From Actinospica robiniae DSM 44927 (lineage in GTDB: Bacteria; Actinomycetota; Actinomycetes; Streptomycetales; Catenulisporaceae), in the NCBI RefSeq assembly GCF_000504285.1, contig NZ_KI632511.1, positions 2,849,372-2,913,371 of the forward strand: DNA of 64,000 nt, given 5' to 3'. A model generated the notes under the pieces. That model saw only the letters and a list, made by a program, of their open reading frames with translations. It was not told the origin of the DNA and made no database searches. This document shows positions 1 through 64,000 of the stretch, piece by piece. Each line of letters opens with the position of its first letter. Positions within the stretch are counted from its first letter, which is position 1. The translations under genes were made by a program, and so were the position numbers.

Positions 1-407
1 CCGGCTTCCGGCGCGGCGGGCGGTGCTGCGGGCGGCGTCAGGGACGGTGCCGCAGCAGGCGCCGCAGCCGGCGCGGGCTCGGGCGGCAGTTCGGCTGCCG
101 GAACCGCTTCGGGTACTTCAGCCGCCTCAGAATCCTGATGGGCTTCAGGAGCTTCAGGGGCTTCAGGTGCTTCGGCCTCGGCCGGCGCCTGTGCCGCCCA
201 CACCTCCTCGACCACCCGTGCGGCGACGACGCCGTAGTCCAGGAAGTCCCAGAGCGCCCGGGCCACGGCGTGCACGCGGATCGGGTCGCCGACGGCGAAC
301 TCGCCCGACTGCCGGTCGTAGCGCCCCAGCTCCCGGCCGGTGAGCGCGTCGTTCACGTACAGCACGTCACGTCCGTCGCTCCAGGAACGTGACACGGAAA
401 GCTCCAC
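1..407 (-). CDS. Hypothetical protein, N-terminal part (runs off left edge)
   Basis: The gene reads leftwards from a GTG at 405-407 that follows a GGCGGAG-like ribosome site, and it is open to the window edge, so only about 135 N-terminal residues are visible. The first ~65 residues look folded (starting VELSVSRSWSDGRDVLYVND, with GRELGRYDRQSGEF next) and resemble the short N-terminal segment of actinobacterial NERD-type or other DNA/RNA-associated hypothetical proteins. After residue ~70 the chain becomes an Ala/Pro/Glu-rich low-complexity linker with repeated EAPEAP units, typical of a spacer before a further domain outside the window. No signal peptide is visible, so it is probably cytoplasmic. 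Function not assigned. Confidence 0.6.
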   Translation of the reverse strand, partial: MELSVSRSWSDGRDVLYVNDALTGRELGRYDRQSGEFAVGDPIRVHAVARALWDFLDYGVVAARVVEEVWAAQAPAEAEAPEAPEAPEAHQDSEAAEVPEAVPAAELPPEPAPAAAPAAAPSLTPPAAPPAAPEA

Positions 408-512
408 GGCTCCGCCCTCTCGTCGCCCGCCACCGCATCGAAACACAGGGTACGAAGACTCCCCATACCCTGGCCACCGGCGCACGGGGGTACGCGCCCG
501 GGTGAACGGCTT

Positions 513-746
513 GCGATCGGCCCGCGGCCGACGGCAACCTCGGCGGCGTGCGCGTCGTATGCACAGGTGTGTTCACAGAACTCAGATTCCACCGGGAAGG
601 AAATCCTCTGATGAATCGCCGTTCCACCTCGCTGCTCGTCTCCACCGGCGTCGCGCCGGTGGACGGCCAAGAACGTCGGAAGTGCCGACCTGTGCGCGGG
701 CCTCGTTCCCGACGACATCGCCGCACACCTGCCGCAATGCGCCTGA
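513..746 (+). pseudogene. Decayed tiny secreted protein, copy 1
   Basis: The frame ending at the TGA at 744-746 encodes a C-terminus GSADLCAGLVPDDIAAHLPQC, which matches the C-terminus of the next small ORF (GSSMTCTAVPAEVVGHLPYC, ending at 1056) in spacing of its two Cys and the HLPxC end. Upstream in the same frame, 513-608 reads like a weak signal peptide (TATSAACASYAQ) but is closed by two consecutive TGA codons at 609-614. I read this as a dead first copy of a duplicated small secreted protein. The DNA around 531-577 is also similar to 762-812, in line with tandem duplication. Confidence 0.35.
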
Positions 747-1056
747 GAATCCTCTGCGCGTTGACGGCAACCTTCGCTGTGCCCTCGGCGTATGCACCGG
801 TGTGGGGTCACGAGTGATGGATTCCGGCGCACGACCGGAGGTCTCGGCAACGGGGCGGGGAGGCTTGCCGGTGGAGGCGGAGTTCGGCGCGGTGACGCGT
901 CCGCGCAGGGGGGACGCGGCGGACTCCAGCTCGGTGTTGTTCCGCTACGACCAGAGCACCGGTGCCTGGAGCGTGATCGAGTACGGCTCCTCCATGACCT
1001 GCACGGCCGTACCCGCCGAGGTCGTCGGGCATTTGCCTTACTGCTTCTCGGGCTGA
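737..1056 (+). pseudogene. Small secreted protein, copy 2, frame-disrupted
   Basis: An ATG at 737 opens a convincing 20-residue signal peptide (MRLRILCALTATFAVPSAYA) that stops at a TGA at 815-817. An ATG overlapping that stop (817-819) opens a second frame of 79 codons to 1056, whose C-terminal half is clearly protein-like (VLFRYDQSTGAWSVIEYGSS, then TC...HLPYCFSG) with two Cys likely to form a disulfide. Signal peptide and mature part are therefore in different frames, which suggests one indel in a small secreted protein, although two translationally coupled ORFs (ATGA overlap) cannot be excluded. Function unknown. Confidence 0.4.
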
Positions 1057-1070
1057 CCCTGGACATGGAG

Positions 1071-1101
1071 AAACCCCTCCCGGTGTGTCCGGGAGGGGTT
1101 T
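1071..1101. terminator. Bidirectional hairpin terminator
   Basis: A perfect 13-bp stem (AAACCCCTCCCGG at 1071-1083 with its complement at 1089-1101) closes a 5-nt loop between the convergent genes ending at 1056 (+) and 1113 (-). The AAA/TTT ends of the stem provide U-rich tails in both directions. Confidence 0.85.
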
Positions 1102-1112
1102 CGTCGTGTTTA

Positions 1113-1802
1113 TCAGTGGTTGACGATGGTGGAGACGATGTGGGCGGCCTGGTCCTCCCACTGCGAGTACAGGGAGCCGTTGAAGGAGTCCTGGACGTCC
1201 TGGGCGGCGCGGTGCAGGGACATGCTCTGGTAGCCCGACGGCAGGTTCTTCAGGAACGCCTTGGCCGCGTAGGTCGGGTCGTTGAGCTGGCTCGGGGTGC
1301 CCCAGCCGCAGGAGGGGCGCTGCTGGAACAGGCCGAGGGAGTCGTGGTCGACCGCGACGTTGAGGTTCTGGAGCTTGGATTCCTGCATCGAGGTGGCAAC
1401 CGCGATGGTCGCGGCGTACGGGGACAGGTGCATGTCCTCAGCGGCCTTGACGATGGAGGTGGCGTTGGACCACTGGTCGGAGTCCAGGGTGATGTGCGAC
1501 TGGCTTCCGACGGTGCCGGTGGGCTCGAGGGTCGCGGTGGTGGAGCCGGCGAACAGGCTGGTCGGGGTCACGGCCTTGGCCGCGGTGGCGGTGGCGGTGG
1601 CCGGGGCGGGGCTGGCCGTGGTGGTCACGCTCGCGGGGGCGACGTGCGCGGTGGCGGGCTTGGCCGGGGCGGTGGCCGCGGAGGCGGTGATGGGCGCGAC
1701 GCCGACGGCGATGCCGGCCAGGGCGAGGGCGGCGGCGGGGTAGTGGCGCGGGTTGGAGATGAAGGTGCGGAACGCGGAGGTGGACATGCGGTTCTTCAGC
1801 AC
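1113..1802 (-). CDS. Secreted lytic-transglycosylase/lysozyme-like cell-wall hydrolase
   Basis: The 229-residue product starts at a GTG (1800-1802) about 12 nt after GGAGAGG; an internal ATG five codons later is the alternative. It has a signal peptide with hydrophobic core AAALALAGIAVGVAPITASA, an Ala/Thr/Pro-rich linker to about residue 85, then a C-terminal catalytic-type domain with ATSMQESKLQNLNV (candidate catalytic Glu) and DHDSLGLFQQRPSCGWGT, the pattern of actinobacterial soluble lytic transglycosylase-like domains related to Rpf-type enzymes. It should act in the cell wall on peptidoglycan glycan strands. The c-di-AMP riboswitch-like leader directly upstream supports a wall-remodelling role, since this riboswitch class commonly controls wall hydrolases in Actinobacteria. 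Exact substrate specificity is inferred. Confidence 0.85.
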   Translation of the reverse strand: MLKNRMSTSAFRTFISNPRHYPAAALALAGIAVGVAPITASAATAPAKPATAHVAPASVTTTASPAPATATATAAKAVTPTSLFAGSTTATLEPTGTVGSQSHITLDSDQWSNATSIVKAAEDMHLSPYAATIAVATSMQESKLQNLNVAVDHDSLGLFQQRPSCGWGTPSQLNDPTYAAKAFLKNLPSGYQSMSLHRAAQDVQDSFNGSLYSQWEDQAAHIVSTIVNH

Positions 1803-1816
1803 GAGTTCTGGGGCCT

Positions 1817-1985
1817 CTCCTTCGGCCGCCTACCGGGTTAGCTGACGGGTTCGGGCGGAAGGGGAGTTCGCCCTACAGCCCCGTGCACGCCGTGACGCGG
1901 ACGCACGGGGCTCCGTGCGGGGTGCGTCTGCTGGGTGCGGGGGGCCGATTCACCCCGGGGGACCGGCACGGTTGAGTGCCTGGTA
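1817..1985 (-). promoter_or_regulatory. ydaO/yuaA c-di-AMP riboswitch
   Basis: On the minus strand the leader contains, in order, the conserved blocks GGGGTGAATCGGC (about 1943-1956), GTAGGGCGAACTCCCCTTCC and CCGAACCCGTCAGCTAACCC followed by GGTAGGCGGC, ending just before the ribosome site of the wall hydrolase. These match the actinobacterial ydaO-yuaA consensus as I remember it. Between the blocks lies a variable arm built from GCCCCGTGC repeats. Binding of c-di-AMP would be expected to turn expression off. The distal boundary is approximate. Confidence 0.85.
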
Positions 1986-2409
1986 CTCATTGGGTCCCCG
2001 GCTCCGATCGGGTTCGCGCTGCGGGAGCTTCGTCGACCGCGGCGCCGCCCGGGTATCGGACTCGGCGGGTGCCCGGTGCCGGAACTTGTTTTCACGGCGT
2101 GGACCGGGCCACGACAAGAACATTACCCGAGATGACCGGTATGTCCAAATTCCGGCGGAAACTCAACCGACCGTGATGACGCCATTACCCGAGGTCAGGA
2201 AAAACCCACCCGAAAAGCCCGCGAAACACCCCAGAACCACCGCCCCACCTGCACGGACGCCCGACCAAGCGCCTTTCGCCGCATTCCGTGAAATACCCAT
2301 AGCCGAGCGTAACAACGACCGCCCGCCGCTATTCTCCGCAATTCCATAAACGCGGAAAGCGACCACCCCGCCGCAATGTCACTTCATGAATCAATACAAA
2401 CACCCAGCG
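1986..2409. other. Intergenic region, no gene recognised
   Basis: About 420 bases between the riboswitch leader and the 3' end of the FAD reductase gene. The short open frames here have no ribosome sites or protein-like composition. The part around 2100-2400 is less GC-rich than its surroundings. It should hold the promoter of the hydrolase leader, but I cannot place it. Confidence 0.5.
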
Positions 2410-3642
2410 TTATCGCGCGTGCCTGGCGATCCGCAATGCGGTGCCCGCCTGCAGGCGTCCGTCGCCGAACAGCATGTCGAACACGCCGCTCAGCACGCGC
2501 GGGTCGTTCTGGATCGCCCGGAGGACCACGCCGGCGGGGACGGCGTGGCGCAGCAGCGCCATGGTGAAGCGGCAGGAGAGGAAGTGCAGTCGATGGTCCG
2601 ACCGGAAGCCCCGCTCGAACCCGGCCAGCGCGGTGCTCAGCGCGACGCCGTCGGCGAGGTCCACCGGCAGCGCGTCGACCAGGCGGCGGGCGGAGGTCAT
2701 GGCGTAGGCGATGCCCTCGCCGCTGACCGGGTTGATCATCGAGGCGGCGTCGCCGATCAGCGCCGCCCGGCCGAAGGCCAGCTGCGGCATCCCCATCACG
2801 CCGGGCAGCTGATGCCCACGCTCCTGCCGCAGCTCGCCCAGCGCGACGCCGCGCTCCCGCAGGCGATCGGCGAACTGGCCGAGCAGCATGCGCAGGTCCA
2901 CGCCGCGGTCGCGCAGCTGGGCGATGGGCAGGCCGACGCCGATGTTCACCGTGCCCTCGCCGACCGGGAAGATCCAGCCGTAGGAGGGCAGCAGGTCGGG
3001 GCTGAACTCGAAGAGCATGCTCGGGCCGTCGTCGAAGCCTTGGCTCTCGGCGTAGGCGCGCATGGCGACGCCGACGAACTTGCGGCTGGTCCGGTCCTCG
3101 CCGACCAGGTCCTTGCGTACCGCGGAGTACGCGCCGTCCGCGCCGATCACGAGGCGGGCCCGCACCCGCCGGCGCGCGCCCGCGGCGTCGCGCAGTTCGA
3201 CGATGCGGCCGTGCTCGCCGACGTCGGCCATGCCGAGATAGCGGGTGCCGCTCAGGTCCTCGGCTCCGGAGGCGAGCGCCGCGCGGAACAGGTGCTCGTC
3301 GAACTCGAGGCGCGGCACCACGAACACGTCGGTGGACTTGCGCGGGAGGACCGGGACAGGGTTCTCACTCCGCTCCCCCGCGGGCCCGAACACGGTGACC
3401 GATTCGATCCGGCGCCGTCCGCCGAGCACGGAGTCCAGGTCCAGGTCGCGCAGCACCCGCACGGCGCCGGGGCCGATGCCGTCGCCGCAGGTCTTGTCCC
3501 GGGGGAAGGTCTCCCGGTCGATCAACGCGACGCTCAGTCCCCGGCGAGCCGCCGTGCACGCGGCGACCGCGCCAGCCGGGCCGGCGCCGACCACGGCGAC
3601 ATCGACGTCCGCGTCCGCGCCCGCGTCCCCATGATCAGCCAT
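2410..3642 (-). CDS. Geranylgeranyl reductase family FAD-dependent oxidoreductase
   Basis: 410 residues from the ATG at 3640-3642. The N-terminus has the FAD-binding Rossmann signature VVGAGPAGAVAACTAARRG, followed by DRETFPRDKTCGDGIGPGAV, where the CGDG segment is typical of geranylgeranyl reductases. The second FAD motif appears near residues 290-310 as IGDAASMINPVSGEGIAYAM. Family members reduce isoprenoid double bonds (menaquinone side chains, polyprenyl or archaeal-type lipids) or act as flavin monooxygenases in secondary metabolism. The gene stands alone and is divergent from a methyltransferase 127 bp away; the pair could share a promoter region and act together, but the substrate is not visible from sequence. 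The ribosome site is weak (GGCGAG directly before ATG), so a longer product starting at 3741 is possible. Confidence 0.85.
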   Translation of the reverse strand: MADHGDAGADADVDVAVVGAGPAGAVAACTAARRGLSVALIDRETFPRDKTCGDGIGPGAVRVLRDLDLDSVLGGRRRIESVTVFGPAGERSENPVPVLPRKSTDVFVVPRLEFDEHLFRAALASGAEDLSGTRYLGMADVGEHGRIVELRDAAGARRRVRARLVIGADGAYSAVRKDLVGEDRTSRKFVGVAMRAYAESQGFDDGPSMLFEFSPDLLPSYGWIFPVGEGTVNIGVGLPIAQLRDRGVDLRMLLGQFADRLRERGVALGELRQERGHQLPGVMGMPQLAFGRAALIGDAASMINPVSGEGIAYAMTSARRLVDALPVDLADGVALSTALAGFERGFRSDHRLHFLSCRFTMALLRHAVPAGVVLRAIQNDPRVLSGVFDMLFGDGRLQAGTALRIARHAR

Positions 3643-3769
3643 CTCGCCAGTCTGGCACAGCGCGGCCGGAGCGGTCGGCAGGCCCGGCGCGGCGACGCGC
3701 CGCCGGTGTCGGCGACCGGAGATGCTGTGCGCAGGTGACAATGCGATCAGCGACTGGAAGGAGCCTGAT

Positions 3770-4591
3770 GTGGCGGAGGCGGGGTATGGCAGGGATCTGT
3801 TCGAGCCGGAAGACGCGGGAGAGGCCGCGCGCGTCGACCACGGAGCCCGGGCCTACGACGGGTTCACTCAGGCTCGGCTGAGCGCGCTGGGCGCCTCGAG
3901 CGGCGGCGCGGGCGCCGGAAGGCGGTGGCGCTGCCTCGACGTCGGCGCCGGGACCGGGACGATCAGCGGCTGGCTGGCCGAGCAGGCCTGGGTCGAGGAG
4001 GTGGTGGCCCTCGACCGCGATCCGAGGTTCGTCGCCACCCGTCCCGACGGCCGGCTGCGGACGCTGGTGGCGGACGTCACCGACCCGGCTCTCGACCCGG
4101 GCTCGTTCGACCTCGTCCACTGCCGCTTCGTGCTCATGCACCTGCCCTCATACGCGCAGATGCTGGCACGGCTCGCCGACTGGGTCGTCCCCGGCGGCTG
4201 GCTGGTGGTCGGCGACGCGGTCGACCTGACCACGGCCGGCTCGCCGCATCCCGCGTACCGGCGGACCATGGCTGCCATGTGGCAGGCGCTGCGCCGCCGG
4301 ATCGGGACGGACGTCTCCTGGGTCACCGGCTACCCGCAGCTGCTGCGCGAGTCGGGCCTGCTCGAGGTCGGCGCGGAGGTCCTGCTGCCGCCGCTGGTTC
4401 CCGACGCGCCGATCACCGCCTTCTGGCGGACCACGTGGCTGAGCATGCGCGACGCGCTGGAGCAGCCGGGCGGCACCCTGGAGCCCGGCGTGCTCGACGA
4501 GGCGCTGGACTACCTGTCCTCGCCCGCCGTGGCCGACCTGTCCCCCGGCATGATCAGCGCGTGGGGGCGCCGGCCCGTCGAGCCTGCGTGA
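3770..4591 (+). CDS. Class I SAM-dependent methyltransferase
   Basis: A GTG at 3770 with AAGGAG six bases upstream gives 273 residues. Motif I is CLDVGAGTGTISGWLAEQ near residues 56-73, followed by an acidic motif II (VVALDRDPRF) and the motif III region FDLVHCRFVLMHLPSYAQML, the Rossmann-type SAM site of UbiE/COQ5-like enzymes. The C-terminal third (AFWRTTWLSMRDALE) would shape the substrate pocket. It is divergent from the geranylgeranyl-reductase-like gene, so an isoprenoid quinone or small-molecule acceptor is conceivable but unproven. It is convergent with the next gene with no spacer (stop at 4591, neighbour stop at 4592). Confidence 0.85.
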   Translation: MAEAGYGRDLFEPEDAGEAARVDHGARAYDGFTQARLSALGASSGGAGAGRRWRCLDVGAGTGTISGWLAEQAWVEEVVALDRDPRFVATRPDGRLRTLVADVTDPALDPGSFDLVHCRFVLMHLPSYAQMLARLADWVVPGGWLVVGDAVDLTTAGSPHPAYRRTMAAMWQALRRRIGTDVSWVTGYPQLLRESGLLEVGAEVLLPPLVPDAPITAFWRTTWLSMRDALEQPGGTLEPGVLDEALDYLSSPAVADLSPGMISAWGRRPVEPA

Positions 4592-5491
4592 TCATCGCCC
4601 GTTCGCCCGAAGGATCGACACGGCGCCGACGGTGGCGTACCCGCGCCATTCGAGCGCGGCCGCTTCGGAGTAGCTGGTGAAGTCGACGGCCCAGCCGCCA
4701 TCCTCCAGCTGCCCGCTCTCCAAGCGGTCGAGGTCCCGGATCACCGCCTGCTCGTCGAGGAGTCCGCGTACGGGCCGGCCGGGCCTGGGGGCGTAGTCCA
4801 GCAGGTGCAGCGTCTCGCCCTCCGCTCCCCCGGCCACCGGGACCGCACCGTCTTCGGGCACGAACTTGCCGACGTGCCGCAACAGCTCCAGCGCTTCCGG
4901 CCGGGTGTCGGCGGCGGCGTCGAGGAAGCCCAGCACGAAGGAGAGCACGTAGGCGAAGGGTGCTTCATCGAGGGCTGCGATCGCGTCGAAGCAGTACCGG
5001 GTGACCTTCTCCAGCCACGGATGCCCGGTGATCCGCAGGTCGAAGCGGGCGGCGCGGTGGGCTTGGGCCGCGACCGCGGCGGTGATCTGCAGCGACGAGG
5101 TGCCGGTGTCGGCCTGGGCCCAGAACGGAGCGCAGGCCGTCGGGTCGGCGACGGGCAGCGCGAAGGGCAGGCCGCCGTCCTCGAGCGTGGCCCGGTGCAG
5201 CCAGTCGAGCAGAGCCGGCGTGGCCAAGGCGGTCTCGGGCCCGACGTCGGCGATGGCTTCCAGCGCGTGCAGCGCGCCGGCCGGCTGGCTCTCGGGCGCC
5301 CGCAGATCGGGCTCCATCCCCCAGCCGTAGCCGTCGTCGGCGTTGCGGTAGCCGTCCAGCGCCGCGAGCACGGCCCGCCGGTTCTCGACGGTCGGGCCCG
5401 CGTCGGTGGCGAGCAGGGCGAAGCGGCGCCGGTCGAGCACCCGCCCGTACCCGGCGAGGAACGAAGCAGCCTTCTGCAAGTCGATACTCAT
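4592..5491 (-). CDS. Prenyltransferase/squalene-oxidase-fold repeat protein
   Basis: About 299 residues if started at ATG 5489-5491; an upstream in-frame start at 5542 exists and neither has a clear ribosome site. The sequence carries alpha/alpha-toroid repeats of the prenyltransferase/terpene-cyclase type, with DGYRNADDGYGWGMEPDLRA near the N-terminus, LEDGGLPFALPV in the middle and LEDGGWAVDFTSYSEAAALE at the C-terminus, each with the DGG[W/L] turn of these repeats. There is no DxDD or DDxxD cyclase motif that I can see, so it is probably not a classical terpene cyclase. Actinobacterial relatives are annotated only as prenyltransferase-like hypothetical proteins. Likely cytoplasmic; role unknown. 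Confidence 0.7.
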   Translation of the reverse strand: MSIDLQKAASFLAGYGRVLDRRRFALLATDAGPTVENRRAVLAALDGYRNADDGYGWGMEPDLRAPESQPAGALHALEAIADVGPETALATPALLDWLHRATLEDGGLPFALPVADPTACAPFWAQADTGTSSLQITAAVAAQAHRAARFDLRITGHPWLEKVTRYCFDAIAALDEAPFAYVLSFVLGFLDAAADTRPEALELLRHVGKFVPEDGAVPVAGGAEGETLHLLDYAPRPGRPVRGLLDEQAVIRDLDRLESGQLEDGGWAVDFTSYSEAAALEWRGYATVGAVSILRANGR

Positions 5492-5556
5492 GGGGCCCAC
5501 GTTGCCACGCCGGGGCGCTGCGGTCTTGAACGAAACGGTCACACACGCCGGGCGCT

Positions 5557-5600
5557 CGCGGGAGTTGCGGAGCCTCGGGCGAGGTTCCGCAACTCCCGCG
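5557..5600. terminator. Hairpin terminator
   Basis: A perfect 15-bp stem (5557-5571 with 5586-5600), whose loop itself contains CCTCGGGCGAGG, lies 12 bp beyond the stop of the truncated IPT gene. There is no T-tract, as is common for actinobacterial hairpin terminators. Confidence 0.75.
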
Positions 5601-5612
5601 GACCACGTAGCG

Positions 5613-6345
5613 CTAACCGATGTTCAGCAGCCCGGCCGTCGCGCTGGACGGTCCGAGCGCGGGCGAGCCGGCGAAGGTCGCGGTGTAGCGGCCGGCCAGC
5701 AGGACCGCCAGCACCGAGCACGGCGCGTTGCACGTCGCGGTGCCGTGCGCGTTGGTCGTACCGGTACACACGGTCTTGCCGCCGACGCTGAAGGTGATGG
5801 TCGCCCCCGGCACCGGCTGCCCGGTGACGGTGTCGGTCAGGGTGGCCGACAGATCGAGGGTGACGGTCACCTGGCTGGGGCTCAGCGAGAACAGCAGCGG
5901 AGCGGCGGTCAGCTTCGTTCCGTCGACCGTGTAGGTGTACTGATCCGCGCCGCTCGAAGCGCTGGTGCCATACGGCGTGACGACCTTGACGTCGACGGTG
6001 CCCGCGGCCGCGGCGGCCGGGACGGTGGCGGTGATCGATCCGTCATTCGACACGGTGAACGTGGTGGCCGGAGTGCCGCCGAAGTCGACCGCGGTGGCGC
6101 CGGTGAAGGACGAACCGCTGATGGTGACGGTGCTGCCGCCGGCCACCGGTCCGCTGCCCGGACTCACGCCGGTGACTGCGGGGGCAGGAGGAATGTACGC
6201 ATACTGATCGGCCGAGCCGGTCGCGCTGGTACCGGCGGGCGTGGCCACGGTCACGTCGACGGCGCCGGGCGCGTGCGGCGGGATCGTGGCGGTGACGGTG
6301 AAGTCGTTGACCACCTTGACGTTCGTCGCCGGCCCGGACACCCGC
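5613..6345 (-). pseudogene. Truncated secreted IPT/TIG-repeat protein
   Basis: The frame encodes the C-terminal half of one IPT/TIG immunoglobulin-like repeat, a complete second repeat (VTGVSPGSGPVAGGSTVTIS with FGGTPAT...PAAAAAGTVDVKVVTPYG) and a C-terminal Big-type domain (TDTVTGQPVPGATITFSVGG). The first repeat begins abruptly at ATNVKVVNDFTVTATIPP, lacking its first ~25 residues, and there is no signal peptide; the only in-frame start nearby is a GTG at 6341. Such proteins are normally exported, so this looks like a 5'-truncated remnant that collides with the 3' end of the small secreted gene 6371-6832. The breakpoint is near 6340. Confidence 0.65.
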
Positions 6346-6370
6346 CGCGGTTCGCGGCCGGCGGGCCAGG

Positions 6371-6832
6371 CTATGCCGCAGGCCACAGCACGATCGAGGA
6401 GCTCGCCCGCTCGTTCCAGCGGCCCGGCGTCCAGAGAGTCACGGTGACCCTGGTGCCGTGGGCGGAGAACCATTCCCCGGCCTGCCGCGGCGCGAGCATG
6501 GACTGCCAGACCAGGGTGGACCCGGTGCAGGCCACCCGCTCACGGGTGTTCGCCTCGATCGCGCCGCGCGGGCCGTCCTGGCTGACCGAGACCTCCAGCT
6601 CGGCGTACGGGGCGGCGTCCTGGCACTGATAGGCGCCGCTGACGGTCAGCTGCCCCACCGAGACGCCCGCGCTGGTGGTGGAGATGCCGACCGAGGTGCC
6701 CGCGGCCAGGGCGGGTCCGGCGGCCAGGGCCACCGAGGCCGCCGCGATCACCGGAACCGCGGCGCGGCGCGCGATCCGTCCGGCCGCGCCGCCCGCCCCG
6801 GCCCCGCCGCCGCTCCTGCTGAAGATGGACAT
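6371..6832 (-). CDS. Small secreted protein of unknown function
   Basis: 153 residues from an ATG with GGAGGG five bases upstream. The N-terminus is an Arg-rich region followed by a hydrophobic core (AAVPVIAAASVALAAGPALA) ending in an ALAAG cleavage site. The mature part has a pair of Cys (YQCQDAAPYAELEVSVSQ and ERVACTGSTLVW) and a beta-rich pattern ending TRVTVTLWTPGRWNERASSS. This matches small exported beta-sandwich proteins common in actinomycetes, with no assigned function. The 3' end abuts the truncated IPT gene, so its own original C-terminus may have been altered by that deletion. Confidence 0.65.
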   Translation of the reverse strand: MSIFSRSGGGAGAGGAAGRIARRAAVPVIAAASVALAAGPALAAGTSVGISTTSAGVSVGQLTVSGAYQCQDAAPYAELEVSVSQDGPRGAIEANTRERVACTGSTLVWQSMLAPRQAGEWFSAHGTRVTVTLWTPGRWNERASSSIVLWPAA

Positions 6833-7143
6833 CAGTTCCCTCCATATCCCTGAGCCCCGCGGGACGCTCCCGGACCGGAGAGGACCACGTCCCTCTCCCG
6901 TCCGAGGCGCCCCAAGGCGCCCGCTGACTTACCCGATGCACGTGAGGCCGTGCATGTCGCGCAGGTTGCGTCGATAGTGGATTCTTTTCACCGATTCATG
7001 GATGAAACCACTCACTATCTGCCGATCCACACGACCGAGGGATGGCGGGGAGTGGCGCATGGCGGCGGCCGCCGGCGGCGAGGCGGCGGGCCTCGCCGTC
7101 GGCGGCTGCGGTGACCAGCCGTTATCCGGTGCCGGACGGCCGG
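6833..7143. other. Intergenic region with a small palindrome
   Basis: Roughly 310 bases upstream of the 6371-6832 gene. The only structure I see is an inverted repeat with perfect 7-bp arms, ATGCACG-TGAGGC-CGTGCAT at 6936-6955, which could be an operator or short hairpin, and an AT-richer patch at about 6970-7000 that may contain the promoter. No coding capacity with a ribosome site. Confidence 0.35.
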
Positions 7144-7545
7144 TCAGGCCCCGGGCGAGACCTCGCCCTCGGTGCAGACGATCTGCACGGTGAGGTCGGC
7201 GGCGACGCGGGCGTGCCCGTCGGTGGGCTTGACTGATTTCCGGACCGCGACGATCCAGCCGGTGGCGTCCGCGTCCGGGCGGCTGGAGATCAGGTCGCTC
7301 GACTTCGCGTCCAGGGTGCGGCCGGCCGGGGCGGAGACGGTGAAGCCGCCGCCGAGCACGTTCTCCTCCGGCGGGCACATCAGCGTGTGGTCCGCGCCGT
7401 CCGCGCCCTGACGGATCGTCGGCCCGGTGATCGAGCGCGGGTTGAAGTCCGCGTGCAGGGCGGCGGCCTGCGCGGGCGCGGCGACGGCGGCCGCGAACAG
7501 GGCCGCGACGGCGGCGAGGGTGAGGCGGGCGGCGCGGGGGGCCAT
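7144..7545 (-). CDS. Small secreted hypothetical protein
   Basis: 133 residues from ATG 7543-7545, preceded by AAGGAA. The first ~28 residues form a signal peptide (LTLAAVAALFAAAVAAPAQA then AALHADF). The mature protein has two Cys (TLMCPPEENVLGGGFTVSAP and QIVCTEGEVSPGA) and a pattern like small actinobacterial exported proteins with a single beta domain, in which a conserved C-P...N-V-L-G-G-G segment forms a turn. No catalytic motif is visible. It is divergent from the radical-copper oxidase gene with about 150 bp between them. Confidence 0.65.
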   Translation of the reverse strand: MAPRAARLTLAAVAALFAAAVAAPAQAAALHADFNPRSITGPTIRQGADGADHTLMCPPEENVLGGGFTVSAPAGRTLDAKSSDLISSRPDADATGWIVAVRKSVKPTDGHARVAADLTVQIVCTEGEVSPGA

Positions 7546-7696
7546 GGAGGTTCCTTACCTAGTCGGACCGGTTGCGGCGTCATTGGATCACGATCATGGG
7601 CGAAATCAGACCTCCGCCACGCGTGTCTGCATCACATTCGTCACTTCAGCTGCTTCCATAACAACCGCCACATACAACCCTAGGAGTGTTCCAGCC

Positions 7697-9466
7697 ATGC
7701 CACGCAGACTGCCCGCGGCATTCGTGCGCGCCACCCTCGTGCTGACCACGACGGCGACCCTCTCCGCGGCCTTCACCGGCCCCGGCCACGCCGCCGACCA
7801 GCCCGACGGGAAACTCACCCCGCAAGTGCGCGCCGTGGGCGACTACCCGGACCCGATCCGCGCCGTGCGCCTGAAATCCCTGACGGATTCGCAGGCCTCG
7901 CTCAACGCCCAGTTCACCGACCTGGCCAAGTACGGCCGGTTCACCGACTACTTCTCCTCCCCCGACTTCGGCGACCACGTCGCGCTGCTGCCCACCGGCA
8001 AGGTGCTGCTCTTCTCGTTCGAGCGCATCACCGACAACCCGCAGCAGGAACCCGCCCCGACCCAGACCATCGGCAAGGAGAACGCCGGCCGCGCCTACCT
8101 GTGGGACCCGAGCCTGGGCACCGGGCTCAACGCGTTCAAGGCGGTGCCGCCGCCGGTGGTCGACCTGCCGGACGGCCTGAACGAGCCGCGCCCGGCGCCG
8201 ATCTTCTGCGCCGGCCACGCCTACCTGCCCAACGGCATGGTGGCCGTGTTCGGCGGCAACTTCGGCGGCAACAACGGATCCGGGGCCAAGTTCGTCCTCG
8301 TCTTCGACCCCTGGCACGAGAAGTGGCTGAGCCAGCAGGACATGTCGGTCGGCCGCTGGTACCCGAGCGTGGTGGAGACCGCCCAGGGCCGCGAGGTGGT
8401 CATGTCCGGGCAGAGCGAGCTCGGCTGGGGCACCCCCACCCCGGTGATCGAGCAGTTCCCGGTGAACTCGGCCGAGGTGCCCTACGGCAAGGACTACACC
8501 GAGGGCAACCCGAACGAGGCGTGGACCAAGTCGGACGCGCCGTTCCGGATGGACTACCCGCACCTGTTCTCGCTCAACGACGGCAAGATCTACGCCTTCG
8601 GCCGGGACGCCGACCAGCAGTTCGTGTTCGACCCGAAGACGCAGGCGCGTACCTCGCTGCCGAACCGGCCGGACGGCGGGATGCGCGAGTACGGCTCGGC
8701 GGTGGCCATGCCGAACGGGACCAAGGGCCCGAACTCGGTGATGATCCTGGGCGGGAACAAGGACGACCCGAGCACCTACCTGTTCTCCGGCGGCCGGTGG
8801 ACCAAGGGCACCTCGCGCGCGTTCGGCCGCACCATGGACGACACGCTGATCCTGCCCGACAGCACCCTGATCACGCTCAACGGCTCGTACGGGATCCGCA
8901 ACTACGGCTTCGGCGACTACAACCCGAACTCGATCCTGAAGTACCGGCAGGTCGAGATGCGCGACGCGAGCGGCAAGTGGACGCTCGGCCCGGCCGAGCG
9001 GCTGCCGCGCGGCTACCACTCCAACGCGGTGCTGCTGCCGGACGGCCGGATCATGGTGACCGGGGACGAGCTGCAGGAGCTGGCGAACAACCCGGACATC
9101 AAGAACCGCGCCGTCAACGGCACCATCGAGATCTACGAGCCGTCCTACCTGTTCAAGGGCCCGCGTCCCGAGCTGACCAAGGTCCCGGACACCCCCATCG
9201 GCTACGGCCACTACTTCCCGGTGAGCACGACCAGCACCGGGATCACCAAGGCGGTCCTGGTCGCGCCGATCACCTCCACCCACTCGGTGGACACCAGCCA
9301 GCGCATCCTGGAACTGCCGATCACCAACACCGGTCGCAACCAGCTTCTGCTGAAGTCGCCGGAGACCGCCGAGGACGCGCCTCCCGGCTACTACATGCTC
9401 TTCCTGCTCGACGCGAAGGGCGTGCCCAGCATCGCGAAGTGGGTCCAGCTCGACCCGCAGGCCTGA
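7697..9466 (+). CDS. glxA: Secreted mononuclear radical-copper oxidase (GlxA/galactose-oxidase family)
   Basis: 589 residues; ATG at 7697 follows TAGGAG. An N-terminal signal peptide (TLVLTTTATLSAAFTGPGHA) precedes a seven-bladed kelch-type propeller and a C-terminal DUF1929-like domain. Key elements are FCAGHAYLPNG (Cys of the Tyr-Cys cofactor), GYHSNAVLLPDGRIMVTGDE (axial Tyr and His ligand) and IGYGHYFPVS (second His ligand). These are the copper and thioether-Tyr residues of galactose/glyoxal oxidases, which oxidise primary alcohols or aldehydes with O2 to give H2O2. In Streptomyces, GlxA takes part in hyphal glycan deposition together with a DyP peroxidase, which makes the DyP gene just downstream notable. 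The usual cslA partner is absent here. Confidence 0.9.
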   Translation: MPRRLPAAFVRATLVLTTTATLSAAFTGPGHAADQPDGKLTPQVRAVGDYPDPIRAVRLKSLTDSQASLNAQFTDLAKYGRFTDYFSSPDFGDHVALLPTGKVLLFSFERITDNPQQEPAPTQTIGKENAGRAYLWDPSLGTGLNAFKAVPPPVVDLPDGLNEPRPAPIFCAGHAYLPNGMVAVFGGNFGGNNGSGAKFVLVFDPWHEKWLSQQDMSVGRWYPSVVETAQGREVVMSGQSELGWGTPTPVIEQFPVNSAEVPYGKDYTEGNPNEAWTKSDAPFRMDYPHLFSLNDGKIYAFGRDADQQFVFDPKTQARTSLPNRPDGGMREYGSAVAMPNGTKGPNSVMILGGNKDDPSTYLFSGGRWTKGTSRAFGRTMDDTLILPDSTLITLNGSYGIRNYGFGDYNPNSILKYRQVEMRDASGKWTLGPAERLPRGYHSNAVLLPDGRIMVTGDELQELANNPDIKNRAVNGTIEIYEPSYLFKGPRPELTKVPDTPIGYGHYFPVSTTSTGITKAVLVAPITSTHSVDTSQRILELPITNTGRNQLLLKSPETAEDAPPGYYMLFLLDAKGVPSIAKWVQLDPQA

Positions 9467-9489
9467 TCCAGGCCTTTTCCGCCCACCTT

Positions 9490-9523
9490 CCGGGGGCGGC
9501 CGTCCTCCGGCGGCCGCCCCCGG
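9490..9523 (+). terminator. Hairpin terminator between oxidase and DyP gene
   Basis: A 13-bp perfect stem (9490-9502 with 9511-9523) is followed by TTCCTTTTCC. It sits only 25 bp before the DyP start codon, so DyP is expressed either by read-through or from a promoter hidden in this short gap. Confidence 0.8.
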
Positions 9524-9548
9524 TTCCTTTTCCCCTTCGGAGAAACCG

Positions 9549-11924
9549 TTGACCAGCACCAGCATCAGCACCACCACCGGCACGCCCGGCGCCGGCGCCG
9601 TCGAGGCCGCGCCGCTCCCGCTGCGGGAGAGCGCCGAGATCCAGGGCGACATCCTGGCCGGGTTCAAGAAGGACCATGTCAGCCTGCTGTTCCTGCACTT
9701 CGAGGATCCGGCGCGGGCCGGATCCTGGCTCGCCGAGCTCGCACCCCGGATCGCCACGACCCGGCAGGTCGCGGCCTTCAACGAGAAGTTCAGCCAGGCC
9801 CGCCGGACCTCGGGCGGCGACGATCCCGAGGCCCTCAACGCCACCTGGCTCGGCGTCAGCCTCACCTACCCCGGCCTGCGGCTGTTCTCGGGCGAAGCGG
9901 ATCCGATCGCGACCGTGCCGGCGGGCACGACGCTGGAGGCGTTCGTCCACGGCGCCGCGGCGCGGGCCCGGGAACTCGGCGACATCGAGGACAGCGCGAC
10001 GGACCGCTGGCTGTTCGGGCACGGAGACGGCCGCGAGATCCACGCCGTGGTCACCATCGCCTCCGACACCGCGGGCGGCCTGCAGAGCGCGATCGACGAC
10101 CAGCGCGAGGCGGCCACCCGCGCCGCCGCGCTGCTGGTGTTCCAGCAGAACGCTGCGACGCTGGTCGGCGAGCGGCGGGGCAAGGAGCACTTCGGCTTCA
10201 AGGACGGGGTGAGCGAACCGGGCGTGCGCGGGTTCGACGAGGAGGACCCGCAGCGCCCGGGCTACGTCAAGAAGCACCCCGGCACGCGGCTGATCCCGCC
10301 CGGCGAGTTCGTCATCGGCCGCCCCCGCGTCGAGGTGGCGGGCGACCGCCGCGGCTACCCGGCCGAGGCGGTGCCGCCGTGGATGAACGACGGCTCGTTC
10401 CAGGTGGTCCGCCGGCTCGCGCAGGACGTTCCCGGCTGGTGGGCGCAGGTCGCCGACCAGCTCCAGGTGCTCAAGCAGGCCAAGGGCGTCGCGCCGGAGG
10501 GCGCGACGGTCGAGTGGCTCGCCGCGCGGATGGTTGGCCGGTGGCGCTCTGGCGCGCCCGTGCACAAGTTCCCGGCCCACGACCCGATCAACGACCGCGC
10601 CGCCGCCGGGGACAACGACCTCAGCTTCAAGGACGATCCGGACGGCCTGAAGACCCCGCTGTTCTCGCACCTGCGCCAGACCGCTCCGCGCGACGGCCTC
10701 GTCGACGGCGGACCGGTCCCGGAGGAGTTCATGGACGCGCGCCGCATCATCCGGCGCGGCGCGCCCTACGGGCAGCCCTTCGACCCGGCCCGAGGAGCGG
10801 CCGGCGGCCCGGATGCCGCGCGCGGCCTGCTGTTCGTGTGCTACCAGGCGGATCTGGTGGAGCAGTTCGAGTTCATCCAGAAGGACTGGGTCAACACCGG
10901 CGACTTCCCGCGCGGCCGGGAGAACCCGCCCGGGCCGGACGCGATGATCAGCGGCCGGCTGCCCGGATCCGGCGAGGCCCAGGCACCGATCAACGACGGC
11001 TGCATCCACTTCGAGAGCGTCGACGCCGAGGGTACGGAGCGTCGGTGCACGCCGCTCACGCTCCGACGCTTCGTGCGGACCGAGGGCGCCGTGTACGCGT
11101 TCGCGCCGTCTATCAGTACCCTCAAGGCCCTGGCCGAGGGACGGCTGGACGGGCACATGCCGACGACGGCGCGGGTGGACGAGATCGTCGCCGTGCCGGA
11201 TCTGCAGCGGGTCGGCGGAGTGAGCCGGTATTGGCTGTTCCAGCAGGGCAAACAGCGCACCATCGTCGTACCGGACGGCGACGACGGCACCGACCTGGTA
11301 CTGCGGCCCACCGACGACATCGCGAGCTGGCCGGCGCTCGTCGACGTCCGGCGCGTCGACGCGGTGCTGCCCGTTCCGGACATACAGCGCGTGGGCGGCA
11401 AGAGCTGGTACTGGGTCTTCCACTCCATCGGCAGCGCCCAGATGTACCGCATCATCTCGATCGCGGACGGCGAGAGGCATACCAGCAAGCTCGAAGTGGC
11501 CGACCGGCCGCTCAGCGCGTGGCGCTCGCTGCAGGGCGTCGCCCGGATCGACGCGATCCTGCCGGTGCCGGACCGGCAGCGCGTGGGCGGAGAGAGCCGC
11601 TACTGGATCTTCCACACGCCGGCTGCCGCGGCCGGGCACGGCGCGCAGAAGTGCCGGATGATCTCCATCGCCGACGGCCACGAGCACCTCGACTCCGGCG
11701 CGGGCGGTGACAGTGAGCTGAGTCGGTGGACGTCGCTGGCCGGCGTGGAGAAGGTCGACGCGTTCCTCCCGGTGCCGACGATGCAGCGGGCCGCGGGCAA
11801 GAGCCACTTCTGGGTCCTGCACCCCCAGGGCGTGCGGACCGTCTCCATCGCAGACGGCGAACAGCACCGGGACACGCTGGTCGGCGCGGACCGCGCGCTC
11901 GGGCAGTGGGTGAACCTGGGCTGA
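9549..11924 (+). CDS. DyP-type heme peroxidase fused to a C-terminal four-repeat domain
   Basis: 791 residues from a TTG start with GGAG seven bases upstream. Residues ~20-515 are a long (type C/D-like) DyP domain. HFGFKDGVSEPGVRG (near residue 215) holds the GxxDG distal Asp, LFSHLRQTAPRDG holds the proximal heme His near residue 374, and ARRIIRRGAPYG (near 400) holds the distal Arg. Residues ~540-791 consist of four related units of ~60-75 residues with the core [V/I]D..LPVPD.QRVGGKS.YW.F followed by ISIADGE.H, faintly reminiscent of hemopexin or propeller blades. No signal peptide is seen, so it is cytosolic or exported by another route. It lies directly behind the GlxA-like oxidase, a source of H2O2. 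The C-terminal repeat fusion is unusual for DyP enzymes. Confidence 0.9.
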   Translation: MTSTSISTTTGTPGAGAVEAAPLPLRESAEIQGDILAGFKKDHVSLLFLHFEDPARAGSWLAELAPRIATTRQVAAFNEKFSQARRTSGGDDPEALNATWLGVSLTYPGLRLFSGEADPIATVPAGTTLEAFVHGAAARARELGDIEDSATDRWLFGHGDGREIHAVVTIASDTAGGLQSAIDDQREAATRAAALLVFQQNAATLVGERRGKEHFGFKDGVSEPGVRGFDEEDPQRPGYVKKHPGTRLIPPGEFVIGRPRVEVAGDRRGYPAEAVPPWMNDGSFQVVRRLAQDVPGWWAQVADQLQVLKQAKGVAPEGATVEWLAARMVGRWRSGAPVHKFPAHDPINDRAAAGDNDLSFKDDPDGLKTPLFSHLRQTAPRDGLVDGGPVPEEFMDARRIIRRGAPYGQPFDPARGAAGGPDAARGLLFVCYQADLVEQFEFIQKDWVNTGDFPRGRENPPGPDAMISGRLPGSGEAQAPINDGCIHFESVDAEGTERRCTPLTLRRFVRTEGAVYAFAPSISTLKALAEGRLDGHMPTTARVDEIVAVPDLQRVGGVSRYWLFQQGKQRTIVVPDGDDGTDLVLRPTDDIASWPALVDVRRVDAVLPVPDIQRVGGKSWYWVFHSIGSAQMYRIISIADGERHTSKLEVADRPLSAWRSLQGVARIDAILPVPDRQRVGGESRYWIFHTPAAAAGHGAQKCRMISIADGHEHLDSGAGGDSELSRWTSLAGVEKVDAFLPVPTMQRAAGKSHFWVLHPQGVRTVSIADGEQHRDTLVGADRALGQWVNLG

Positions 11925-11974
11925 GTGAAACTTTCGAAGCCCTCCCGGTCGGCGGCCCGCGGATCCGGGCGCCC

Positions 11975-12010
11975 GGCCCGCCGACCCGTTATCGCGCGGG
12001 TCGGCGGGCC
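11975..12010 (+). terminator. Hairpin terminator after the DyP gene
   Basis: Perfect 13-bp stem GGCCCGCCGACCC (11975-11987) with its complement at 11998-12010, 10-nt loop, 50 bp after the DyP stop. Confidence 0.8.
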
Positions 12011-12076
12011 GTCTACGAGCCGATGGGGCCGGCAGGTCCCGTCCCTTCTGTCCCACCACTCAGAACGGACGTCAAG

Positions 12077-13573
12077 ATGCTTCGATCCACGACAGGCGGG
12101 GTCGGCGGCGGCGCCCGCCGCGCGGTCGCCGGCGCGACGGCGCTGCTCGCGCTCCCGGCCGGCCTGATCCTCGGCGCGGCCCAGCATGCCGCGGCCGCCA
12201 CGCCCGCCGCCGTCACCACCGCGACCGGCGACAGCCGCTCGGTCAGCCAGCCCACGGTGCCGAGCACCATCTGCGCGACCATCTCCTCCGGCCTGCAGAT
12301 GGCCAGCCGCAAGTCCGGCACCACCCAGGAGGCCACGCCGCCGGACACCTCGCGCATCCAGTCGGCGCTCAACTCCTGCTCCCAGAGCGGTTCCACGCCG
12401 GTCGCGGTCAAGCTCGTCGCGAGCGACTCCACCCACGCCGCCTTCCTCAGCGGCCCGCTCACCATCCCGGCCGGCGTGGTCCTGCTGCTCGACAGCAACG
12501 TCACCCTCTACGCCTCGCTGAACCCGGCCAACTACCAGGTCAGCGGGTCCTCGGCCACCTGCGGCACGGTCTCGGCCAACTCCGGCGGCTGCCACCCGTT
12601 CATCACGGTCAGCGGCGCGAACGCCGGGATCGAGGCGGTCCGCGCGTCCAGCGGGACCCAGGGCCGGATCGACGGCCGCGGCGACCTCGACCTCTACAAC
12701 TCCAGCACGAGCTGGTTCGGCCTCGCCGCCACGGCCAAGTCGGAGAGCCTGACCCAGAACAACCCGCGGCTGATCCAGGCGGAGAAGGCCAACAACTTCA
12801 CCCTCTTCGACATCGACCTGCTCAACGCGGCCAACTTCCACGTGGTCTACGAGAACGGCACCGGATTCACCGCGTGGGGCGTGCGGATCAAGACCCCGGC
12901 CACCGCGGGCAACACCGACGGGATCGACCCGGCCGGCGCCACCAATGTCACGATCGCGAACAGCTACATCATGGACGGCGACGACGGCGTGGCGGTGAAG
13001 GCCGGCTCCGCCTCGAAGAACATCACCATCGAGAACGACCACTTTTACGGCACCCACGGCATCTCCATCGGCAGCGAGACCAACGGCGGGCTGACCAACA
13101 TGCTGGTGGAGAACAACACCATCACCGGCGTGGACGCCAACGGCGCGGTCGGCGGCAGCCCGATCGGCCTGCGGATCAAGAGCGACTCCGCGGCCGGCGG
13201 CGCGGTCTCCACCGTCAGCTACCTGAACAACTGCGTCACCCAGGTCAAGCAGCCGCTCGTGTTCGACACCCGCTACAACAGCTCCACCGGCTCGCTGATC
13301 CCGGTGTACACGAACATCCTCGTCAACGGCCTGAAGTCGACCTCTTCGATGTCCGGCAGCGGCAACGTCATCAACGGGTACGACTCGTCGCACCTGATCG
13401 GCCTGACGCTGGAGAACGTGTCGCTGGACAAGACCACCACGACCGCCGCCTACGCCAGCGTCGGCCTGTACAACTCCAACCTCACCCCGAGCGGCACCGG
13501 CGTGACCACGAGCTCGGTCTCCGGCAGCGGCAGCGTGCCGAGCTGCTCGTTCCCGGCTTACCCGGCACTGTAG
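12077..13573 (+). CDS. Secreted polygalacturonase-like glycoside hydrolase (GH28)
   Basis: 498 residues from ATG 12077. A signal peptide (VAGATALLALPAGLILGAAQ...AAA) leads into a right-handed beta-helix with the four GH28 signatures in order: NTDGIDP (catalytic Asp), MDGDDGVAVK (Asp-Asp pair), GTHGISIGS (His; usually GHGLSIGS) and LRIKSD (Arg-Lys). These are the catalytic acid, base and subsite residues for inverting hydrolysis of galacturonan backbones, so pectin is the likely substrate, although other GH28 members act on rhamnogalacturonan or xylogalacturonan. The gene is convergent with the ECF sigma gene and the two coding ends overlap by 16 bp. No separate carbohydrate-binding module is evident. 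Confidence 0.9.
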   Translation: MLRSTTGGVGGGARRAVAGATALLALPAGLILGAAQHAAAATPAAVTTATGDSRSVSQPTVPSTICATISSGLQMASRKSGTTQEATPPDTSRIQSALNSCSQSGSTPVAVKLVASDSTHAAFLSGPLTIPAGVVLLLDSNVTLYASLNPANYQVSGSSATCGTVSANSGGCHPFITVSGANAGIEAVRASSGTQGRIDGRGDLDLYNSSTSWFGLAATAKSESLTQNNPRLIQAEKANNFTLFDIDLLNAANFHVVYENGTGFTAWGVRIKTPATAGNTDGIDPAGATNVTIANSYIMDGDDGVAVKAGSASKNITIENDHFYGTHGISIGSETNGGLTNMLVENNTITGVDANGAVGGSPIGLRIKSDSAAGGAVSTVSYLNNCVTQVKQPLVFDTRYNSSTGSLIPVYTNILVNGLKSTSSMSGSGNVINGYDSSHLIGLTLENVSLDKTTTTAAYASVGLYNSNLTPSGTGVTTSSVSGSGSVPSCSFPAYPAL

Positions 13574-14283
13574 GCCGACTTCCCCGCCGCGCTGCACGTC
13601 GGGCAGGTGCGTACGTGCTCTGACAGCCGTCGGAAGGCCCGCGCATCGCCTCGGCCGTTCCAGTCCGGAGCGGCCGAGGCGAGGCGCGGGCAACGCGGGG
13701 TGGCCCGCCACGCGCGCACCACGGTGAGGGCGAGCATCAGCTTCGCCTTGACCCGTGCGACCCGCACCGCCGCGTGCTGCGGTGTGACCGACAGCGCCGC
13801 GGCGGTCTGCGCCCGGGTCAACCGGCCGTAGAGCTCCTGCCACCACAGCGAGAGCACCTGCCGTTCGTCGGCGCTGAGCCAGCGCGCGGCGGCGAGCAGG
13901 TCCTCCCGCTGGGCGAACCGGCTGAGCCGGTCGGCGGCCTCGTCGGCGAAGTCGCCGACCGGGGGCGCGGCCTCCTCGGCCGCCTCGAGCGGCAGGAACC
14001 GGGGCCAGGCGGTGCCGACCGCCCGGCCCCGGTCCTGGATCTGGCGGTTGGCGATCGCCATCACCCAGGAGCGGAAGCGATCCGGGTCCCGCAGTTCCGG
14101 CAGGCGCAGCACGACGCGCAGCATCGTCTCCTGCACCACGTCGTCGACGTCCGCGTGCCCCTGCAGGGCCCGCCCGACGACGTTGTACACCAGGGGCAGG
14201 TACTCGCCGAGCAGCCGCGTCAGCGCTGCTTCGTCTCCGGCGCGTGCCGCCTCCACGAGCGTCGACCGGACCGCCGTGATCAC
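13558..14283 (-). CDS. ECF-type sigma factor with C-terminal zinc-binding anti-sigma-like tail
   Basis: 241 residues from GTG 14281-14283. Sigma-70 region 2 is visible as LVYNVVGRALQGHADVDDVV followed by QETMLRVVLRL and RFRSWVMAIANRQ, and region 4 as LSADERQVLSLWWQELYGRL with a helix-turn-helix (LTRAQTAAALSVTPQHAAVR). After region 4 the protein carries ~60 extra residues ending LSEHVRTCPTCSAAGK, an H-x3-C-x2-C signature as in zinc-binding anti-sigma (ZAS) domains. The factor may therefore carry its own regulatory domain, and no separate anti-sigma gene is next to it. It lies 18 bp downstream of the GH54 gene on the same strand and could be co-transcribed with it. Confidence 0.85.
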   Translation of the reverse strand: MITAVRSTLVEAARAGDEAALTRLLGEYLPLVYNVVGRALQGHADVDDVVQETMLRVVLRLPELRDPDRFRSWVMAIANRQIQDRGRAVGTAWPRFLPLEAAEEAAPPVGDFADEAADRLSRFAQREDLLAAARWLSADERQVLSLWWQELYGRLTRAQTAAALSVTPQHAAVRVARVKAKLMLALTVVRAWRATPRCPRLASAAPDWNGRGDARAFRRLSEHVRTCPTCSAAGKSAYSAG

Positions 14284-14301
14284 TTCGCCATCAGCCCTTT
14301 G

Positions 14302-15864
14302 TCAGCTCCACGGGCTTGCGGCGAGGAACGAGGTGTCCTGCGTCCACGACGACGTGCTGTCCCAGGCGTTGGATCCGCCGTCACCGGCCACATAGGCGGT
14401 GTAGTTGTAGTGCCGGATGTACTTGGTCGGATAGTTCACCGACTGGAACGAGTACCCGGTGCCACTGTTGCCCGGCTGGACACAGAATGTCGCGTCTTGC
14501 GCGAATTGCGAGGTGCCGTCGCTGGGTTCGAGGTAGAGCTCGAAGTTGTAATGGCGTAGGTACTGTCCTGACTCGTTGGCGGACTGGAACGAGATACAGG
14601 AACTGTTGGAAAGTCCGGGTTCGACGATCCAGGTGGAGTCCGCCTTCGCGGTCGAGGAGCTGCTCGAGGTGACGGCGGCGATGACCACCTTCGTGTCGGC
14701 GGAGTCGTGCTGGATGTAGTCACCGGTGCAGCAGGGGGTCGTCGCCTGGATCGACACCCGGGCGCCGGGCGTGAACGGCGAAGAGCTGGTGCTGCCGCCG
14801 GCGCCGTACCCGGCCGCAACGATGTTGGCCTGCACGGCGGATTCCGTGGACGACGAGGCGTAGCCGGTGGTCATGACGCCTTCATAGAAGGTGCCGGCCG
14901 ATCCCTTCGAGTTGTCGCCGCCGATGCCGAGGATGATCGCACCCTGCTTCTTCATCGGGTTGTAGCCCGAGACGTTCGGCCGGGCGCCGCTGTAGTCGGT
15001 GGCCAGGCCCCCGGACTGGGCGTTGCCGCCGAGGATGGCCCACTTGTTGGCGCCGCCCTCGATCATCGCGGTGGTGTAGCGGTAGCTGGTCGTCGGGTCG
15101 TTCGCGTTGTAGCCCGCGTTCACGCCGGAGTACAGGCCGTTCTCCATGTCGGCCATGATCCACGGGCCGTTCCCGGTGCCGTAACCCCACACCTTGATAT
15201 TGCCGAAGTAGATCGCTTCCATGGTGCCGTTGCCGTCGTCGTCGTTGTTCTTCTCGGCGTTGCCGTAGTCGAAGCAGCAGCCGCCGTTGTAGTGCGTGCC
15301 GTCGAGCACCGCGTACTCGGACTCCGCGTTGTCGCCGGTCGCGATCCCGCTGGTGGAGTCGTCACGGTAGCCGTCACCGGCGGCGATGTAGACCCCGTAG
15401 GCCTTGTGGCCGTTCAGGGTCGTCGGCGCGGCCGTCGCGTTCGCCAGGCCGTCCGGGCCACCCGCTTCGCCGCCGGCCGGGGCGTCGGTCAAGTTGTTGC
15501 CGTGGCCGGACTGGTCGTAGATCTCTGTGATCACGCACGAGGTGCCGGAGCAGAACGAGTCCTGCGCCGCCGCGTTCGCGTACCCGCCGGCCGAGGTCAC
15601 GCCGATGTTCAGCGTCGAGTTGTCCGAGGAGCGCCGCACCTGGTAGAGGTTGCCGTTGTACGCCGCGTACAGCGCGCGCGTCGTCGAATGTGCCGCCACG
15701 CAAGGCGTGCCACCGGACGCGTAGATGTCGCACGGACCCTGCGACGCCGCCTGGGACGGCGCAGCAGCCGCCACCGCCAGCCCCGCGGCGAGGGCGACCG
15801 CGCCTCCCGCCGCCCACAACCGCCTTCGCACCGCACGCGCCCTGACCGATCGCCGATCGCTCAT
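14302..15864 (-). CDS. abfB: Secreted alpha-L-arabinofuranosidase (GH54) with C-terminal AbfB domain (CBM42)
   Basis: 520 residues from ATG 15862-15864 with GGAG nine bases upstream. A Tat-like or Sec signal peptide (RRRLWAAGGAVALAAGLAVA...SQA) is followed by a GH54 catalytic domain (GPCDIYASGGTPCVAAHSTT, EIYDQSGHGN, and CCFDYGNAE with the rare vicinal Cys pair). The catalytic nucleophile Glu is in IMADMENGLYSG and the acid Asp in GIGGDNSKGS, matching the Aspergillus AbfB positions. The C-terminal ~150 residues form the beta-trefoil arabinose-binding AbfB module (YLRHYNFELYLEPSDG and YIRHYNYTAYVAGDGG). It releases terminal arabinose from arabinan or arabinoxylan outside the cell. Two palindromic operators lie immediately upstream. 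Confidence 0.93.
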   Translation of the reverse strand: MSDRRSVRARAVRRRLWAAGGAVALAAGLAVAAAAPSQAASQGPCDIYASGGTPCVAAHSTTRALYAAYNGNLYQVRRSSDNSTLNIGVTSAGGYANAAAQDSFCSGTSCVITEIYDQSGHGNNLTDAPAGGEAGGPDGLANATAAPTTLNGHKAYGVYIAAGDGYRDDSTSGIATGDNAESEYAVLDGTHYNGGCCFDYGNAEKNNDDDGNGTMEAIYFGNIKVWGYGTGNGPWIMADMENGLYSGVNAGYNANDPTTSYRYTTAMIEGGANKWAILGGNAQSGGLATDYSGARPNVSGYNPMKKQGAIILGIGGDNSKGSAGTFYEGVMTTGYASSSTESAVQANIVAAGYGAGGSTSSSPFTPGARVSIQATTPCCTGDYIQHDSADTKVVIAAVTSSSSSTAKADSTWIVEPGLSNSSCISFQSANESGQYLRHYNFELYLEPSDGTSQFAQDATFCVQPGNSGTGYSFQSVNYPTKYIRHYNYTAYVAGDGGSNAWDSTSSWTQDTSFLAASPWS

Positions 15865-15923
15865 CTGAACTCCATTGTTCGGGTCGAATCCCCGGCCCCC
15901 GCAGGCCCGGATCACTGCAAACA

Positions 15924-15938
15924 ATTGGTTCAACCAAT
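15924..15938. promoter_or_regulatory. Perfect palindrome upstream of GH54 gene
   Basis: ATTGGTTCAACCAAT has 7-bp perfect arms around a single C. It shares one base with the adjacent LacI-type palindrome and lies 60 bp upstream of the GH54 start, suggesting overlapping binding sites or a covered promoter. Confidence 0.55.
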
Positions 15939-15951
15939 GTTAACGCTAACA
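15938..15951. promoter_or_regulatory. LacI-family operator upstream of GH54 gene
   Basis: TGTTAACGCTAACA has arms TGTTA/TAACA around ACGC, the classic form of a LacI/GalR-family operator in actinomycetes. The regulator gene is not within the window next to it. It would repress the arabinofuranosidase until an arabinose-derived inducer is present. Confidence 0.7.
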
Positions 15952-16162
15952 AACGCGACGGGAAGTCACCCTCGTCTACGGGAACCGCTTGGGGATGTGT
16001 GGGTATTTGCGAAGCACAGCATTGCTCGGAACTGACAGGCCGTCAATATCGTGCCGCCAGGCGTTGTGAGCGCGCACAGTCCGCTGCGCAGGTCAGGCGC
16101 GATCCCGGGTCGTGAAAATTTCCGGCAGCACCCGGACGGCGGCGGGGATAGCCTTGATCCCC

Positions 16163-17038
16163 GTGTCCACACCCTCCTTCCTCCAGGATCGCCTGCGCGC
16201 CGCGGGCTTCGACGACGTCGCGAAGGTCGAGCTGGTCGAAGGCGGTCAGGCGGCGACCGCCGGCATCGCCCACCGGCCCGGCAAGGCCCCCGTGTTCGTC
16301 AAGTCGTTCACCGAGGTGCCGGCCGACGACGTGTTCGCGACCGAAGCCGAGGGCCTCGAAGCCCTGCGGGAACGCGGCGCGCTCAGCACGCCCGAAGTCG
16401 TGCTCGCGACGAGGGAAGTCCTCGTGCTCTCCCTGCTGCGGCCGCGTCCGGCCGACGAAGCCTTCTGGGAGCGGTTCGCCCGCGAACTCGCCCGGCTGCA
16501 CACCTCCACCGTGCATGACGGGTTCGGCTGGGAGCGCGACAACTGGCTCGGCCGCTACCGCCAGCAGAACGCCTGGACCACAGACGGCTTCGAGTTCTTC
16601 GCCCGCCACCGTCTGCTGCGCTGGCTGCCCGAGCGCCGCGTCCAAGCCGCGCTCGACGCCGGGTATCGCAGAGCCCTGGAACGCCTGTGCGAGCGCCTGC
16701 CCGACCTGCTGCCGCCCCGCCCCGCCTGCCTGACCCACGGCGACCTGTGGGCGCACAACGTCCTCGCCACCGAGGACGGCCGCCCCGCCGTGATCGACCC
16801 CGCGGTCTCCTTCATGTGGGCCGAGGTCGACCTGGCCCACCTCTGGTGCTCCCCGCACCCGCCCGAAACGAAGCGCTTCTTCGACGCCTACGCCGAACTG
16901 ACCGGCCTGGACCCCGACTGGCGCACCCGCATGCCGCTGATCCAGCTGCGCCAGCACCTCGCCGTCATCGCCCAGTTCGACTACGACTGGGGCGCCGCCG
17001 AACAGGTCCGCGCGATACTGGAGCCATTCCGGCACTGA
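16163..17038 (+). CDS. Fructosamine/ketosamine-3-kinase family protein
   Basis: About 291 residues from GTG 16163; an in-frame GTG at 16112 would add 17 unconserved residues. The fold is the aminoglycoside-phosphotransferase type: an N-lobe with PVFVKSFTEV (ATP-binding Lys), a conserved ERDNWLGRYRQQN segment typical of fructosamine kinases, then the catalytic LTHGDLWAHNVL and the metal-binding VIDPAVSFMWAEVDLAHLW. Family members phosphorylate the sugar of Amadori adducts (fructosamine or ribulosamine) so that glycated proteins or amines fall apart, a repair reaction in the cytoplasm. The gene stands alone between the GH54 gene and a convergent DUF3885-like gene. Confidence 0.88.
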   Translation: MSTPSFLQDRLRAAGFDDVAKVELVEGGQAATAGIAHRPGKAPVFVKSFTEVPADDVFATEAEGLEALRERGALSTPEVVLATREVLVLSLLRPRPADEAFWERFARELARLHTSTVHDGFGWERDNWLGRYRQQNAWTTDGFEFFARHRLLRWLPERRVQAALDAGYRRALERLCERLPDLLPPRPACLTHGDLWAHNVLATEDGRPAVIDPAVSFMWAEVDLAHLWCSPHPPETKRFFDAYAELTGLDPDWRTRMPLIQLRQHLAVIAQFDYDWGAAEQVRAILEPFRH

Positions 17039-17063
17039 TACGCGTGGTTCCGGGACCGCGGCA

Positions 17064-17651
17064 TCAGAACCCGAGCGGATGCTTCGAGAGCCAAGCGGCG
17101 TGCTCGTCGCGCAGCCGATCGCGTTGCGCGACGTCGCGTGCGTAGACGTCGGCGCCGCCGTCGTACGGGTGGTAGAGCCAGCCGAGTTCGCGATCGGCGA
17201 GGATCACCTCGACCAGCTCGTAGTCCGCCACTGCTCGGAGAAGGCCTTCGAACCGCTGGGGTTCGGCGGGCTCGAGGGAAGCGTGGAGTTGCCAGAAGGT
17301 GGCTTCCTCGTCAGACTCGCAGCGCACGGTGCGCCAGTGACGGCCCGACGGATGCAGCCGGTGCCGCAATGGATTGTCAGGGCCCAGGTCCGGCCCGTCC
17401 GTCCAGCGCGCGGAGATCACCCAGAACTCGTTCTGGGACGCGAGTTCACGCAGCACCGTGTAGTGCCGGTTGAGGATCTCGGCGTGCTCCTCCTCAGATT
17501 CCGCGTACCGCTTCGACTCGGGCAGGGAGTGGAAGCGCACCCAGTTCTCGTGCCGGTTCCGGCCCAACTCCGACCCCAGCGGCGTCTGACCGCCGCGGCT
17601 CCGTTCCCAGGCGGCGTCGAGCTCCGCGAGCTGCGCTTCCGTCGTCTTCAC
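17064..17651 (-). CDS. DUF3885-like hypothetical protein
   Basis: 195 residues from GTG 17649-17651. The N-terminus (ENWVRFHSLPESKRYAESEE) and the C-terminus (LGWLYHPYDGGADVYARDVA followed by LRDEHAAWL) match the layout of DUF3885 proteins, whose conserved end contains the tyrosine/aspartate-rich YHPYDGGxD box. A TATGGT-like -10 element just 10 bp before the GTG and the lack of a ribosome site suggest a leaderless transcript. The protein appears soluble. The family has no established function, though relatives are common near toxin or immunity genes in other phyla. Confidence 0.7.
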   Translation of the reverse strand: MKTTEAQLAELDAAWERSRGGQTPLGSELGRNRHENWVRFHSLPESKRYAESEEEHAEILNRHYTVLRELASQNEFWVISARWTDGPDLGPDNPLRHRLHPSGRHWRTVRCESDEEATFWQLHASLEPAEPQRFEGLLRAVADYELVEVILADRELGWLYHPYDGGADVYARDVAQRDRLRDEHAAWLSKHPLGF

Positions 17652-17894
17652 GGCCCGACCATACGCTATCGTTCGTCGACGGCGTCAGTATTTTGGTTCC
17701 GCGTCTCGCCGCCCTGAAGCCGCGCTGTGGGTTTCCCGAACGTTCGCTGTAAGCCCGCGCTCGGCGCTGCGCCGGGCGCGCTGCCGGGCACGTCGCGGCG
17801 CTGGCGCGTTCAGGGGCGTTGCAGACGGGACTCAAGGAGGGTTCAGCCCGGCGGTGTCGACTGGCCTCGAAATCCGCTTTCGAGAGGCTCGCTC

Positions 17895-20201
17895 GTGCCC
17901 GATCCGCTCACGACTTCCCTGGCGGCCCCCGCCGCGCCCTCCGCGCCGGCCGCCGCGGCCCCGACGTCTCCCGAGCGCGCCGCGCGGCTCCGGACGATCG
18001 GCGCGGCCCTGCGCACGCACTGGTTCTTCACCCTCGTGTTCGCCGTGGGCCTGACCGGTCGCGTCCTGACGATGGTCGCATACCGGCCCGCCCTGCTCTA
18101 CATCGACTCCTTCGGCTACCTCGCCAACTCCGGGCCGCTCCGGCCGACCGGCGCCGAGCCGGTCGGGTATCCGCTGATGCTCAAGCTGCTGCTCGACGTG
18201 GGCGACTTCACCTTCGTCGCGGCGGTCCAGCACCTGCTGGGGCTCGCGATCGGAGTCTGCGTCTACGTGCTGATGGTGCGGCACCGCATGCCGAAGACCG
18301 TCGCCGCGCTGGCGAGCATGCCGGTGCTGCTCGACGCGTACGAGTGGGAGATCGAGCAGAACCTGCTGACCGACTGCCTGTTCCTGGTCATGATCACGGC
18401 CGCGCTGACGCTGCTGACCTGGCGGCACCGGCCCGGGCCGTGGCTCGCCGCGGGGGCGGGGCTGATCCTCGGCGCGGCCGTCGCGGTGCGCGCCGTCGGC
18501 GAGGCCGCGCTGGTGCCGGCGCTGCTGTTCGTCCTGCTGGGGACGGGACCGAGCTGGCGGCGCCGGCTCAAGGTGACGGCCGCGTTCGTCGTCGCGGGCG
18601 CCGTGCCGCTGGTCTCCTACTCCATCTACGCCGCCACCTACTCCGGGCCGGCGATCATCCGCGCGAGCAACAGCGTCATGCTCTACGGGCGCACCTCGAC
18701 GATCGCCGACTGCGCGTCGTTGCCGGCCGATCTCAAGCCGCTGTGCCCGTCCGGGACGGTCAGCGACCGGCAGCGGCTCGGTCCGGACTTCTACTCGAGC
18801 TCGCACACGTCGCCGTACTTCACGGTCGCGGCCGCTACGGGCCAGCACGCGCCGGAGAACGCTGCCCAGTTCTCGCGCTATGTGATCGAGCATCAGCCAC
18901 TCCGGTTCGCGGAGGCGGTCGGCCACGACTTCCTCGAGCTGTTCATCTCCCCGCACGGGGAGGTCAGCGGCGGCACGGCCGTGGCCCGCTGGCAGTTCCA
19001 GACCGCCTACCCCGAGTTCCCGCCGCTGCAGGCGGCACCCGAGATGGCGAAGTTCGGCCAGAGCGCCCCGGCGGTCAATACCGGCGTCGCCCAACTGCTG
19101 CGTGACTACCAGCTCGGCGGCGGCTATACGCCCAACGTGCTGTACGCCATCTTCCTGCTCGCCGGACTCGGCGGCGCGCTCGGGCTGACCCGCAGCGCGC
19201 GACGCAGCGGGCTGCGGGCCAAGTGCGCGCTGTGGACCAGCACCGGTGTGGTACTGCTGCTCGCGGCGGACGTGTTCGAGTTCTCCTGGCGCTACCAGCT
19301 GCCCGCGCTCGTCACCCTGCCTATCGGCGGCGCGTACGGCATCGCCGCGCTGCTCGGTTTCGGCCGGATGTGGCCGCCTATGCGCGCCTACCCCGAGCCC
19401 TCGGACGAGGCGGCCGTCGCGGACTTCCGCGAGCGCTACGGCGCCGACTTCGCGCTCGCCCCGATCGTGGTGCTGATCGCCGCCTACAACGAGGCGGACG
19501 CGATCGGTTCGGTGATCGACGACCTGCCGGACGAGTGCCTCGGCATGGCCGTCAAGCCGTTGATCGTGGTGGACGGCGCGACCGACGACACCGCCCGGAT
19601 CTCCATCGAGCACGGCGCCCCCACCTGCGTGCTGCCGGTGAACCGGGGCCAGGGCGCGGCGCTGCGCGTCGGCTACCACCTGGCGCACGCCGCCGGCGCC
19701 CGCTACATCGTGACCAGCGACGGCGACGGCCAGTACGACGCCGGGGAGCTGCCGCGGCTGCTCGCCCCCCTGCTCGAGGACTCGGCGGACCTGGTGATCG
19801 GCTCCCGGGTGCTCGGCGGCCGGGAGAACCGGGACCTGGTCCGGCACGCCGGCGTGCGGTTCTTCGGCTTCTGCGTCACGAAGCTGACCGGCACGAAGGT
19901 CACCGACACCTCCTCCGGCTGGCGGGCCATGCGGGCGCAGGTGCCGGTGAACGTGCGGCTGACCCAGTCGCAGTATCAGACCTCGGAGTTCCTGATCGGC
20001 GCCCTGGCCAAGGGATACCGGGTCGCGGACGTGCCGATGTCGATGCGCCTGCGCAGCCACGGCTCCACGAAGAAGGGCAACAACCTCGTCTTCGGCACCC
20101 GCTACGCCCGGGTCGTCCTGGGCACCTGGTTGCGCGAGTGGGTGTGGGGCCGCACCCGCCGCCGCGTCCTCGGCCGCGGGCGTTCCGAAGTGCGGATCTA
20201 G
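17895..20201 (+). CDS. Fusion of integral-membrane GT-C-like domain and GT2 glycosyltransferase
   Basis: 768 residues from GTG 17895 with GAGAGG seven bases upstream. Residues ~30-510 are a polytopic membrane domain with about nine segments and an early acidic loop (YIDSFGYLANSGPL) like GT-C polyprenyl-phosphate-sugar-dependent transferases. Residues ~530-768 are a GT2 domain: VVLIAAYNEADAIGSVIDDL, the nucleotide-binding VVDGATDD, SDGDGQYDAGEL (DxD-like) and the GSRVLGGREN turn typical of dolichol-phosphate-mannose/glucose synthases. A DPM1-like enzyme makes the lipid-linked sugar that a GT-C enzyme consumes, so the fusion plausibly couples donor synthesis to transfer. The convergent neighbour is a GtrA-type flippase-like protein, often a partner of such GT2 enzymes. 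Confidence 0.88.
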   Translation: MPDPLTTSLAAPAAPSAPAAAAPTSPERAARLRTIGAALRTHWFFTLVFAVGLTGRVLTMVAYRPALLYIDSFGYLANSGPLRPTGAEPVGYPLMLKLLLDVGDFTFVAAVQHLLGLAIGVCVYVLMVRHRMPKTVAALASMPVLLDAYEWEIEQNLLTDCLFLVMITAALTLLTWRHRPGPWLAAGAGLILGAAVAVRAVGEAALVPALLFVLLGTGPSWRRRLKVTAAFVVAGAVPLVSYSIYAATYSGPAIIRASNSVMLYGRTSTIADCASLPADLKPLCPSGTVSDRQRLGPDFYSSSHTSPYFTVAAATGQHAPENAAQFSRYVIEHQPLRFAEAVGHDFLELFISPHGEVSGGTAVARWQFQTAYPEFPPLQAAPEMAKFGQSAPAVNTGVAQLLRDYQLGGGYTPNVLYAIFLLAGLGGALGLTRSARRSGLRAKCALWTSTGVVLLLAADVFEFSWRYQLPALVTLPIGGAYGIAALLGFGRMWPPMRAYPEPSDEAAVADFRERYGADFALAPIVVLIAAYNEADAIGSVIDDLPDECLGMAVKPLIVVDGATDDTARISIEHGAPTCVLPVNRGQGAALRVGYHLAHAAGARYIVTSDGDGQYDAGELPRLLAPLLEDSADLVIGSRVLGGRENRDLVRHAGVRFFGFCVTKLTGTKVTDTSSGWRAMRAQVPVNVRLTQSQYQTSEFLIGALAKGYRVADVPMSMRLRSHGSTKKGNNLVFGTRYARVVLGTWLREWVWGRTRRRVLGRGRSEVRI

Positions 20202-20232
20202 CAAGAAGGCAAGCAAGCCGAACGCGCTTCAA

Positions 20233-20271
20233 GCGGCCCTGACCCCGTGTTCCACCGCGGGTCAGGGCCGC
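20233..20271. terminator. Bidirectional hairpin terminator
   Basis: Perfect 13-bp stem GCGGCCCTGACCC (20233-20245) with its complement at 20259-20271, between the convergent glycosyltransferase and GtrA genes. Confidence 0.85.
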
Positions 20272-20278
20272 GAGCGCG

Positions 20279-20734
20279 TCAGGCTTCCTCGGGCGTCCGT
20301 CCGAACACCCAGCGGTCGAAGATGATGTACTTCACCACGAAGACCACGCCGTACACCGCGAGGTACACGCCGCCGAGCAGCACGGCGCGGTCGCCGCGGC
20401 CGGTGATGTGGCCGCTCACGACGGAGTCGACGCCCGAGGTGGCCAGGATCGCGAGCGTCGCGGTCACGGCGGTCACCCCCCAGTACCAGGCGGCCTCGGT
20501 CAGCGGCTTGTCGCTCTTGCCACGGTCCCGCCAGGCCCAGCGCTGGTTGAGCACGTAGTTCGGAATCGCGCCGGCGACCCAGCCGACCACGGTCGCGGCC
20601 TGGGCGTCGGCGTCGAAAAGCCCGTAGGCGGCGATGAGCGCCACCTCACTGCAGACGGTCGCGACGACGGAACCGGCGGCGTAGCGCAGCAACCTCCCAT
20701 AACGCTGCGCAAACGGTGCGACGATCTCGGTCAC
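20279..20734 (-). CDS. GtrA family membrane protein
   Basis: 151 residues from a GTG (20732-20734) six bases after AAGGAGA; two upstream in-frame starts would give weaker spacing. Four transmembrane segments are apparent (LLRYAAGSVVATVCSEVALI, AATVVGWVAGAIPNYVLNQRW, a middle pair, and LGGVYLAVYGVVFVVKYIIF) ending FDRWVFGR. The N-Y-x-L-N-x-x-W-x-W motif and the C-terminal K-Y-x-x-F-D-R-W-V-F end are typical of GtrA/DPMS-related proteins, which help move or use polyprenyl-phosphate-linked sugars in the membrane. It faces the GT-C/GT2 fusion gene, and the two probably act in the same glycolipid or wall-glycan pathway. Confidence 0.85.
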   Translation of the reverse strand: MTEIVAPFAQRYGRLLRYAAGSVVATVCSEVALIAAYGLFDADAQAATVVGWVAGAIPNYVLNQRWAWRDRGKSDKPLTEAAWYWGVTAVTATLAILATSGVDSVVSGHITGRGDRAVLLGGVYLAVYGVVFVVKYIIFDRWVFGRTPEEA

Positions 20735-20795
20735 GGCCACTCTCCTTCTTCCCACTGATCGCCTCAAAGGCTAGTGGATCCGGCTGAAAGCTCCG

Positions 20796-22408
20796 TCAAG
20801 ATCGCGGGGGTTCGGCCGCGGCCGCGGCCGGCAGCCGCAGCGTGAAGCACGCTCCGTGACCGGCCTCGCTGCGCACCGAAGCGGTGCCGCCGTGGGCGTG
20901 CGCGATCGCGGCGACGATGGCGAGGCCGAGGCCGCTGCCCTGGTAGGCGCTGGTGCGGGCACGGGAGCGGTCCGAGCGGTAGAAGCGTTCGAAGACGCGG
21001 GCGGCGTCCTCGGCGCTCAGGCCGGGGCCGGCGTCGGCCACCTCGAGCACGCAGTGGCCGCTCTCGTCGGCCGGGCGCACCCGCATCGTGATCGGAGTGC
21101 CGGCGGGGGTGTGGCAGACCGCGTTGGTGAGCAGGTTGTCCAGGGCCTGGCGCAGGCGGTTCTCGTCGCCGATGACGATCGGCTCACCGGCCGACTCCGC
21201 GCCCTCGTCCCGCTCGCGGTACGCGCGTTCCGGCCCGAGTTCCAGCTCGATGCTGCGGTCGCTCGCCCGGGCCCGCGCGGCGATGATCGAGTCGGCGGCC
21301 AGCGCGACCAGGTGCACCCGGTCGCGGGCCAGCGGACGCTGCTGGTCGAGCCGGGCCAGCAGCAGCAGATCCTCCACCAGCAGCCCCATCCGGGTCGCCT
21401 CGTTCTCGACCCGGCCCAGCATGTCCGGCACCTGCCCGGCCTCGACCGCGCCCTGGCGGTAGAGCTCGGTGATGCCGCGGATCGACGCGAGCGGGGTGCG
21501 CAGCTCGTGGCCGGCGTCGGCGATGAACTGGCGCATCCGCGCCTCCGAACGCTGCGCCTCGGCCTCGGAGCGCGCCTGCGCGCCGAACGCGGACTCGATC
21601 CGGCCGAGCATGCCGTTGAGCGAGGCGGAGAGCCGGCCGATCTCGGTCTTCGGGTGGCCGTGCGGGACCCGGCGGGCCAGGTCCCCGGCCGAGATCGCGA
21701 CCGCGGCCGACTCGATCCGGCGCAACGGCTGGAGCGTGCGGTACACCAGCAGGTAGCCCAGCACGAGCAGCGCGAGGGCGACCGCGGCGTCCACGCCGAG
21801 ATCGAGGTCCACCAGGTGGCCCACCGCCGCGTCGATCTCGTCCAGCGGCGTGGCCACCAGCACGTAGCCGCCCACAGCCTCGCCGTCGGGCGTCGGCGTC
21901 ACCACGTGGTGGACCGCGTCGGTGTCGGCGGGCTGAGGGGTGTACTCGGGCACCGCGGAGACGTCGCGGTAGCGCTCCCGGACGACCGCTATCTGCCAGG
22001 TGACCTTGCCCGCGCCGACCTGGCTGGTCAGCGTCATCGGCTGGCCGTCGGCCGCCGCGGCGGCCAGCATCGCGGCGGTCGGCTCGGCCGACGCGGCGGT
22101 GGTCTGGCGCACTGTGGCGTCGCAGGAGGAGAGCAGCGTGGTGCCGTGTACCTCGCTGATCAGCTCGACGGCGTTGTCGTTGGGCACATTGCCACAGTTC
22201 AAGGACTGATAGGTGGGTTTGTTCCAATGCGCGCTGGAGATCGAGTGCGCCTCGGTCATCAGCTGGTGTCCGCTCTGCTCCAGCAGGTAGTCGCGGAACA
22301 GCTGCACCCCGACGAGGCCGGTGACGCTCAATCCGATCGCGGCCAGGCTGAGCGTGCCGAGCACCAGCCGGGCCCACAGCGGCACCCGGGAGGCCGGTGC
22401 CCGGATGT

Positions 22409-22412
<4 letters not shown>
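20796..22412 (-). CDS. Two-component sensor histidine kinase
   Basis: 538 residues from GTG 22410-22412, which overlaps the response-regulator stop by 4 nt, so the two are translationally coupled. The first TM segment (VLGTLSLAAIGLSVTGLVGV) and the second (AAVALALLVLGYLLVYRTL) flank a ~150-residue extracytoplasmic sensor region with two Cys (LNCGNVPNDN and LSSCDATV). HAMP follows, then the DHp box ADAGHELRTPLASIRG with the phosphorylated His, and the ATPase domain with RLRQALDNLLTNAVCHTP (N box), VADAGPGL (G1) and GSGLGLAIVAAI (G2). The pair resembles OmpR-type systems for envelope signals in actinomycetes; the ligand is unknown. Confidence 0.93.
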
Positions 22413-23110
<698 letters not shown>

Positions 23111-23118
23111 GGCAAGAC

Positions 23119-23170
23119 ATCCTGGCCGCCGATCCTGAAAGTTGTCCACCAAGCCGCTGCAGGCATCCTG
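23119..23170. promoter_or_regulatory. ATCCTG direct repeats in divergent promoter region
   Basis: ATCCTG occurs at 23119-23124, 23132-23137 and 23165-23170, the last two followed by AAA. OmpR-type regulators commonly bind short direct repeats, so these could be sites for the adjacent response regulator. Spacing is not a regular helical repeat throughout, so this is tentative. Confidence 0.3.
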
Positions 23171-23327
23171 AAAATCCCGCCCGCTCCACCTCGGCCACGT
23201 CCTTGATCTGCAGGAATCTTCGAGACACCGGCCAGGACCGGATCAGCAAGCTCGGCTTGACTTCCCTCCGCCGCCGTCATCCGACCGGATCCGACCGGCG
23301 GTTCGCGATGCCGAAAAGGTGGTTTAC

Positions 23328-24491
23328 ATGCGGATCCTGGTTCTTGGCGCCGACGGTTACCTCGGCTGGCCGACGGCGCTGCACTTGTCCGCGGCCGGGC
23401 ACGAGATCGGCGTCCTGGACAACCTCGCCCGCCGCGGCTACGACCGGGAGCTCGGCGTGGAGAGCCTGGTGCCGATCGAGTCCTTCGAGGACCGGATCAG
23501 CGCCTGGCGCGAGATCTCCGGGCTCAACCTCGAATCCTACGTCGGCGACCTGACCGACGCGGCGTTCACCACCGGCGCGGTGCGCGACTTCCGCCCCGAC
23601 GCGATCGTGCACTTCGCCGAGCAGCGCGCCGCGCCGTACTCGATGATCGACCAGGCGCACGCGGTGTACACGCAGACCAACAACGTGGTCGGCACGCTGA
23701 ACCTGCTGTACGCGATCGCCGAGGTCGACCCGGACATCCACCTGGTGAAGCTCGGCACGATGGGCGAGTACGGCACGCCCAACATCGACATCGAGGAGGG
23801 CTGGCTGGAGATCACGCACAACGGCCGGACCGACCGGATGCTCTACCCGAAGAAGCCGGGCTCGTTCTACCACCTGTCCAAGGTGCACGACAGCAACAAC
23901 ATCGAGTTCGCCTGCCGCGTCTGGGGTCTGCGCGCCACCGACCTGAACCAGGGCATCGTCTACGGCCAGTCCACCGACCAGACCGCCCAGGACGCCCGGC
24001 TGGCCACGCGATTCGACTACGACGCGGTGTTCGGCACGGTGCTCAACCGCTTCGTGATCCAGGCCGTGCTCGGCCGGCCGCTGACCGTGTACGGCGACGG
24101 CAGCCAGACCCGCGGCATGATCGAGATCCGCGACACGGTCGAGTGCATCCGGCTGGCCTGCGAGAACCCGGCCGCGGTGGGCGAGTTCCGGGTCTTCAAC
24201 CAGATGACCGAGTCGTTCCGGATCGAGGAGATGGCCAAGACGGTGGCCGAGGTCTACCCCGGCGACGTCGAGGTCGAGCACCTGGAGAACCCGCGGGTGG
24301 AGCAGGAGGAGCACTACTACAACGTGGTCCACTCCGGCCTGCCCGACCTGGGCCTCAAGCCGCACCTGCTGTCCAACACCCTGATCGAGTCGCTGTTCCC
24401 GATCGTCGCCCAGTACACCGGCCGGGTCGACCTCGCCGCCCTGCTCCCGAACGTGCGGTGGCGCGGAGCTCTGAAGCCGCAAGGCGAGTAG
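23328..24491 (+). CDS. sqdB: UDP-sulfoquinovose synthase (SQD1/SqdB-like NAD-dependent epimerase)
   Basis: 387 residues from ATG 23328 after AAAAGGTGG. The NAD-binding motif MRILVLGADGYLGWPTALHL has the GYLGWPT variant typical of SQD1. VKLGTMGEYGTPNIDIEEGW and the catalytic YxxxK in SFYHLSKVHDSNN complete the signature, followed by GIVYGQST and the C-terminal RGMIEIRDTVECIRLA. SQD1 converts UDP-glucose and sulfite into UDP-sulfoquinovose, the head-group donor for sulfolipid or sulfonated glycans. No sulfoquinovosyl transferase (SqdX) gene is adjacent, so the acceptor is unknown; in some streptomycetes the homologue acts in development-linked sulfonated polysaccharide pathways. Confidence 0.93.
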   Translation: MRILVLGADGYLGWPTALHLSAAGHEIGVLDNLARRGYDRELGVESLVPIESFEDRISAWREISGLNLESYVGDLTDAAFTTGAVRDFRPDAIVHFAEQRAAPYSMIDQAHAVYTQTNNVVGTLNLLYAIAEVDPDIHLVKLGTMGEYGTPNIDIEEGWLEITHNGRTDRMLYPKKPGSFYHLSKVHDSNNIEFACRVWGLRATDLNQGIVYGQSTDQTAQDARLATRFDYDAVFGTVLNRFVIQAVLGRPLTVYGDGSQTRGMIEIRDTVECIRLACENPAAVGEFRVFNQMTESFRIEEMAKTVAEVYPGDVEVEHLENPRVEQEEHYYNVVHSGLPDLGLKPHLLSNTLIESLFPIVAQYTGRVDLAALLPNVRWRGALKPQGE

Positions 24492-24510
24492 AGGCGTCGG
24501 CGAAGACAGC

Positions 24511-24549
24511 GGCGGATAGGCCGGTTGCTCACGCACCGGCCTATCCGCC
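24511..24549. terminator. Bidirectional hairpin terminator
   Basis: Perfect 15-bp stem GGCGGATAGGCCGGT (24511-24525) with its complement at 24535-24549 and a 9-nt loop, between convergent sqdB and the CYTH gene. Confidence 0.88.
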
Positions 24550-24591
24550 ATTCCGACCGCTACGCGATGCCGTACTCCGCCAGCCAGAAGG

Positions 24592-24993
24592 TCAGGTCGC
24601 TCCGGGAGGATCGAAGACGTCGACGCCCAGGCGCGGGATGCTCAGGCGGGTCTTGGCGAGCATCGCGGCCGGGAGCGTGGCGAGCAGGTCGTACTCGGCT
24701 TCGGACAGGTAGGTGTTGGTGATCAACCCCTGCACATGGCCGGGCTCTCCGGCCAGCACCTTCTGGGTGAACTTCAGCTCGCACACGCCGGATTCCAGGT
24801 CACAGGCGGTTTCCAGGTCACAGACGGGGCGCAGGCGCAGCCGCGTGCCGAGGAGGTAGCGGTCGGTGATCCGCCGCTGCCGGGTGATGCCCTCGTCGGG
24901 TGCGACGGCCAGCAGGAAGCGACGCTCACGCTCGATCTGCGCGTACTTCCCGGCGCTGGTCAGGCTCGGTTCCGGCCGGCTCGGCACGGTCAC
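24592..24993 (-). CDS. CYTH-domain protein, apparently shortened
   Basis: 133 residues from GTG 24991-24993 with GGAG upstream. CYTH features are IERERRFLL (canonical EIERKFLL), TDRYLLGTRLRLRPV, ELKFTQKV and ITNTYLSEAEYDLLATLP, so triphosphate-tunnel metalloenzyme chemistry on inorganic or organic triphosphates is expected. Two oddities are visible. An 18-bp tandem duplication at about 24794-24829 inserts a second CDLE[T/S]-type unit before the central CELKF strand, and the protein stops soon after VDVFDPPG, where CYTH enzymes normally continue with an LAE.E strand. The next frame reads DLTFWLAEYGIA to a stop at 24560, so a frameshift may have cut the C-terminus. Activity is doubtful. Confidence 0.65.
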   Translation of the reverse strand: MTVPSRPEPSLTSAGKYAQIERERRFLLAVAPDEGITRQRRITDRYLLGTRLRLRPVCDLETACDLESGVCELKFTQKVLAGEPGHVQGLITNTYLSEAEYDLLATLPAAMLAKTRLSIPRLGVDVFDPPGAT

Positions 24994-25088
24994 CCCGGCT
25001 CCGACCCGGCGCCCGACGCAACACCTCGCGCCGTCCCGACGTCCTTGAATGTGTAGCCTCGCGTTTCTCCACAGATCCAGGACACACA

Positions 25089-25961
25089 TTGACCAGCACC
25101 ACGCGCAAGTCCCTGGCCATCGCGGCCGCGAGCGTCCTGCTCGTTGCGGCCGTCTACTTCATCGCGGTGCGCACCGGGACGGGACAGCGTTTCGAGGACG
25201 CGGTCTGGCGCGGCGCCGGACACACCGCCATGCAGCGACCGGCCCAGGCGACCCGCGCGCTCAACCTGATCGGGACCTGGACCTCGGTCGCGGCCGTGGC
25301 CGTCGTCCTGCTGATCGGCCTGCTGCGGCGGCAGATCGCGCCCGCGATCGCCGGAGTGGCGGTGATCGGGGCCAGCGTCGGCACGACCGAGTTCCTCAAG
25401 CGCACCGTGGTGCGGCCGGACCTGGACCCGAACGGGTACGTCGCGGGCAACAGCTTCCCGAGCGGGCACACCACGATCGCGATGGCGGTGATGTTCGCGC
25501 TGATCCTGGTCGCGCCGTTCCGGTTGCGCGGCCTGATAGCCCTGTGCGCGGCCGCGGCGGCGACGGAGATCGGTGCGCTGACCATCATCGCGCGCTGGCA
25601 CCGCCCGAGCGACACCCTCGGCGCCGACCTGATCGTGCTGTGCTACGCGAGCCTGGCCGTGCTCGGCCTGGCCGCGTTCCGGCACGTCCGGCCGAGGGCG
25701 CCGCGGACCCTCGCCAGCCGGGCGGCCCGCAGCGTGCTCACCCACGGCCCGATCGCCGCCGGCACGGCCGTCACCGTGTGCGGCGCCGTGCTCTGCGGCG
25801 CCCTGACCTACTACCACCGTGTCCACTACTCCCCCGGTTACGAGATCTCGCACTACGCGCTGTACGCGGGCTGCCTGATCGCGCTCGCCGGCAGCGGCCT
25901 GGTCACGCTCGCACTGCTGTGGCTGCTGGCCGGGGTGGAACTCACCTCTGACAGGATGTGA
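25089..25961 (+). CDS. PAP2-family membrane phosphatase
   Basis: 290 residues from TTG 25089, preceded by CCAGGA. Six or more TM segments are visible. The phosphatase motifs run FLKRTVVRPDLDP (KxxxxxxRP), NSFPSGHTTIAM (PSGH) and IARWHRPSDTLGADLI (RxH-type third motif with the catalytic His), all placed at the outer face in this family. Substrates are usually undecaprenyl pyrophosphate, phosphatidate or related lipids. A ~90-residue C-terminal extension with two more hydrophobic segments (HGPIAAGTAVTVCGAVLCGA and AGCLIALAGSGLVTLALLWL) follows. The next gene starts only three bases after the stop, so the two are probably co-transcribed. Confidence 0.88.
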   Translation: MTSTTRKSLAIAAASVLLVAAVYFIAVRTGTGQRFEDAVWRGAGHTAMQRPAQATRALNLIGTWTSVAAVAVVLLIGLLRRQIAPAIAGVAVIGASVGTTEFLKRTVVRPDLDPNGYVAGNSFPSGHTTIAMAVMFALILVAPFRLRGLIALCAAAAATEIGALTIIARWHRPSDTLGADLIVLCYASLAVLGLAAFRHVRPRAPRTLASRAARSVLTHGPIAAGTAVTVCGAVLCGALTYYHRVHYSPGYEISHYALYAGCLIALAGSGLVTLALLWLLAGVELTSDRM

Positions 25962-25964
25962 ATC

Positions 25965-26621
25965 ATGGCCGTCATCCACAACACCACCATCAAGCCGACC
26001 AAAACCGAACTGCTCACCCCCTGGCTGCCGACCCGGGCGTGGTACCTCGGCGGCGCGGACCAGCCGGAACTGGTCAAGGCCGGCGGTTTCCGGCTGGACG
26101 ATCCCGAGGGCGAGGTCGGGATCGAGTTCATCGTGGTCACCGACCGTGCGACCGCCTCGGCCGCGAGCTACCTGGTGCCGCTCTCCTACCGAGGCGCCCC
26201 GCTCGAGGGCGCCGAGCACGCGCTGGTCGGCACGATGGAGCACGGAGTGCTGGGGACGCGCTGGATCTACGACGGCGCGCACGACCCGGTGGTGGTCGCG
26301 CAACTGCTGGCGCTGATCGAGGGCCAGGTCGTGGCCCAGTCCCAGAGCGTCAGCCACGCGCTCGACCAGGACGTGACATCCGCCTACGTCGAAGGCACCG
26401 AGACGGACTTCGACTTCACCGGCGCCGCCGCCATCGACGACCAGGACGGGACCGAGCTGACGGCCGAGTCCGGCGCGACGCTGCGCCTGCACCGGGTTCT
26501 GCGCCCCCTGCCGACCGACGCGCCGGCGCTTCGCTCGGGCGCGGCCGGCCAGGTCACCGGCGTCTGGGAGGCGGCCGACGGCACCCGCACCCGCGGCCTG
26601 ATCGCCGAACTGCGCGAATAG
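25965..26621 (+). CDS. Maltokinase N-terminal cap-like domain protein
   Basis: 218 residues from ATG 25965. The opening MAVIHNTTIKPTKTELLTPW followed by LPTRAWYLGG matches the N-cap of actinobacterial maltokinases and the stand-alone CG0192-like proteins, in which the cap domain is present without the kinase domain. The rest (VGIEFIVVTDRATASAASYL, YRGAPLEGAEHALVGTMEHG and a C-terminal beta-rich region) fits that fold. No catalytic kinase motif is present, so it is not itself a kinase. The close spacing to the PAP2 gene suggests an operon, but a shared function is not apparent. Confidence 0.75.
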   Translation: MAVIHNTTIKPTKTELLTPWLPTRAWYLGGADQPELVKAGGFRLDDPEGEVGIEFIVVTDRATASAASYLVPLSYRGAPLEGAEHALVGTMEHGVLGTRWIYDGAHDPVVVAQLLALIEGQVVAQSQSVSHALDQDVTSAYVEGTETDFDFTGAAAIDDQDGTELTAESGATLRLHRVLRPLPTDAPALRSGAAGQVTGVWEAADGTRTRGLIAELRE

Positions 26622-26759
26622 TACGTTTCGCCCCGTTTTCCAGGGCATCCGCCGGTCTGAACGGTCCCGGGCGGCGGGGACGCCGCGGACGGCCCGGTTT
26701 CGCGATAATGGCGCCCTTCCGCCGCTTCCGCGGCGGCCGTCTCGAGGAAGGCGCGGCAC

Positions 26760-27200
26760 GTGGTCCGCTTCCAGCTGGTGATCGACTGTTGCGACCCGGA
26801 CCGGCTCGCCCGTTTCTGGGCCGAAGCGCTGCATTACGCGTTCGAGCCCGCCCCGGACGGCTTCGAAAGCTGGGACGCCTACTACCGCGACCTCGGAGTG
26901 GACGAGGAAGACCTCGGTATCGGCGAGGACAGCATCGTGGATGCGCGCGGCGAGGGCCCGCGGATCTGGTTCCAGCGCGTACCCGAGACCAAGACGATCA
27001 AGAACCGGCTGCACCTCGACATCAAGGTCGGCGGCGGCCGCTCGGTCCCGATCGAGACCCGCAAGGCTCGGGTCGACGCCGAGGCCCAGCGGCTGGTGGA
27101 GCTCGGCGCGACCTTGCTCGGCAGCCCTTCGGAGCCCGGCCTCGATCACTACGGCGTGGCCATGGCCGACCCCGAGGGCAACGAGTTCGACGTCGCCTAG
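26760..27200 (+). CDS. VOC (glyoxalase-like) family protein
   Basis: 146 residues from GTG 26760 with GAGGAAGG eight bases upstream. The two beta-alpha-beta-beta-beta modules are visible: VRFQLVIDCCDPDRLARFWA at the N-terminus and LHLDIKVGGG...ETRKARVDAEAQRLVELGAT in the second half, ending YGVAMADPEGNEFDVA. This is the Glyoxalase_6-type arrangement common in actinomycetes, which includes dioxygenases, thiol transferases and drug-binding proteins. Metal-ligand positions cannot be assigned with certainty. It stands alone. Confidence 0.8.
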   Translation: MVRFQLVIDCCDPDRLARFWAEALHYAFEPAPDGFESWDAYYRDLGVDEEDLGIGEDSIVDARGEGPRIWFQRVPETKTIKNRLHLDIKVGGGRSVPIETRKARVDAEAQRLVELGATLLGSPSEPGLDHYGVAMADPEGNEFDVA

Positions 27201-27253
27201 CCGGCGGGCGATCGGTCGCGACACCTGCCGTACTTCGGCACCGCGCCCGCCCT

Positions 27254-27261
27254 GTACGATG
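27254..27261 (+). promoter_or_regulatory. Candidate -10 element for leader RNA
   Basis: GTACGATG around 27254-27261 resembles a TAnnnT-type -10 box about 40 bp before the leader-peptide start, with no clear -35 box. It would place transcription initiation near 27268. Confidence 0.3.
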
Positions 27262-27299
27262 ACCCGAGACCGTGACCCGAACCAGGGAGGTGAGACCCC

Positions 27300-27362
27300 G
27301 TGAGCAACTTCGTCGCTCCATCGTGGGTGCTCCCCGGTTCCGTCACGGGGTGTGCGGCCTGA
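27300..27362 (+). CDS. 20-residue leader peptide upstream of alpha/beta hydrolase
   Basis: A GTG at 27300 follows GGGAGGTGAG, one of the best ribosome sites in the window, and opens a 20-codon ORF with peptide core FVAPSWVLPGSVTGC, ending in a TGA at 27360-27362. It is too short to be an ordinary enzyme and lies 43 bp before the alpha/beta hydrolase. Its codons 9-12 (Trp-Val-Leu-Pro) sit on the 5' arm of a strong hairpin that continues past its stop. The layout is that of a regulatory leader peptide whose translation or stalling changes RNA folding. I do not recall a named family for it. Confidence 0.55.
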   Translation: MSNFVAPSWVLPGSVTGCAA

Positions 27363-27380
27363 GAAGCCGCCGGGAGCACC
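27326..27380 (+). promoter_or_regulatory. Nested hairpin (putative attenuator) overlapping the leader peptide
   Basis: The outer 9-bp stem pairs GGTGCTCCC (27326-27334) with GGGAGCACC (27372-27380). Two more G-C pairs form past a bulged C, and an inner hairpin GCGGC/GCCGC occupies 27354-27358 and 27366-27370. A pyrimidine run (GCCCTTCCTT) follows. A ribosome paused on the leader ORF would block the 5' arm, so either termination or access to the hydrolase ribosome site (GAGAGG near 27394) could be controlled. Confidence 0.5.
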
Positions 27381-27405
27381 GCCCTTCCTTGTGAGAGGTA
27401 CTCCC

Positions 27406-28161
27406 ATGAACGACCTGAACCCGGCTGACCTGCGCCTGGTCTCGCACTCCGCCTCCGACGGCGTCACCACGAGCGAATTCGTGCTCGGCGACGTGACCGC
27501 CGCCCTCTGGGAACCCGAGCACGCCGAGCCCGGCACACCGCTCGTCGCGCTCGGCCACGGCGGCGGCCGGTTCCGCCACCACCCCTCGATGACCGGCCGC
27601 GCCCGGCTGCTGACCGACGCCGGCTTCCGGGCCGTCGCGCTCGACGTCGACGGCCACGGCCCGCGTCCGCGCGGGCCGGAGGACGAAAAGGTGGTCGCCG
27701 CGCTGCACGCGGCGCGGCGGGCGGGCGAGCCGATCGGCCCGATCGTCGAGCCCTACAACGCCGATCTCGCCCGCCGCACCGTGCCCGAGTGGCGCGCGCT
27801 GCTCGCCGGCCTGCTCGCCCGGCCCGAGATCGGCGACGCGCCGGTCGGCTTCTGGGGCATCACCCTCGGCACCGCGGTCGGCGTGCCGCTCGTCGCCGAG
27901 GAGCCGCTGATCCGGGCCGCGGTCTTCGGCCTGTTCTGGCCCTCGACGCTGCTCGACGCGGCGCGGCGGATCACCGTCCCGATCGAGTTCGCTTTGCAGT
28001 GGGACGACGAGCACATCCCGCGCGAAGGCGGCCTCGCCCTGTTCGACGCCTTCGCCTCGACGGAGAAGTCGTTGCACGTGAACGCGGGCAAGCACATGGA
28101 CATGCCGCGCTTCGAGGCGGCGGGCGCGGTCCGGTTCTTCGAACGGCACCTGTGCGGCTGA
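27406..28161 (+). CDS. Alpha/beta hydrolase (dienelactone-hydrolase-like)
   Basis: 251 residues from ATG 27406, preceded by GAGAGG. The core fold shows LVALGHGGGRFRHHPSMTGR (oxyanion region), VALDVDGHGPRPRG, the nucleophile elbow VGFWGITLGTAVGVPL, WDDEHIPREGG (candidate acid) and LHVNAGKHMDMPRFEA (catalytic His). The elbow reads G-I-T-L-G rather than the usual G-x-S-x-G, so the nucleophile would be Thr or the enzyme is catalytically altered. Close relatives in actinomycetes are annotated only as hydrolases. The upstream leader peptide and hairpin suggest induction by a signal that slows translation, which would fit a detoxifying esterase, but this is inference. Confidence 0.8.
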   Translation: MNDLNPADLRLVSHSASDGVTTSEFVLGDVTAALWEPEHAEPGTPLVALGHGGGRFRHHPSMTGRARLLTDAGFRAVALDVDGHGPRPRGPEDEKVVAALHAARRAGEPIGPIVEPYNADLARRTVPEWRALLAGLLARPEIGDAPVGFWGITLGTAVGVPLVAEEPLIRAAVFGLFWPSTLLDAARRITVPIEFALQWDDEHIPREGGLALFDAFASTEKSLHVNAGKHMDMPRFEAAGAVRFFERHLCG

Positions 28162-28173
28162 CCCGCACCAGCG

Positions 28174-28216
28174 GCGTCCGGGCGGTCGGGGCCGTGTGCC
28201 CCGGCCGCCCGGACGC
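28174..28216 (+). terminator. Hairpin terminator after the hydrolase
   Basis: Arms GCGTCCGGGCGG (28174-28185) and its complement (28205-28216) are perfect, and the loop contains a further GGGGC/GCCCC stem. Confidence 0.8.
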
Positions 28217-28358
28217 GGCGTCCGCGTAGGACCGAACGGGTGACACGGCATCACTTCGGCAGCAGCCGAACGAGCCCCGGACGGCCGAGTCGGGTGATGA
28301 TCGGCAAAGCACGCCACACGCAGACCGCACACCCTCCCGACGCCCTGAAAACCAGCCC

Positions 28359-28940
28359 ATGCCCGAGCCCTCGCGCCACCCGCCGGACCCGTCCGACGCC
28401 GCCGCACGCGCCGCCGCGCGCTTCAGCCGCTCGGACTCGGCCCGGCTGGAGGCGTTCAGCGACGGCGTGTTCGCCATCGCCGTCACCATCCTGGTCCTGG
28501 AGATCCACGACCCGGCCCACGGCCCGGGCGGCCTCGGCCACGCCCTGCTCGCACAGTGGCCCGCGTACCTCGGCTACCTCGCGTCGTTCGGCTACCTGGC
28601 CGTCATCTGGCTCAACCACCATCAGGCCTTTGCCAGGATCCGGAAGGTGGACCGCGGGCTGCAAGCCGCGAACCTGCTGCTCCTGTGCACGACGGCCGCC
28701 CTGGCCTTCCCCACCGGTGTCCTGTCCGACGCGCTGCAGGAGGACGTCGAAGGCGCCGACTCCCAGACCGCGGTCCTGACCTACGCCCTGATCGCCGCCG
28801 CGATGTGCGCCAGCTGGCTGCTCATGTACACCTACCTGCGCCGCCGCCCCTGGCTGCTCGACCCGGCCGTCGAGCCGGCCTACGTCCGCCACGGCCAGCT
28901 GCGCTCCGCCCTCGGCTTGGCCGCCTACCTGCTCGCTTCG
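28359..28940 (+). pseudogene. TMEM175-family potassium channel gene, 3'-truncated
   Basis: ATG 28359 opens a typical bacterial TMEM175 subunit: RLEAFSDGVFAIAVTILVLE carries the R-x3-FSD signature of the first helix. Further TM helices follow (YLGYLASFGYLAVIWLNHHQ, NLLLLCTTAALAFPTGVL, VLTYALIAAAMCASWLLMY). The family reading stops making sense at ...LAAYLLAS near 28935, after which the frame runs antisense through the HIT remnant to 29219. The last one or two helices are therefore missing or replaced. The channel conducts K+ or H+ in homologues; this copy is probably non-functional or ends in an artificial tail. Confidence 0.7.
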
Positions 28941-29110
28941 GAAATCTCCCAGAGGTCTCCCGCGTGCACGCGCGGAACGACAAGGGTGTGCCCTGGTCTA
29001 GCGGGTCTGATGTCCAGGAATGCCAGCGTGTGCTCGCCTTCGAGGACGCGATGGCAGCGCTGCCGGCCGGCGACTATCTCGCAGAAGATGCACGCACTCA
29101 CGTCGACCAC
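28925..29110 (-). pseudogene. HIT-family hydrolase, C-terminally truncated
   Basis: From a GTG at 29108-29110 the frame gives SACIFCEIVAGRQRCHRVLE, GEHTLAFLDIRPARPGHTLV and VPRVHAGDLWEISEAS, an unmistakable HIT/Ap4A-hydrolase-type N-terminus. It then ends after 61 residues, before the catalytic HxHxHxx triad. It is cut at exactly the point where the converging TMEM175 gene loses its end, so a single deletion fused the two genes. The short stretch upstream (29111-29155) encodes RKNLVVFAHGHVRSW in one frame, reminiscent of a histidine-phosphatase fragment. Confidence 0.75.
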
Positions 29111-29155
29111 GATCGCACGTGGCCGTGGGCGAAGACGACCAGGTTCTTCCGGCTC

Positions 29156-32100
29156 TTACCCGCTCTCCAACAGCCAGGATTCGAACTCCGCGGCGCCGAG
29201 CGGACGCGAGTACAGGTAGCCCTGTCCGCACTGGCAGCCCGCGGCCCGCAGGCGCTCGTGCTGCTCCTCGGTCTCCACGCCCTCCGCGACGGTCGTCAGG
29301 CCGAGCTCGCCGGCGAGCCTGACGATCCCCTCGACCAGGGCGAACTGCACCGAGTCTGTGGCGATGCCGTCGACGAAGGCCTTGTCGATCTTCACGGTCG
29401 AGATCGGCAGCCGGCGCAGTGAGCTCAGGGACGAATATCCCGTGCCGAAGTCGTCCATCGCCACCCCGATGCCGAGCTCGCGGGCCTGCACCAGAGTCTC
29501 CACCTGTTCGACGATCCCTGATTCGGTGACTTCGAGCACGAGCGAGGAGGGCGGCAGGCCGGTCTCGCCGAGCAGGGCGCGCACCTGGTCGAGGAAGTCG
29601 GGCTCGCGCAGCTGGACCGGGGAGACGTTCACGTTCACGCGCAGCTGCCGGGGATCGCCCGCGGCCCGGGTGATCTGCGGCCAGTGCCGGTAGTCCTGCA
29701 CGGCGCGGTGCAGCACCCAGCCGCCGATCGGGACGATCTGGCCGGTCTGCTCGGCGAACGGGATGAACAGGTCCGGCCGCACCCGGCTCCCGTCCGGCTT
29801 CTGCCAGCGGATCAGCGCCTCGGCGCCCAGCGGCGCCCGGGTCGAGAAGTCGACCACGGGCTGGTACTGGAGGAAGAACGCGCCCTCGAGCAGCGCCTCG
29901 TTCAGTCCGGCGCGCAGCTCGGCCTGCTCGCGGCTGGACTCGCGCAGGTCCAGCGAGAACACGGCCGTGCCGCGCGGGCTGTTGCGCCGGGCGGTGTTCA
30001 TCGCGAGCAACGCGTCCTCCAGCGCCTCCTCGCTCGGGCGGTCGTGCGGGCAGTCGGCGAGGCCCGCGCTGACCGAGATGGTGATCGCGCGGTCGGCGAT
30101 GGCGACCGGGCGGGCGCCGGCGGTGCGCACCCGGGCCAGCAGCGCCTCGGCCGGAGGCAGGTTGGGCGTGCCGGAGATCAGCAGCGCGAGCGTGGTCGCG
30201 TCGATGCGGGCCACCTCGGGCCGCTCCAGCCCGAACACGCCGACGAGCCGGCGGGCGAACTCGTCCACGACCCGGTGCGCGGTGGACGGGCCCGACTCCT
30301 CGGCGATCTCGGGCAGGTCGTCGATCGCCACGGCGAGCACGGCGTGCGCGATCCCCTCCCCGCCCCGGAGCTGGGCCAGCCGGGAGGTGAAGGCGAGCCG
30401 GTTCTCCAGCCCGGTCTCCTGGTCGTGGGTGGCGCGCCGGCGCAGCTCCTTCTCCAGCGAGTGGAGCTTGGTCACGTCGCGCAGCGTCAGCACCAGGCCT
30501 TCCACGGTCGGGTCGCCGCGCCGGTCGTCCACGGCGACGTCGACGATCTGGTCGCGGCCGGGCAGCGCCCACTGCAGGTTCGCGTCGTGCGTGCTCGCGG
30601 CGACGGCCTGGGCGTAGTCGAGGCCGACGAGATCGGACAGCCTCATCCCCCGGCGCGCCTTGCCGCCGAACATCGCCTCGGCCGCGATGTTGGAGTAGCG
30701 CACCAGGCCGTCCTCGTCCACGACCAGGATGGCGTCGGAGATGCTGGCGGTCATCGCGCGCAGGTGGCTGCGGGCCATCCGCATGGTGACGCCGATGCGC
30801 TCGAGGTTCTCCCCCGCCTGCGCGGCGAGCAGGACGAGCGGGTCGGCGGCGCCGGTCACCCGTCCGACGGCGCCGGCGACGACGATCATCCCGAGCGGGC
30901 GGCCCCGGTCGCGCGAGCGCGCCGTGTCGATCGGGCAGGCCAGCGCGGTCGCCGAGCCGACCCCCTCGCGGAAGGGCACGTCCTGCGACACCAGGAAGCG
31001 CTGCCGGTCTCCGGGCCGCTCCGCGCACCGGTCCTCGGACCGGTCGGGGCGGCCCTCGGCCTGCTCGTCGGCGCCGGCGAGCGGTCTCCACTCGGAGATC
31101 ATGGAGCGCCACCGGCCGGGATCGAACCGGGTCAGCGCGGACGGCTCCTGCCAGGTGGCCGAGGTGAGCCGGCCGCCGGTCACCAGCGCGACGCTCGCCT
31201 CGCCCTTCCCGTCGAGCAGCCGGCCGGCGACCTCGGCGGTCACCTGGGCCAGCTCGGTGGCCGACTGCGCGCCGGACAGCTGCCGGTGCGCCTCGATCAG
31301 CGTGTTCAGCCGCCGCACCGAGGCCATGTACTCGGCGCCGACGAAGCTCAGCCGCGCGATGACCGCGATGAAGATCAGTCCGCCGACCACCGGGAAGTGG
31401 CCGAGCGGGGCCACCCGGCCGCCGCTGATCTGGATGTTCAGCACGATCGGGTTGGCCAGCACCACGACGAGCAGGGCGAGCAGCCGCCGCAGGCTCATCG
31501 GCCGGCGCGGCCAGCGGCCGACGGCGCTCGGGCAGCGCGGGCCGGGCACGTGCAGCGGCGCCACCGCCCAGCAGGCCTGGAACAGCATCCAGCCCGCCCC
31601 GGCCAGCGCGGCGTGGCGCCAGAAGCCGGCGGCCTCGAGGTCGTTGAGCCGGGTGACCACCATGAACAGGTTCGAGTAGACGAGCCCGGCGACTCCGGTC
31701 ACGGTGAGCACGACGCCGCGGCGCCGCCGCCCCACGCCCTTGACCAGCATCGCCGCGAGCGTCAGCAGCACCGCGCACACCGTCGGATAGATCCCTGGCG
31801 CCAGCCGCGCGAGCAAGGGCATCGGCCCTTGCGAAAGGTAGGGCGCGATCAGATAGAGCCAGATCGTCGCGGTCGCGCCGCCCACGATGATGCACACGTC
31901 GAACAGGAAGCCCGCGTCCCAGCCCCGCACCCGGCGTGAGATCGTCACGAACAGGTACCCGCAGGCGCAGATGGCGGCGAGCGGCGCGAACAGGTCGATC
32001 AGCGTGATGCCGTCGGGTGGCCCGGGTCTCACGCCGGCGGTCACGCACAGCTGGGCCGCGAGCATGGACGCCCCGGCGCCCGCACCCAGCCACAGCGGGA

Positions 32101-32308
32101 TCCGGAAGCTCGACGGATGGATCAGGGCGCCGACGACCATGGCCGCGAAGGCGGCAGTGCCGAAGACGGCCCAGGCGGCGCCGACGTGGTTCGGCAGAAG
32201 CACCAGGGCGGCGATCAACGCGGCCACGAGGACGGCATACATCCACCGCAGTAGCGGCACGATGTGCTTACCGCTCTGTGCGCCGACCTCTACCGGCCGC
32301 AATGCCAT
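29156..32308 (-). CDS. Membrane PAS-GGDEF(degenerate)-EAL cyclic-di-GMP phosphodiesterase
   Basis: 1050 residues from ATG 32306-32308. The first ~310 residues contain about nine hydrophobic segments, followed by a GAF-like stretch and a PAS domain (SISDAILVVDEDGLVRYSNI). The GGDEF domain is present but its motif reads ARIDATTLALLI instead of RxGGDEF, so cyclase activity is unlikely. The EAL domain is intact: LGAEALIRWQKPDG, VNVNVSPVQL, LVLEVTESGIVEQ, VAMDDFGTGYSSLSSLRRLP, VKIDKAFVDGI and TVAEGVETEEQ contain the metal and catalytic residues. It should hydrolyse c-di-GMP in response to a membrane or small-molecule signal. c-di-GMP controls development in actinomycetes. Confidence 0.93.
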   Translation of the reverse strand: MALRPVEVGAQSGKHIVPLLRWMYAVLVAALIAALVLLPNHVGAAWAVFGTAAFAAMVVGALIHPSSFRIPLWLGAGAGASMLAAQLCVTAGVRPGPPDGITLIDLFAPLAAICACGYLFVTISRRVRGWDAGFLFDVCIIVGGATATIWLYLIAPYLSQGPMPLLARLAPGIYPTVCAVLLTLAAMLVKGVGRRRRGVVLTVTGVAGLVYSNLFMVVTRLNDLEAAGFWRHAALAGAGWMLFQACWAVAPLHVPGPRCPSAVGRWPRRPMSLRRLLALLVVVLANPIVLNIQISGGRVAPLGHFPVVGGLIFIAVIARLSFVGAEYMASVRRLNTLIEAHRQLSGAQSATELAQVTAEVAGRLLDGKGEASVALVTGGRLTSATWQEPSALTRFDPGRWRSMISEWRPLAGADEQAEGRPDRSEDRCAERPGDRQRFLVSQDVPFREGVGSATALACPIDTARSRDRGRPLGMIVVAGAVGRVTGAADPLVLLAAQAGENLERIGVTMRMARSHLRAMTASISDAILVVDEDGLVRYSNIAAEAMFGGKARRGMRLSDLVGLDYAQAVAASTHDANLQWALPGRDQIVDVAVDDRRGDPTVEGLVLTLRDVTKLHSLEKELRRRATHDQETGLENRLAFTSRLAQLRGGEGIAHAVLAVAIDDLPEIAEESGPSTAHRVVDEFARRLVGVFGLERPEVARIDATTLALLISGTPNLPPAEALLARVRTAGARPVAIADRAITISVSAGLADCPHDRPSEEALEDALLAMNTARRNSPRGTAVFSLDLRESSREQAELRAGLNEALLEGAFFLQYQPVVDFSTRAPLGAEALIRWQKPDGSRVRPDLFIPFAEQTGQIVPIGGWVLHRAVQDYRHWPQITRAAGDPRQLRVNVNVSPVQLREPDFLDQVRALLGETGLPPSSLVLEVTESGIVEQVETLVQARELGIGVAMDDFGTGYSSLSSLRRLPISTVKIDKAFVDGIATDSVQFALVEGIVRLAGELGLTTVAEGVETEEQHERLRAAGCQCGQGYLYSRPLGAAEFESWLLESG

Positions 32309-32385
32309 ACGACCATCAAAACACGCTGTGGCCGAACTCTCACGGCCCGTCTGCCACCGGGATGAGGGGACGGTCCGGCAGGTTC

Positions 32386-33366
32386 CTAACCGCGGGGTCC
32401 GGCGGCCCGACGCAGCCGGTTGGCGATCGCGAGGCCCATGCCGTCCTCGGGCGGCAGCGACGCGACGACGAGGTCGCACCCGCTCTCGTCGAAGCCGCGC
32501 AGGAGTCGGTAGAGGGCGCGGGCGTACGCGGCCGGCGAGGCCGGCACGTTCACCACGGCGTGCGCTTTGACCTCGGCGTCCGCGAAGGTCGGGGGCAGCA
32601 GCACGCCCACCTGGCGCCCGGCCTGCTGGGCCTGCTCGGCCTCGGCGATGACGTTTTCGGGCTCGACCAGGATGACCCGCGCGCGCGGCGCGTAATGAGA
32701 GGGGTGCTGGCCCGGGACCCGCACGTCGCTGGTCGCGGGCACCCCGAGGGGGTATCCCAGTACCGCTTCGAGGTCCTCGCGGGTCACGCCGCCGGGCCGG
32801 AGGATGGCGGGGGCCTCCGCGCTGACGTCGACGATGGTCGACTCGACGCCGACCTGGCAGGGGCCGCCGTCCAACACGAGGTCCACGGCGTCGCCGAGTT
32901 CGGTCCGCACGTGCTCGGCCGTGGTCGGACTGACCGATCCGAAGCGGTTGGCCGAGGGCGCCGTGAGCCCGCCGCCGAAGGCCGCGAGCAACGCCTGGGC
33001 GACGGGGTGGTCGGGCACGCGCACGGCGACCGTCTCCAGCCCGCCGGTCGCCTCGAGCGGCACACGGCTGCTGCGCCGCAGCACCAGCGTGAGCGGCCCG
33101 GGCCAGAAGTGCTCCGCCAGGACGCGCGCGGTCTCCGGCACGTCCTCGGCCCAGCCGTCCAGGTGCGCCGCGCTCTCGATGTGGACGATCAGCGGATGGT
33201 TCGGCGGCCGGCCCTTGACCTGGAAGGTGCGCGAGACGGCGACCGGGTTCTCCGCGTCGGCGCCGAGACCGTAGACCGTCTCCGTCGGGAAGGCGACCAG
33301 GCCTCCCGCCCGCAGCACGTCCGCCGCCTGCTGAATCCCGCCGCTCTCGCCCGTCACGTCCGCCAT
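32386..33366 (-). CDS. Threonylcarbamoyl-AMP synthase (Sua5/YwlC type)
   Basis: 326 residues from ATG 33364-33366, preceded closely by AAAGG. The YrdC domain has GGLVAFPTETVYGLGADAEN, FQVKGRPPNHPLIVHI, HFWPGPLTLVL and LTAPSANRFGSVSPTTAEHV, the residues that bind ATP, threonine and bicarbonate. The C-terminal Sua5 domain follows the linker VPGQHPSHYAPRARVILVE, with the HPSHYAP loop that covers the active site. It makes threonylcarbamoyl-adenylate for t6A modification of ANN-decoding tRNAs, an essential cytoplasmic function. It is not next to other t6A genes here. Confidence 0.95.
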   Translation of the reverse strand: MADVTGESGGIQQAADVLRAGGLVAFPTETVYGLGADAENPVAVSRTFQVKGRPPNHPLIVHIESAAHLDGWAEDVPETARVLAEHFWPGPLTLVLRRSSRVPLEATGGLETVAVRVPDHPVAQALLAAFGGGLTAPSANRFGSVSPTTAEHVRTELGDAVDLVLDGGPCQVGVESTIVDVSAEAPAILRPGGVTREDLEAVLGYPLGVPATSDVRVPGQHPSHYAPRARVILVEPENVIAEAEQAQQAGRQVGVLLPPTFADAEVKAHAVVNVPASPAAYARALYRLLRGFDESGCDLVVASLPPEDGMGLAIANRLRRAAGPRG

Positions 33367-33545
33367 CCTTTCACTTCCCCGCACTTGATCCTGCCAGGAC
33401 CGGCCACCTGCGGAGAAATCGGCCGCGGCCGCTCCCGGTTTCGCTTGTCCGGCAACAAAGTCGCCGCGGCCGGGCCGGAAGGATGTTGTCCGCGACCCTT
33501 CCAGGCCCCCGTCTCCTTCGCTATGGTGCGCCTGACCCACCGAGT

Positions 33546-33561
33546 TTGTTTGCACAGACAA
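33546..33561. promoter_or_regulatory. Candidate LacI/MalR-type operator for alpha-amylase
   Basis: TTGTTTGCACAGACAA is an imperfect palindrome (TTGT-TG/CA-ACAA positions match) 33 bp before the amylase start, where a maltose-responsive LacI-family repressor such as MalR would be expected to bind. Confidence 0.45.
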
Positions 33562-33593
33562 CCAATCTGGCGCACGTATGCAACGGAGCAAAC

Positions 33594-35816
33594 GTGAACG
33601 ACTCCCGCCCGCCTGCCCGCAGATCCAGATCCGCGCTGTTCACCGTCGGCGCCCTCCTCTCGTCCGCCCTGGTCGCCCCCGCCGCCGTGCTCGCCGCCTC
33701 CGCCACGCCGGCCCACGCCGCGACCGCGCTGTCCCGGAACGTCACGGCCAACCTCTTCGAGTACGACTGGAACTCGGTCGCCGCCGACTGCACCGACGTC
33801 CTCGGCCCGGACGGCTTCGCGGCCGTGCAGATCTCACCGCCGCAAGACTCGTACGACAACGCCGACCACTACTGGTGGGACGTCTACCAGCCCGTCGATT
33901 ACTCGCTCGAGAGCCGTCTCGGCACCGCGGCGCAGTTCGCGTCGATGGTCGCGGCCTGCCATGACGCCGGCGTGAAGGTGTACGCGGACGTCGTGCTCAA
34001 CCACATGGCCGCCGGCGACGGAGGTTCCGACACCAGCTACGGCGGCGCCTCGTTCGATTCCAGCACCCTGGCATACCCGGCGTACGGCGCCGCCGACTTC
34101 CACAGCTACCCGGCCGACTGCCCCGAATCCAGCGACAGCATCGTCAACTGGCTCAGCTACACCGAGGTCACCGCGTGCCGGCTCGACGGCCTGCCCGACC
34201 TGGCGACCAACACCGCGGCCGTGCGCGACATCGAGGCCGCCTATCTCAATACCCTCATCGGTCAGGGCGTGGACGGCTTCCGGCTGGATTCGGCCACTGA
34301 GATCGGCGAGAGCGACATCGCGGCCATCGATGCACTGCTCGATCCCGACGCGAGTACCGGAACCGGCGTCTTCATCACCCAAGAGGTCTATCCCGGCTCC
34401 AGCGGCCAGGATTCCCGGCTGAACCCCGCCGCGTTCGAGCCGACGGGCTCCGTCACCTCCTTCGACTACAGCTACGACCTGACCGACGACTTCGAGAACG
34501 GCGACCTCGCCGCGCTCGGCAGCCTCAGCCCCGCACTGCCGAGCACGTCAGCATCCTCCTTCGTGACGAACCAGGACACTGAGCGGGCCTCGAGTCCGAC
34601 CCTCGACTACGCGGACGGCTCCGCCTACCTTCTGGCCGACGAGTTCCTGCTTGCCTACGGCTACGGCACACCGCAGATCTTCTCCGGCTTCGAGTTCAGC
34701 AGCTACAACCAGGCACCGCCGGACACCGCCAACGGCGACGTCACCGACACCACGTGCGGCACTGGCGCGTGGGAGTGCACCGAGCGCAACGCGGCGATCG
34801 ACGCGCTGGTCGGCTGGCACAACCTCGCTTACACCGACAACGACGCCGTCGCCCACTGGACCACCGACGGCAACGACCTGATCGCGTTCGCCCGCGGCGC
34901 GGACGCCTGGATCGCACTGAACAACGGCTCCGCGGCGCTCACCGACACCTTCGCCACCGGGCTGCCCGACGGGACGTACTGCGACATCGTCAACGACACC
35001 TACAGCGGCGGCACCTGTTCCGGAACCGGCATCGTGGTCTCGGGCGGATCGGCGACCGTCACCGTCCCGGCGGGCGGATCAGTGGCCTTCGACGTCGACT
35101 CGCTCATCGGCACGGCGATTACGACGTATACCGAGACCGTCGACGTGACCGTTCCGGTCGACACGGCGGCCGAGGGCCTGAACGTCTACCTCAACGGGAA
35201 CCTGTCAGCCCTCGGCGAAGGCGGCTCCGACTGGAGTGCCGGCCACGGAATCGCGATGACAAAGGTCGACGATACGCACTATCAGGCCACGATCACCGCC
35301 ACCTCGAGAGCAGCGCTGTCCTACAAGTACTACCTGGGCACTTCGCTCAGCGACATCGAGGAATCGAGAACCTGCTCCGCGACCGCGAACCGATCGCTCA
35401 CCGTCAACGGCACGACCGTCACCGACACCGTCGCCGACTGGGCCGGTCCGCACACGTGCGGCAACGCGCAGGCGATCATCGACGTGACGGTCCCGGCCGG
35501 CACACCGAGCGGCGACACCGTCTACATCGCCGGCGCCTTCTCCGCCCTCGGCACGGGCATGAGCTCAGCCGACGACTGGAATCCCGGCCTTTACCCGATG
35601 ACGCTGATCGCCGCCGACGAGTGGCAGGCCGTCGTCCCGGCCGTCTCGGGCACCACGCTCGCCTACAAAGTCGACCTGAACGGCACATGGTCGAATGTCG
35701 AGGAGACGTCGTCCTGCGGCAGCGTCGCGAACCGCAGCTTCTATTTCAACGGCGTCGACAGCTCCTACACCGCCGCCGACGCCGTTGGCGCGTGGGCGGG
35801 GTTCAGTCCCTGTTGA
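33594..35816 (+). CDS. Secreted alpha-amylase (GH13) with two C-terminal starch-binding-like modules
   Basis: 740 residues from GTG 33594 with GGAG six bases upstream. A signal peptide ends near ATPAHAATALS. The catalytic barrel shows VYADVVLNHM (region I), VDGFRLDSATEI (nucleophile Asp, region II), GVFITQEVYPGS (acid/base Glu, region III) and FVTNQDTERASS (region IV, where the usual NHD reads NQD). An amylase C-terminal beta domain follows. Two CBM20-like modules start near residues 512 and 622 (TYTETVDVTVPVDTAAEGLN and IIDVTVPAGTPSGDTVYIAG), each with a K-Y/K-V and E-S/E-T starch-contact strand. It hydrolyses internal alpha-1,4 bonds of starch outside the cell. Confidence 0.93.
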   Translation: MNDSRPPARRSRSALFTVGALLSSALVAPAAVLAASATPAHAATALSRNVTANLFEYDWNSVAADCTDVLGPDGFAAVQISPPQDSYDNADHYWWDVYQPVDYSLESRLGTAAQFASMVAACHDAGVKVYADVVLNHMAAGDGGSDTSYGGASFDSSTLAYPAYGAADFHSYPADCPESSDSIVNWLSYTEVTACRLDGLPDLATNTAAVRDIEAAYLNTLIGQGVDGFRLDSATEIGESDIAAIDALLDPDASTGTGVFITQEVYPGSSGQDSRLNPAAFEPTGSVTSFDYSYDLTDDFENGDLAALGSLSPALPSTSASSFVTNQDTERASSPTLDYADGSAYLLADEFLLAYGYGTPQIFSGFEFSSYNQAPPDTANGDVTDTTCGTGAWECTERNAAIDALVGWHNLAYTDNDAVAHWTTDGNDLIAFARGADAWIALNNGSAALTDTFATGLPDGTYCDIVNDTYSGGTCSGTGIVVSGGSATVTVPAGGSVAFDVDSLIGTAITTYTETVDVTVPVDTAAEGLNVYLNGNLSALGEGGSDWSAGHGIAMTKVDDTHYQATITATSRAALSYKYYLGTSLSDIEESRTCSATANRSLTVNGTTVTDTVADWAGPHTCGNAQAIIDVTVPAGTPSGDTVYIAGAFSALGTGMSSADDWNPGLYPMTLIAADEWQAVVPAVSGTTLAYKVDLNGTWSNVEETSSCGSVANRSFYFNGVDSSYTAADAVGAWAGFSPC

Positions 35817-35887
35817 CCTTCCCCTTGGGGCAGAGGCCACGCTCTCTCCATCGGGCGATTCGCCCGAGAACGAGGAGATGATGGCAT

Positions 35888-36739
35888 GTGGACGAGATGG
35901 GGATCAGCGAGTTCGGCCGCCGGTCGCGACTGTCCGCCAAGGCGCTGCGGCTCTACGACGGCCTCGGCCTCCTCTCGCCCGCACGCGTGGACGAGGCGTC
36001 CGGTTACCGCTACTACACGAGCGGCCAGCTCGAGCAGGCGCGGCTGATCGCGACGCTTCGCCAGGTCGGGGTCCCGCTCGCCACGGCGAAGGAGTGGCTG
36101 GGTCTCGGCCCGCCCGAATTGGCGGAGCGGGTGACCGCCTTCTGGCGAGCAGCCGAGGCGGACCACGCCGCCCAAGCCACGCTCGTCACCATCCTCGTTG
36201 ACCGACTTACCGGGAGGAGCAGAGGCATGTACGAAGTCGCAAGCCGGGAGATGCCACCGCGCAGTCTGCTGTGCCTGAAGCGCAACGTCGACGAGTCCGG
36301 GGCGTGGGCGTTCGGCAAGGAGTTCATGGGGATCCTCAAGGATCCGCGATTCCCCAAGGGAGAAGGCCGGGAGCGCGGCTTCTTCTGCATCTACTGGGGC
36401 GAGGTGAGCGCGGACGGCGACGGTCCGGTCGAGTGGTGCAAGCCGGTGCCGGAAGCCGAGGCCGAAGCCATCGCCGCGCAGTTCCCGCAGCTCACGCTGC
36501 GCGTCGAGCCCGCGCACCGCGAGGCGTACGTCAGCCTCGGCTCGGGCGAGCAGATCGGCACGGCGCAGTGGCGCCTGGCCGAGGAGGCGCTGCGCACCTG
36601 GGCCGAGGACCAGGGCCTCGATCCGGAGCAGCTCGCGTCGACACCGGATGACCTCGGCGTTCGGCTCACGTACACGCCCAGTGCGGAGCCGGGCGAGGCC
36701 GTCTGGCCCGACTGCGAGTTCGCCGTGCCCTTCGCATGA
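35888..36739 (+). CDS. MerR-family regulator with GyrI-like effector domain
   Basis: 283 residues from GTG 35888; ATG 35897 is an alternative. The N-terminal winged helix is GISEFGRRSRLSAKALRLYD with EASGYRYYTSGQLEQARLIA and LRQVGVPLATAKEWL, the MerR DNA-binding and dimerisation helices. From about residue 115 a GyrI/BmrR-like ligand domain follows (MYEVASREMPPRSLLCLKRN to the C-terminus), so this is a BmrR/TipA-type regulator that responds to small hydrophobic compounds. No transporter gene is directly adjacent. It would bind a spaced palindromic promoter, which I could not identify. Confidence 0.85.
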   Translation: MDEMGISEFGRRSRLSAKALRLYDGLGLLSPARVDEASGYRYYTSGQLEQARLIATLRQVGVPLATAKEWLGLGPPELAERVTAFWRAAEADHAAQATLVTILVDRLTGRSRGMYEVASREMPPRSLLCLKRNVDESGAWAFGKEFMGILKDPRFPKGEGRERGFFCIYWGEVSADGDGPVEWCKPVPEAEAEAIAAQFPQLTLRVEPAHREAYVSLGSGEQIGTAQWRLAEEALRTWAEDQGLDPEQLASTPDDLGVRLTYTPSAEPGEAVWPDCEFAVPFA

Positions 36740-36760
36740 TCCAGTGATCGCTCGCAGGCT

Positions 36761-37381
36761 TCAACGGCGCGCGAGCGCCGCGCCGAGCTCGTCGAGAAGT
36801 GCGCGGTCGCAGGCACCGGCGACCGCCGCCTCGGCCGCGACCCGTTCGCGCTGCTCGCGCGTCCAGGCGGACGGATCGGCGATGGCCGCATCGCCGGGCT
36901 TCTTCGAGCCTGCCGAATCGGCGACGGTGTGAAAGGCGAGTCGTCCTGCGAGCGGTCCGTAGGCCTCGCCCAAAGTCAGGTGAATCAGGCCTGCGCCGAG
37001 CCCGTCGGCGGCATGTCGCACCAGGTGATGGGCCACCAGCCCCTCGACGCTCGCCGCAGCGGCACTGGCGCACGCCGAGTAGGCGCGGGTGGCCGGCATG
37101 ACCTCCGGGCTCTCGGCGTCGGGATCAGCCCACCCCGGCCCGAGCAGCACGGCCAAGTCCGCCTCGAGATCCTCGAGCCCGGCCCGGATCCCCGCGCGGA
37201 GGCGGAGCAGTCGCGGGTCATCCGCGGCGTGCGCGGCGGCGGCCCGGTCGAGCGCCGCGTAGATCTCGCGGTACTGCACCAGCAACTCGGCGTACTCCCG
37301 CGGCTCGAGCGCCCCCGCCAGCAGCAGCCGCAGGAACACCGGCGGCACGTCATCGCGCGCGACTAGGGAGAATACGTCCAC
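36761..37381 (-). CDS. Heme-oxygenase-like protein under iron-box control
   Basis: 206 residues from GTG 37379-37381. The all-helical heme oxygenase fold is recognisable: FLRLLLAGALEPREYAELLV, QYREIYAALDRAAAAH, DLAVLLGPGW, then LVAHHLVRHAADGLGAGLIH in place of the usual VAHxYxRYxGDLSGGQ. The N-terminal segment that normally carries the proximal heme His is short and reads VDVFSLVARDDVPPVF, without a His. Heme binding is therefore uncertain and the enzyme may be a diverged relative. An iron box overlaps the expected promoter 12 bp upstream and there is no ribosome site, so a leaderless transcript is likely. The expected role is iron release from heme or a related iron-limitation function. Confidence 0.75.
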   Translation of the reverse strand: MDVFSLVARDDVPPVFLRLLLAGALEPREYAELLVQYREIYAALDRAAAAHAADDPRLLRLRAGIRAGLEDLEADLAVLLGPGWADPDAESPEVMPATRAYSACASAAAASVEGLVAHHLVRHAADGLGAGLIHLTLGEAYGPLAGRLAFHTVADSAGSKKPGDAAIADPSAWTREQRERVAAEAAVAGACDRALLDELGAALARR

Positions 37382-37392
37382 AAGAAGAGAAC

Positions 37393-37411
37393 ATAGGTAA
37401 GGCTTACCTAA
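37393..37411. promoter_or_regulatory. DmdR/IdeR iron box
   Basis: ATAGGTAAGGCTTACCTAA is close to the 19-bp consensus TTAGGTTAGGCTAACCTAA, and 37394-37410 forms a perfect 8-bp-arm palindrome around one G. Its position immediately before the heme-oxygenase-like start indicates iron-dependent repression. Confidence 0.9.
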
Positions 37412-37471
37412 TTTGCAAGAGCCGACGGCGCTCCGCACGACGTTGTCGGAGGGGGCGGGTAGGCTCCGAAC

Positions 37472-38026
37472 ATGGCGACGCGTTACGCGGCACTGCTCTC
37501 GGCGGTCAACGTGGGCAAGCGCAAAGTCCCGATGGCACAGCTGCGCGAACTGCTGGCCGGGCTGGGCTACTCGGACGTCCAGACATACCTGGCCAGCGGA
37601 AACGCCGTCTTCACCGCTCGCGACGGCGAGGACGAGGGCGCGGCGTCCGCACGCATCGAGGCGGCGCTCGAGGAGGAGTTCGGCTTCTCCGTCCCCTGTC
37701 TCGTCCGCGACGGCGATTACCTCGCCGCCGTGATCAAGGCCTGCCCGTTCCCCGCCGACGACGTGGCCGGCAAGCATCTGCACGCCACCTTCTACTCCGC
37801 CGAGATCGGCGACGAGCGGTACGCGGACATCGACCGCGCAGCGTTCGAGCCCGAGGAGTTCCGCATCGGCGACCGCGTGATGTACCTGCACCTCCCCGGC
37901 GGCATCGGCCGCTCGGCGCTGGCCACCGCCTTGTCCCGGCCGGCGAGCCGCCTCAAGGGAATCACCGCGACCGGCCGCAACTGGAACACCGTCAAGGCCC
38001 TGGCAGGGATGACGGCGCACGAGTAA
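37472..38026 (+). CDS. DUF1697 family protein
   Basis: 184 residues from ATG 37472. The opening TRYAALLSAVNVGKRKVPMA, LGYSDVQTYLASGNAVFTA and the C-terminal TGRNWNTVKALAGM match DUF1697 proteins, in which these two alpha/beta modules form a ferredoxin-like fold. The family is widespread in bacteria and has no known biochemical function; it is sometimes found near cell-wall or resistance genes. It diverges from the heme-oxygenase-like gene, with about 90 bp containing the iron box between them. A link to iron is possible only through this shared intergenic region. Confidence 0.85.
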   Translation: MATRYAALLSAVNVGKRKVPMAQLRELLAGLGYSDVQTYLASGNAVFTARDGEDEGAASARIEAALEEEFGFSVPCLVRDGDYLAAVIKACPFPADDVAGKHLHATFYSAEIGDERYADIDRAAFEPEEFRIGDRVMYLHLPGGIGRSALATALSRPASRLKGITATGRNWNTVKALAGMTAHE

Positions 38027-38055
38027 CGGCACTGACCCCGGCCGGAGCCAAGCCC

Positions 38056-38200
38056 TTAGCGGGCCTGGACCTCGACCGTTCGGCCGTCGGGATCCTTGAT
38101 CTGGTGACGTCCCGGTGCCAGCGGCGGGTTCGCGGCACTCCTCCAACTGCGGCGTGTAGATCACCAGCAGGGTCACCCGGATCGCGCTCGGTTCGGTCAT
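38056..38200 (-). pseudogene. VOC/glyoxalase remnant with internal deletion
   Basis: ATG 38198-38200 opens a VOC N-terminus (IRVTLLVIYTPQLEECR) that, after about 23 residues, jumps in another frame to a VOC C-terminus (GRHQIKDPDGRTVEVQAR) ending at TAA 38056-38058. The ~80 residues in between are missing. The start overlaps the stop of the hexapeptide-repeat gene by 4 nt (ATGA), so this was once the next gene in an operon. Confidence 0.6.
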
Positions 38201-38823
38201 GATCCGTGCGGAGCGTCGGGGTGATAGACGCGCTGCCGCTCGACCGGGCTGTCGGCGAACGGGCCGTTGCCGTTGACGACCTCACCGACCGCGAGCGACA
38301 GGCCGTGTGCGGTGCCGCGGCCCTTGAGCACCGCGCCGCGCAGATCCGGATCAGGGCAGGTGAAGTCGCCGCCCGCGGCCAGGCGCACCGCACGTGCGCT
38401 GATCGCCCCGAGGATCTGCGAGCCGACACCCAGCACACAGCCGTCGCCGAGGATCGCGCCGTCACTCACGCGCGTGCGGTCGGCGATGTGCACGTTCGCC
38501 CCGGCCCCGTCGGCAGTGATCCGCGCCCCGCCCTCCCCAAGCCGGTTCCCGGACCCGACCACCACCGCGGCGCCCGATCCGACGGTGACCCGCAAGCCCG
38601 GATACAGGATGTTGTCGGGGCCGAACTCGCATCTCGCGTCCGGCGCGCACTCGACGCTGACCGTGGGGTAGATCACCGTGCCCGGACCGAACCGGGCGTG
38701 GCGCGAAAGCAGGGTCGAGTAGGGGTCGAACAGCGCTCCGATGCGACGCCCTAGCTCCACGCACTCGCCGATCGTCAAGAAGCCGTACGCGATGCGGGGT
38801 GCGTCGAGATCCGAATGATCCAT
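38197..38823 (-). CDS. Hexapeptide-repeat (left-handed beta-helix) protein
   Basis: 208 residues from ATG 38821-38823. A short N-terminal helical region (AYGFLTIGECVELGRRIGAL) is followed by hexapeptide-type coils [LIV]-G-x4: RFGPGTVIYPTVSVECAPDA, NILYPGLRVTVGSGAAVVVG and ADRTRVSDGAILGDGCVLGV. Such beta-helices form trimers, often acyltransferases or carbonic-anhydrase-like enzymes. The usual catalytic His of acetyltransferases is not obvious, so function stays open. It is translationally coupled at both ends: a 19-codon ORF upstream ends TGATG over its start, and the VOC remnant begins on its stop. Confidence 0.7.
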   Translation of the reverse strand: MDHSDLDAPRIAYGFLTIGECVELGRRIGALFDPYSTLLSRHARFGPGTVIYPTVSVECAPDARCEFGPDNILYPGLRVTVGSGAAVVVGSGNRLGEGGARITADGAGANVHIADRTRVSDGAILGDGCVLGVGSQILGAISARAVRLAAGGDFTCPDPDLRGAVLKGRGTAHGLSLAVGEVVNGNGPFADSPVERQRVYHPDAPHGS

Positions 38824-38882
38824 CAGCCCACCTTACGCAGGATCAGGTACGCCGGCTCGACGGCTTCCTCGGCTGTTGTCAT
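38823..38882 (-). pseudogene. Short 19-codon ORF, possible methyltransferase-end remnant
   Basis: ATG 38880-38882 encodes MTTAEEAVEPAYLILRKVG and ends in a TGA overlapping the next start. The end PAYLILRKVG resembles the last strand of SAM-dependent methyltransferases (..YLILRKP), so it may be a remnant of a deleted upstream gene rather than a real peptide. Confidence 0.25.
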
Positions 38883-39028
38883 GCGATTGACACCAGCCGG
38901 GCGTTCCGACACGACCACACGCGTTCCGAGGCGGGCGGGCACGCGTGCGACGTCCGCTGACGGGCTGTCATACTAGCGCCACTCAGATCGTCTCGAGTCC
39001 GGCGAGCAGCCAAGTAGGGGTGGATGCC

Positions 39029-40711
39029 ATGACCGCGCCGTTCGACGGCTTCTCCCGACTCGAGCCGGGCGCACCGACCGAGATCGGCCGCTACCGCCTC
39101 TACGCGCGGCTCGGCGCGGGCGGGATGGGCCAGGTCTTCCTCTCCTTCCTGCCCGGCGGACGGCCCGTGGCGCTCAAGGTGGTGCGCCCGGAGTTCTCCG
39201 CGGACCCGGAGTTCCGCCGCCGCTTCGCCCAGGAGGCGCAGGCCGCGCAGCAGGTCAACGGGATCCACATCGCCCAGCTGCTCGACGCCGGGCCGGACGC
39301 GGCCACGCCGTGGCTGGCGACGGCGTACATCCCGGGCCCGTCGCTGCTCGAGGCGGTGCGGCTGCACGGGCCGCTGCCGGTGGCCTGCGTGCGCCGGCTG
39401 ATAGCCGGGATCGCGCAGGCGCTCGACGCGATCCACGCGGCCGGCCTGATCCACCGCGATCTGAAGCCGGCCAACGTCATCCTCGCCGCGGACGGGCCGC
39501 GGGTGATCGACTTCGGCATCGCCCGCGCCGCGGACGCGACCACAGCGTCGCTGACCGGCAAGCGAGTCGGGTCGCCGCAGTACATGGCGCCGGAGCAGAT
39601 CCGCGGGCTGCCGGCGACGCCCGCGCTCGACGTCTTCGCGCTCGGGGCGCTCGCCTTCTTCGCCGCGACCGGGCGGGCCGCGTTCGGCGAGGGCGAGGAT
39701 CTGGCGGTGATCTTCCGGATCGTGCAGGAACAGCCGGATCTGACGGGCACTCCGCCGGAGCTGCTCGAGCTGGTGACCGCCTGCCTGGCCAAGGATCCGG
39801 CCGCGCGGCCGGACACCCGGGCGATCCGCCAGGCCTGCGAGACGCCGCCGCCGGACGCGGCGGCCGGCTGGCTGCCGCCGGCGCTCGCGCAAACCGTCGC
39901 GGCGCGCACCGACGCGATCGCCGCGATCGCGGCACGGCCGCCGCCCACCGTCCCGTCGGTGACCGCTCAGCAGACCATGCCGCAGTCGACCGTCCCGCAA
40001 CCGACTGTGCCGCCTACCGTGGCGACGCAGTACGGCGGGTTCGCGGGCGGGCCGGTCCCGCCTCCTGCAGCCCGAGCGCTCAGCTCGCGGCTCCGGGTGG
40101 GCGCGATCACGCTCGCGTTCGGTGTGCTGATCGGCGCGGTCGTCGCACTGGCGTTGTTCCGTTCCCCGCCCGGTTCCAACGGCGCCGGCTCGCACCCGCC
40201 GTCGCCGTCCGCGTCGGCCACGACCGGTCAGGTCACGCCCGCGGACAACTCGTCGCCGCAGGTGTCGAGCTCGGCGGACCAGGAGGTGGGCCAGGGCAGC
40301 GCGCTGGGCAGCGGATCTCCGGCCCCGGACAAGAGCGACGACACCGTCCAGTGGCAGGGTTCGACCACGTTCGGCAAGAACGGGCTGAGCTTCGACGACA
40401 TCCCGCCGGACAACAACCCGATTTCCAACGACCTGTTCTATGTGGGCAGCACCAACTCGTCCTCCGGCTACGACTTCTCCGCCTCGTGGGGCATGGCGCT
40501 GTGGACCGGCACCGGCGTGCCCAGCCGCGCCCAGTGCGCCAACCTGCTCAGCGGCGCGAGCGTGAACGGAGGCGTCGCCGCGGACGGCGGACTGATCTGC
40601 GTCAAGACCCTGAACAACCGGCTCGCCGTGGTGAAGATCCAGAGCGTGGACACCGGCGACGGCATCGCCACCGTGTACGCACGGGTCTGGGCGCTGCAGA
40701 CGAGCCAGTGA
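39029..40711 (+). CDS. Membrane-anchored Ser/Thr protein kinase
   Basis: 560 residues from ATG 39029 with AGGGG upstream. The kinase domain (residues ~20-275) has the Gly loop RLGAGGMGQVFLSF, ATP Lys in PVALKVVRPEFSAD, catalytic LIHRDLKPANVILA, DFGIARAADATTASLTGKRV (DFG and activation loop with Thr/Ser) and QYMAPEQIRGLPATPALDVF. A Pro-rich juxtamembrane linker precedes one TM helix (VGAITLAFGVLIGAVVALAL) near residue 365. The ~170-residue outer part is Ser/Pro-rich and then folded (TTFGKNGLSFDDIPPDNNPI, two Cys), unlike PASTA domains. It should signal across the membrane from an unknown ligand. A second kinase gene converges on it with only 7 bp between the stops. Confidence 0.92.
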   Translation: MTAPFDGFSRLEPGAPTEIGRYRLYARLGAGGMGQVFLSFLPGGRPVALKVVRPEFSADPEFRRRFAQEAQAAQQVNGIHIAQLLDAGPDAATPWLATAYIPGPSLLEAVRLHGPLPVACVRRLIAGIAQALDAIHAAGLIHRDLKPANVILAADGPRVIDFGIARAADATTASLTGKRVGSPQYMAPEQIRGLPATPALDVFALGALAFFAATGRAAFGEGEDLAVIFRIVQEQPDLTGTPPELLELVTACLAKDPAARPDTRAIRQACETPPPDAAAGWLPPALAQTVAARTDAIAAIAARPPPTVPSVTAQQTMPQSTVPQPTVPPTVATQYGGFAGGPVPPPAARALSSRLRVGAITLAFGVLIGAVVALALFRSPPGSNGAGSHPPSPSASATTGQVTPADNSSPQVSSSADQEVGQGSALGSGSPAPDKSDDTVQWQGSTTFGKNGLSFDDIPPDNNPISNDLFYVGSTNSSSGYDFSASWGMALWTGTGVPSRAQCANLLSGASVNGGVAADGGLICVKTLNNRLAVVKIQSVDTGDGIATVYARVWALQTSQ

Positions 40712-40718
40712 ACCCGGC

Positions 40719-41912
40719 TCAGCTCCTGGCCTGCTGGAACCGGCGCAGCGCGCGGACCAGCTCGTCGCCCGGGCCGAGCGCCTGCTCGGCATGCTCGAGC
40801 AGCCGCACCAGGCGCAGCGCGCAGCTGACTCCCTCGCCGCGCGCGTACCCGGCCCGGACCCGGCCGAACTCGGCCGCGAACCGGGCCGAGTCCCGGCCGT
40901 AGCCGGCGGCGTCGAGACTGCGGCCGACGGCGGCGAAGCCCTCATCCGCCTCGGCGTACCGGCCGAGGTTGAGCAACTGCTCGGCCGCCCGCAGCTGCGC
41001 CCGGGCCAGCGTCGGCGGCGTGGGTTCGGGCGGCGCGGACCGGGTGACGGTGGCGGCCCGGCTCTCGCTCGCCAGTAGGCCGGCCAGGCGCCGGCGCACC
41101 TCGGAGACCGTCGGGCGGTCGTCCGCGGTCTTGGCCATCATCGCCTCGATCAGCTCGGCCAGCGGCTCGGGCACGTCGCGGCGCACCTCGGCGATCGGCG
41201 CGGGCTGCTCGTACTGCACCCGGTAGGTGGCCAGCTCCCAGCCGCCCTGCCCGGCGAACGGGGAGCCGCCGGCCAGCATCGCGTAGAGCACCGTGCCGAA
41301 GGAGAACACGTCCCAGGCCGCAGTCGCGTCCTCACCGCGGCACTGCTCCGGCGCCGCGTAGACGGGCGTGCCGACCATCTCGCCGGAGCGGGTGATCTTC
41401 GTCAGGTCGGGTTCGAGCACTGCGGCGATACCGAAGTCGCAGACCTTCACCGCCTCGCCGTCCAGGACGAGATTGGACGGTTTGAGGTCCCGGTGCACCA
41501 CCGGCTCGGCGCGGCGATGGAGGTATTCGATCGCTGCCGCGGTCTGCGCGCCGTAGGCCGTCACGCGCTCGATGGGCAGAACAACCTCAGAACGCTGCAG
41601 CGTGCCCAGGTCGGGCCCGGCGAGCAGCTCCATCACGACGTAGGTCGCCTCGCCATGCACGCCGCGGTCGTGCACGGTGACGATGTTGGGGTGACGCAGC
41701 GAGGCCATCACCCTGGCCTCCCGGTCGAACCGGGCGTGGAACTCGCCGGTCGTGCGCGGGTCGGCGTGCTTCGAACGGCTCAGCACCTTGACGGCTACCG
41801 ATCGGTCCAGGCTCTCGTCCCGGGCCCGGTAGACCTCGCCGTGGCCGCCGCGCCCGATCCGCTCGACCAGCCGGTAGCGGTCCCCCAGCGCCTGGCCGAC
41901 GCTCACACTCAT
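40719..41912 (-). CDS. Soluble Ser/Thr protein kinase with C-terminal helical region
   Basis: 397 residues from ATG 41910-41912. The kinase domain spans ~10-275: RIGRGGHGEVYRARDESLDR (Gly loop), SVAVKVLSRSKHAD (Lys), VVHRDLKPSNLVLD, CDFGIAAVLEPDLTKITRSG and VYAAPEQCRGEDATAAWDVF. No TM helix follows; instead ~110 residues of helical repeats (LRAAEQLLNLGRYAEADEGF) resemble TPRs. It would act in the cytoplasm, in contrast to the membrane kinase next door, and could phosphorylate or be phosphorylated by it. It diverges from the LPXTG surface protein gene. Confidence 0.9.
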   Translation of the reverse strand: MSVSVGQALGDRYRLVERIGRGGHGEVYRARDESLDRSVAVKVLSRSKHADPRTTGEFHARFDREARVMASLRHPNIVTVHDRGVHGEATYVVMELLAGPDLGTLQRSEVVLPIERVTAYGAQTAAAIEYLHRRAEPVVHRDLKPSNLVLDGEAVKVCDFGIAAVLEPDLTKITRSGEMVGTPVYAAPEQCRGEDATAAWDVFSFGTVLYAMLAGGSPFAGQGGWELATYRVQYEQPAPIAEVRRDVPEPLAELIEAMMAKTADDRPTVSEVRRRLAGLLASESRAATVTRSAPPEPTPPTLARAQLRAAEQLLNLGRYAEADEGFAAVGRSLDAAGYGRDSARFAAEFGRVRAGYARGEGVSCALRLVRLLEHAEQALGPGDELVRALRRFQQARS

Positions 41913-42088
41913 GGCCGCATCGTACGCCCATCCGCTCATATGCCTTTCGCGATGTACGGGAAGCCGACTTACCACGAGTGGACGTATCACAGATCTTTTC
42001 TGAACAATTCCTCGTCGCGTCCGGGAAATGCGGGCCATCGCCTTCTTACACTCGGCTCCTGATGGATCTTGCTTGACGGAAAGGAGTG

Positions 42089-44224
42089 ATGGTGAAGAAA
42101 GCTTCCGCGCCTCGGGACGCTGCGACCCGGGGACGCCTGATCAAGCCGATCAGGCACACCCTGGCCCTGGCGCTGGTGCCGACGGCGCTGTTCTTGACGG
42201 TGGCGCCGGCCACCGCCTCGGCGGACTCGCTTCCGGGCGGTTCCGGAGCCTGTCTCGGGGCGGACTGCCAGGCCGCGACGCCGGCCGGCGACAACGGGTC
42301 TGACACCGGGACGGACGCGTCCGACACCGGCACGGCCTCCGACGTCCCAGCGGCCGGGAACGCCGCTGGGGCCCAGGACGACGCGTCGACGCCGGCCGAC
42401 GGGACCCAGGCCGACCAGGCCGCCCCGACCGACGACCGCCAGAGCGGCGTCAACCAGGACAGCACGAGCCCGAGCGGCACCGACCAGAGCGACATGGGTC
42501 AGAGCAGCTCGGATCAGAGCGGCATGGGTCAGAGCGACGCGGCCGCGCCGGGCGATGACGCTCAGGGCACCGACACCACGTCCGACGGCACTCAGACCGA
42601 CAGCACTCAGGCCGACAACACCCAGTCGGACAGCACTCAGGCTGACAACACCCAGACCGACAGCACTCAGGCCGACAACACCCAGTCGGACAGTACCCAG
42701 GCCGGCTCGCCGGGTCGGAACGACGAGAACTGGGGCAACGGCGGCTCCGGCAACGGAGGCTGGGGCAACGGTGGCGGCTGGGGCGACGACTCCACCGGGT
42801 CGACGAGCGTGCACAAGGTGGACGCGTACACGCAGCGGTCCCTGGCCGGCGCGACCTTCCAGCTCTGGCGCGAGTCCAACGGCATCCCGGGCCTGCAGAG
42901 CACGGGCGGCAACCGGGACTCGAAGGTCGGCGCACCCTGCGTCACCCCGAACTCCGGCGTCTGCTCGGCCGACCACCTCAAGCTCGGCACCTACTACTGG
43001 CAGGAGATCGCGGCGCCCCCCGGCTACGACCTGCCCAGCCGGGTCACCATCCCGGTCGTCATCGACTGCGACCACCTGAAGGTGGACGTGACGGCCAAGG
43101 ACTACAAGACCGTGACGCCGACCGGATCCACCTCCGACGAGAAGGTGGACGGGCGTACCGGCAAGCCGCTGGCCGGTGCCGTCTTCCAGCTCTGGCACGA
43201 GACCAACGGCGTTCCGGGTCTGCAGACCATGGGCGGCAACCCGGACTCGAAGGTCGGCGCACCCTGCGTCACCCCGAACTCCGGTGTCTGCTCGGCGGAC
43301 CACCTGCAGTTCGGCACCTACTACTGGCAGGAGATCAGCGCGCCCCCCGGCTACGATCTGCCCGACCACGCCACGTTGACGGTCGTCATCGACTGCGACC
43401 ACACCAACGTGGACGTGATCGCCAAGGACTACCGGATGATCAAGCAGACCGGGTCCACCTCGGTCAAGAAGGTGGACGCCCGCAGCGGCAAGCCGCTCGC
43501 CGGCGCGACCTTCCAGCTCTGGCGGGAGACCAACGGCATCCCGGGCCTGCAGAGCACGGGCGGCTACCCGGACTCCAAGGTCGGCGGGCCCTGCGTCACC
43601 CCGTACTCCGGCGTCTGCTCGGCGGACCACCTGCAGTTCGGCACCTACTACTGGCAGGAGATCGCGGCACCTCTCGGCTACGACCTGCCCGGCCAGCCGG
43701 TGACGAAGGTCGTCCTGTCATACGACCACTCCTACGCGAACGTCGTGATGAAGGACTACCGGGTCAAGCGGCAGCCTGGGTTCACCTCCGTCGAGAAGGT
43801 GGACGGGCGTACCGGCAAGCCGCTGGCGGGTGCGACCTTCCAGCTGTGGCGGGAGACCAACGGCATCCCCGGTCTGCAGACCACGGGCGCTTACCCGGAC
43901 TCCAAGGTCGGCGGGCCCTGCGTCACCCCGGCCTCCGGCATCTGCTCGGCCAAGGACCTTCCGCTCGGCACCTACTACTGGCAGGAGACCGCAGCCCCGC
44001 GCGGCTACTGGCCCCGCCAGTCGGTGACGACGGTCACGCTGGACCGGGAGCACCCCTGCGCCACGGTCAAGGTCAAGGACTGGCGGGGGCACGGACACCA
44101 CCACGGCCACCTGCCCTCGACCGGTTTCGAGGGCAGCATGTGGGCACTGGCGGGGCTCGCGCTCCTCGGCGCCGGTGGACTCGCCACGGTGGCGGCACGG
44201 CGGCGTCGGCCCAGCCGTCGCTGA
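42089..44224 (+). CDS. LPXTG cell-wall-anchored protein with four SpaA-like repeats
   Basis: 711 residues from ATG 42089, five bases after AAAGGAG. A signal peptide (TLALALVPTALFLTVAPATASA) leads into ~180 residues of Asp/Ser/Thr/Gln-rich low complexity, including repeated DSTQADNTQ units near residues 170-205, then a Gly/Asn/Trp-rich hinge. Four ~108-residue repeats start near residues 237, 348, 456 and 564. Each runs VDG[R]TGKPLAGA.FQLW, then two Cys, then GTYYWQE..APPGYDLP, which is the SpaA/prealbumin-type fold of Gram-positive pilins. The C-terminus has HLPSTGFEGSMWALAGLALL and a basic tail, the sortase signal. It should be covalently attached to peptidoglycan as an adhesin or spore/hyphal surface protein. 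Confidence 0.92.
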   Translation: MVKKASAPRDAATRGRLIKPIRHTLALALVPTALFLTVAPATASADSLPGGSGACLGADCQAATPAGDNGSDTGTDASDTGTASDVPAAGNAAGAQDDASTPADGTQADQAAPTDDRQSGVNQDSTSPSGTDQSDMGQSSSDQSGMGQSDAAAPGDDAQGTDTTSDGTQTDSTQADNTQSDSTQADNTQTDSTQADNTQSDSTQAGSPGRNDENWGNGGSGNGGWGNGGGWGDDSTGSTSVHKVDAYTQRSLAGATFQLWRESNGIPGLQSTGGNRDSKVGAPCVTPNSGVCSADHLKLGTYYWQEIAAPPGYDLPSRVTIPVVIDCDHLKVDVTAKDYKTVTPTGSTSDEKVDGRTGKPLAGAVFQLWHETNGVPGLQTMGGNPDSKVGAPCVTPNSGVCSADHLQFGTYYWQEISAPPGYDLPDHATLTVVIDCDHTNVDVIAKDYRMIKQTGSTSVKKVDARSGKPLAGATFQLWRETNGIPGLQSTGGYPDSKVGGPCVTPYSGVCSADHLQFGTYYWQEIAAPLGYDLPGQPVTKVVLSYDHSYANVVMKDYRVKRQPGFTSVEKVDGRTGKPLAGATFQLWRETNGIPGLQTTGAYPDSKVGGPCVTPASGICSAKDLPLGTYYWQETAAPRGYWPRQSVTTVTLDREHPCATVKVKDWRGHGHHHGHLPSTGFEGSMWALAGLALLGAGGLATVAARRRRPSRR

Positions 44225-44266
44225 GCGGGAGACCGCACCTGGAGTAAGGAAACGAACAGAGGGACA

Positions 44267-44309
44267 GGCTCGTCCGGTCACCGGCCACGGTGACCGGACG
44301 AGCCTTTTT
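44267..44309 (+). terminator. Rho-independent terminator after LPXTG gene
   Basis: A perfect 16-bp stem (44267-44282 with 44289-44304) and 6-nt loop followed by TTTTT, the most canonical terminator in the window. Confidence 0.95.
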
Positions 44310-44449
44310 CCGCCTCTGGAGCGCGCGCGGGCGGGGCGTTCGCCAGGCATCGCCCGGTGTTCCGGGGCGATCGCGGGTTCGGGTTCGAGTGAATAAGGGA
44401 ATATACGCGACAAAGCGGACGAGGGGCAGGGGGCCCTGGACAATGGATA

Positions 44450-44464
44450 TGAAAATCATTATCG
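44450..44464. promoter_or_regulatory. Zur box upstream of zinc uptake operon
   Basis: TGAAAATCATTATCG matches the 7-1-7 Zur consensus TGAAAAT-n-ATTTTCA (left arm perfect, right arm 5/7). It is one of the very few AT-rich patches in the area, about 100 bp before the solute-binding protein gene. Confidence 0.8.
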
Positions 44465-44562
44465 TTTCCAGTGCGCGCCCGGCCTGAGTGCGCGGTCGTC
44501 TTCCTGACACGCCGCCAGCGCGCTCGTTCTCCCCGCCAACACCGAGGAAGGGGCTGTTCACC

Positions 44563-45549
44563 ATGCCCTCGACGTCCGCCCGACCCGCCCACCGCCTCAG
44601 CCTCTTCGGCCGGGCACTCTGCGCGACGCTCGCGCTCTCCGCCGCCGCCCTGCTCACCAGCGCCTGCTCGTATCCGTCCGGCTCCGGTTCCGGCTCCGAC
44701 GCCGCCGGGAGCGCCGCGAACAGCAAGATCGTGGTCGTGGGCGCGGAGAACGAGTACGCCGACGTGCTCGGCCAGATCGGCGGCCGGTACGTCGCCGTGT
44801 CGGCCGTCATGAGCAACCCGAACACGGATCCGCACACCTACGAGGCCAGTCCGCAGGTCGCGGCGGAGGTCAGCCGGGCCAGGCTCGTGGTTCAGAACGG
44901 CTTGGGCTACGACGACTTCATGCACCAGATCGAGCAGTCCTCGGGCCACGGGAGCCAGCAGGTGATCGACGTGCAGCAACTGCTCGCGCTGCCGGACTCC
45001 ACCGCCAACCCGCACCTTTGGTATCAGCCCACGACGATGCCGGCCGTCGCCTCCGCCGTCGCGGCGGACCTGGCGTCGATCGATCCGGCGCACAAGGCCT
45101 ACTACGCCGCGAACCTCGCCACGTTCAAAACCTCGTTCAGCGCCTACACCAGCGCCATCACCGAGCTGAAGACCCGCTACGGCGGTGCGGCGGTGGCCAC
45201 CACCGAGCCGGTGGCCGACTATCTGCTGGACGCCGCCGGAGTCAGCAATCTGACTCCGTGGGCGTTCCAGGCCGCCGTGATGAACGGCACCGACCCCTCG
45301 CCGCAGGACGTCGCCGCGCAACAGGCTCTGTTCACCGAGCACAAGATCAAGGCGTTCGTCTACAACCAGCAGGTCACCGACAGTCTGACGACGTCGCTGC
45401 TCACCCTGGCCAAGGACAACGGCATCCCGATCGTCGGGGTCTACGAGACCATGCCGACCCCCGGCTACGACTACCAGAAGTGGATGCTCGCCGAGGTGGC
45501 CGCGCTCAGTGGGGCGATCGGCTCCGGCCAATCCGCGCCCACCCTGTGA
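44563..45549 (+). CDS. znuA: Zinc/manganese ABC transporter substrate-binding lipoprotein
   Basis: 328 residues from ATG 44563 after GAGGAAGGGG. The signal sequence ends in the lipobox LLTSAC, so the mature Cys is lipidated and the protein is tethered outside the membrane. Cluster A-I features are KIVVVGAENEYADVLGQIGG, the first metal His in NTDPHTYEASP, the second in ANPHLWYQP, and a C-terminal acidic ligand region (TTEPVADYLLDAAG and GVYETMPTPGYDY). The expected third His is not obvious, so a Glu may replace it. It is first in a four-gene operon with an ATPase and two permeases under a Zur box; zinc is the best guess. Confidence 0.88.
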   Translation: MPSTSARPAHRLSLFGRALCATLALSAAALLTSACSYPSGSGSGSDAAGSAANSKIVVVGAENEYADVLGQIGGRYVAVSAVMSNPNTDPHTYEASPQVAAEVSRARLVVQNGLGYDDFMHQIEQSSGHGSQQVIDVQQLLALPDSTANPHLWYQPTTMPAVASAVAADLASIDPAHKAYYAANLATFKTSFSAYTSAITELKTRYGGAAVATTEPVADYLLDAAGVSNLTPWAFQAAVMNGTDPSPQDVAAQQALFTEHKIKAFVYNQQVTDSLTTSLLTLAKDNGIPIVGVYETMPTPGYDYQKWMLAEVAALSGAIGSGQSAPTL

Positions 45550-45603
45550 CCATCGCCGTGCCCTGACACTCCCCCGTCCCGGCGCTGCCCGTGAGGAGCT
45601 CCC

Positions 45604-46416
45604 ATGACTGACCCGCCCGAGATCCTGACCCTGCAGGACGTGAGCATCCGGCTCGGCGGCCGGCAGATCCTCGACCGCGTCGCCTTCGGGCTCGCGCCCG
45701 GCGAGTTCACCGGCCTGATCGGCTCGAACGGCGCGGGCAAGACCACGATCCTGCGGATCGTCATGGGGCTGCGCCGCCCCGACGAGGGCAGCGTGCTGAT
45801 CGACGGCCGTCCGCCGGCCCGGCACGGGCGCGCGATCGGCTACGTGCCGCAGAAGGTGCAGATCGAGCCGGACGCGCCACTGCGCGCACGCGACCTGGTC
45901 GCGCTCGGCCTCGACGGGCACCGGCTCGGGCCCCGGCTCCCCTCGCGCCGGCGCTACGAGCAGGTCGGGCAGATGCTGGAAGCCGTCGGGGCGGCCGGCT
46001 TCGCCGACGAGCGGGTCGGCACGCTGTCCGGCGGGGAGCAGCAGCGGGTGCTGATCGCGCACGCCCTGATCGGCGGACCGAAGCTGCTGCTGATGGACGA
46101 GCCGCTGGCCAACCTGGACCTGCGCTCGGGCCAGGAGATCGTCGAGCTCACCGCCCGAGTGGCCCGGGAGCAGCGGGTCGCGGTGCTGCTGACCGCGCAT
46201 GACATGAACCCGCTGCTTCCGGTCATGGACCGGGTGATCTACGTGGCCGGCGGCCGGGCCGCGGCCGGCGGTATCGACGAGGTCGTGCGCAGCGACGTGC
46301 TCACCGAGCTCTACCGCCACCCCGTCAGGGTTCTGCGGGTCGACGGCCGGATCCTGGTCGTCGCCGGCTCCACGGGCAGTCCGGCGCTGGGCCCGATGCG
46401 GGTGAGCGCCCGATGA
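45604..46416 (+). CDS. znuC: Zinc ABC transporter ATP-binding protein
   Basis: 270 residues from ATG 45604 after GAGGAG. Walker A is IGSNGAGKTTILRIV, the Q-loop lies in YVPQKVQIEP, the signature motif is TLSGGEQQRVLIAHAL, Walker B is KLLLMDEPLANLD and the switch His is LTAHDM. The C-terminal ~25 residues (VRVLRVDGRILVVAGSTG) are a short extension. Its stop overlaps the next start (ATGA), so synthesis with the first permease is coupled. It energises metal import with the two permeases. Confidence 0.93.
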   Translation: MTDPPEILTLQDVSIRLGGRQILDRVAFGLAPGEFTGLIGSNGAGKTTILRIVMGLRRPDEGSVLIDGRPPARHGRAIGYVPQKVQIEPDAPLRARDLVALGLDGHRLGPRLPSRRRYEQVGQMLEAVGAAGFADERVGTLSGGEQQRVLIAHALIGGPKLLLMDEPLANLDLRSGQEIVELTARVAREQRVAVLLTAHDMNPLLPVMDRVIYVAGGRAAAGGIDEVVRSDVLTELYRHPVRVLRVDGRILVVAGSTGSPALGPMRVSAR

Positions 46417-47330
46417 GCTCCCTGCTGTCCGCCATATTCGAGCCCGGGTTCTTCGGCAGCGGGCCGGTCCGCGACGCGTTGGTCACCGGCGCGGTGGTGG
46501 CGCTGGTCTCCGGCGCGGTCGGCGTGTTCACGGTGCTGCGCAGCCAGTCCTTCGCCGGCCACGCGCTGAGCGACCTCGGCACGCTCGGCGGATCCGGCGC
46601 CTATCTCACCGGGACCAGCCCGTTGCTCGGCATCGCCGGGGTGGGCATGGTCGTGGCCGGGCTGATGGACCTGTTCGGCGCCGAGCGCAAGCGATCCCGC
46701 GACGTGTCCACCGGCATCGTGCTCGGCGGCGTACTCGGCTTGTCAGCCCTCTTCCTCTATCTCGACGCGACCCGGACCTCGACCACCGGCGCGGCCGTCA
46801 CGATCCTTTTCGGCTCGCTGTTCACGGTCACCGGCGACACTCTGCCCGCCACGGTCGTCCTCGGCGTACTCGGTCTTGCCACGCTCGGCTTGCTCTACCG
46901 GCCGTTGCTGCTCAGCTCCGTGGACAACGACCTCGCCGCAGCCCGCGGCGTGCACGTCCGCCTGCTCGGCCTGACCTTCCTGGCCACCATGGGCATCGCC
47001 GTCTCGCTCTCGGCTCTGACCGTCGGCACGATCCTCAGCCCAGCGCTGTTGATCGGCCCTGCCGCGACCGCGCTGCGCCTGACCCGGCGCCCGGCCACGG
47101 CGATGGCACTGGCGGCGGCCCTCGGCCTCGTCGCGACGTGGCTCGGCGTGCTGCTGGCGTACGACAGCTACCACTGGCCGCCGGCCGGAAGCGACGGGTG
47201 GCCGGTCAGCTTCTTCATCATGGCCCTGATCTTCCTCGGGTACCTGGCCAGCGGCCCGACCGCGCGGCTGCGCGAGCGTCGCTCGGTCGGTACGGGCACG
47301 GTCTCGGCCGCCACGGTCGCGGAGGCCTGA
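46413..47330 (+). CDS. znuB: Zinc ABC transporter permease 1
   Basis: 305 residues from ATG 46413, four bases inside the ATPase gene. About eight TM helices are visible. The conserved ABC-3 permease segment VFTVLRSQSFAGHALSDLGT near residue 35-55 contains the ATPase-coupling and gating residues, followed by helices ending GYLASGPTARLRER. The ABC-3 family transports zinc or manganese. A second, related permease starts 3 bp after its stop, which suggests a heterodimeric channel. Confidence 0.9.
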   Translation: MSSLLSAIFEPGFFGSGPVRDALVTGAVVALVSGAVGVFTVLRSQSFAGHALSDLGTLGGSGAYLTGTSPLLGIAGVGMVVAGLMDLFGAERKRSRDVSTGIVLGGVLGLSALFLYLDATRTSTTGAAVTILFGSLFTVTGDTLPATVVLGVLGLATLGLLYRPLLLSSVDNDLAAARGVHVRLLGLTFLATMGIAVSLSALTVGTILSPALLIGPAATALRLTRRPATAMALAAALGLVATWLGVLLAYDSYHWPPAGSDGWPVSFFIMALIFLGYLASGPTARLRERRSVGTGTVSAATVAEA

Positions 47331-47332
47331 TC

Positions 47333-48145
47333 GTGTTCGCCCCCTTCATGACCGATACCTGGATCACCGCGAGCTTGGTCGCCGTGGTCGCGGGCGTCGT
47401 CGGGTTCTTCGTCGTGATGCGCGGTGCCGCGTTCGCCGCGCACGCCGTGCCCAACGCCGCATTCGCCGGCGCGGCCGGAGCCAGCCTGCTCGGTTGGGAC
47501 ACGCTGCTCGGGCTCGGCGCGTTCTCACTCGCCGGTGCGCTCGGCATCGGCCTGCTCTCCCGGCGTGGCCGCCACGATGCCGTCACCGCCCTGACCATCG
47601 CCCTGATGCTCGGGCTCGGCGCCTTGTTTCTGAGCTGGAGCAACGAATACGCCCCAGCCGTCTACTCGCTGCTGTTCGGCGAGGTGCTCGGCATCAGCAC
47701 GCAGAAGGTCGGCCTCACGACCCTGCTATGCGTGCTCTGCCTCGCCTCGATCGCATTGCTCTACCGGCCGCTGCTGCTTTCCAGCGCGCTGCCGGAGACC
47801 GCAGCGGCGCGCGGCATCCGCAGCGGACGTATGGACCTGCTCTTCCTCGCTGTCGTGGCCCTGGCCACCACCGCGAGTGTTCCGGTGGTCGGCGCGCTGC
47901 TGATGTTCAGCCTCATGGTCGGGCCGCCGGCCGCTGCCAGGATCCTGACGAAGCAGCCCGTGCCCGCGATGCTGCTGAGCGTCCTGCTCGCACTGGTCAC
48001 GGTCTGGGCAGCGATCGCGCTGTCGTATCAGACGAACTGGCCGATCGGCTTCTACGTCGGGGTGGGCGCTGCCGGCTGCTACCTGCTCGCTCGCGCGGTC
48101 GGTCAGATCAGCATCAGACTACGTACTCAGTCTGGTCGGCTTTGA
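47333..48145 (+). CDS. Zinc ABC transporter permease 2
   Basis: 270 residues from GTG 47333 with GGAGG eight bases upstream. The ABC-3 signature is FVVMRGAAFAAHAVPNAAFA, and the protein shares the segment LLYRPLLLSS with permease 1 (LLYRPLLLSSVDNDLAAARG against LLYRPLLLSSALPETAAARG), so the two arose by duplication. Together they would form the membrane channel of the importer. The 3' end overlaps the convergent GH95 gene by 32 bp, so the two transcripts are antisense to each other at their ends. Confidence 0.9.
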   Translation: MFAPFMTDTWITASLVAVVAGVVGFFVVMRGAAFAAHAVPNAAFAGAAGASLLGWDTLLGLGAFSLAGALGIGLLSRRGRHDAVTALTIALMLGLGALFLSWSNEYAPAVYSLLFGEVLGISTQKVGLTTLLCVLCLASIALLYRPLLLSSALPETAAARGIRSGRMDLLFLAVVALATTASVPVVGALLMFSLMVGPPAAARILTKQPVPAMLLSVLLALVTVWAAIALSYQTNWPIGFYVGVGAAGCYLLARAVGQISIRLRTQSGRL

Positions 48146-50534
48146 TCGACACGCTACGAGTCGTCGACTGGCCGTTCGTCCCCTGATAACGGATGACGAC
48201 GGTCGTGTTCTGCGCCGCGTGCAACGCTGCTGACTCGACGTGGCCGTCGCGCCAGGACAGGTGTTCGAGCGTCACCCCGCCGCGGGCCCGCAGACCCGTG
48301 ACCGTCCCCGCGGTCCACGCCGGGGGCAGCGCGGGCAGCAGGTCGAGGATCGGCGTGCCATCGTCGTCGATCTCGTGGCTCTGCAACAGAAGTTCCGCGA
48401 TCGCGGCGGTCACGCCGAGGTTGCCGTCGATCTGGAAGGGCGGATGCGCGCAGAGCAGGGAGGTGTAGACGCCGCCCGCGGTCTCCCAGCCACCGTCAGC
48501 GTTGGGGGTGACCGGACGGAGGTAGTGCCCGAGCAGGCGGTGTGCGGCGGCGCCGTCGCGCAGCCTGGCCCACAGTGCGATCTTCCAGACGATCGACCAG
48601 CCGGTGCCTTCGTCCCCGCGCTCGTGCAGTGTCGTGCGTGCGGCCTCTCGCAGGCGCGGGTCGGTGGCCAGCAGGCTCCCGGGGTACAGGCCGATCAGGT
48701 GGGAGACGTGGCGGTGGTGTGGTTCGGTCTCCTCCCACTCGCCGGACCACTCCAGCACCTGGCCGCGGCTGCCGATGCACAGCGGCGCCAGGCGTTCGAA
48801 CGCGTCTCGCACCTCGCCGATCGCGGCCTGATCCTCGGCCGCCGGAGCCCGGCCCGCTGCAGTCAGGGCCGCCGCAGCCTCGAGGACGAAGCCGAACAGC
48901 TCTCGTGCCAGAGTTCTGTCGGAGGAGGTGCCGCGGTCCACGCCGGCCACGCCGTGCTCCGTGACGAAGCAGTTCTCAGGGCTCGTCGACGGCGAGACGA
49001 CCAGGTCGCCGTCCTCGTTCGGGACGAGCAGATCCAGCACGAAACGCGCCGCGTCCACGGCGATCGGCAGCGCCTGGCGTTCGAGGTGGTCGAGATCGCG
49101 GCCGAAGCGCCACCGTTCGGCCAGGTGCAGGGACAGCCACGCCCCGGCCATCGGCCACTGCGCCCACTTCGGATCGCCGGCGCCGGCGCCGACCGGCACC
49201 GTGATCCGCCACAGGTCGGTGTTGTGGTGGCACGTCCAGCCTCGGGCGCCATAGAGCTGCCGAGCAGTCTCCCGTCCCGCCTCGGCCAGGTCGGCCACCA
49301 AGCCCAGCAGCGGGTCGTGGCACTCTGGGAGCGCGGCCACCTCGGCGGGCCAGTAGTTCATCTGCACATTGATGTTGGTGGTGTACTGGCTGTTCCACGG
49401 CGGCGCGATCTGCTCGTTCCAGATGCCTTGAAGCGTCGCCGCCTGGGTGCCCGGCCGGGAACTCGCGGCGAGCAGGTATCTCCCGAAGGCGAAGGCCGCG
49501 GCCGCCAGGTCCTCGTCGGACTCGCCGGCGGCCCGTCGGGCCAGCCGCTCGTCGATCGGGACATCCGGCGCCGCCTGGCCGGTCTCCAGCCGGAGCGTGA
49601 CCCGATCCATCAGCTCTCGATGTTCCGACACGTGCCGGGCACGGACCGCCTCCCAACCCATGTCCGCGGCGGCGTTCACCTCCAGCAGAGCGTTGCGCAG
49701 GCACGCCTCGGCGTCGTCGGTCGGCAGCGCGTCCCAGCGGGTGAAGCCGGTGCGTATCGCCACGAAGATCGTCACGGCCACGGCGTCGCGCACTTCGATG
49801 GAGCTCTCGCCCGCCACTACGCAGGACTCTGCGGAAGACGACTCCTGCGAAGGCTCGACCAGGATCCGCGCCATCGCCGCCGCGCGCACGGAACGCACCT
49901 CGTCGTCCGAGCTGATCACCCCGTCGGTCCGCGGCCACGGCACGACGTGGCGGGGAGCCGCGAGCAGCAGCGAGAGTCGGCCGTCGTCGTCGACGCGGCA
50001 AGCGCTGCGCGGTTGCGGTGAGCCGAGACCGATCCGCAGATGCAGGCCCTGCGGATGTCCCGTCTCCAGGCGGACGGCGATGACCTGGTCCACCGCGCTC
50101 GCCAGCACTTCCTGCCGCACGAGCAGTCCGGCGGACTCCCACTGCGTGGCGGCCACACCCTCACGCAGGTCGAGCGAGCGCCGATAGACATCCGGCGGCG
50201 CGTCCTCGAGGTGCTCGATCTCCAGATGGCCGACCGGCTGAAAGGCCTCGGCGTCAGCACCCTGCGTCGCCCGCAGCGCCTCGCCCGCCTCGGCGTGCCG
50301 TCCCGCTTCGATCAGGGCCCTTACCTCGGCGAGCAGTCCGTGCGGCACCTGGGGCAGCGCGCGCTCGCCCGGACCGGACCAGAACGTGTCCTCGTTCAAG
50401 GCGATCCGCTCGGCCGGCCGGCCACCGCGCACCATCGCGCCCAGGCGGCCGTTGCCGACGGGAAAGGACTCCTCCCACGCACGGGCGGGAGCGGTGAACC
50501 ACAGCATCGGCATACCGGAAACCGTCGTATACAT
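48114..50534 (-). CDS. Glycoside hydrolase family 95 (alpha-L-fucosidase/galactosidase)
   Basis: 806 residues from ATG 50532-50534, with ATG 50511-50513 as an alternative; neither has a strong ribosome site. The N-terminal beta domain starts MLWFTAPARAWEESFPVGNG and RLGAMVRGG, the GH95 opening. The barrel has ATLQGIWNEQIAPPWNSQYT, TNINVQMNYWPAEVA (catalytic Asn pair), VVSPSTSPEN (Glu acid) and PPFQIDGNLGVTAAIAELLL (Asp), matching the Bifidobacterium AfcA residues. It lacks a signal peptide, so it should work on imported fucosylated or L-galactosylated oligosaccharides. A palindrome ATACA-TAGGATGTC-TGTAT covers the start region. An MFS gene lies 100 bp upstream on the same strand. Confidence 0.9.
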   Translation of the reverse strand: MYTTVSGMPMLWFTAPARAWEESFPVGNGRLGAMVRGGRPAERIALNEDTFWSGPGERALPQVPHGLLAEVRALIEAGRHAEAGEALRATQGADAEAFQPVGHLEIEHLEDAPPDVYRRSLDLREGVAATQWESAGLLVRQEVLASAVDQVIAVRLETGHPQGLHLRIGLGSPQPRSACRVDDDGRLSLLLAAPRHVVPWPRTDGVISSDDEVRSVRAAAMARILVEPSQESSSAESCVVAGESSIEVRDAVAVTIFVAIRTGFTRWDALPTDDAEACLRNALLEVNAAADMGWEAVRARHVSEHRELMDRVTLRLETGQAAPDVPIDERLARRAAGESDEDLAAAAFAFGRYLLAASSRPGTQAATLQGIWNEQIAPPWNSQYTTNINVQMNYWPAEVAALPECHDPLLGLVADLAEAGRETARQLYGARGWTCHHNTDLWRITVPVGAGAGDPKWAQWPMAGAWLSLHLAERWRFGRDLDHLERQALPIAVDAARFVLDLLVPNEDGDLVVSPSTSPENCFVTEHGVAGVDRGTSSDRTLARELFGFVLEAAAALTAAGRAPAAEDQAAIGEVRDAFERLAPLCIGSRGQVLEWSGEWEETEPHHRHVSHLIGLYPGSLLATDPRLREAARTTLHERGDEGTGWSIVWKIALWARLRDGAAAHRLLGHYLRPVTPNADGGWETAGGVYTSLLCAHPPFQIDGNLGVTAAIAELLLQSHEIDDDGTPILDLLPALPPAWTAGTVTGLRARGGVTLEHLSWRDGHVESAALHAAQNTTVVIRYQGTNGQSTTRSVSIKADQTEYVV

Positions 50535-50549
50535 AGGATGTCTGTATAG
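50529..50549. promoter_or_regulatory. Candidate GntR-type operator at GH95 start
   Basis: ATACATAGGATGTCTGTAT has ATACA/TGTAT arms around the start codon of the GH95 gene, and a related ACATCCTA occurs near 50629. Position and AT content set it apart from the surroundings, so a repressor that occludes translation initiation or the promoter is plausible. Confidence 0.4.
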
Positions 50550-50633
50550 TCGCGGACCCCTTCGATTGTCCAGCGGTCTAGTAAAAACCCAGCTCAGAGC
50601 CGATACCGTCGAGAAGGCCTTGAGCTAAACATC

Positions 50634-52082
50634 CTAGCGGGCGCGGACAGTCGCGAGCAGCGGCGGAGACTCCCAGCCGGGCTCCGCGCCTGCCCGCCAC
50701 CGCTCGAGCGCCGGCCGCGGCGGCCGCACGCCGCCGAGCACGTACAGGCAGACGGCGATCACCACGCCCGCGCACGAGATCCCGAAGCAGATCCACAGCG
50801 CCGTGCGCGTGCCCGCGATCGGATTCGACTCGGCCACCTGCGCCACCCGGAGCAGGATCGGCGCCACCATGAACGCGGCGACCGCCCGGATCAGCTCGAT
50901 GAGCGCGAACACGCGCTGCACGTTGTTCGAGCGCAACGAGAATCCGGCGATGAACAGCGCCGGCACGACCGACGCGCCCACTCCGAAGCCGATCAGCCCC
51001 GACCCCACCGCCACCAGGACGGCCGTGGGCGGCGCCGCGGCGTTCACCACCAGGATCCCGATGGCCAGCATCAGCAATCCGGCCAGGGCGTAGTAATGCA
51101 GCAGCCGCGTCTTGAAGACGATCCCGAAGATGACCGCGGTGAGCAACGCCGCGCCGAACTCGGGCAGGTAGAGCAGGCCCAGGTGCAGCGGCGTGAACCG
51201 GCCGGTCAGCACGGCCGCGGTCAGCGAGATCGCCGACACCGAAGCCGCCGCCGCGCACACGGCGGCCGTGATGCCGGCGATCGGGAAGGTGCTGACCAGG
51301 CCGCGCACGCACAGCAGGGGGTTGGCGCCGACGTATTCGTGCACGACGAGCCCCACGATCAGCAGTAGTCCGCCGATCAGCGGAACCCACACCAGGGGGT
51401 TGCGGAAGGAGTGCGTGAGCAGCTCCGACGCGCCGTAGAACGCTGCGACGCACCCGCAGAAGGCCAGGCTGAGCGCGATCGGATCGCGCGGCGCGTCCGG
51501 GTTGGCGGGGGGATCGTCCTCGAAGGTCAGGATCGAGAGGGCCAGTGCGGCGACGGCGATGCCCGCGATGATCCAGAACAGCGGCCGCCAGCCGTGCGCC
51601 GAGGCCTGGATCCCGCCGATCACCGGACCCAGCGCGACCGCGCCGAAGATGCACACGTTCAGGATCATCGCCGTCTCGCGCATCCGCTCCAGCGAGTACC
51701 CCAGGATCAGCGGCGGCACGGCCGCGATCAGCAGCAGGCTGGTGCACAGGCCCTGCAGCACGTGCCCCACGATGAACATCGCCGGGCCGGTCGCCGCGGC
51801 GGCCAGCACCGAGCCGATCACCAGCAGGCTGCCGTACACCAGCAGCATCCGGCGCTGCGGCTGGTGCTGCGCGAGCTGCACCGCCAGGATCGTGCCCACC
51901 GCGTAGCCGGCGTTGGCGAGGCCCGCGGCCAGGCTGATGGTCTGTTCGCTCATCCGCAGCTGGGCGGCGATGATCGGGGAGACCGCGTTCAGGGCCGCCG
52001 AGAGCGCCAGGTAGGGCACCAGCGCGAGGACGACCATCGTCGCGACCGCCGGATACCGGCGGGCCAGCGGACCCTTTCGCAT
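50634..52082 (-). CDS. MFS transporter (EmrB/QacA-like drug exporter family)
   Basis: 482 residues from ATG 52080-52082 with GGAGAAG nine bases upstream. About 13-14 TM helices are visible. The helix 1 region reads ALVPYLALSAALNAVSPIIA, with a motif A-like turn after helix 2 (AQHQPQRRMLLVYGSL) and a motif C-like GAVALGPVIGGIQA in helix 5, typical of drug:H+ antiporters with 14 helices. A basic C-terminal tail follows. The substrate is unknown; it is oriented like the GH95 gene but a shared transcript is uncertain because of the operator-like sequence between them. Confidence 0.88.
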   Translation of the reverse strand: MRKGPLARRYPAVATMVVLALVPYLALSAALNAVSPIIAAQLRMSEQTISLAAGLANAGYAVGTILAVQLAQHQPQRRMLLVYGSLLVIGSVLAAAATGPAMFIVGHVLQGLCTSLLLIAAVPPLILGYSLERMRETAMILNVCIFGAVALGPVIGGIQASAHGWRPLFWIIAGIAVAALALSILTFEDDPPANPDAPRDPIALSLAFCGCVAAFYGASELLTHSFRNPLVWVPLIGGLLLIVGLVVHEYVGANPLLCVRGLVSTFPIAGITAAVCAAAASVSAISLTAAVLTGRFTPLHLGLLYLPEFGAALLTAVIFGIVFKTRLLHYYALAGLLMLAIGILVVNAAAPPTAVLVAVGSGLIGFGVGASVVPALFIAGFSLRSNNVQRVFALIELIRAVAAFMVAPILLRVAQVAESNPIAGTRTALWICFGISCAGVVIAVCLYVLGGVRPPRPALERWRAGAEPGWESPPLLATVRAR

Positions 52083-52220
52083 GAGCCGTCTTCTCCATTC
52101 ATCGGCGGGCCCGGGCTGAGCGACATCCAAGCCGAGACGCGGCCGCGGATCACGGACGTTCACCCTGGAGAAGGCGCGGCGGACGGCCGAACGGAGCATG
52201 CGGGCTGTTATGTTCGGGCC

Positions 52221-52964
52221 ATGTCTCGAGCGGCGATCTCGGCGCACCGCGGCGGATCCGGCCACGACGCGGCCGACGGCTCCGCGAAGCCGCACGAGTC
52301 GTACCGGGCCGCCGCCGAGAGCGGCGCGGACTACGTCGAGATCGACATCCGCCAGACCCGTGACGGCGTGCTCGTGGACTACCACGACGAGCTCTGCGGC
52401 CCGGACGGCCGCGCCGTCGCCGACCTCGGATACGGCCGGATGTGTGAACTGCTGGGCTATGCCGTGCCGCTGGCGGCGGAGGCGATGGGGGTGCTCGCCG
52501 GCAAGGCCGCGTGCCACCTCGACCTGAAGGGCGCCGGGTACGAGGCTCCGGCGGTCAAGCTCGCGCTCGACGCCTTCGGCCCGGACGCGTTCGTGGTCAC
52601 GACGCTCGAGGACGCCTCGATCGCCCGGATCCGCCGCGAGTTCCCGGAGGTCCGCACCGCGCTCGCGCTCGGCGGGGATCTGCAGGGCCTGCGTCCGGAC
52701 CGGCGCGTCGCGGCGCGGCTGGGCGACGTGTTCCCGATCCGGCGGCTGCGCGCCTGCGGGGCGCACTGGGCCGCGCTGAACTACCGGCTCGTCCACGCCG
52801 GAGTGCTGCGCCGGTGCGCGGCCCACGGCATCGGCACGATGCTGTGGACGGTGGACCGGGACGAGCTGATCGCGAAGTTCCTGAGCGATCCCCGGGTCGA
52901 GGTGGTGATCACGAACTGTCCGGCCCGGGCGCGCGCCCTGCGCGACCGGCTGGGAGAAGCCTGA
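52221..52964 (+). CDS. Glycerophosphodiester phosphodiesterase
   Basis: 247 residues from ATG 52221. The TIM-barrel GDPD motif is complete: ISAHRGGSGHDAADGSAKPH (catalytic HR), YVEIDIRQTRDGVLVDYHDE (metal Glu/Asp and second catalytic His), LDLKGAGYEAPAVKLALDAF (metal Glu-like position) and GTMLWTVDRDELIAKFLSDP (TVD). It hydrolyses deacylated phospholipids to glycerol-3-phosphate and an alcohol. No signal peptide, so cytoplasmic. It diverges from the MFS gene and may be co-transcribed with the HAD phosphatase 110 bp downstream, although an AT-rich palindrome there suggests an own promoter. Confidence 0.9.
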   Translation: MSRAAISAHRGGSGHDAADGSAKPHESYRAAAESGADYVEIDIRQTRDGVLVDYHDELCGPDGRAVADLGYGRMCELLGYAVPLAAEAMGVLAGKAACHLDLKGAGYEAPAVKLALDAFGPDAFVVTTLEDASIARIRREFPEVRTALALGGDLQGLRPDRRVAARLGDVFPIRRLRACGAHWAALNYRLVHAGVLRRCAAHGIGTMLWTVDRDELIAKFLSDPRVEVVITNCPARARALRDRLGEA

Positions 52965-53015
52965 CGCCCGCGCCGCCCGCGCCGCAGGCCCCGCGTTCCG
53001 CCGCCCTCCGCCGCG

Positions 53016-53036
53016 TTTGTACAATTGCAATACAAA
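53016..53036. promoter_or_regulatory. AT-rich palindrome upstream of HAD phosphatase
   Basis: TTTGTA and TACAAA form 6-bp arms of the 21-bp element at 53016-53036 (centre CAATTGCAA), 38 bp before the ATG. It stands out in base composition and looks like an operator covering the promoter. Confidence 0.5.
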
Positions 53037-53074
53037 TCACGCACACGTGGCCCCCACGAACTCGCGGAGGACAG

Positions 53075-53743
53075 ATGCCGTTGTCGGCCGCCCGCGCCAT
53101 CCTGCTCGACATGGACGGGACGCTGGTGAACTCCGACGCCGCCGTCGCACGCGCCTGGCACCGCTGGGCCGACCGCCACGGACTCGACGGCGGCTACGCC
53201 TACCGGATCTCGCACGGACGGCAGTCGCACGACACAATGGCCGAACTCCTGCCGGACCGGCCACTGGCGCAGCACCTGGCCGACTCGCGCGAGCTGGTCG
53301 CCGGGGAGACCGCAGACCTCGAAGGGGTGATCCCGGTCCCCGGCGCCGCCGGGCTCCTCGCCGCGCTCGCCGGCGTCCCGCACGCGCTCGTGACCTCGGC
53401 CAGCGACCCGCTAGCCCGCGCCCGGATGGGCGCCGCCGGGCTCCCGCTGCCATCCGTCCTGATCACGGCCGAGCTGGTCAGCGCGGGCAAGCCGGCCCCC
53501 GACGGCTTCCTCAAGGCCGCCGCCGAGCTCGGCGTGGATCCGGCCGACTGTCTCGCGTTCGAAGACTCCGGCGCCGGCATCGCCGCCGCGAAGGCCGCCG
53601 GCATGCGTGTGGTCGGCATCGGCGAGCGGGCGGCCGCCCACGGACCGACACTGCACGTCACGGACTTCGACGACCTCTCGGTCACCAAGACGTCCGACGG
53701 CGGCGTGCACATCAGGGGCGGTGGCGCTGTCGGGGGCGTGTGA
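53075..53743 (+). CDS. HAD-superfamily sugar phosphatase
   Basis: 222 residues from ATG 53075 with GCGGAGG upstream. HAD motif I is AILLDMDGTLVNSDAAVARA (nucleophile and acid Asp), motif II is ALVTSASDPLARAR, motif III Lys is in SAGKPAPDGFLKAAAELGVD and motif IV is CLAFEDSGAGIAAAKAAGMR. The helical cap after motif I (YRISHGRQSHDTMAELLP) is of the type found in beta-phosphoglucomutase-like sugar phosphatases. It should remove phosphate from small sugar phosphates. The product ends in an unusual Gly/Val tail (RGGGAVGGV). Confidence 0.9.
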   Translation: MPLSAARAILLDMDGTLVNSDAAVARAWHRWADRHGLDGGYAYRISHGRQSHDTMAELLPDRPLAQHLADSRELVAGETADLEGVIPVPGAAGLLAALAGVPHALVTSASDPLARARMGAAGLPLPSVLITAELVSAGKPAPDGFLKAAAELGVDPADCLAFEDSGAGIAAAKAAGMRVVGIGERAAAHGPTLHVTDFDDLSVTKTSDGGVHIRGGGAVGGV

Positions 53744-53795
53744 GACGCTTTCAGGTGACGGCAGCTCATATTCACCCGGAGAACAAGGGGGCCTC

Positions 53796-54614
53796 GTGGA
53801 CGTAGGCACCAGGCGTGACGTCCTGCTCGGCTCGGAAGAGCTCGATCGGTACGCAGCATCGCTCATCATCGCCGACGGCTACCCCTCCACGCGGCTGTTC
53901 CTCTCCCACCCCGAGGTGCGCTTCGACGAGACGACCCTGTGGGTCCCGCCGGGCCCCTGGCACGTCACCGGCCACCGCAACCGCCGCGACGCGCCGGCCG
54001 CGATGAGCGACCCCGAGCTGCCCGACTTCGACGGCGAGCCCATCGTCGACCCGGCGCTCACCGCCCGCTGGCGAGCGTCCGGCCTGCTCGTCGACCAGCA
54101 CGGACGCCCCGTCCACCCGGACTGGCGCGGCCTGCTCGCGCATCCGGGCATCGGCCTGCCCACCGGTCTCGGCTTCTTCTGGCGCTGGGGCCCGAACGCG
54201 ACGGTGGACGCGCTCGTCACCCGCCGCGCCCGCAGCGGCACCCAGATCCTGCTCGTGCGTCGGCGCGACGTCGGCAAGTGGGCGCTGCCCGGCGGATTCG
54301 TCGACCGCGAAGACGCCTCCGTGCAGGACGCTGCGCTGCGCGAACTGGCCGAGGAGACCGGCCTCGTCCTGCCCGCGCCCCGCACCGAGATAGCCCTCGC
54401 TCTGCGCTCCCCCAACGCGATCACCACGCTGCACGCGTGGACCGAGAACACGGTCGTGCTGGTCAACGGAGACGAGGACCACCTGGCCGACGCCGTGCTC
54501 ACGCCCGCCGAAGCAGAGGTCTCCGACGTCGCTTGGACCGACCTCGCGGCAGCCCGGGAGCTGGAGATGTTCGACCGGCACGCCTCTTACCTGTCGCTGG
54601 TGAGAGAGGCCTGA
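53796..54614 (+). CDS. NUDT9/TRPM2-like ADP-ribose hydrolase (Nudix)
   Basis: 272 residues from GTG 53796 with AAGGGGG upstream. The C-terminal Nudix domain has WALPGGFVDREDASVQDAAL followed by RELAEETG. The segment before it, FFWRWGPNATVDALVTRRAR, matches the RWGPNxAxDxxVTR block characteristic of mammalian NUDT9 and the TRPM2 channel NUDT9-homology domain. The N-terminal half (LFLSHPEVRFDETTLWVPPG, then SDPELPDFDGEPIVDPALTA and SGLLVDQHGRPVHPDWRGLL) follows the same order as the NUDT9 core. The expected reaction is ADP-ribose to AMP and ribose-5-phosphate. The Nudix box has one extra residue, and REL-AEE provides the metal Glu pair. Confidence 0.85.
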   Translation: MDVGTRRDVLLGSEELDRYAASLIIADGYPSTRLFLSHPEVRFDETTLWVPPGPWHVTGHRNRRDAPAAMSDPELPDFDGEPIVDPALTARWRASGLLVDQHGRPVHPDWRGLLAHPGIGLPTGLGFFWRWGPNATVDALVTRRARSGTQILLVRRRDVGKWALPGGFVDREDASVQDAALRELAEETGLVLPAPRTEIALALRSPNAITTLHAWTENTVVLVNGDEDHLADAVLTPAEAEVSDVAWTDLAAARELEMFDRHASYLSLVREA

Positions 54615-54636
54615 TCAGCGCGGTCGTCTCCACCAC

Positions 54637-55605
54637 CTAGCAGGAGCCGCCCGCATCGAGTCGTGCGCGCAGCTCTTCCGGGATGGTCAGTTCGGCCGCG
54701 CCCAGGACATCCTCGAGCTGCTCGACCGAAGTCACGCCGAAGACCGGGATGATCGGAAGGGCGCCGCCCATCAGCCAGGCGAGCACGACCTGACCCGCCG
54801 GGGCGCCCAGCTCGGCGGCCACCTCGTCGAGCACGCGGAGGCGCTCGCGCGAAGCCGCGTGGCCGAAGCTGCCGGGCAGCGGGCGGTCCCGGTGCAGGTA
54901 CGAGCCGGCCAACAGCGGCGAATAAGCCAGGATACTCATATCAGTGTGCTCGGACGCATAGTCGATCAGCTCGTCCGTCACCACGTGCAGCTGTGCCGGA
55001 GCGGGATGGGGCCACAGGTAGCTGCCTGCCTGCTGGACGCAGCTATAGCCCGGCAGACCGTGATCCGCGGCGATCCGCCGGGCCCGCTCGATCCGCCAGG
55101 TGGCCGAATTGCTGCAGCCCAGTACGGCGGCGGCGCCCTCCTCCACCAGGCCGGCGAATGCCCCCACCGTCTCCTCCAGCGGCGTCGACCGGTCGTCGTA
55201 GTGGGCGTAGAGCAGTCCTACCTGCTCGAGGTCGAGGCGCCGCAGCGAGTCGAGAGCCGCCTTGCGCACCACCGCGGCGGACAATCCCTCGAAGTTCTCC
55301 GGGACGGGCCGGCCGATCACGGTGGTGCGGCAGCCGATCTTGGTGGCGACGGTCACGCGGTCGGCCGCCTTGCGCGAGCGCAGCCAACGGCCGATCAGCT
55401 CCTCGCTCTCTCCGCCGTCCTTGGCGCCGACCCACTGGTTGTAGCAGTCGGCCGTGTCGACGAAGCTGCCGCCGGCGTCGAGGAACCGGTCCAGGATGGC
55501 GAAGGCCGTCGCCTCGTCGACGGACGTGCCGAAGTACATGGTGCCGAGGCACAGCCGGCTCACCCGGAGGCCGGCCGCCTCCGGCCCGATGTCTTGGTAA
55601 AGCAT
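54637..55605 (-). CDS. Aldo/keto reductase
   Basis: 322 residues from ATG 55603-55605 after GGAAGGTAG. The AKR barrel is recognisable by SRLCLGTMYFGTSVDEATAF, GGSFVDTADCYNQWVGAKDG (catalytic Asp and Tyr), VTVATKIGCRT (Lys) and LLYAHYDDRSTPLEETVGAF (His). The C-terminal NADPH-binding region contains IIPVFGVTSVEQLEDVLGAA. It is divergent from a MocR-type regulator gene with three GGTCTGG boxes between them. AKRs linked to MocR/PdxR regulators can be pyridoxal reductases of B6 salvage, so that is a reasonable but unproven guess. Confidence 0.88.
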   Translation of the reverse strand: MLYQDIGPEAAGLRVSRLCLGTMYFGTSVDEATAFAILDRFLDAGGSFVDTADCYNQWVGAKDGGESEELIGRWLRSRKAADRVTVATKIGCRTTVIGRPVPENFEGLSAAVVRKAALDSLRRLDLEQVGLLYAHYDDRSTPLEETVGAFAGLVEEGAAAVLGCSNSATWRIERARRIAADHGLPGYSCVQQAGSYLWPHPAPAQLHVVTDELIDYASEHTDMSILAYSPLLAGSYLHRDRPLPGSFGHAASRERLRVLDEVAAELGAPAGQVVLAWLMGGALPIIPVFGVTSVEQLEDVLGAAELTIPEELRARLDAGGSC

Positions 55606-55621
55606 TGATCTACCTTCCGAT

Positions 55622-55698
55622 GGTCTGGGCTCCGCGGAAAACGGTAGCGTGTCAATGGTCTGGTTCAGCAGGCCAATACCGCGCGGGAAAACCAGACC
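55622..55698. promoter_or_regulatory. Three GGTCTGG boxes between AKR and MocR genes
   Basis: GGTCTGG occurs at 55622-55628 and, as GGTCTGGTT, at 55657-55665, 35 bp apart; the inverted form AACCAGACC is at 55690-55698. MocR/PdxR-type regulators typically recognise short repeated GGTCTG-like half sites, so these fit the adjacent regulator. Confidence 0.6.
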
Positions 55699-55724
55699 GA
55701 TCACGGACAGGGGCGGGCATCGCG

Positions 55725-57164
55725 GTGGAGTCGTCGGACGGCGGGTTCTGGCTGGAGATCGCGGGCGGGGGCGGCCCCGGGAGCCGGCATCGGCGGCTGG
55801 CCCACGCGTTGCGGGAGGCGGTGCGGGAGCAGCGGCTGCCACCGGGCTCGCCCTTGCCGCCGAGCCGGCAGCTGGCCGCGGATCTGGGCTGTTCGCGCTG
55901 GGTCGTGACGGAGGCGTACGGGCAGCTGATCGCCGAGGGCTATCTGGAGGCGCGGACCGGCTCGGCGACCCGGGTGCGCGTGCTGGACACCCCGGCTGCG
56001 CCGACGCCGGCCGTACCGGTGGGAACCGGCGTCCGGCCCACCGCCCTGCTCGACCTGACGCCGGGGCAGCCGGATCTGCGCTCCTTTCCACGGCGGGCCT
56101 GGGGAGCCGCGGTGCACCGGGCGCTGACCGAGGCCGCCGACGCCGATCTGGGCGCCCGCCCGCGCGGGGGCCATCCGCGCCTGCGCGCCGTGCTGGCCGA
56201 CTACCTCGGCCGGGTCCGCGGCGCCGCGGCACTCGGCCCAGATGTGTTGGTCTGCCGCGGAATCGCGGACGCGGTCAGCCAGATCTGCGTCGCGCTGCGC
56301 GAGAGAGGCATCCGGGAGATCGGCGTCGAAGAACCCTGCTGGGCGCAGGTGCGTCAGGCGGCGGGGGCGGCCGGGGTCGCGTGCGTACCCGTTCCGGTGG
56401 ACGAGCACGGCATCCGGGCGGATCTGCTCGCGAACGCGCGCGACGGCTCACACCCGTACGCGCGGCTGCGGGCGGTGGCGGTGACTCCGGCGCACCAGTT
56501 CCCCACCGGCTCGGTGCTCGCGCCGCAACGGCGGGCCGCGCTGCTGCGGTGGGCGGAGGCGGCGGACGGCCTGGTGCTCGAGGACGACTACGACGCCGAG
56601 TTCCGCTATGACCGGGAGCCGGTCGGGGTGCTGCAGGGCATCGCCCCGGCCCGGGTGGCCCTGCTCGGCTCGGTCAGCAAGACCCTGTCGCCCGGGCTCG
56701 GCCTGGGTTGGGCGGTGCTGCCGCCCGCCTGGCTGCCGAGGGTGCTGGCCGGGCGCTCGCCGACCACGCCGCCGCCGGTCGTGGACCAGCTGGCCTTGGC
56801 CTCGTTCATCGAGTCCGGCGGCTACGATCGGCACCTACGGGCCCTGCGACGCCGGTATCGGGACCGCCGGGCCGCGCTGATCGCGGCGATTCGGACCGCG
56901 TTGCCGCAGGCGGAGGTCAGCGGCGCCGACGCCGGCCTGCACCTGGTGATCCGGCTGCCTGGGCCGCGCGGTCCGGATTGGAGCGCCCGGCTGGTGCGGG
57001 CGGCGGCCGATCGAGGGCTGATGCTCTCGCCGCTGGACTTCTTCCACAGCAGCGGCGCGGACGTCGGCCGCGCTCTGGTGATCGGCTACGGCAGCCTGCC
57101 CGACCACGCGGTGGTACGAGCGGCCGACCTGCTTCGCGCGGCCGTGGTCATGGCAGAGCACTGA
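55725..57164 (+). CDS. MocR/PdxR-type GntR regulator with aminotransferase domain
   Basis: 479 residues from GTG 55725. The N-terminal GntR winged helix is HALREAVREQRLPPGSPLPP followed by SRQLAADLGCSRWVVTEAYG. From about residue 110 a fold-type-I aminotransferase domain follows, with PLP-binding elements GIADAVSQICVALRERG, VTPAHQFPTGSVLAP, LEDDYDAEFRYDREP and the Schiff-base Lys in LLGSVSKTLSPGLGLGW. Such regulators sense PLP or amino-acid aldimines. It diverges from an aldo/keto reductase it probably controls through the GGTCTGG boxes between the genes. The full-length domain order is normal for the family. Confidence 0.93.
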   Translation: MESSDGGFWLEIAGGGGPGSRHRRLAHALREAVREQRLPPGSPLPPSRQLAADLGCSRWVVTEAYGQLIAEGYLEARTGSATRVRVLDTPAAPTPAVPVGTGVRPTALLDLTPGQPDLRSFPRRAWGAAVHRALTEAADADLGARPRGGHPRLRAVLADYLGRVRGAAALGPDVLVCRGIADAVSQICVALRERGIREIGVEEPCWAQVRQAAGAAGVACVPVPVDEHGIRADLLANARDGSHPYARLRAVAVTPAHQFPTGSVLAPQRRAALLRWAEAADGLVLEDDYDAEFRYDREPVGVLQGIAPARVALLGSVSKTLSPGLGLGWAVLPPAWLPRVLAGRSPTTPPPVVDQLALASFIESGGYDRHLRALRRRYRDRRAALIAAIRTALPQAEVSGADAGLHLVIRLPGPRGPDWSARLVRAAADRGLMLSPLDFFHSSGADVGRALVIGYGSLPDHAVVRAADLLRAAVVMAEH

Positions 57165-57170
57165 TGAGTG

Positions 57171-58892
57171 TCAGCGCGGCGGGGCGACGCGACTGGTGTG
57201 CCGGCCGAGCCCGGCGCGGGTGGTGACGAGAACGTACCTGTCACCGGCGCCGATGTGCCGACCGTGGTCCGGGCGCCAGAGGTAGTCGCGAGCGGTGGGT
57301 GAGCGTACTGCGATCACCCGGATCTCGCCGGGCTCCTCGATGTCGCGCAGCGTCCGGCCGACCAGCTCCGAGCCCTCTTCCGCCACGAACTCGGCGATGA
57401 GCACGACGTGCCGGTGCACCGAGAGGGTGCCGAGCACTTCGCGGCCCATCAGCGCGGCGGCGAACGCGGGCGCCGCGAGGTAGGAGACTGAGCGCGAGGC
57501 CGCGTTGTCAAAGGACTGGTACAGGTGCGCGGCGAAGTCGTCGTCGAACAGTCGCAGGACGATGCGCACGTCCGGCGCGATGGCCCGCGCCTCCAGGCAC
57601 GCCTCCAGGTTGGCCGCGTCGTCACCGGTCAGCGCGATGACCGCGCGGCTGCGGTGCACGCGCGCCTGGCGCAGTTGGTGCTCGAGCGGCGCTTCGCCGG
57701 TGAGTACCGGGATGTCGAGCGCCCGCACCGCCAGGATGCCGCGCACGCTGACGTCGCTCTCTATGCAGACCACCGGGATGCCCAGCTGCTGTATCAGGGC
57801 CGCGACACGGGTGCCGACGTTGCCGAGGCCGATCACGACCACGTGGCCGCGCACGCCGCGGCTCGGCGGGCGCGGGGCCGAACGGCGCCGAGACGCGGCG
57901 TTCTCGACCAGGACGGCGGTGACGACGGCCATCAGCGGGACGCCGCTGAGCGTGATGGCCACCTGGGCGACCCGCTGCCAGGCTCCGCCGACGCCGGCCG
58001 ACCCGAGCTGGCCGTAGACGTCCGGCACCGCGGAGCCGGTCAAGTCGAGCAGCGCCTGGTACACCGCCCAGGCGAACGGGCGGGCCAGCGCCCAGATCAG
58101 GACGAACGAGCAGATGACCGCGAGGACCGCGCCGAGCAGCACCATCCGCAGCTGGACGCCGGTGAAGAAGCGCACCACGTCGACCAGCCGCCAGACCGTG
58201 CGGGCGCCGCGCGAGACGACCGGCTTGGGCTCCTCGTCCACGAAGCGCAGTACGGCCCGGCTGCCCGGATCGACCACCTGCTGCCGCTCGGTCCGGCCGA
58301 TCCAGATCGCGGCCGGGCCGGGCGCGTCCGGCAGCATCCGCATCCGGGCCAGATCCTGCCGGTCGATCCGGTCGGCGACGGTGCACAGGAAGTCCTCGCG
58401 CTCCCGGTCGGCGCTGATCTCGACGCTGACCGCCTGGTCGCCGACCCGGACCGAGTTCGGCCGGCGCAGCGCGGCGTTGACGAAGGCGGGCGCCGCGGTG
58501 GCGGACCGGGAGAGCGCGGAGCAGTTCTTCAGCAGCCGCTCGACGTGGGCGCCGAGGCGCTGGTTGTAGATCCGCAGCACGATGCGGATGCCCGGGTTCA
58601 GGGCCTGCACCCGCAGCGCGGTGTGGATGTTGCTCTGGTCGTCCCCGCCGACCAGGACGATGCCGCGGGCGGCGTCCGCGCCCGCGGCGGCCAGCGCCTC
58701 CTCGGTGACGGTGGCGGCCGGCACGACGCCGTCCGCCCCGAGGATCTTGCCGATCTCGGGCGCGTGGTCGTGGTCGCGGCTCGCCACGATGGCGACCACC
58801 GGCACGTCGTACTGCTCGGTCAGCTCGACGACCAAGCGGTGCGCGAGGGTGTTGGAACCGCAGACGATGTAATGGTCCGCGCGAGTCGACAT
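57171..58892 (-). CDS. RCK-TM-RCK protein (potassium-channel-like, no canonical filter)
   Basis: 573 residues from ATG 58890-58892. Residues 1-230 form a first RCK/TrkA-N-like region (HYIVCGSNTLAHRLVVELTE) and residues ~350-573 a second, with a canonical NAD motif GHVVVIGLGNVGTRVAALIQ and VLTGEAPLEHQLRQA. Between them lie two TM helices (LLGAVLAVICSFVLIWALAR and AQVAITLSGVPLMAVVTAVL) flanking a pore-like loop (LTGSAVPDVYGQLGSAGVGG) that lacks the TxGYGD selectivity filter. The RCK-membrane-RCK order differs from normal MthK/TrkA layouts. It may be a cation channel or transporter of the CASTOR/Castor-like type. It is nearly convergent with the MocR gene (6 bp between stops). Confidence 0.85.
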   Translation of the reverse strand: MSTRADHYIVCGSNTLAHRLVVELTEQYDVPVVAIVASRDHDHAPEIGKILGADGVVPAATVTEEALAAAGADAARGIVLVGGDDQSNIHTALRVQALNPGIRIVLRIYNQRLGAHVERLLKNCSALSRSATAAPAFVNAALRRPNSVRVGDQAVSVEISADREREDFLCTVADRIDRQDLARMRMLPDAPGPAAIWIGRTERQQVVDPGSRAVLRFVDEEPKPVVSRGARTVWRLVDVVRFFTGVQLRMVLLGAVLAVICSFVLIWALARPFAWAVYQALLDLTGSAVPDVYGQLGSAGVGGAWQRVAQVAITLSGVPLMAVVTAVLVENAASRRRSAPRPPSRGVRGHVVVIGLGNVGTRVAALIQQLGIPVVCIESDVSVRGILAVRALDIPVLTGEAPLEHQLRQARVHRSRAVIALTGDDAANLEACLEARAIAPDVRIVLRLFDDDFAAHLYQSFDNAASRSVSYLAAPAFAAALMGREVLGTLSVHRHVVLIAEFVAEEGSELVGRTLRDIEEPGEIRVIAVRSPTARDYLWRPDHGRHIGAGDRYVLVTTRAGLGRHTSRVAPPR

Positions 58893-58911
58893 GACGCCCG
58901 ATGGTAGAGCA

Positions 58912-59018
58912 CTGAGAGGTCGTCCGGGGAGGATCTGCCGCTCCCGGGCAGAGATGACCTGCAGCCTTCGAACCCAGAGCCGTTTCGCCCGGTGAATCCT
59001 CCCCGAACGACCTCTGAG
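58912..59018. repeat. Long inverted repeat element, 23-bp arms
   Basis: 58912-58934 and 58996-59018 are reverse complements with two mismatches in 23 bp (core AGGTCGTnCGGGGAGGAT), separated by 61 bases. It lies in the 5' region of the RCK gene. It could be a large operator pair, an RNA hairpin or a small MITE-like insertion. Confidence 0.7.
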
Positions 59019-59041
59019 CTCCTTGGGGGCGCCCGAACGGT

Positions 59042-59077
59042 CCGGAGCCCTGGCGACCCGGGTCGCCAGGGCTCCGG
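59042..59077. terminator. Perfect 36-bp palindrome, terminator of the SnoaL-like gene
   Basis: Two 18-bp arms (59042-59059 and 59060-59077, CCGGAGCCCTGGCGACCC and complement) meet with no loop, 8 bp after the stop of the SnoaL-like gene. Confidence 0.75.
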
Positions 59078-59085
59078 ATCCGGCG

Positions 59086-59547
59086 TCAGTCGGTGGCCGG
59101 CCAGTCCCAGCCCAGCTGCAGGAACATGCCCAGCCGGTCGCTGACCGCGCGGATCTCGCTGATCCGGCCGTCGCGCACGGTGAAGATCCAGATCTGCTCG
59201 ATGTCGCAGCGCCGGCCGGTGGGCTCGGGCATCCGCGGGTGGTAGCCGTCGTGCACGCCGGCCACCCGGATCCGGGCGGTCACCTCGTCGCCCTCGGCGA
59301 TCAGCTGCTCGACCCGGAAGCCGTCGCCCTCGTCGCTGATGCTGAAGGCCTCCAGCTGCCGGCGGAAGCCCTCGATCGCCGCGCCCGGCGCGTCCTGCTC
59401 ACCGAAGATGATCTTGTTGTGGTCGACCACGTCCGGCGCCAGGAAGCGGTCCCAGTCCGCGTCCGGCCCGCCGTTCAGAGCGTTCGCGAAATCGACGACG
59501 ACCTGCTTGTTCGCGGCCAGCGCGGGCGCCGTGGCGGTGGCGGTCAT
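59086..59547 (-). CDS. SnoaL-like (ester cyclase type) protein
   Basis: 153 residues from ATG 59545-59547 with GGAGGG six bases upstream. The NTF2-like fold of SnoaL/ester-cyclase proteins is seen as VVVDFANALNGGPDADWDRF, LAPDVVDHNKIIFGEQDAPG, the strand VTARIRVAGVHDGYHPRMPE and the C-terminal IEQIWIFTVRDGRISEIRAV. The DHN segment and conserved Asp near residue 40-45 fit the polar pocket of the family, which includes aldol cyclases, ketosteroid isomerases and many uncharacterised enzymes. It is divergent from a TetR regulator whose two operators lie between the genes, so the regulator probably controls it. Confidence 0.82.
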   Translation of the reverse strand: MTATATAPALAANKQVVVDFANALNGGPDADWDRFLAPDVVDHNKIIFGEQDAPGAAIEGFRRQLEAFSISDEGDGFRVEQLIAEGDEVTARIRVAGVHDGYHPRMPEPTGRRCDIEQIWIFTVRDGRISEIRAVSDRLGMFLQLGWDWPATD

Positions 59548-59567
59548 GAGGAGCCCTCCCGTTTTTT

Positions 59568-59615
59568 CTTACGCTGTAAGTTTCCGACACCGCAAGCATG
59601 CCCTTACGATGTAAG
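59568..59615. promoter_or_regulatory. Duplicated TetR operators CTTAC-n3-GTAAG
   Basis: Two 13-bp palindromes, CTTACGCTGTAAG (59568-59580) and CTTACGATGTAAG (59603-59615), are 35 bp apart. The second ends directly before the ATG of the TetR gene, so binding would repress both the regulator and the divergent SnoaL-like gene. Confidence 0.85.
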
Positions 59616-59616
59616 A

Positions 59617-60276
59617 ATGTCAACCGATCGTCCGCGCGGCCCGGGCCAACGGGCCGGCCTGACCCGCCAAGCCGTCCTCGACCACGCCCTCGACTACGTG
59701 GACCGCAGAGGGCTCAGTGCACTGACGATGCGCGCGCTCGGCGCCGAACTCGGCGTCGAGGCGATGACGCTCTACCACTACGTCCCCACCAAGGACGCCC
59801 TGCTCGACGGCATGCTCGAACGCAGCTTCACCCTGGCCACCCCCGCCCTCAGCGCCGACGCCGACGCCTCCTCCTGGCAGCAGGGCCTGCGCGAGTTCGC
59901 CCACGGCCTGCGCCAAGGCCTGCTGCGCCACCCCGGGATCCTGCCGCTGGCCACCTCGCGGCCGGCCGTCACCCCGGAAACGCTCGACCGCGTGGAAGTG
60001 TATCTACGTATGCTGACGCACGCCGGATTCGACCTAGGCCGCGCGCTGCACATGATCAATACCCTGGTTCTCCTCGTGGTCGGCCACGTGGCGGCCGAGA
60101 CGCAGGTGACCCGGCAGGCCGAGGCCGGCGGCGCCGAGTGGCTCTCCGCGCTGGACCCCGCCCGCTACCCGCTGATGGTCGAGGCAGCCGCCACCGGCCG
60201 CGGCACCGACGACGCCGAGCGCTTCGCCTTTGCGGTCGACTGCCTCATCACCGGCTTCGCGCACAGCGCTTCGTAG
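59617..60276 (+). CDS. TetR-family transcriptional regulator
   Basis: 219 residues from ATG 59617. The N-terminal HTH is LTRQAVLDHALDYVDRRGLS followed by ALTMRALGAELGVEAMTLYH and YVPTKDALLDGML, a TetR_C-type (TetR class) DNA-binding domain. The ligand-binding C-terminus (LREFAHGLRQGLLRHPGILP to CLITGFAHS) is of the TetR_C_1 type seen in Tet-repressor-like regulators. The gene has no room for a ribosome site because an operator ends one base before the ATG, so it may be translated from a leaderless transcript. It should autoregulate and repress the divergent SnoaL-like gene. Confidence 0.9.
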   Translation: MSTDRPRGPGQRAGLTRQAVLDHALDYVDRRGLSALTMRALGAELGVEAMTLYHYVPTKDALLDGMLERSFTLATPALSADADASSWQQGLREFAHGLRQGLLRHPGILPLATSRPAVTPETLDRVEVYLRMLTHAGFDLGRALHMINTLVLLVVGHVAAETQVTRQAEAGGAEWLSALDPARYPLMVEAAATGRGTDDAERFAFAVDCLITGFAHSAS

Positions 60277-60304
60277 CTCAGGGGGCGAGACGCTCCGGTC
60301 CCGG

Positions 60305-60904
60305 TTACGGCATCAACCCGATCAGCTGCAGCAGTTCGAAGAAGAGATCCTCGACGTACGGCTCTCTCTTCCGCTGCAAGTGCTGATCCACGTCTTCCGT
60401 GGCGACGTCGTAGCCGGCCGCCCGCGCCCAGGCGACCACGGCCTCGACCACGTCCGGCCGAGCCCGATCCAGTGCCCCGCGGACCTCCGCGGCGAGTGTG
60501 TCATAGAACTGCTCGCTGCCGAAGTCGCCACCGACGTAGTACGGGTCCTCATTCACCTCGTCGGCGAGCTTCTGAAACCAGCAGCCCGCAAGGGAATGCG
60601 TCGCGGCATCCGGATCGAGCCACCCGTCCACGAAGAGCGCGCCCGCCACCCCCCGCAGCCGCGCCACGTCGCTCTCGAAGACGTTGCACACGAGCACGGG
60701 ATGTCCGGTGGCCTCGGCGATGTCCGTCAGCCACTCCCGGTCGTACTCGCCGGGGTCGTCGTCGTGGCTCACGTGCACGACGCGCCAGCCGTCGTTTCCC
60801 GTCCACTCGCCGAAGACCGGATGCCCGCTGGTGCCGACCGAAGCGTCAAGGTCCGCCAGCGCGTGCGGACTGCGGTAGACGACGACGTCGCCGTTGAAGC
60901 CCAC
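60305..60904 (-). CDS. Hypothetical protein
   Basis: 199 residues from GTG 60902-60904 with GGGAG six bases upstream. The N-terminus GFNGDVVVYRSPHALADLDA, a central DGWRVVHVSHDDDPGEYDRE, ATGHPVLVCNVFESDVARLR and a C-terminal helical part (YDTLAAEVRGALDRARPDVV then LFFELLQLIGLMP) show a soluble alpha/beta protein. It resembles actinobacterial hypothetical proteins whose first strand begins with a conserved Gly/Asn turn and whose centre has an Asp-rich segment; I know no characterised member. No signal peptide or membrane helix. It is divergent from the next gene, 95 bp apart. Confidence 0.7.
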   Translation of the reverse strand: MGFNGDVVVYRSPHALADLDASVGTSGHPVFGEWTGNDGWRVVHVSHDDDPGEYDREWLTDIAEATGHPVLVCNVFESDVARLRGVAGALFVDGWLDPDAATHSLAGCWFQKLADEVNEDPYYVGGDFGSEQFYDTLAAEVRGALDRARPDVVEAVVAWARAAGYDVATEDVDQHLQRKREPYVEDLFFELLQLIGLMP

Positions 60905-60999
60905 GGTGTACTCCCGAAGTCCGGGTGATGGTAGCCGGACCCTACCGCCTCGGTGCGACACCGTCGCACGCCGCACGCAGAGTTCGTATACTGCGTCGG

Positions 61000-61545
61000 A
61001 TGCCGGACCTCAATCAGCTTTCATCGCTCGCGCTTCCCGATTTCCTCGAAGCGGCGACGGCAGTCGCCGAGGCGCCCGATGAGGTGCCCCGCCGTCAGTG
61101 GCGCGGACTCGTCCAAGTCCTGGCGTCGCGGATCTCCGGCGAGCTCGCTCAGCTGGACGGCAAGGGCGTCATCGCGGCGCTCGGCACGTACACGGCGGTG
61201 CTTTCAGCGGCGGAGCACGCCGGCGGTGTCTCGCACGAGGACACCGTCGTGCGGAGGCTGAACCTCTCGGCCGTGCTCCTGCAGGTGCTCGACCCCAGCG
61301 CAGAGTCCGCGCTGCTCGATCCGCGGCGGATCGAGGCGCTGTTCCTGCGCGAGGTGCCGCTCGGGCTGGACCAGGCCGTGGAGCAGACTCCGCGGTGGCG
61401 CGACCTCGAGATCGCGGCGATCCGCCGTCTGCGCGGCGTGAAGAACATGCTCACCCCGACCCTGTCGGCGCTGCGTGCCGCGCGCGCGGAGCCGACCGAT
61501 CCTCGGTTGCGGGCGTGGGAAGCCCTGCTGCCCGACCTGCCCTGA
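61000..61545 (+). CDS. Hypothetical protein
   Basis: 181 residues from ATG 61000. The sequence is almost entirely helical (LPDFLEAATAVAEAPDEVPR, QVLASRISGELAQLDGKGVI, TPTLSALRAARAEP) with balanced charges and no Cys. There is no recognisable catalytic or binding motif. A GTATACTGCGTCGG stretch just before the start may include the -10 region. It could be the partner of the divergent hypothetical gene, but nothing in either sequence shows a function. Confidence 0.6.
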   Translation: MPDLNQLSSLALPDFLEAATAVAEAPDEVPRRQWRGLVQVLASRISGELAQLDGKGVIAALGTYTAVLSAAEHAGGVSHEDTVVRRLNLSAVLLQVLDPSAESALLDPRRIEALFLREVPLGLDQAVEQTPRWRDLEIAAIRRLRGVKNMLTPTLSALRAARAEPTDPRLRAWEALLPDLP

Positions 61546-61563
61546 TCCGTGGAACGGGGCCGA

Positions 61564-61599
61564 CCGGTCGTCCGGCGGCTCGCGCCGCGGGACGACCGG
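61564..61599. terminator. Bidirectional hairpin terminator
   Basis: Outer 10-bp stem CCGGTCGTCC/GGACGACCGG (61564-61573, 61590-61599) with an inner GCGGC/GCCGC stem, between the convergent hypothetical and chitinase genes. Confidence 0.8.
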
Positions 61600-61625
61600 C
61601 CTGTCGCTTCCGGACAGTCCCCGCC

Positions 61626-62735
61626 TCAGCAGGTGAGGTTGCCGCCGGGGCTGACACCGAGGATGGAGGCGAAGGACTCGTAGTCGTTGACCCGGTCCTG
61701 CATCTCAGCGGAGTTGCCGCCGTTGCATTCGATGTCGTTGATGGCCCGGATGGTGGCGCCGAAGCCGGAGCCGCCGACCATCGCCTGGTGGGAGGTCACC
61801 GAGCCGTTTCCGGTGCCGGTGAACCAGTACCACAGCGCGGTCCCCCAGGAGACGGCCGCGTTGGTGGAGACCAGGTTGGGGTTGTCGAGCAGGTCCTGAC
61901 CCAGCGCCTGCCCGGCCGCGTAGTAGTTGAAGTTCCACGAGATCTGCAGCGGGCCGCGGCCGTAGTAGGCGTAGGTGCCGGCCGGGCAGCCGTAGGACTC
62001 GGACGCGCAGTAGTCCCCGGACTGGTCGATCTCGTTGATGTAGACCAGTCCGCCGGTCTCGTGGTCGACGTTGGCCAGGAACGCCGCAGCCTCCTGCTTC
62101 TCGACCGTGGTGCCGCCGGTGGTGGCGAAGGCCGGGTAGGAGCTGAGCGCCGCGACCAGGCCGGAGTAGGTGTAGAACGAGTTGCGGCCCGGGAACATCT
62201 GGTCGAACTGCGCCTCGCTCACGACGAACCCGCTGGTGCCGCCTCCCGTTCCACCGCCGCCGCCGGAACCGGAGCAGGTGTACGGCGACCAGTACCAGGT
62301 GCTGATCGTCGGGTCGTAGCCCGGATTCGCGTTCGTGGCGATGTAAAGCTGGCCGTTCGCGGTGTAGGTGACGATGTCACCGACGTTGTAGTTCTGACCG
62401 GCGACCCACGCCGGGTAACTGCAACTACCGGTGCCGCCGCCACCGGATCCGCCGCTGCTGCCGCCGCTGCACGCGCCCTGGTCGGCCCAGACGGCCTGGC
62501 CGTTGTTGCCGGGGATGTCGCCCTGGGTCCACCACTTGGCGGACCAGTTGTCGCCGTTGTAGGAGGCGGTCATGCCGCCGGTGTAGACGGCGCTCGCGCT
62601 CCACGCCGCGGCGCACGCCGCTTCGGCGGCGGCCGGCTGCGCCGTGGCGACCGGCACGAACAGACCGAGGGCGCCGACCAGCATGGCCAGCACGGCGGTG
62701 AATCTGAGGCGCAGCGCCTCATGGAGGTGGGACAC
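61626..62735 (-). CDS. Secreted GH19 chitinase with two N-terminal chitin-binding modules
   Basis: 369 residues from ATG 62733-62735. A signal peptide (LRFTAVLAMLVGALGLFVPV...AAAEA) is followed by two CBM5/12-type modules: AWSASAVYTGGMTASYNGDN with WSAKWWTQGDIPG, and PAWVAGQNYNVGDIVTYTAN with PGYDPTISTWYWSPYTC, joined by Gly/Ser linkers. The GH19 domain starts FVVSEAQFDQMFPGRNSFYT. NVDHETGGLVYINEI holds the catalytic Glu, YYGRGPLQISWNFNYYAAGQ is the family signature, and GFGATIRAINDIECNGG lies near the C-terminus. It cleaves chitin by inversion outside the cell. Two DasR-type sites upstream imply control by N-acetylglucosamine. Confidence 0.95.
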   Translation of the reverse strand: MSHLHEALRLRFTAVLAMLVGALGLFVPVATAQPAAAEAACAAAWSASAVYTGGMTASYNGDNWSAKWWTQGDIPGNNGQAVWADQGACSGGSSGGSGGGGTGSCSYPAWVAGQNYNVGDIVTYTANGQLYIATNANPGYDPTISTWYWSPYTCSGSGGGGGTGGGTSGFVVSEAQFDQMFPGRNSFYTYSGLVAALSSYPAFATTGGTTVEKQEAAAFLANVDHETGGLVYINEIDQSGDYCASESYGCPAGTYAYYGRGPLQISWNFNYYAAGQALGQDLLDNPNLVSTNAAVSWGTALWYWFTGTGNGSVTSHQAMVGGSGFGATIRAINDIECNGGNSAEMQDRVNDYESFASILGVSPGGNLTC

Positions 62736-62790
62736 GGGCCACTCCTTGAAAATGGTGGGTGAGTGGTGTCATCGCCTCACAGTTAGCTAC

Positions 62791-62806
62791 ATTGGTCCAG
62801 ACCAGT
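62791..62806. promoter_or_regulatory. DasR-responsive element 1 (dre)
   Basis: ATTGGTCCAGACCAGT matches the dre core TGGTCTAGACCA with one change; it lies 56 bp upstream of the chitinase start. Confidence 0.85.
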
Positions 62807-62826
62807 CAAGAGCACCCGGGCAAAGA

Positions 62827-62842
62827 ATCGGTCTAGACCATT
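62827..62842. promoter_or_regulatory. DasR-responsive element 2 (dre)
   Basis: ATCGGTCTAGACCATT carries the perfect core GGTCTAGACC. It is 36 bp from the first site. Paired dre sites are typical of actinobacterial chitinase promoters, which DasR represses until GlcN-6-P/GlcNAc-6-P is present. Confidence 0.88.
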
Positions 62843-62914
62843 CGTCGGACCTGTCCGCCGGGCCGGGGGACCGGGGGACCGGGGGCCGTCAGCCCGCTGC
62901 CGCTGCCGCCGCCG

Positions 62915-63979
62915 TCAGCCGTTCGCCGCGAAGCCGCCGTAGAACACGCCGAGCCCGAGCGTCACGCAGAGCCCTGCGATGATCCAGAACCTGATGGTGA
63001 TGTTGGCCTCCTGCCAGCCGATCAGCTCGAAGCTGTGGTGGATCGGGGCCATCGGGAACACCCGCTTGCGCCGAAGCTTGAACCAGCCCACCTGGATCAC
63101 CACCGAGAGCAGTTCGAACACGAACAGGCCTCCGATGATCACGGCGAGCAGCTCCGTGTGCGTGCAGATGGACAGGCCCGCGAAGGCGCCGCCGAGGCCC
63201 AGCGAGCCGGTGTCGCCCATGAAGATCTTCGCCGGAATGGCGTTCCACCAGAGGAATCCGAAGCACGAGCCCATCACCGCCGCCGCGACGACGGCCAGGT
63301 CCAGCGGATCGCGCACCTCGTAGCAGCCCTTTGCGGAACCCGAGCCGCAGCTCTGCCCGTACTGCCACACCCCGATCACCAGGTACGCGGCGAACGCCAT
63401 CACGGAGGCGCCGGTGCACATGCCGTCCTCGCCGTCGGTGATGTTGACTGCGTTGGACCAGCCTGCGGTCAGCACATAGCTCCAGAGCACGAACAGCACC
63501 GGGCCCAGGCCGAGCCAGCCGATGTCGTGCAGGAACGACACGTGGTCGCTGGCCGGGGTCAGCCCCATGGAGTTGTGGAAACGCAGTGCCAGCAACGCGA
63601 ACGCGATCGTGACCACCCACTGGCCGACGAGCTTCGCCTTCGCGCGCAGGCCGAGGGACCGGCGTCGGTGGATCTTGATGAAGTCGTCGACGAACCCGAC
63701 CATGCCCATGCCCGCCATCAGCAACAGCACCAGCAGGGCCGAGGCCGTCGGCCGCTGCCAGGTCAACGCCTTGGTGAGGAAGTAGGCGACCAGCGTGGAC
63801 AGCACGATCACGATGCCGCCCATCGTGGGCCGGCCCTGCTTGACCAGGTGAGCCTGGACGCCGTCGGTCCGCACCTGCTGGCCGAAGCCGCGGCGGGTGA
63901 ACACCTTGATCGCGATCGGGGTTCCGCCGAGCGAGCAGATCAGGGCGATGACTGAGGCGTAGAGAACCGCTCTCATCAC
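62915..63979 (-). CDS. mraY: Phospho-N-acetylmuramoyl-pentapeptide transferase (MraY-like)
   Basis: 354 residues from GTG 63977-63979, eight bases after GGAGGA; the next codon is ATG. Ten TM helices are expected. Key motifs are MVGFVDDFIKIHRRR (Asp-Asp), the conserved SNAVNITDGEDGMCTGAS (usual TDGLDGLA) and PAKIFMGDTGSLGLGG (Asp), followed by PIHHSFELIGWQE (HHH-type loop). It transfers phospho-MurNAc-pentapeptide to undecaprenyl phosphate, the first membrane step of peptidoglycan synthesis. The gene downstream is a chitinase, not murD as in a dcw cluster, and the TDGEDGMC variation is notable, so this could be a second, specialised copy. Confidence 0.88.
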   Translation of the reverse strand: MMRAVLYASVIALICSLGGTPIAIKVFTRRGFGQQVRTDGVQAHLVKQGRPTMGGIVIVLSTLVAYFLTKALTWQRPTASALLVLLLMAGMGMVGFVDDFIKIHRRRSLGLRAKAKLVGQWVVTIAFALLALRFHNSMGLTPASDHVSFLHDIGWLGLGPVLFVLWSYVLTAGWSNAVNITDGEDGMCTGASVMAFAAYLVIGVWQYGQSCGSGSAKGCYEVRDPLDLAVVAAAVMGSCFGFLWWNAIPAKIFMGDTGSLGLGGAFAGLSICTHTELLAVIIGGLFVFELLSVVIQVGWFKLRRKRVFPMAPIHHSFELIGWQEANITIRFWIIAGLCVTLGLGVFYGGFAANG

Positions 63980-64000
63980 GGTGGGGCTCCTCCAAGGGGT

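Follow-up and report, generated by a model that had tools for sequence, protein, structure and literature searches.

A predicted two-domain Nudix protein with NUDT9-like architecture in Actinospica robiniae

The gene, its orthologue and its cousins

The window analysed here is a 64,000-nucleotide stretch of the Actinospica robiniae DSM 44927 genome. On its forward strand an open reading frame runs from a GTG start codon at 53796 to a stop codon ending at 54614, and encodes a protein of 272 residues that is predicted to be a two-domain Nudix protein with NUDT9-like architecture. The frame is a real coding sequence, and its GC content by codon position (0.75/0.51/0.91) follows the pattern of high-GC coding sequence. 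An alternative in-frame GTG at 53607 (335 residue product) is the less likely start, because the only start codons of the Actinospica durhamensis orthologue adjoin the site aligned with 53796.

The C-terminal part of the protein is a Nudix hydrolase core (54195-54611, forward strand). NUDIX (PF00293) was the single Pfam family above the cut-off, matching residues 136-263 with 61.3 bits; a Nudt16-like match fell below the threshold. Residues 1 to about 132 form a predicted N-terminal cap region (53796-54191, forward strand), assigned with low model confidence from a fold-level match to the NUDT9/TRPM2 cap. Between the two, sequence and profile comparison identified a linker block with a NUDT9-like signature, DQHGRPVHP...IGLPTGLGFFWRWGPNATVDALVTRR (residues 100-144, with RWGPNATVDALVTRR at residues 130-144; 54093-54227, forward strand). 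The host genome (9.92 Mb) contains 43 Nudix matches.

The only orthologue found, 76% identical, comes from A. durhamensis, where its contig is 42,975 bases long. Full-length matches were present in 2 of 60 relatives including the genome of origin, the second being of the same genus; among the matches listed, the other genome of this genus had matches to the Nudix core only. In samples of 394 genomes of the class (E 1e-12, five candidates scored per genome) and 396 of the phylum (E 1e-14, six candidates scored per genome), which overlap with each other and with the 60 relatives, the single positive was in each case the genome of origin. A search of the phage collection returned no match, which speaks against a phage origin of the gene. 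Six PHROGs families matched the protein within its Nudix part only, and the top one is a general MutT/Nudix family.

The first 40 kb of the A. durhamensis contig share two segments with the window, this gene and one other, which is located 17 kb from the gene in A. durhamensis and 12 kb from it in the window. No conserved NAD-linked neighbour or operon partner was seen at these two loci. A HAD hydrolase is encoded upstream in the window, and a LysR regulator and an AMP-binding enzyme surround the A. durhamensis copy. Elsewhere in the window, on the reverse strand, inspection of the open reading frames by eye indicated a secreted chitinase/lysozyme-like protein bearing carbohydrate-binding repeats (61626-62735) and, adjoining it, an MraY-like protein (62915-63979).

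Two peptide patterns searched across genome contigs returned four loci, the orthologue and three cousins; across viral contigs they returned one, on a plasmid of Amycolatopsis YIM 10. Five cousins, hosted by Amycolatopsis and Actinokineospora (L039:4809-5711, L040:4773-5708 (= L053), L043:4902-5804, L044:4794-5711 and L045:4788-5711), share the pattern DQHGR-x-x-HP...LLA...IGLP-x-x-LG. One cousin is encoded on a mobilizable plasmid, with an integrase gene about 0.8 kb away, and another on a 39.9 kb plasmid that also carries glycoside hydrolase 25 and DUF5047 genes and that IMG/VR lists as viral. In Amycolatopsis keratiniphila, Pfam places an NrtR-type Nudix regulator (L044:3176-3877) upstream of the cousin, with one predicted gene between the two, a possible link to ADP-ribose.

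Likeness of the linker and the predicted fold to NUDT9

Human NUDT9 (PDB 1q33/1qvj) is a mitochondrial ADP-ribose pyrophosphatase, and the C-terminal domain of TRPM2 that handles ADP-ribose is homologous to it. The first-pass annotation had called the window protein a NUDT9/TRPM2-like ADP-ribose hydrolase, pointing to its RWGPN block and motif order. RWGPN is identical in human NUDT9, and the window protein has the NUDT9-type order of GRPxxP, glycine-rich link and RWGPN...D, followed by the Nudix core. The block GRPVHP...GLGFFWRWGPNATVDALVTRR, which precedes the core (about residues 134-272), is more like human NUDT9 than chance would allow. Residues 89-145 scored 15.6 bits, a value reached by none of 2000 shuffled targets (maximum 9.6), and the observation of the RWGPN block is confirmed. 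Residues 1-140 scored 8.6 bits (0/2000 shuffles as high, maximum 7.7), residues 1-133 scored 3.4 bits (reached by 29/2000 shuffles) and the core alone (134-272) scored 31.0 bits. These split-segment scores indicate that the NUDT9 block is real, but that upstream of about residue 89 pairwise comparison detects nothing.

In a sequence search of the PDB the best match was human NUDT9 1q33 (E 5e-9), followed by 2fml and the NrtR structure 3gz8 (both E 1.2e-6) and the TRPM2 chanzyme (5.3e-5). In a profile-profile comparison, the part of the protein before the core was set against the corresponding part of NUDT9 rows, 17 bacterial and two eukaryote; 30 columns aligned, from GRPxHP to WGxNxxxD, with a score of 23.8, where none of 300 column shuffles exceeded 19.2, and an hhalign probability of 14%. 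A profile of bacterial NUDT9 proteins for this region did not recognise the window protein (0.6 bits; 1535/10000 shuffles as high, and 755/5000 when the shuffles kept the last 12 residues); human NUDT9 and srTRPM2 scored 37.3 and 42.8 bits against it, the L053 row having been set aside for these scores. The profile of the window protein's own six-member family placed NadM 2qjo (E 1.1e-4) above NUDT9 (1.9e-3), and the best partial NCBIfam matches were NadM-type models and one NrtR model, all far below their cut-offs. Given a block that withstands shuffling, a negative sequence-profile test and a family profile that prefers NadM, the likeness of the linker to NUDT9 is, by these comparisons, real, and the relationship distant.

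Two AlphaFold models were compared with known structures. Model 1 was built from six sequences of the window protein's own family, without NUDT9-type rows (mean pLDDT 55.9), and model 2 from 17 sequences (mean pLDDT 74.8), 11 of which are NUDT9-like and may pull the fold towards NUDT9. Most core blocks of model 2 had pLDDT values of 81-97, residues 1-80 were at 48-60 per block and residues 121-130 at 47. Foldseek ranked NUDT9 1qvj first for model 2 (E 2.6e-12) with a poor whole-chain superposition (TM 0.49, rmsd 10.2), and VIA-align matched the same structure over 211 residues (model residues 9-272, Z 15.2, rmsd 3.5). The chanzyme structures listed aligned over 206-217 residues, beginning at model residue 9 or 12 and ending at 272, and the other matches listed (best 50) over 120-146 residues, nearly all within the core. 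By Z score NrtR 3gz8 (16.3) stood above NUDT9, and 6uuf (15.4) and 3h95 (15.0) were level with it, each on fewer residues. For model 1, Foldseek placed the generic Nudix protein 3i9x first and 1qvj second (E 5.8e-8), again with a poor whole-chain superposition on 1qvj (TM 0.46, rmsd 8.3). With VIA-align, four TRPM2 chanzyme rows aligned to model 1 over 185-192 residues (model residues 9-272, Z 12.7-12.9) and the other matches listed (best 50) over 120-133 residues; NUDT9 was not among the best 50 matches listed. Across the best 50 VIA-align matches of each model, only NUDT9/TRPM2 rows aligned over more than 146 residues.

An N-terminal cap followed by a C-terminal Nudix core is thus weakly discernible in predicted models of low N-terminal pLDDT, and a two-domain NUDT9 architecture is likely, not proved. 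The architecture proposed in the first-pass annotation holds for the motif order and the two-domain predicted fold, but finds no counterpart in sequence comparison of residues 1-133. The outcome named in advance as contrary to the proposal, a merely generic Nudix domain preceded by an unrelated N-terminal part, appeared in neither model, both being of low N-terminal confidence. Comparison with human NUDT9 gave a divided answer: it was the best PDB match and first in Foldseek for model 2, but the family profile preferred NadM.

That same preference, together with the partial NCBIfam matches, the top Z score of NrtR for model 2 and the silence of residues 1-133 in sequence comparison, would fit an ordinary NadM/NrtR-type Nudix core that acquired an unrelated N-terminal domain and came to resemble RWGPN by convergence. 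We consider this unlikely, as the linker block exceeds its shuffles and, among the best 50 matches listed for each model, the only long alignments are to NUDT9/TRPM2. The C-terminal winged-helix DNA-binding domain that is the hallmark of NrtR is absent by Pfam, the chain stopping after the core; the N-terminal NMN adenylyltransferase domain that is the hallmark of NadM has no Pfam match, and the NCBIfam NadM models reach the Nudix part only.

Ligand residues and the position in the tree

The usual Nudix box is Gx5Ex7REUxEExGU. In the window protein it reads G167-x5-D173-x8-R182-E-L-A-E-E-T-G (GFVDREDASVQDAALRELAEETGL, residues 167-190; 54294-54365, forward strand) and is by alignment one residue longer, with Glu 183, 186 and 187 kept. 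The extra residue, which the first-pass annotation had singled out, is really present and is common to L042. It is no NUDT9 trait, being absent from 11 NUDT9-like rows compared, and Shewanella NrtR has one further extra residue at the same spot; these two findings rule it out as a mark of NUDT9.

In the srTRPM2 chanzyme, as described in PMC11479946, the adenine is stacked between W1264 and F1372, and the terminal ribose is contacted by D1330; ADP-ribose binding involves an arginine pair, R1360 and R1428, the latter at the beta-phosphate; E1386 binds a Mg2+, and D1460 acts as the base. Residue roles were also drawn from PMC6461439. These positions were compared in 13 of 18 aligned bacterial NUDT9-like proteins, six members of the window family (L039 left out), srTRPM2 and the human protein. 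Three alignment modes agree in pairing D138 with D1330, R156 with R1360, E183 with E1386 and F168 with F1372, and E186 and E187 align with E1389 and E1390 of srTRPM2 (numbering counted by us), so that the active box REUxEE is present in the window protein. D1330, R1360 and E1386 are kept in 13/13 bacterial NUDT9 rows; the F1372 position varies among NUDT9 rows and is Met in human.

Three other positions differ, again with all three alignment modes in agreement. The adenine-stacking W1264 corresponds to Met70, in a part where the alignment is weak; Trp is found here in 12/13 bacterial NUDT9 rows (Tyr in L060) and in human, and in 0/6 of the window family. The beta-phosphate R1428 corresponds to Ile209, a position with Arg in 13/13 bacterial NUDT9 rows and in human, and in 0/6 of the window family. 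The catalytic D1460, which is Asp in 13/13 bacterial NUDT9 rows and in human, is conservatively changed to Glu241. R204, close to Ile209 and invariant in the window family, might stand in for R1428. Because two of the ligand-contact residues of the chanzyme are missing by alignment and the catalytic Asp has become Glu, ADP-ribose is not established as the substrate, and for want of the tested ligand and base residues the window protein was not filed as NUDT9.

The loss of the stacking Trp and the beta-phosphate Arg from a pocket whose catalytic glutamates stay, along with a long branch outside the NUDT9 clade, could mean that a capped hydrolase of NUDT9-like shape acts on a different substrate, such as another nucleoside diphosphate-X, a dinucleotide or an NDP-sugar. 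We hold this to be a distinct but minority possibility: the ribose-contact Asp (D138) and R156 are kept, and ADP-ribose proteins make up the groups nearest to it in sequence and fold.

In 5/5 cousins (L039, L043, L044, L045, L053) the Nudix box has an insert of about 17 residues and Lys or Thr replaces the first catalytic Glu; judged by these changes, the cousins look catalytically dead. Such replacements would suit a protein that senses or binds ADP-ribose and hydrolyses it little or not at all, as does the vertebrate TRPM2 NUDT9-H domain, but for the window protein we regard this as very improbable, since RELAEE is intact in it and in its orthologue, and both have an acidic residue where the base would sit. 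It is conceivable, though doubtful, that NUDT9 has an actinobacterial sister family in which the window protein stayed catalytic, while other members, some on plasmids, one of them phage-like, lost the catalytic glutamate and became binders of ADP-ribose or NAD signals. If true, this would be a bacterial parallel to the change of TRPM2 from enzyme to sensor.

Bacterial NUDT9-type proteins were observed at L011:1234-1965, L046-L051 and L057-L067. L011, a protein from a relative in the same taxonomic family, and its kin have the full NUDT9 order, with E 1.8e-18 to human NUDT9 for L011 alone and E 3.4e-30 for a profile of seven bacterial proteins. Matches to L011 were found in 5/296 class genomes (E 1e-15, nine candidates scored per genome) and in 66 plasmid records (E 1e-5), 44 of which cover at least 80% of the query and 45 of which are from Streptomyces; in viral contigs, 10 of the 80 loci retained span at least 190 of 243 residues. 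Bacteria thus own NUDT9 homologues that, judged by these scores, are closer to animal NUDT9 than is the window protein.

A tree was inferred from 46 Nudix-domain rows (L052, L059, L060, L068 and L074 left out), with 14 of 34 Nudix segments, five viral segments (L069-L073) and fragments of NrtR and NadM as outgroup; seven branches are long and two of the three eukaryote rows are odd in composition. Sixteen bacterial and three eukaryote (animal and choanoflagellate) rows form a clade (96/91) without the window protein. In this clade the eukaryotes group together (100/100) and join five bacterial rows (92/95), of which L011 and L046 are closest to them (93/74). Both the four cousins (100/100) and the window pair (100/100) appear to lie outside. 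Neither forcing all six window-family rows together with the NUDT9 clade (p 0.264) nor treating them as one clade (p 0.481) was rejected. A separate clade with support (95/94) unites the NadM/NrtR rows and excludes the window protein, and this argues against a NadM/NrtR-type core; the fact that the tree cannot fix the place of the window protein leaves some room for one.

The affinity to animal rather than bacterial proteins proposed in the first-pass annotation found no support: closer bacterial homologues exist, and it is among these that the eukaryotes group, whereas the window protein appears to fall outside. As to the direction of transfer, a tree with three eukaryote rows, two of them odd in composition, gives a hint only. 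The identity of RWGPN with human NUDT9 might invite the idea that the gene passed directly between animal and bacterium, which we find hardly credible. The three eukaryotes lie among the bacterial NUDT9 proteins and away from the window pair, and holding the two together costs 9.2 log-likelihood units, a placement that the tree disfavours and does not formally reject (p 0.17); in addition, the A. durhamensis orthologue lies near the second shared segment, as in the window.

Proposed activity and comparison with known systems

We consider there to be an even chance that the protein is a capped, soluble two-domain Nudix pyrophosphohydrolase of NUDT9-like architecture, with ADP-ribose or a related nucleoside diphosphate-X as its most likely substrate. 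The coding frame, the core with its catalytic glutamates, the NUDT9-like linker and the predicted two-domain fold were computed; the activity, base, substrate and role that we infer are as follows. The N-terminal cap and the C-terminal Nudix core would form a clamshell, in which glutamates 183, 186 and 187 would hold Mg2+ and thereby activate a water, with Glu241 perhaps serving as base in place of the usual Asp. The activated water would split a nucleoside diphosphate-X into AMP and a phosphorylated remainder. The substrate would most likely be free ADP-ribose or a close NAD-derived relative, and the role would be to clear by-products of the ADP-ribose type that arise in NAD turnover. NrtR and NadM, the other nearest groups, are likewise ADP-ribose proteins by their entry titles. 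The window protein appears to be a NUDT9-like variant and not a member of NUDT9, a distant relative and no animal gene in a bacterium.

The main texts of PMC11479946 and PMC6461439 contain 'prokaryot' in neither case and 'bacteri' 0 and 2 times, respectively, and from this near-absence they appear to trace the domain within animals and choanoflagellates. Bacterial NUDT9 proteins were not mentioned in titles or abstract openings among the matches listed, a search with most subscription journals outside its scope and so no sign that these proteins are unpublished. A bacterial relative beside the NUDT9 clade, together with the closer bacterial NUDT9 proteins, offers material on the origin of the domain and on the residues that define an ADP-ribose hydrolase. 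As for the window protein, it would be a rare enzyme with an ordinary-looking job.

The Nudix domains of NrtR and NadM have a similar core, NrtR giving the top VIA-align Z score and NadM scoring highest with the family profile, but they align over at most 146 residues of model 2 and form a separate supported clade. The NUDT9-H domain of the choanoflagellate TRPM2 chanzyme (PDB 8sr7 to 8sri) aligns with the predicted fold over far more of the chain among the matches listed (206-217 residues in model 2, 185-192 in model 1), but the window protein is free and not a channel domain, and its residues at the Trp, Arg and Asp positions for ligand and base differ. The bacterial NUDT9-type proteins (L011, L046-L051 and viral and plasmid relatives) share the overall order, with a profile comparison probability of 99.3% over residues 101-268; the 13 rows checked keep D1330, R1360, E1386, R1428 and D1460, and 16 rows join the eukaryote clade, whereas the window protein does not keep this full set and appears to stay outside the clade. 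Human NUDT9 shares with it the predicted two-domain order, the GRPxxP...RWGPN...D linker and a Nudix core with REUxEE, whereas in the window protein, as aligned, neither the Trp that stacks on the adenine nor the Arg at the beta-phosphate is present and Glu stands for the catalytic Asp; the window protein also carries a longer linker and one extra residue in the Nudix box, and appears to lie outside the NUDT9 clade.
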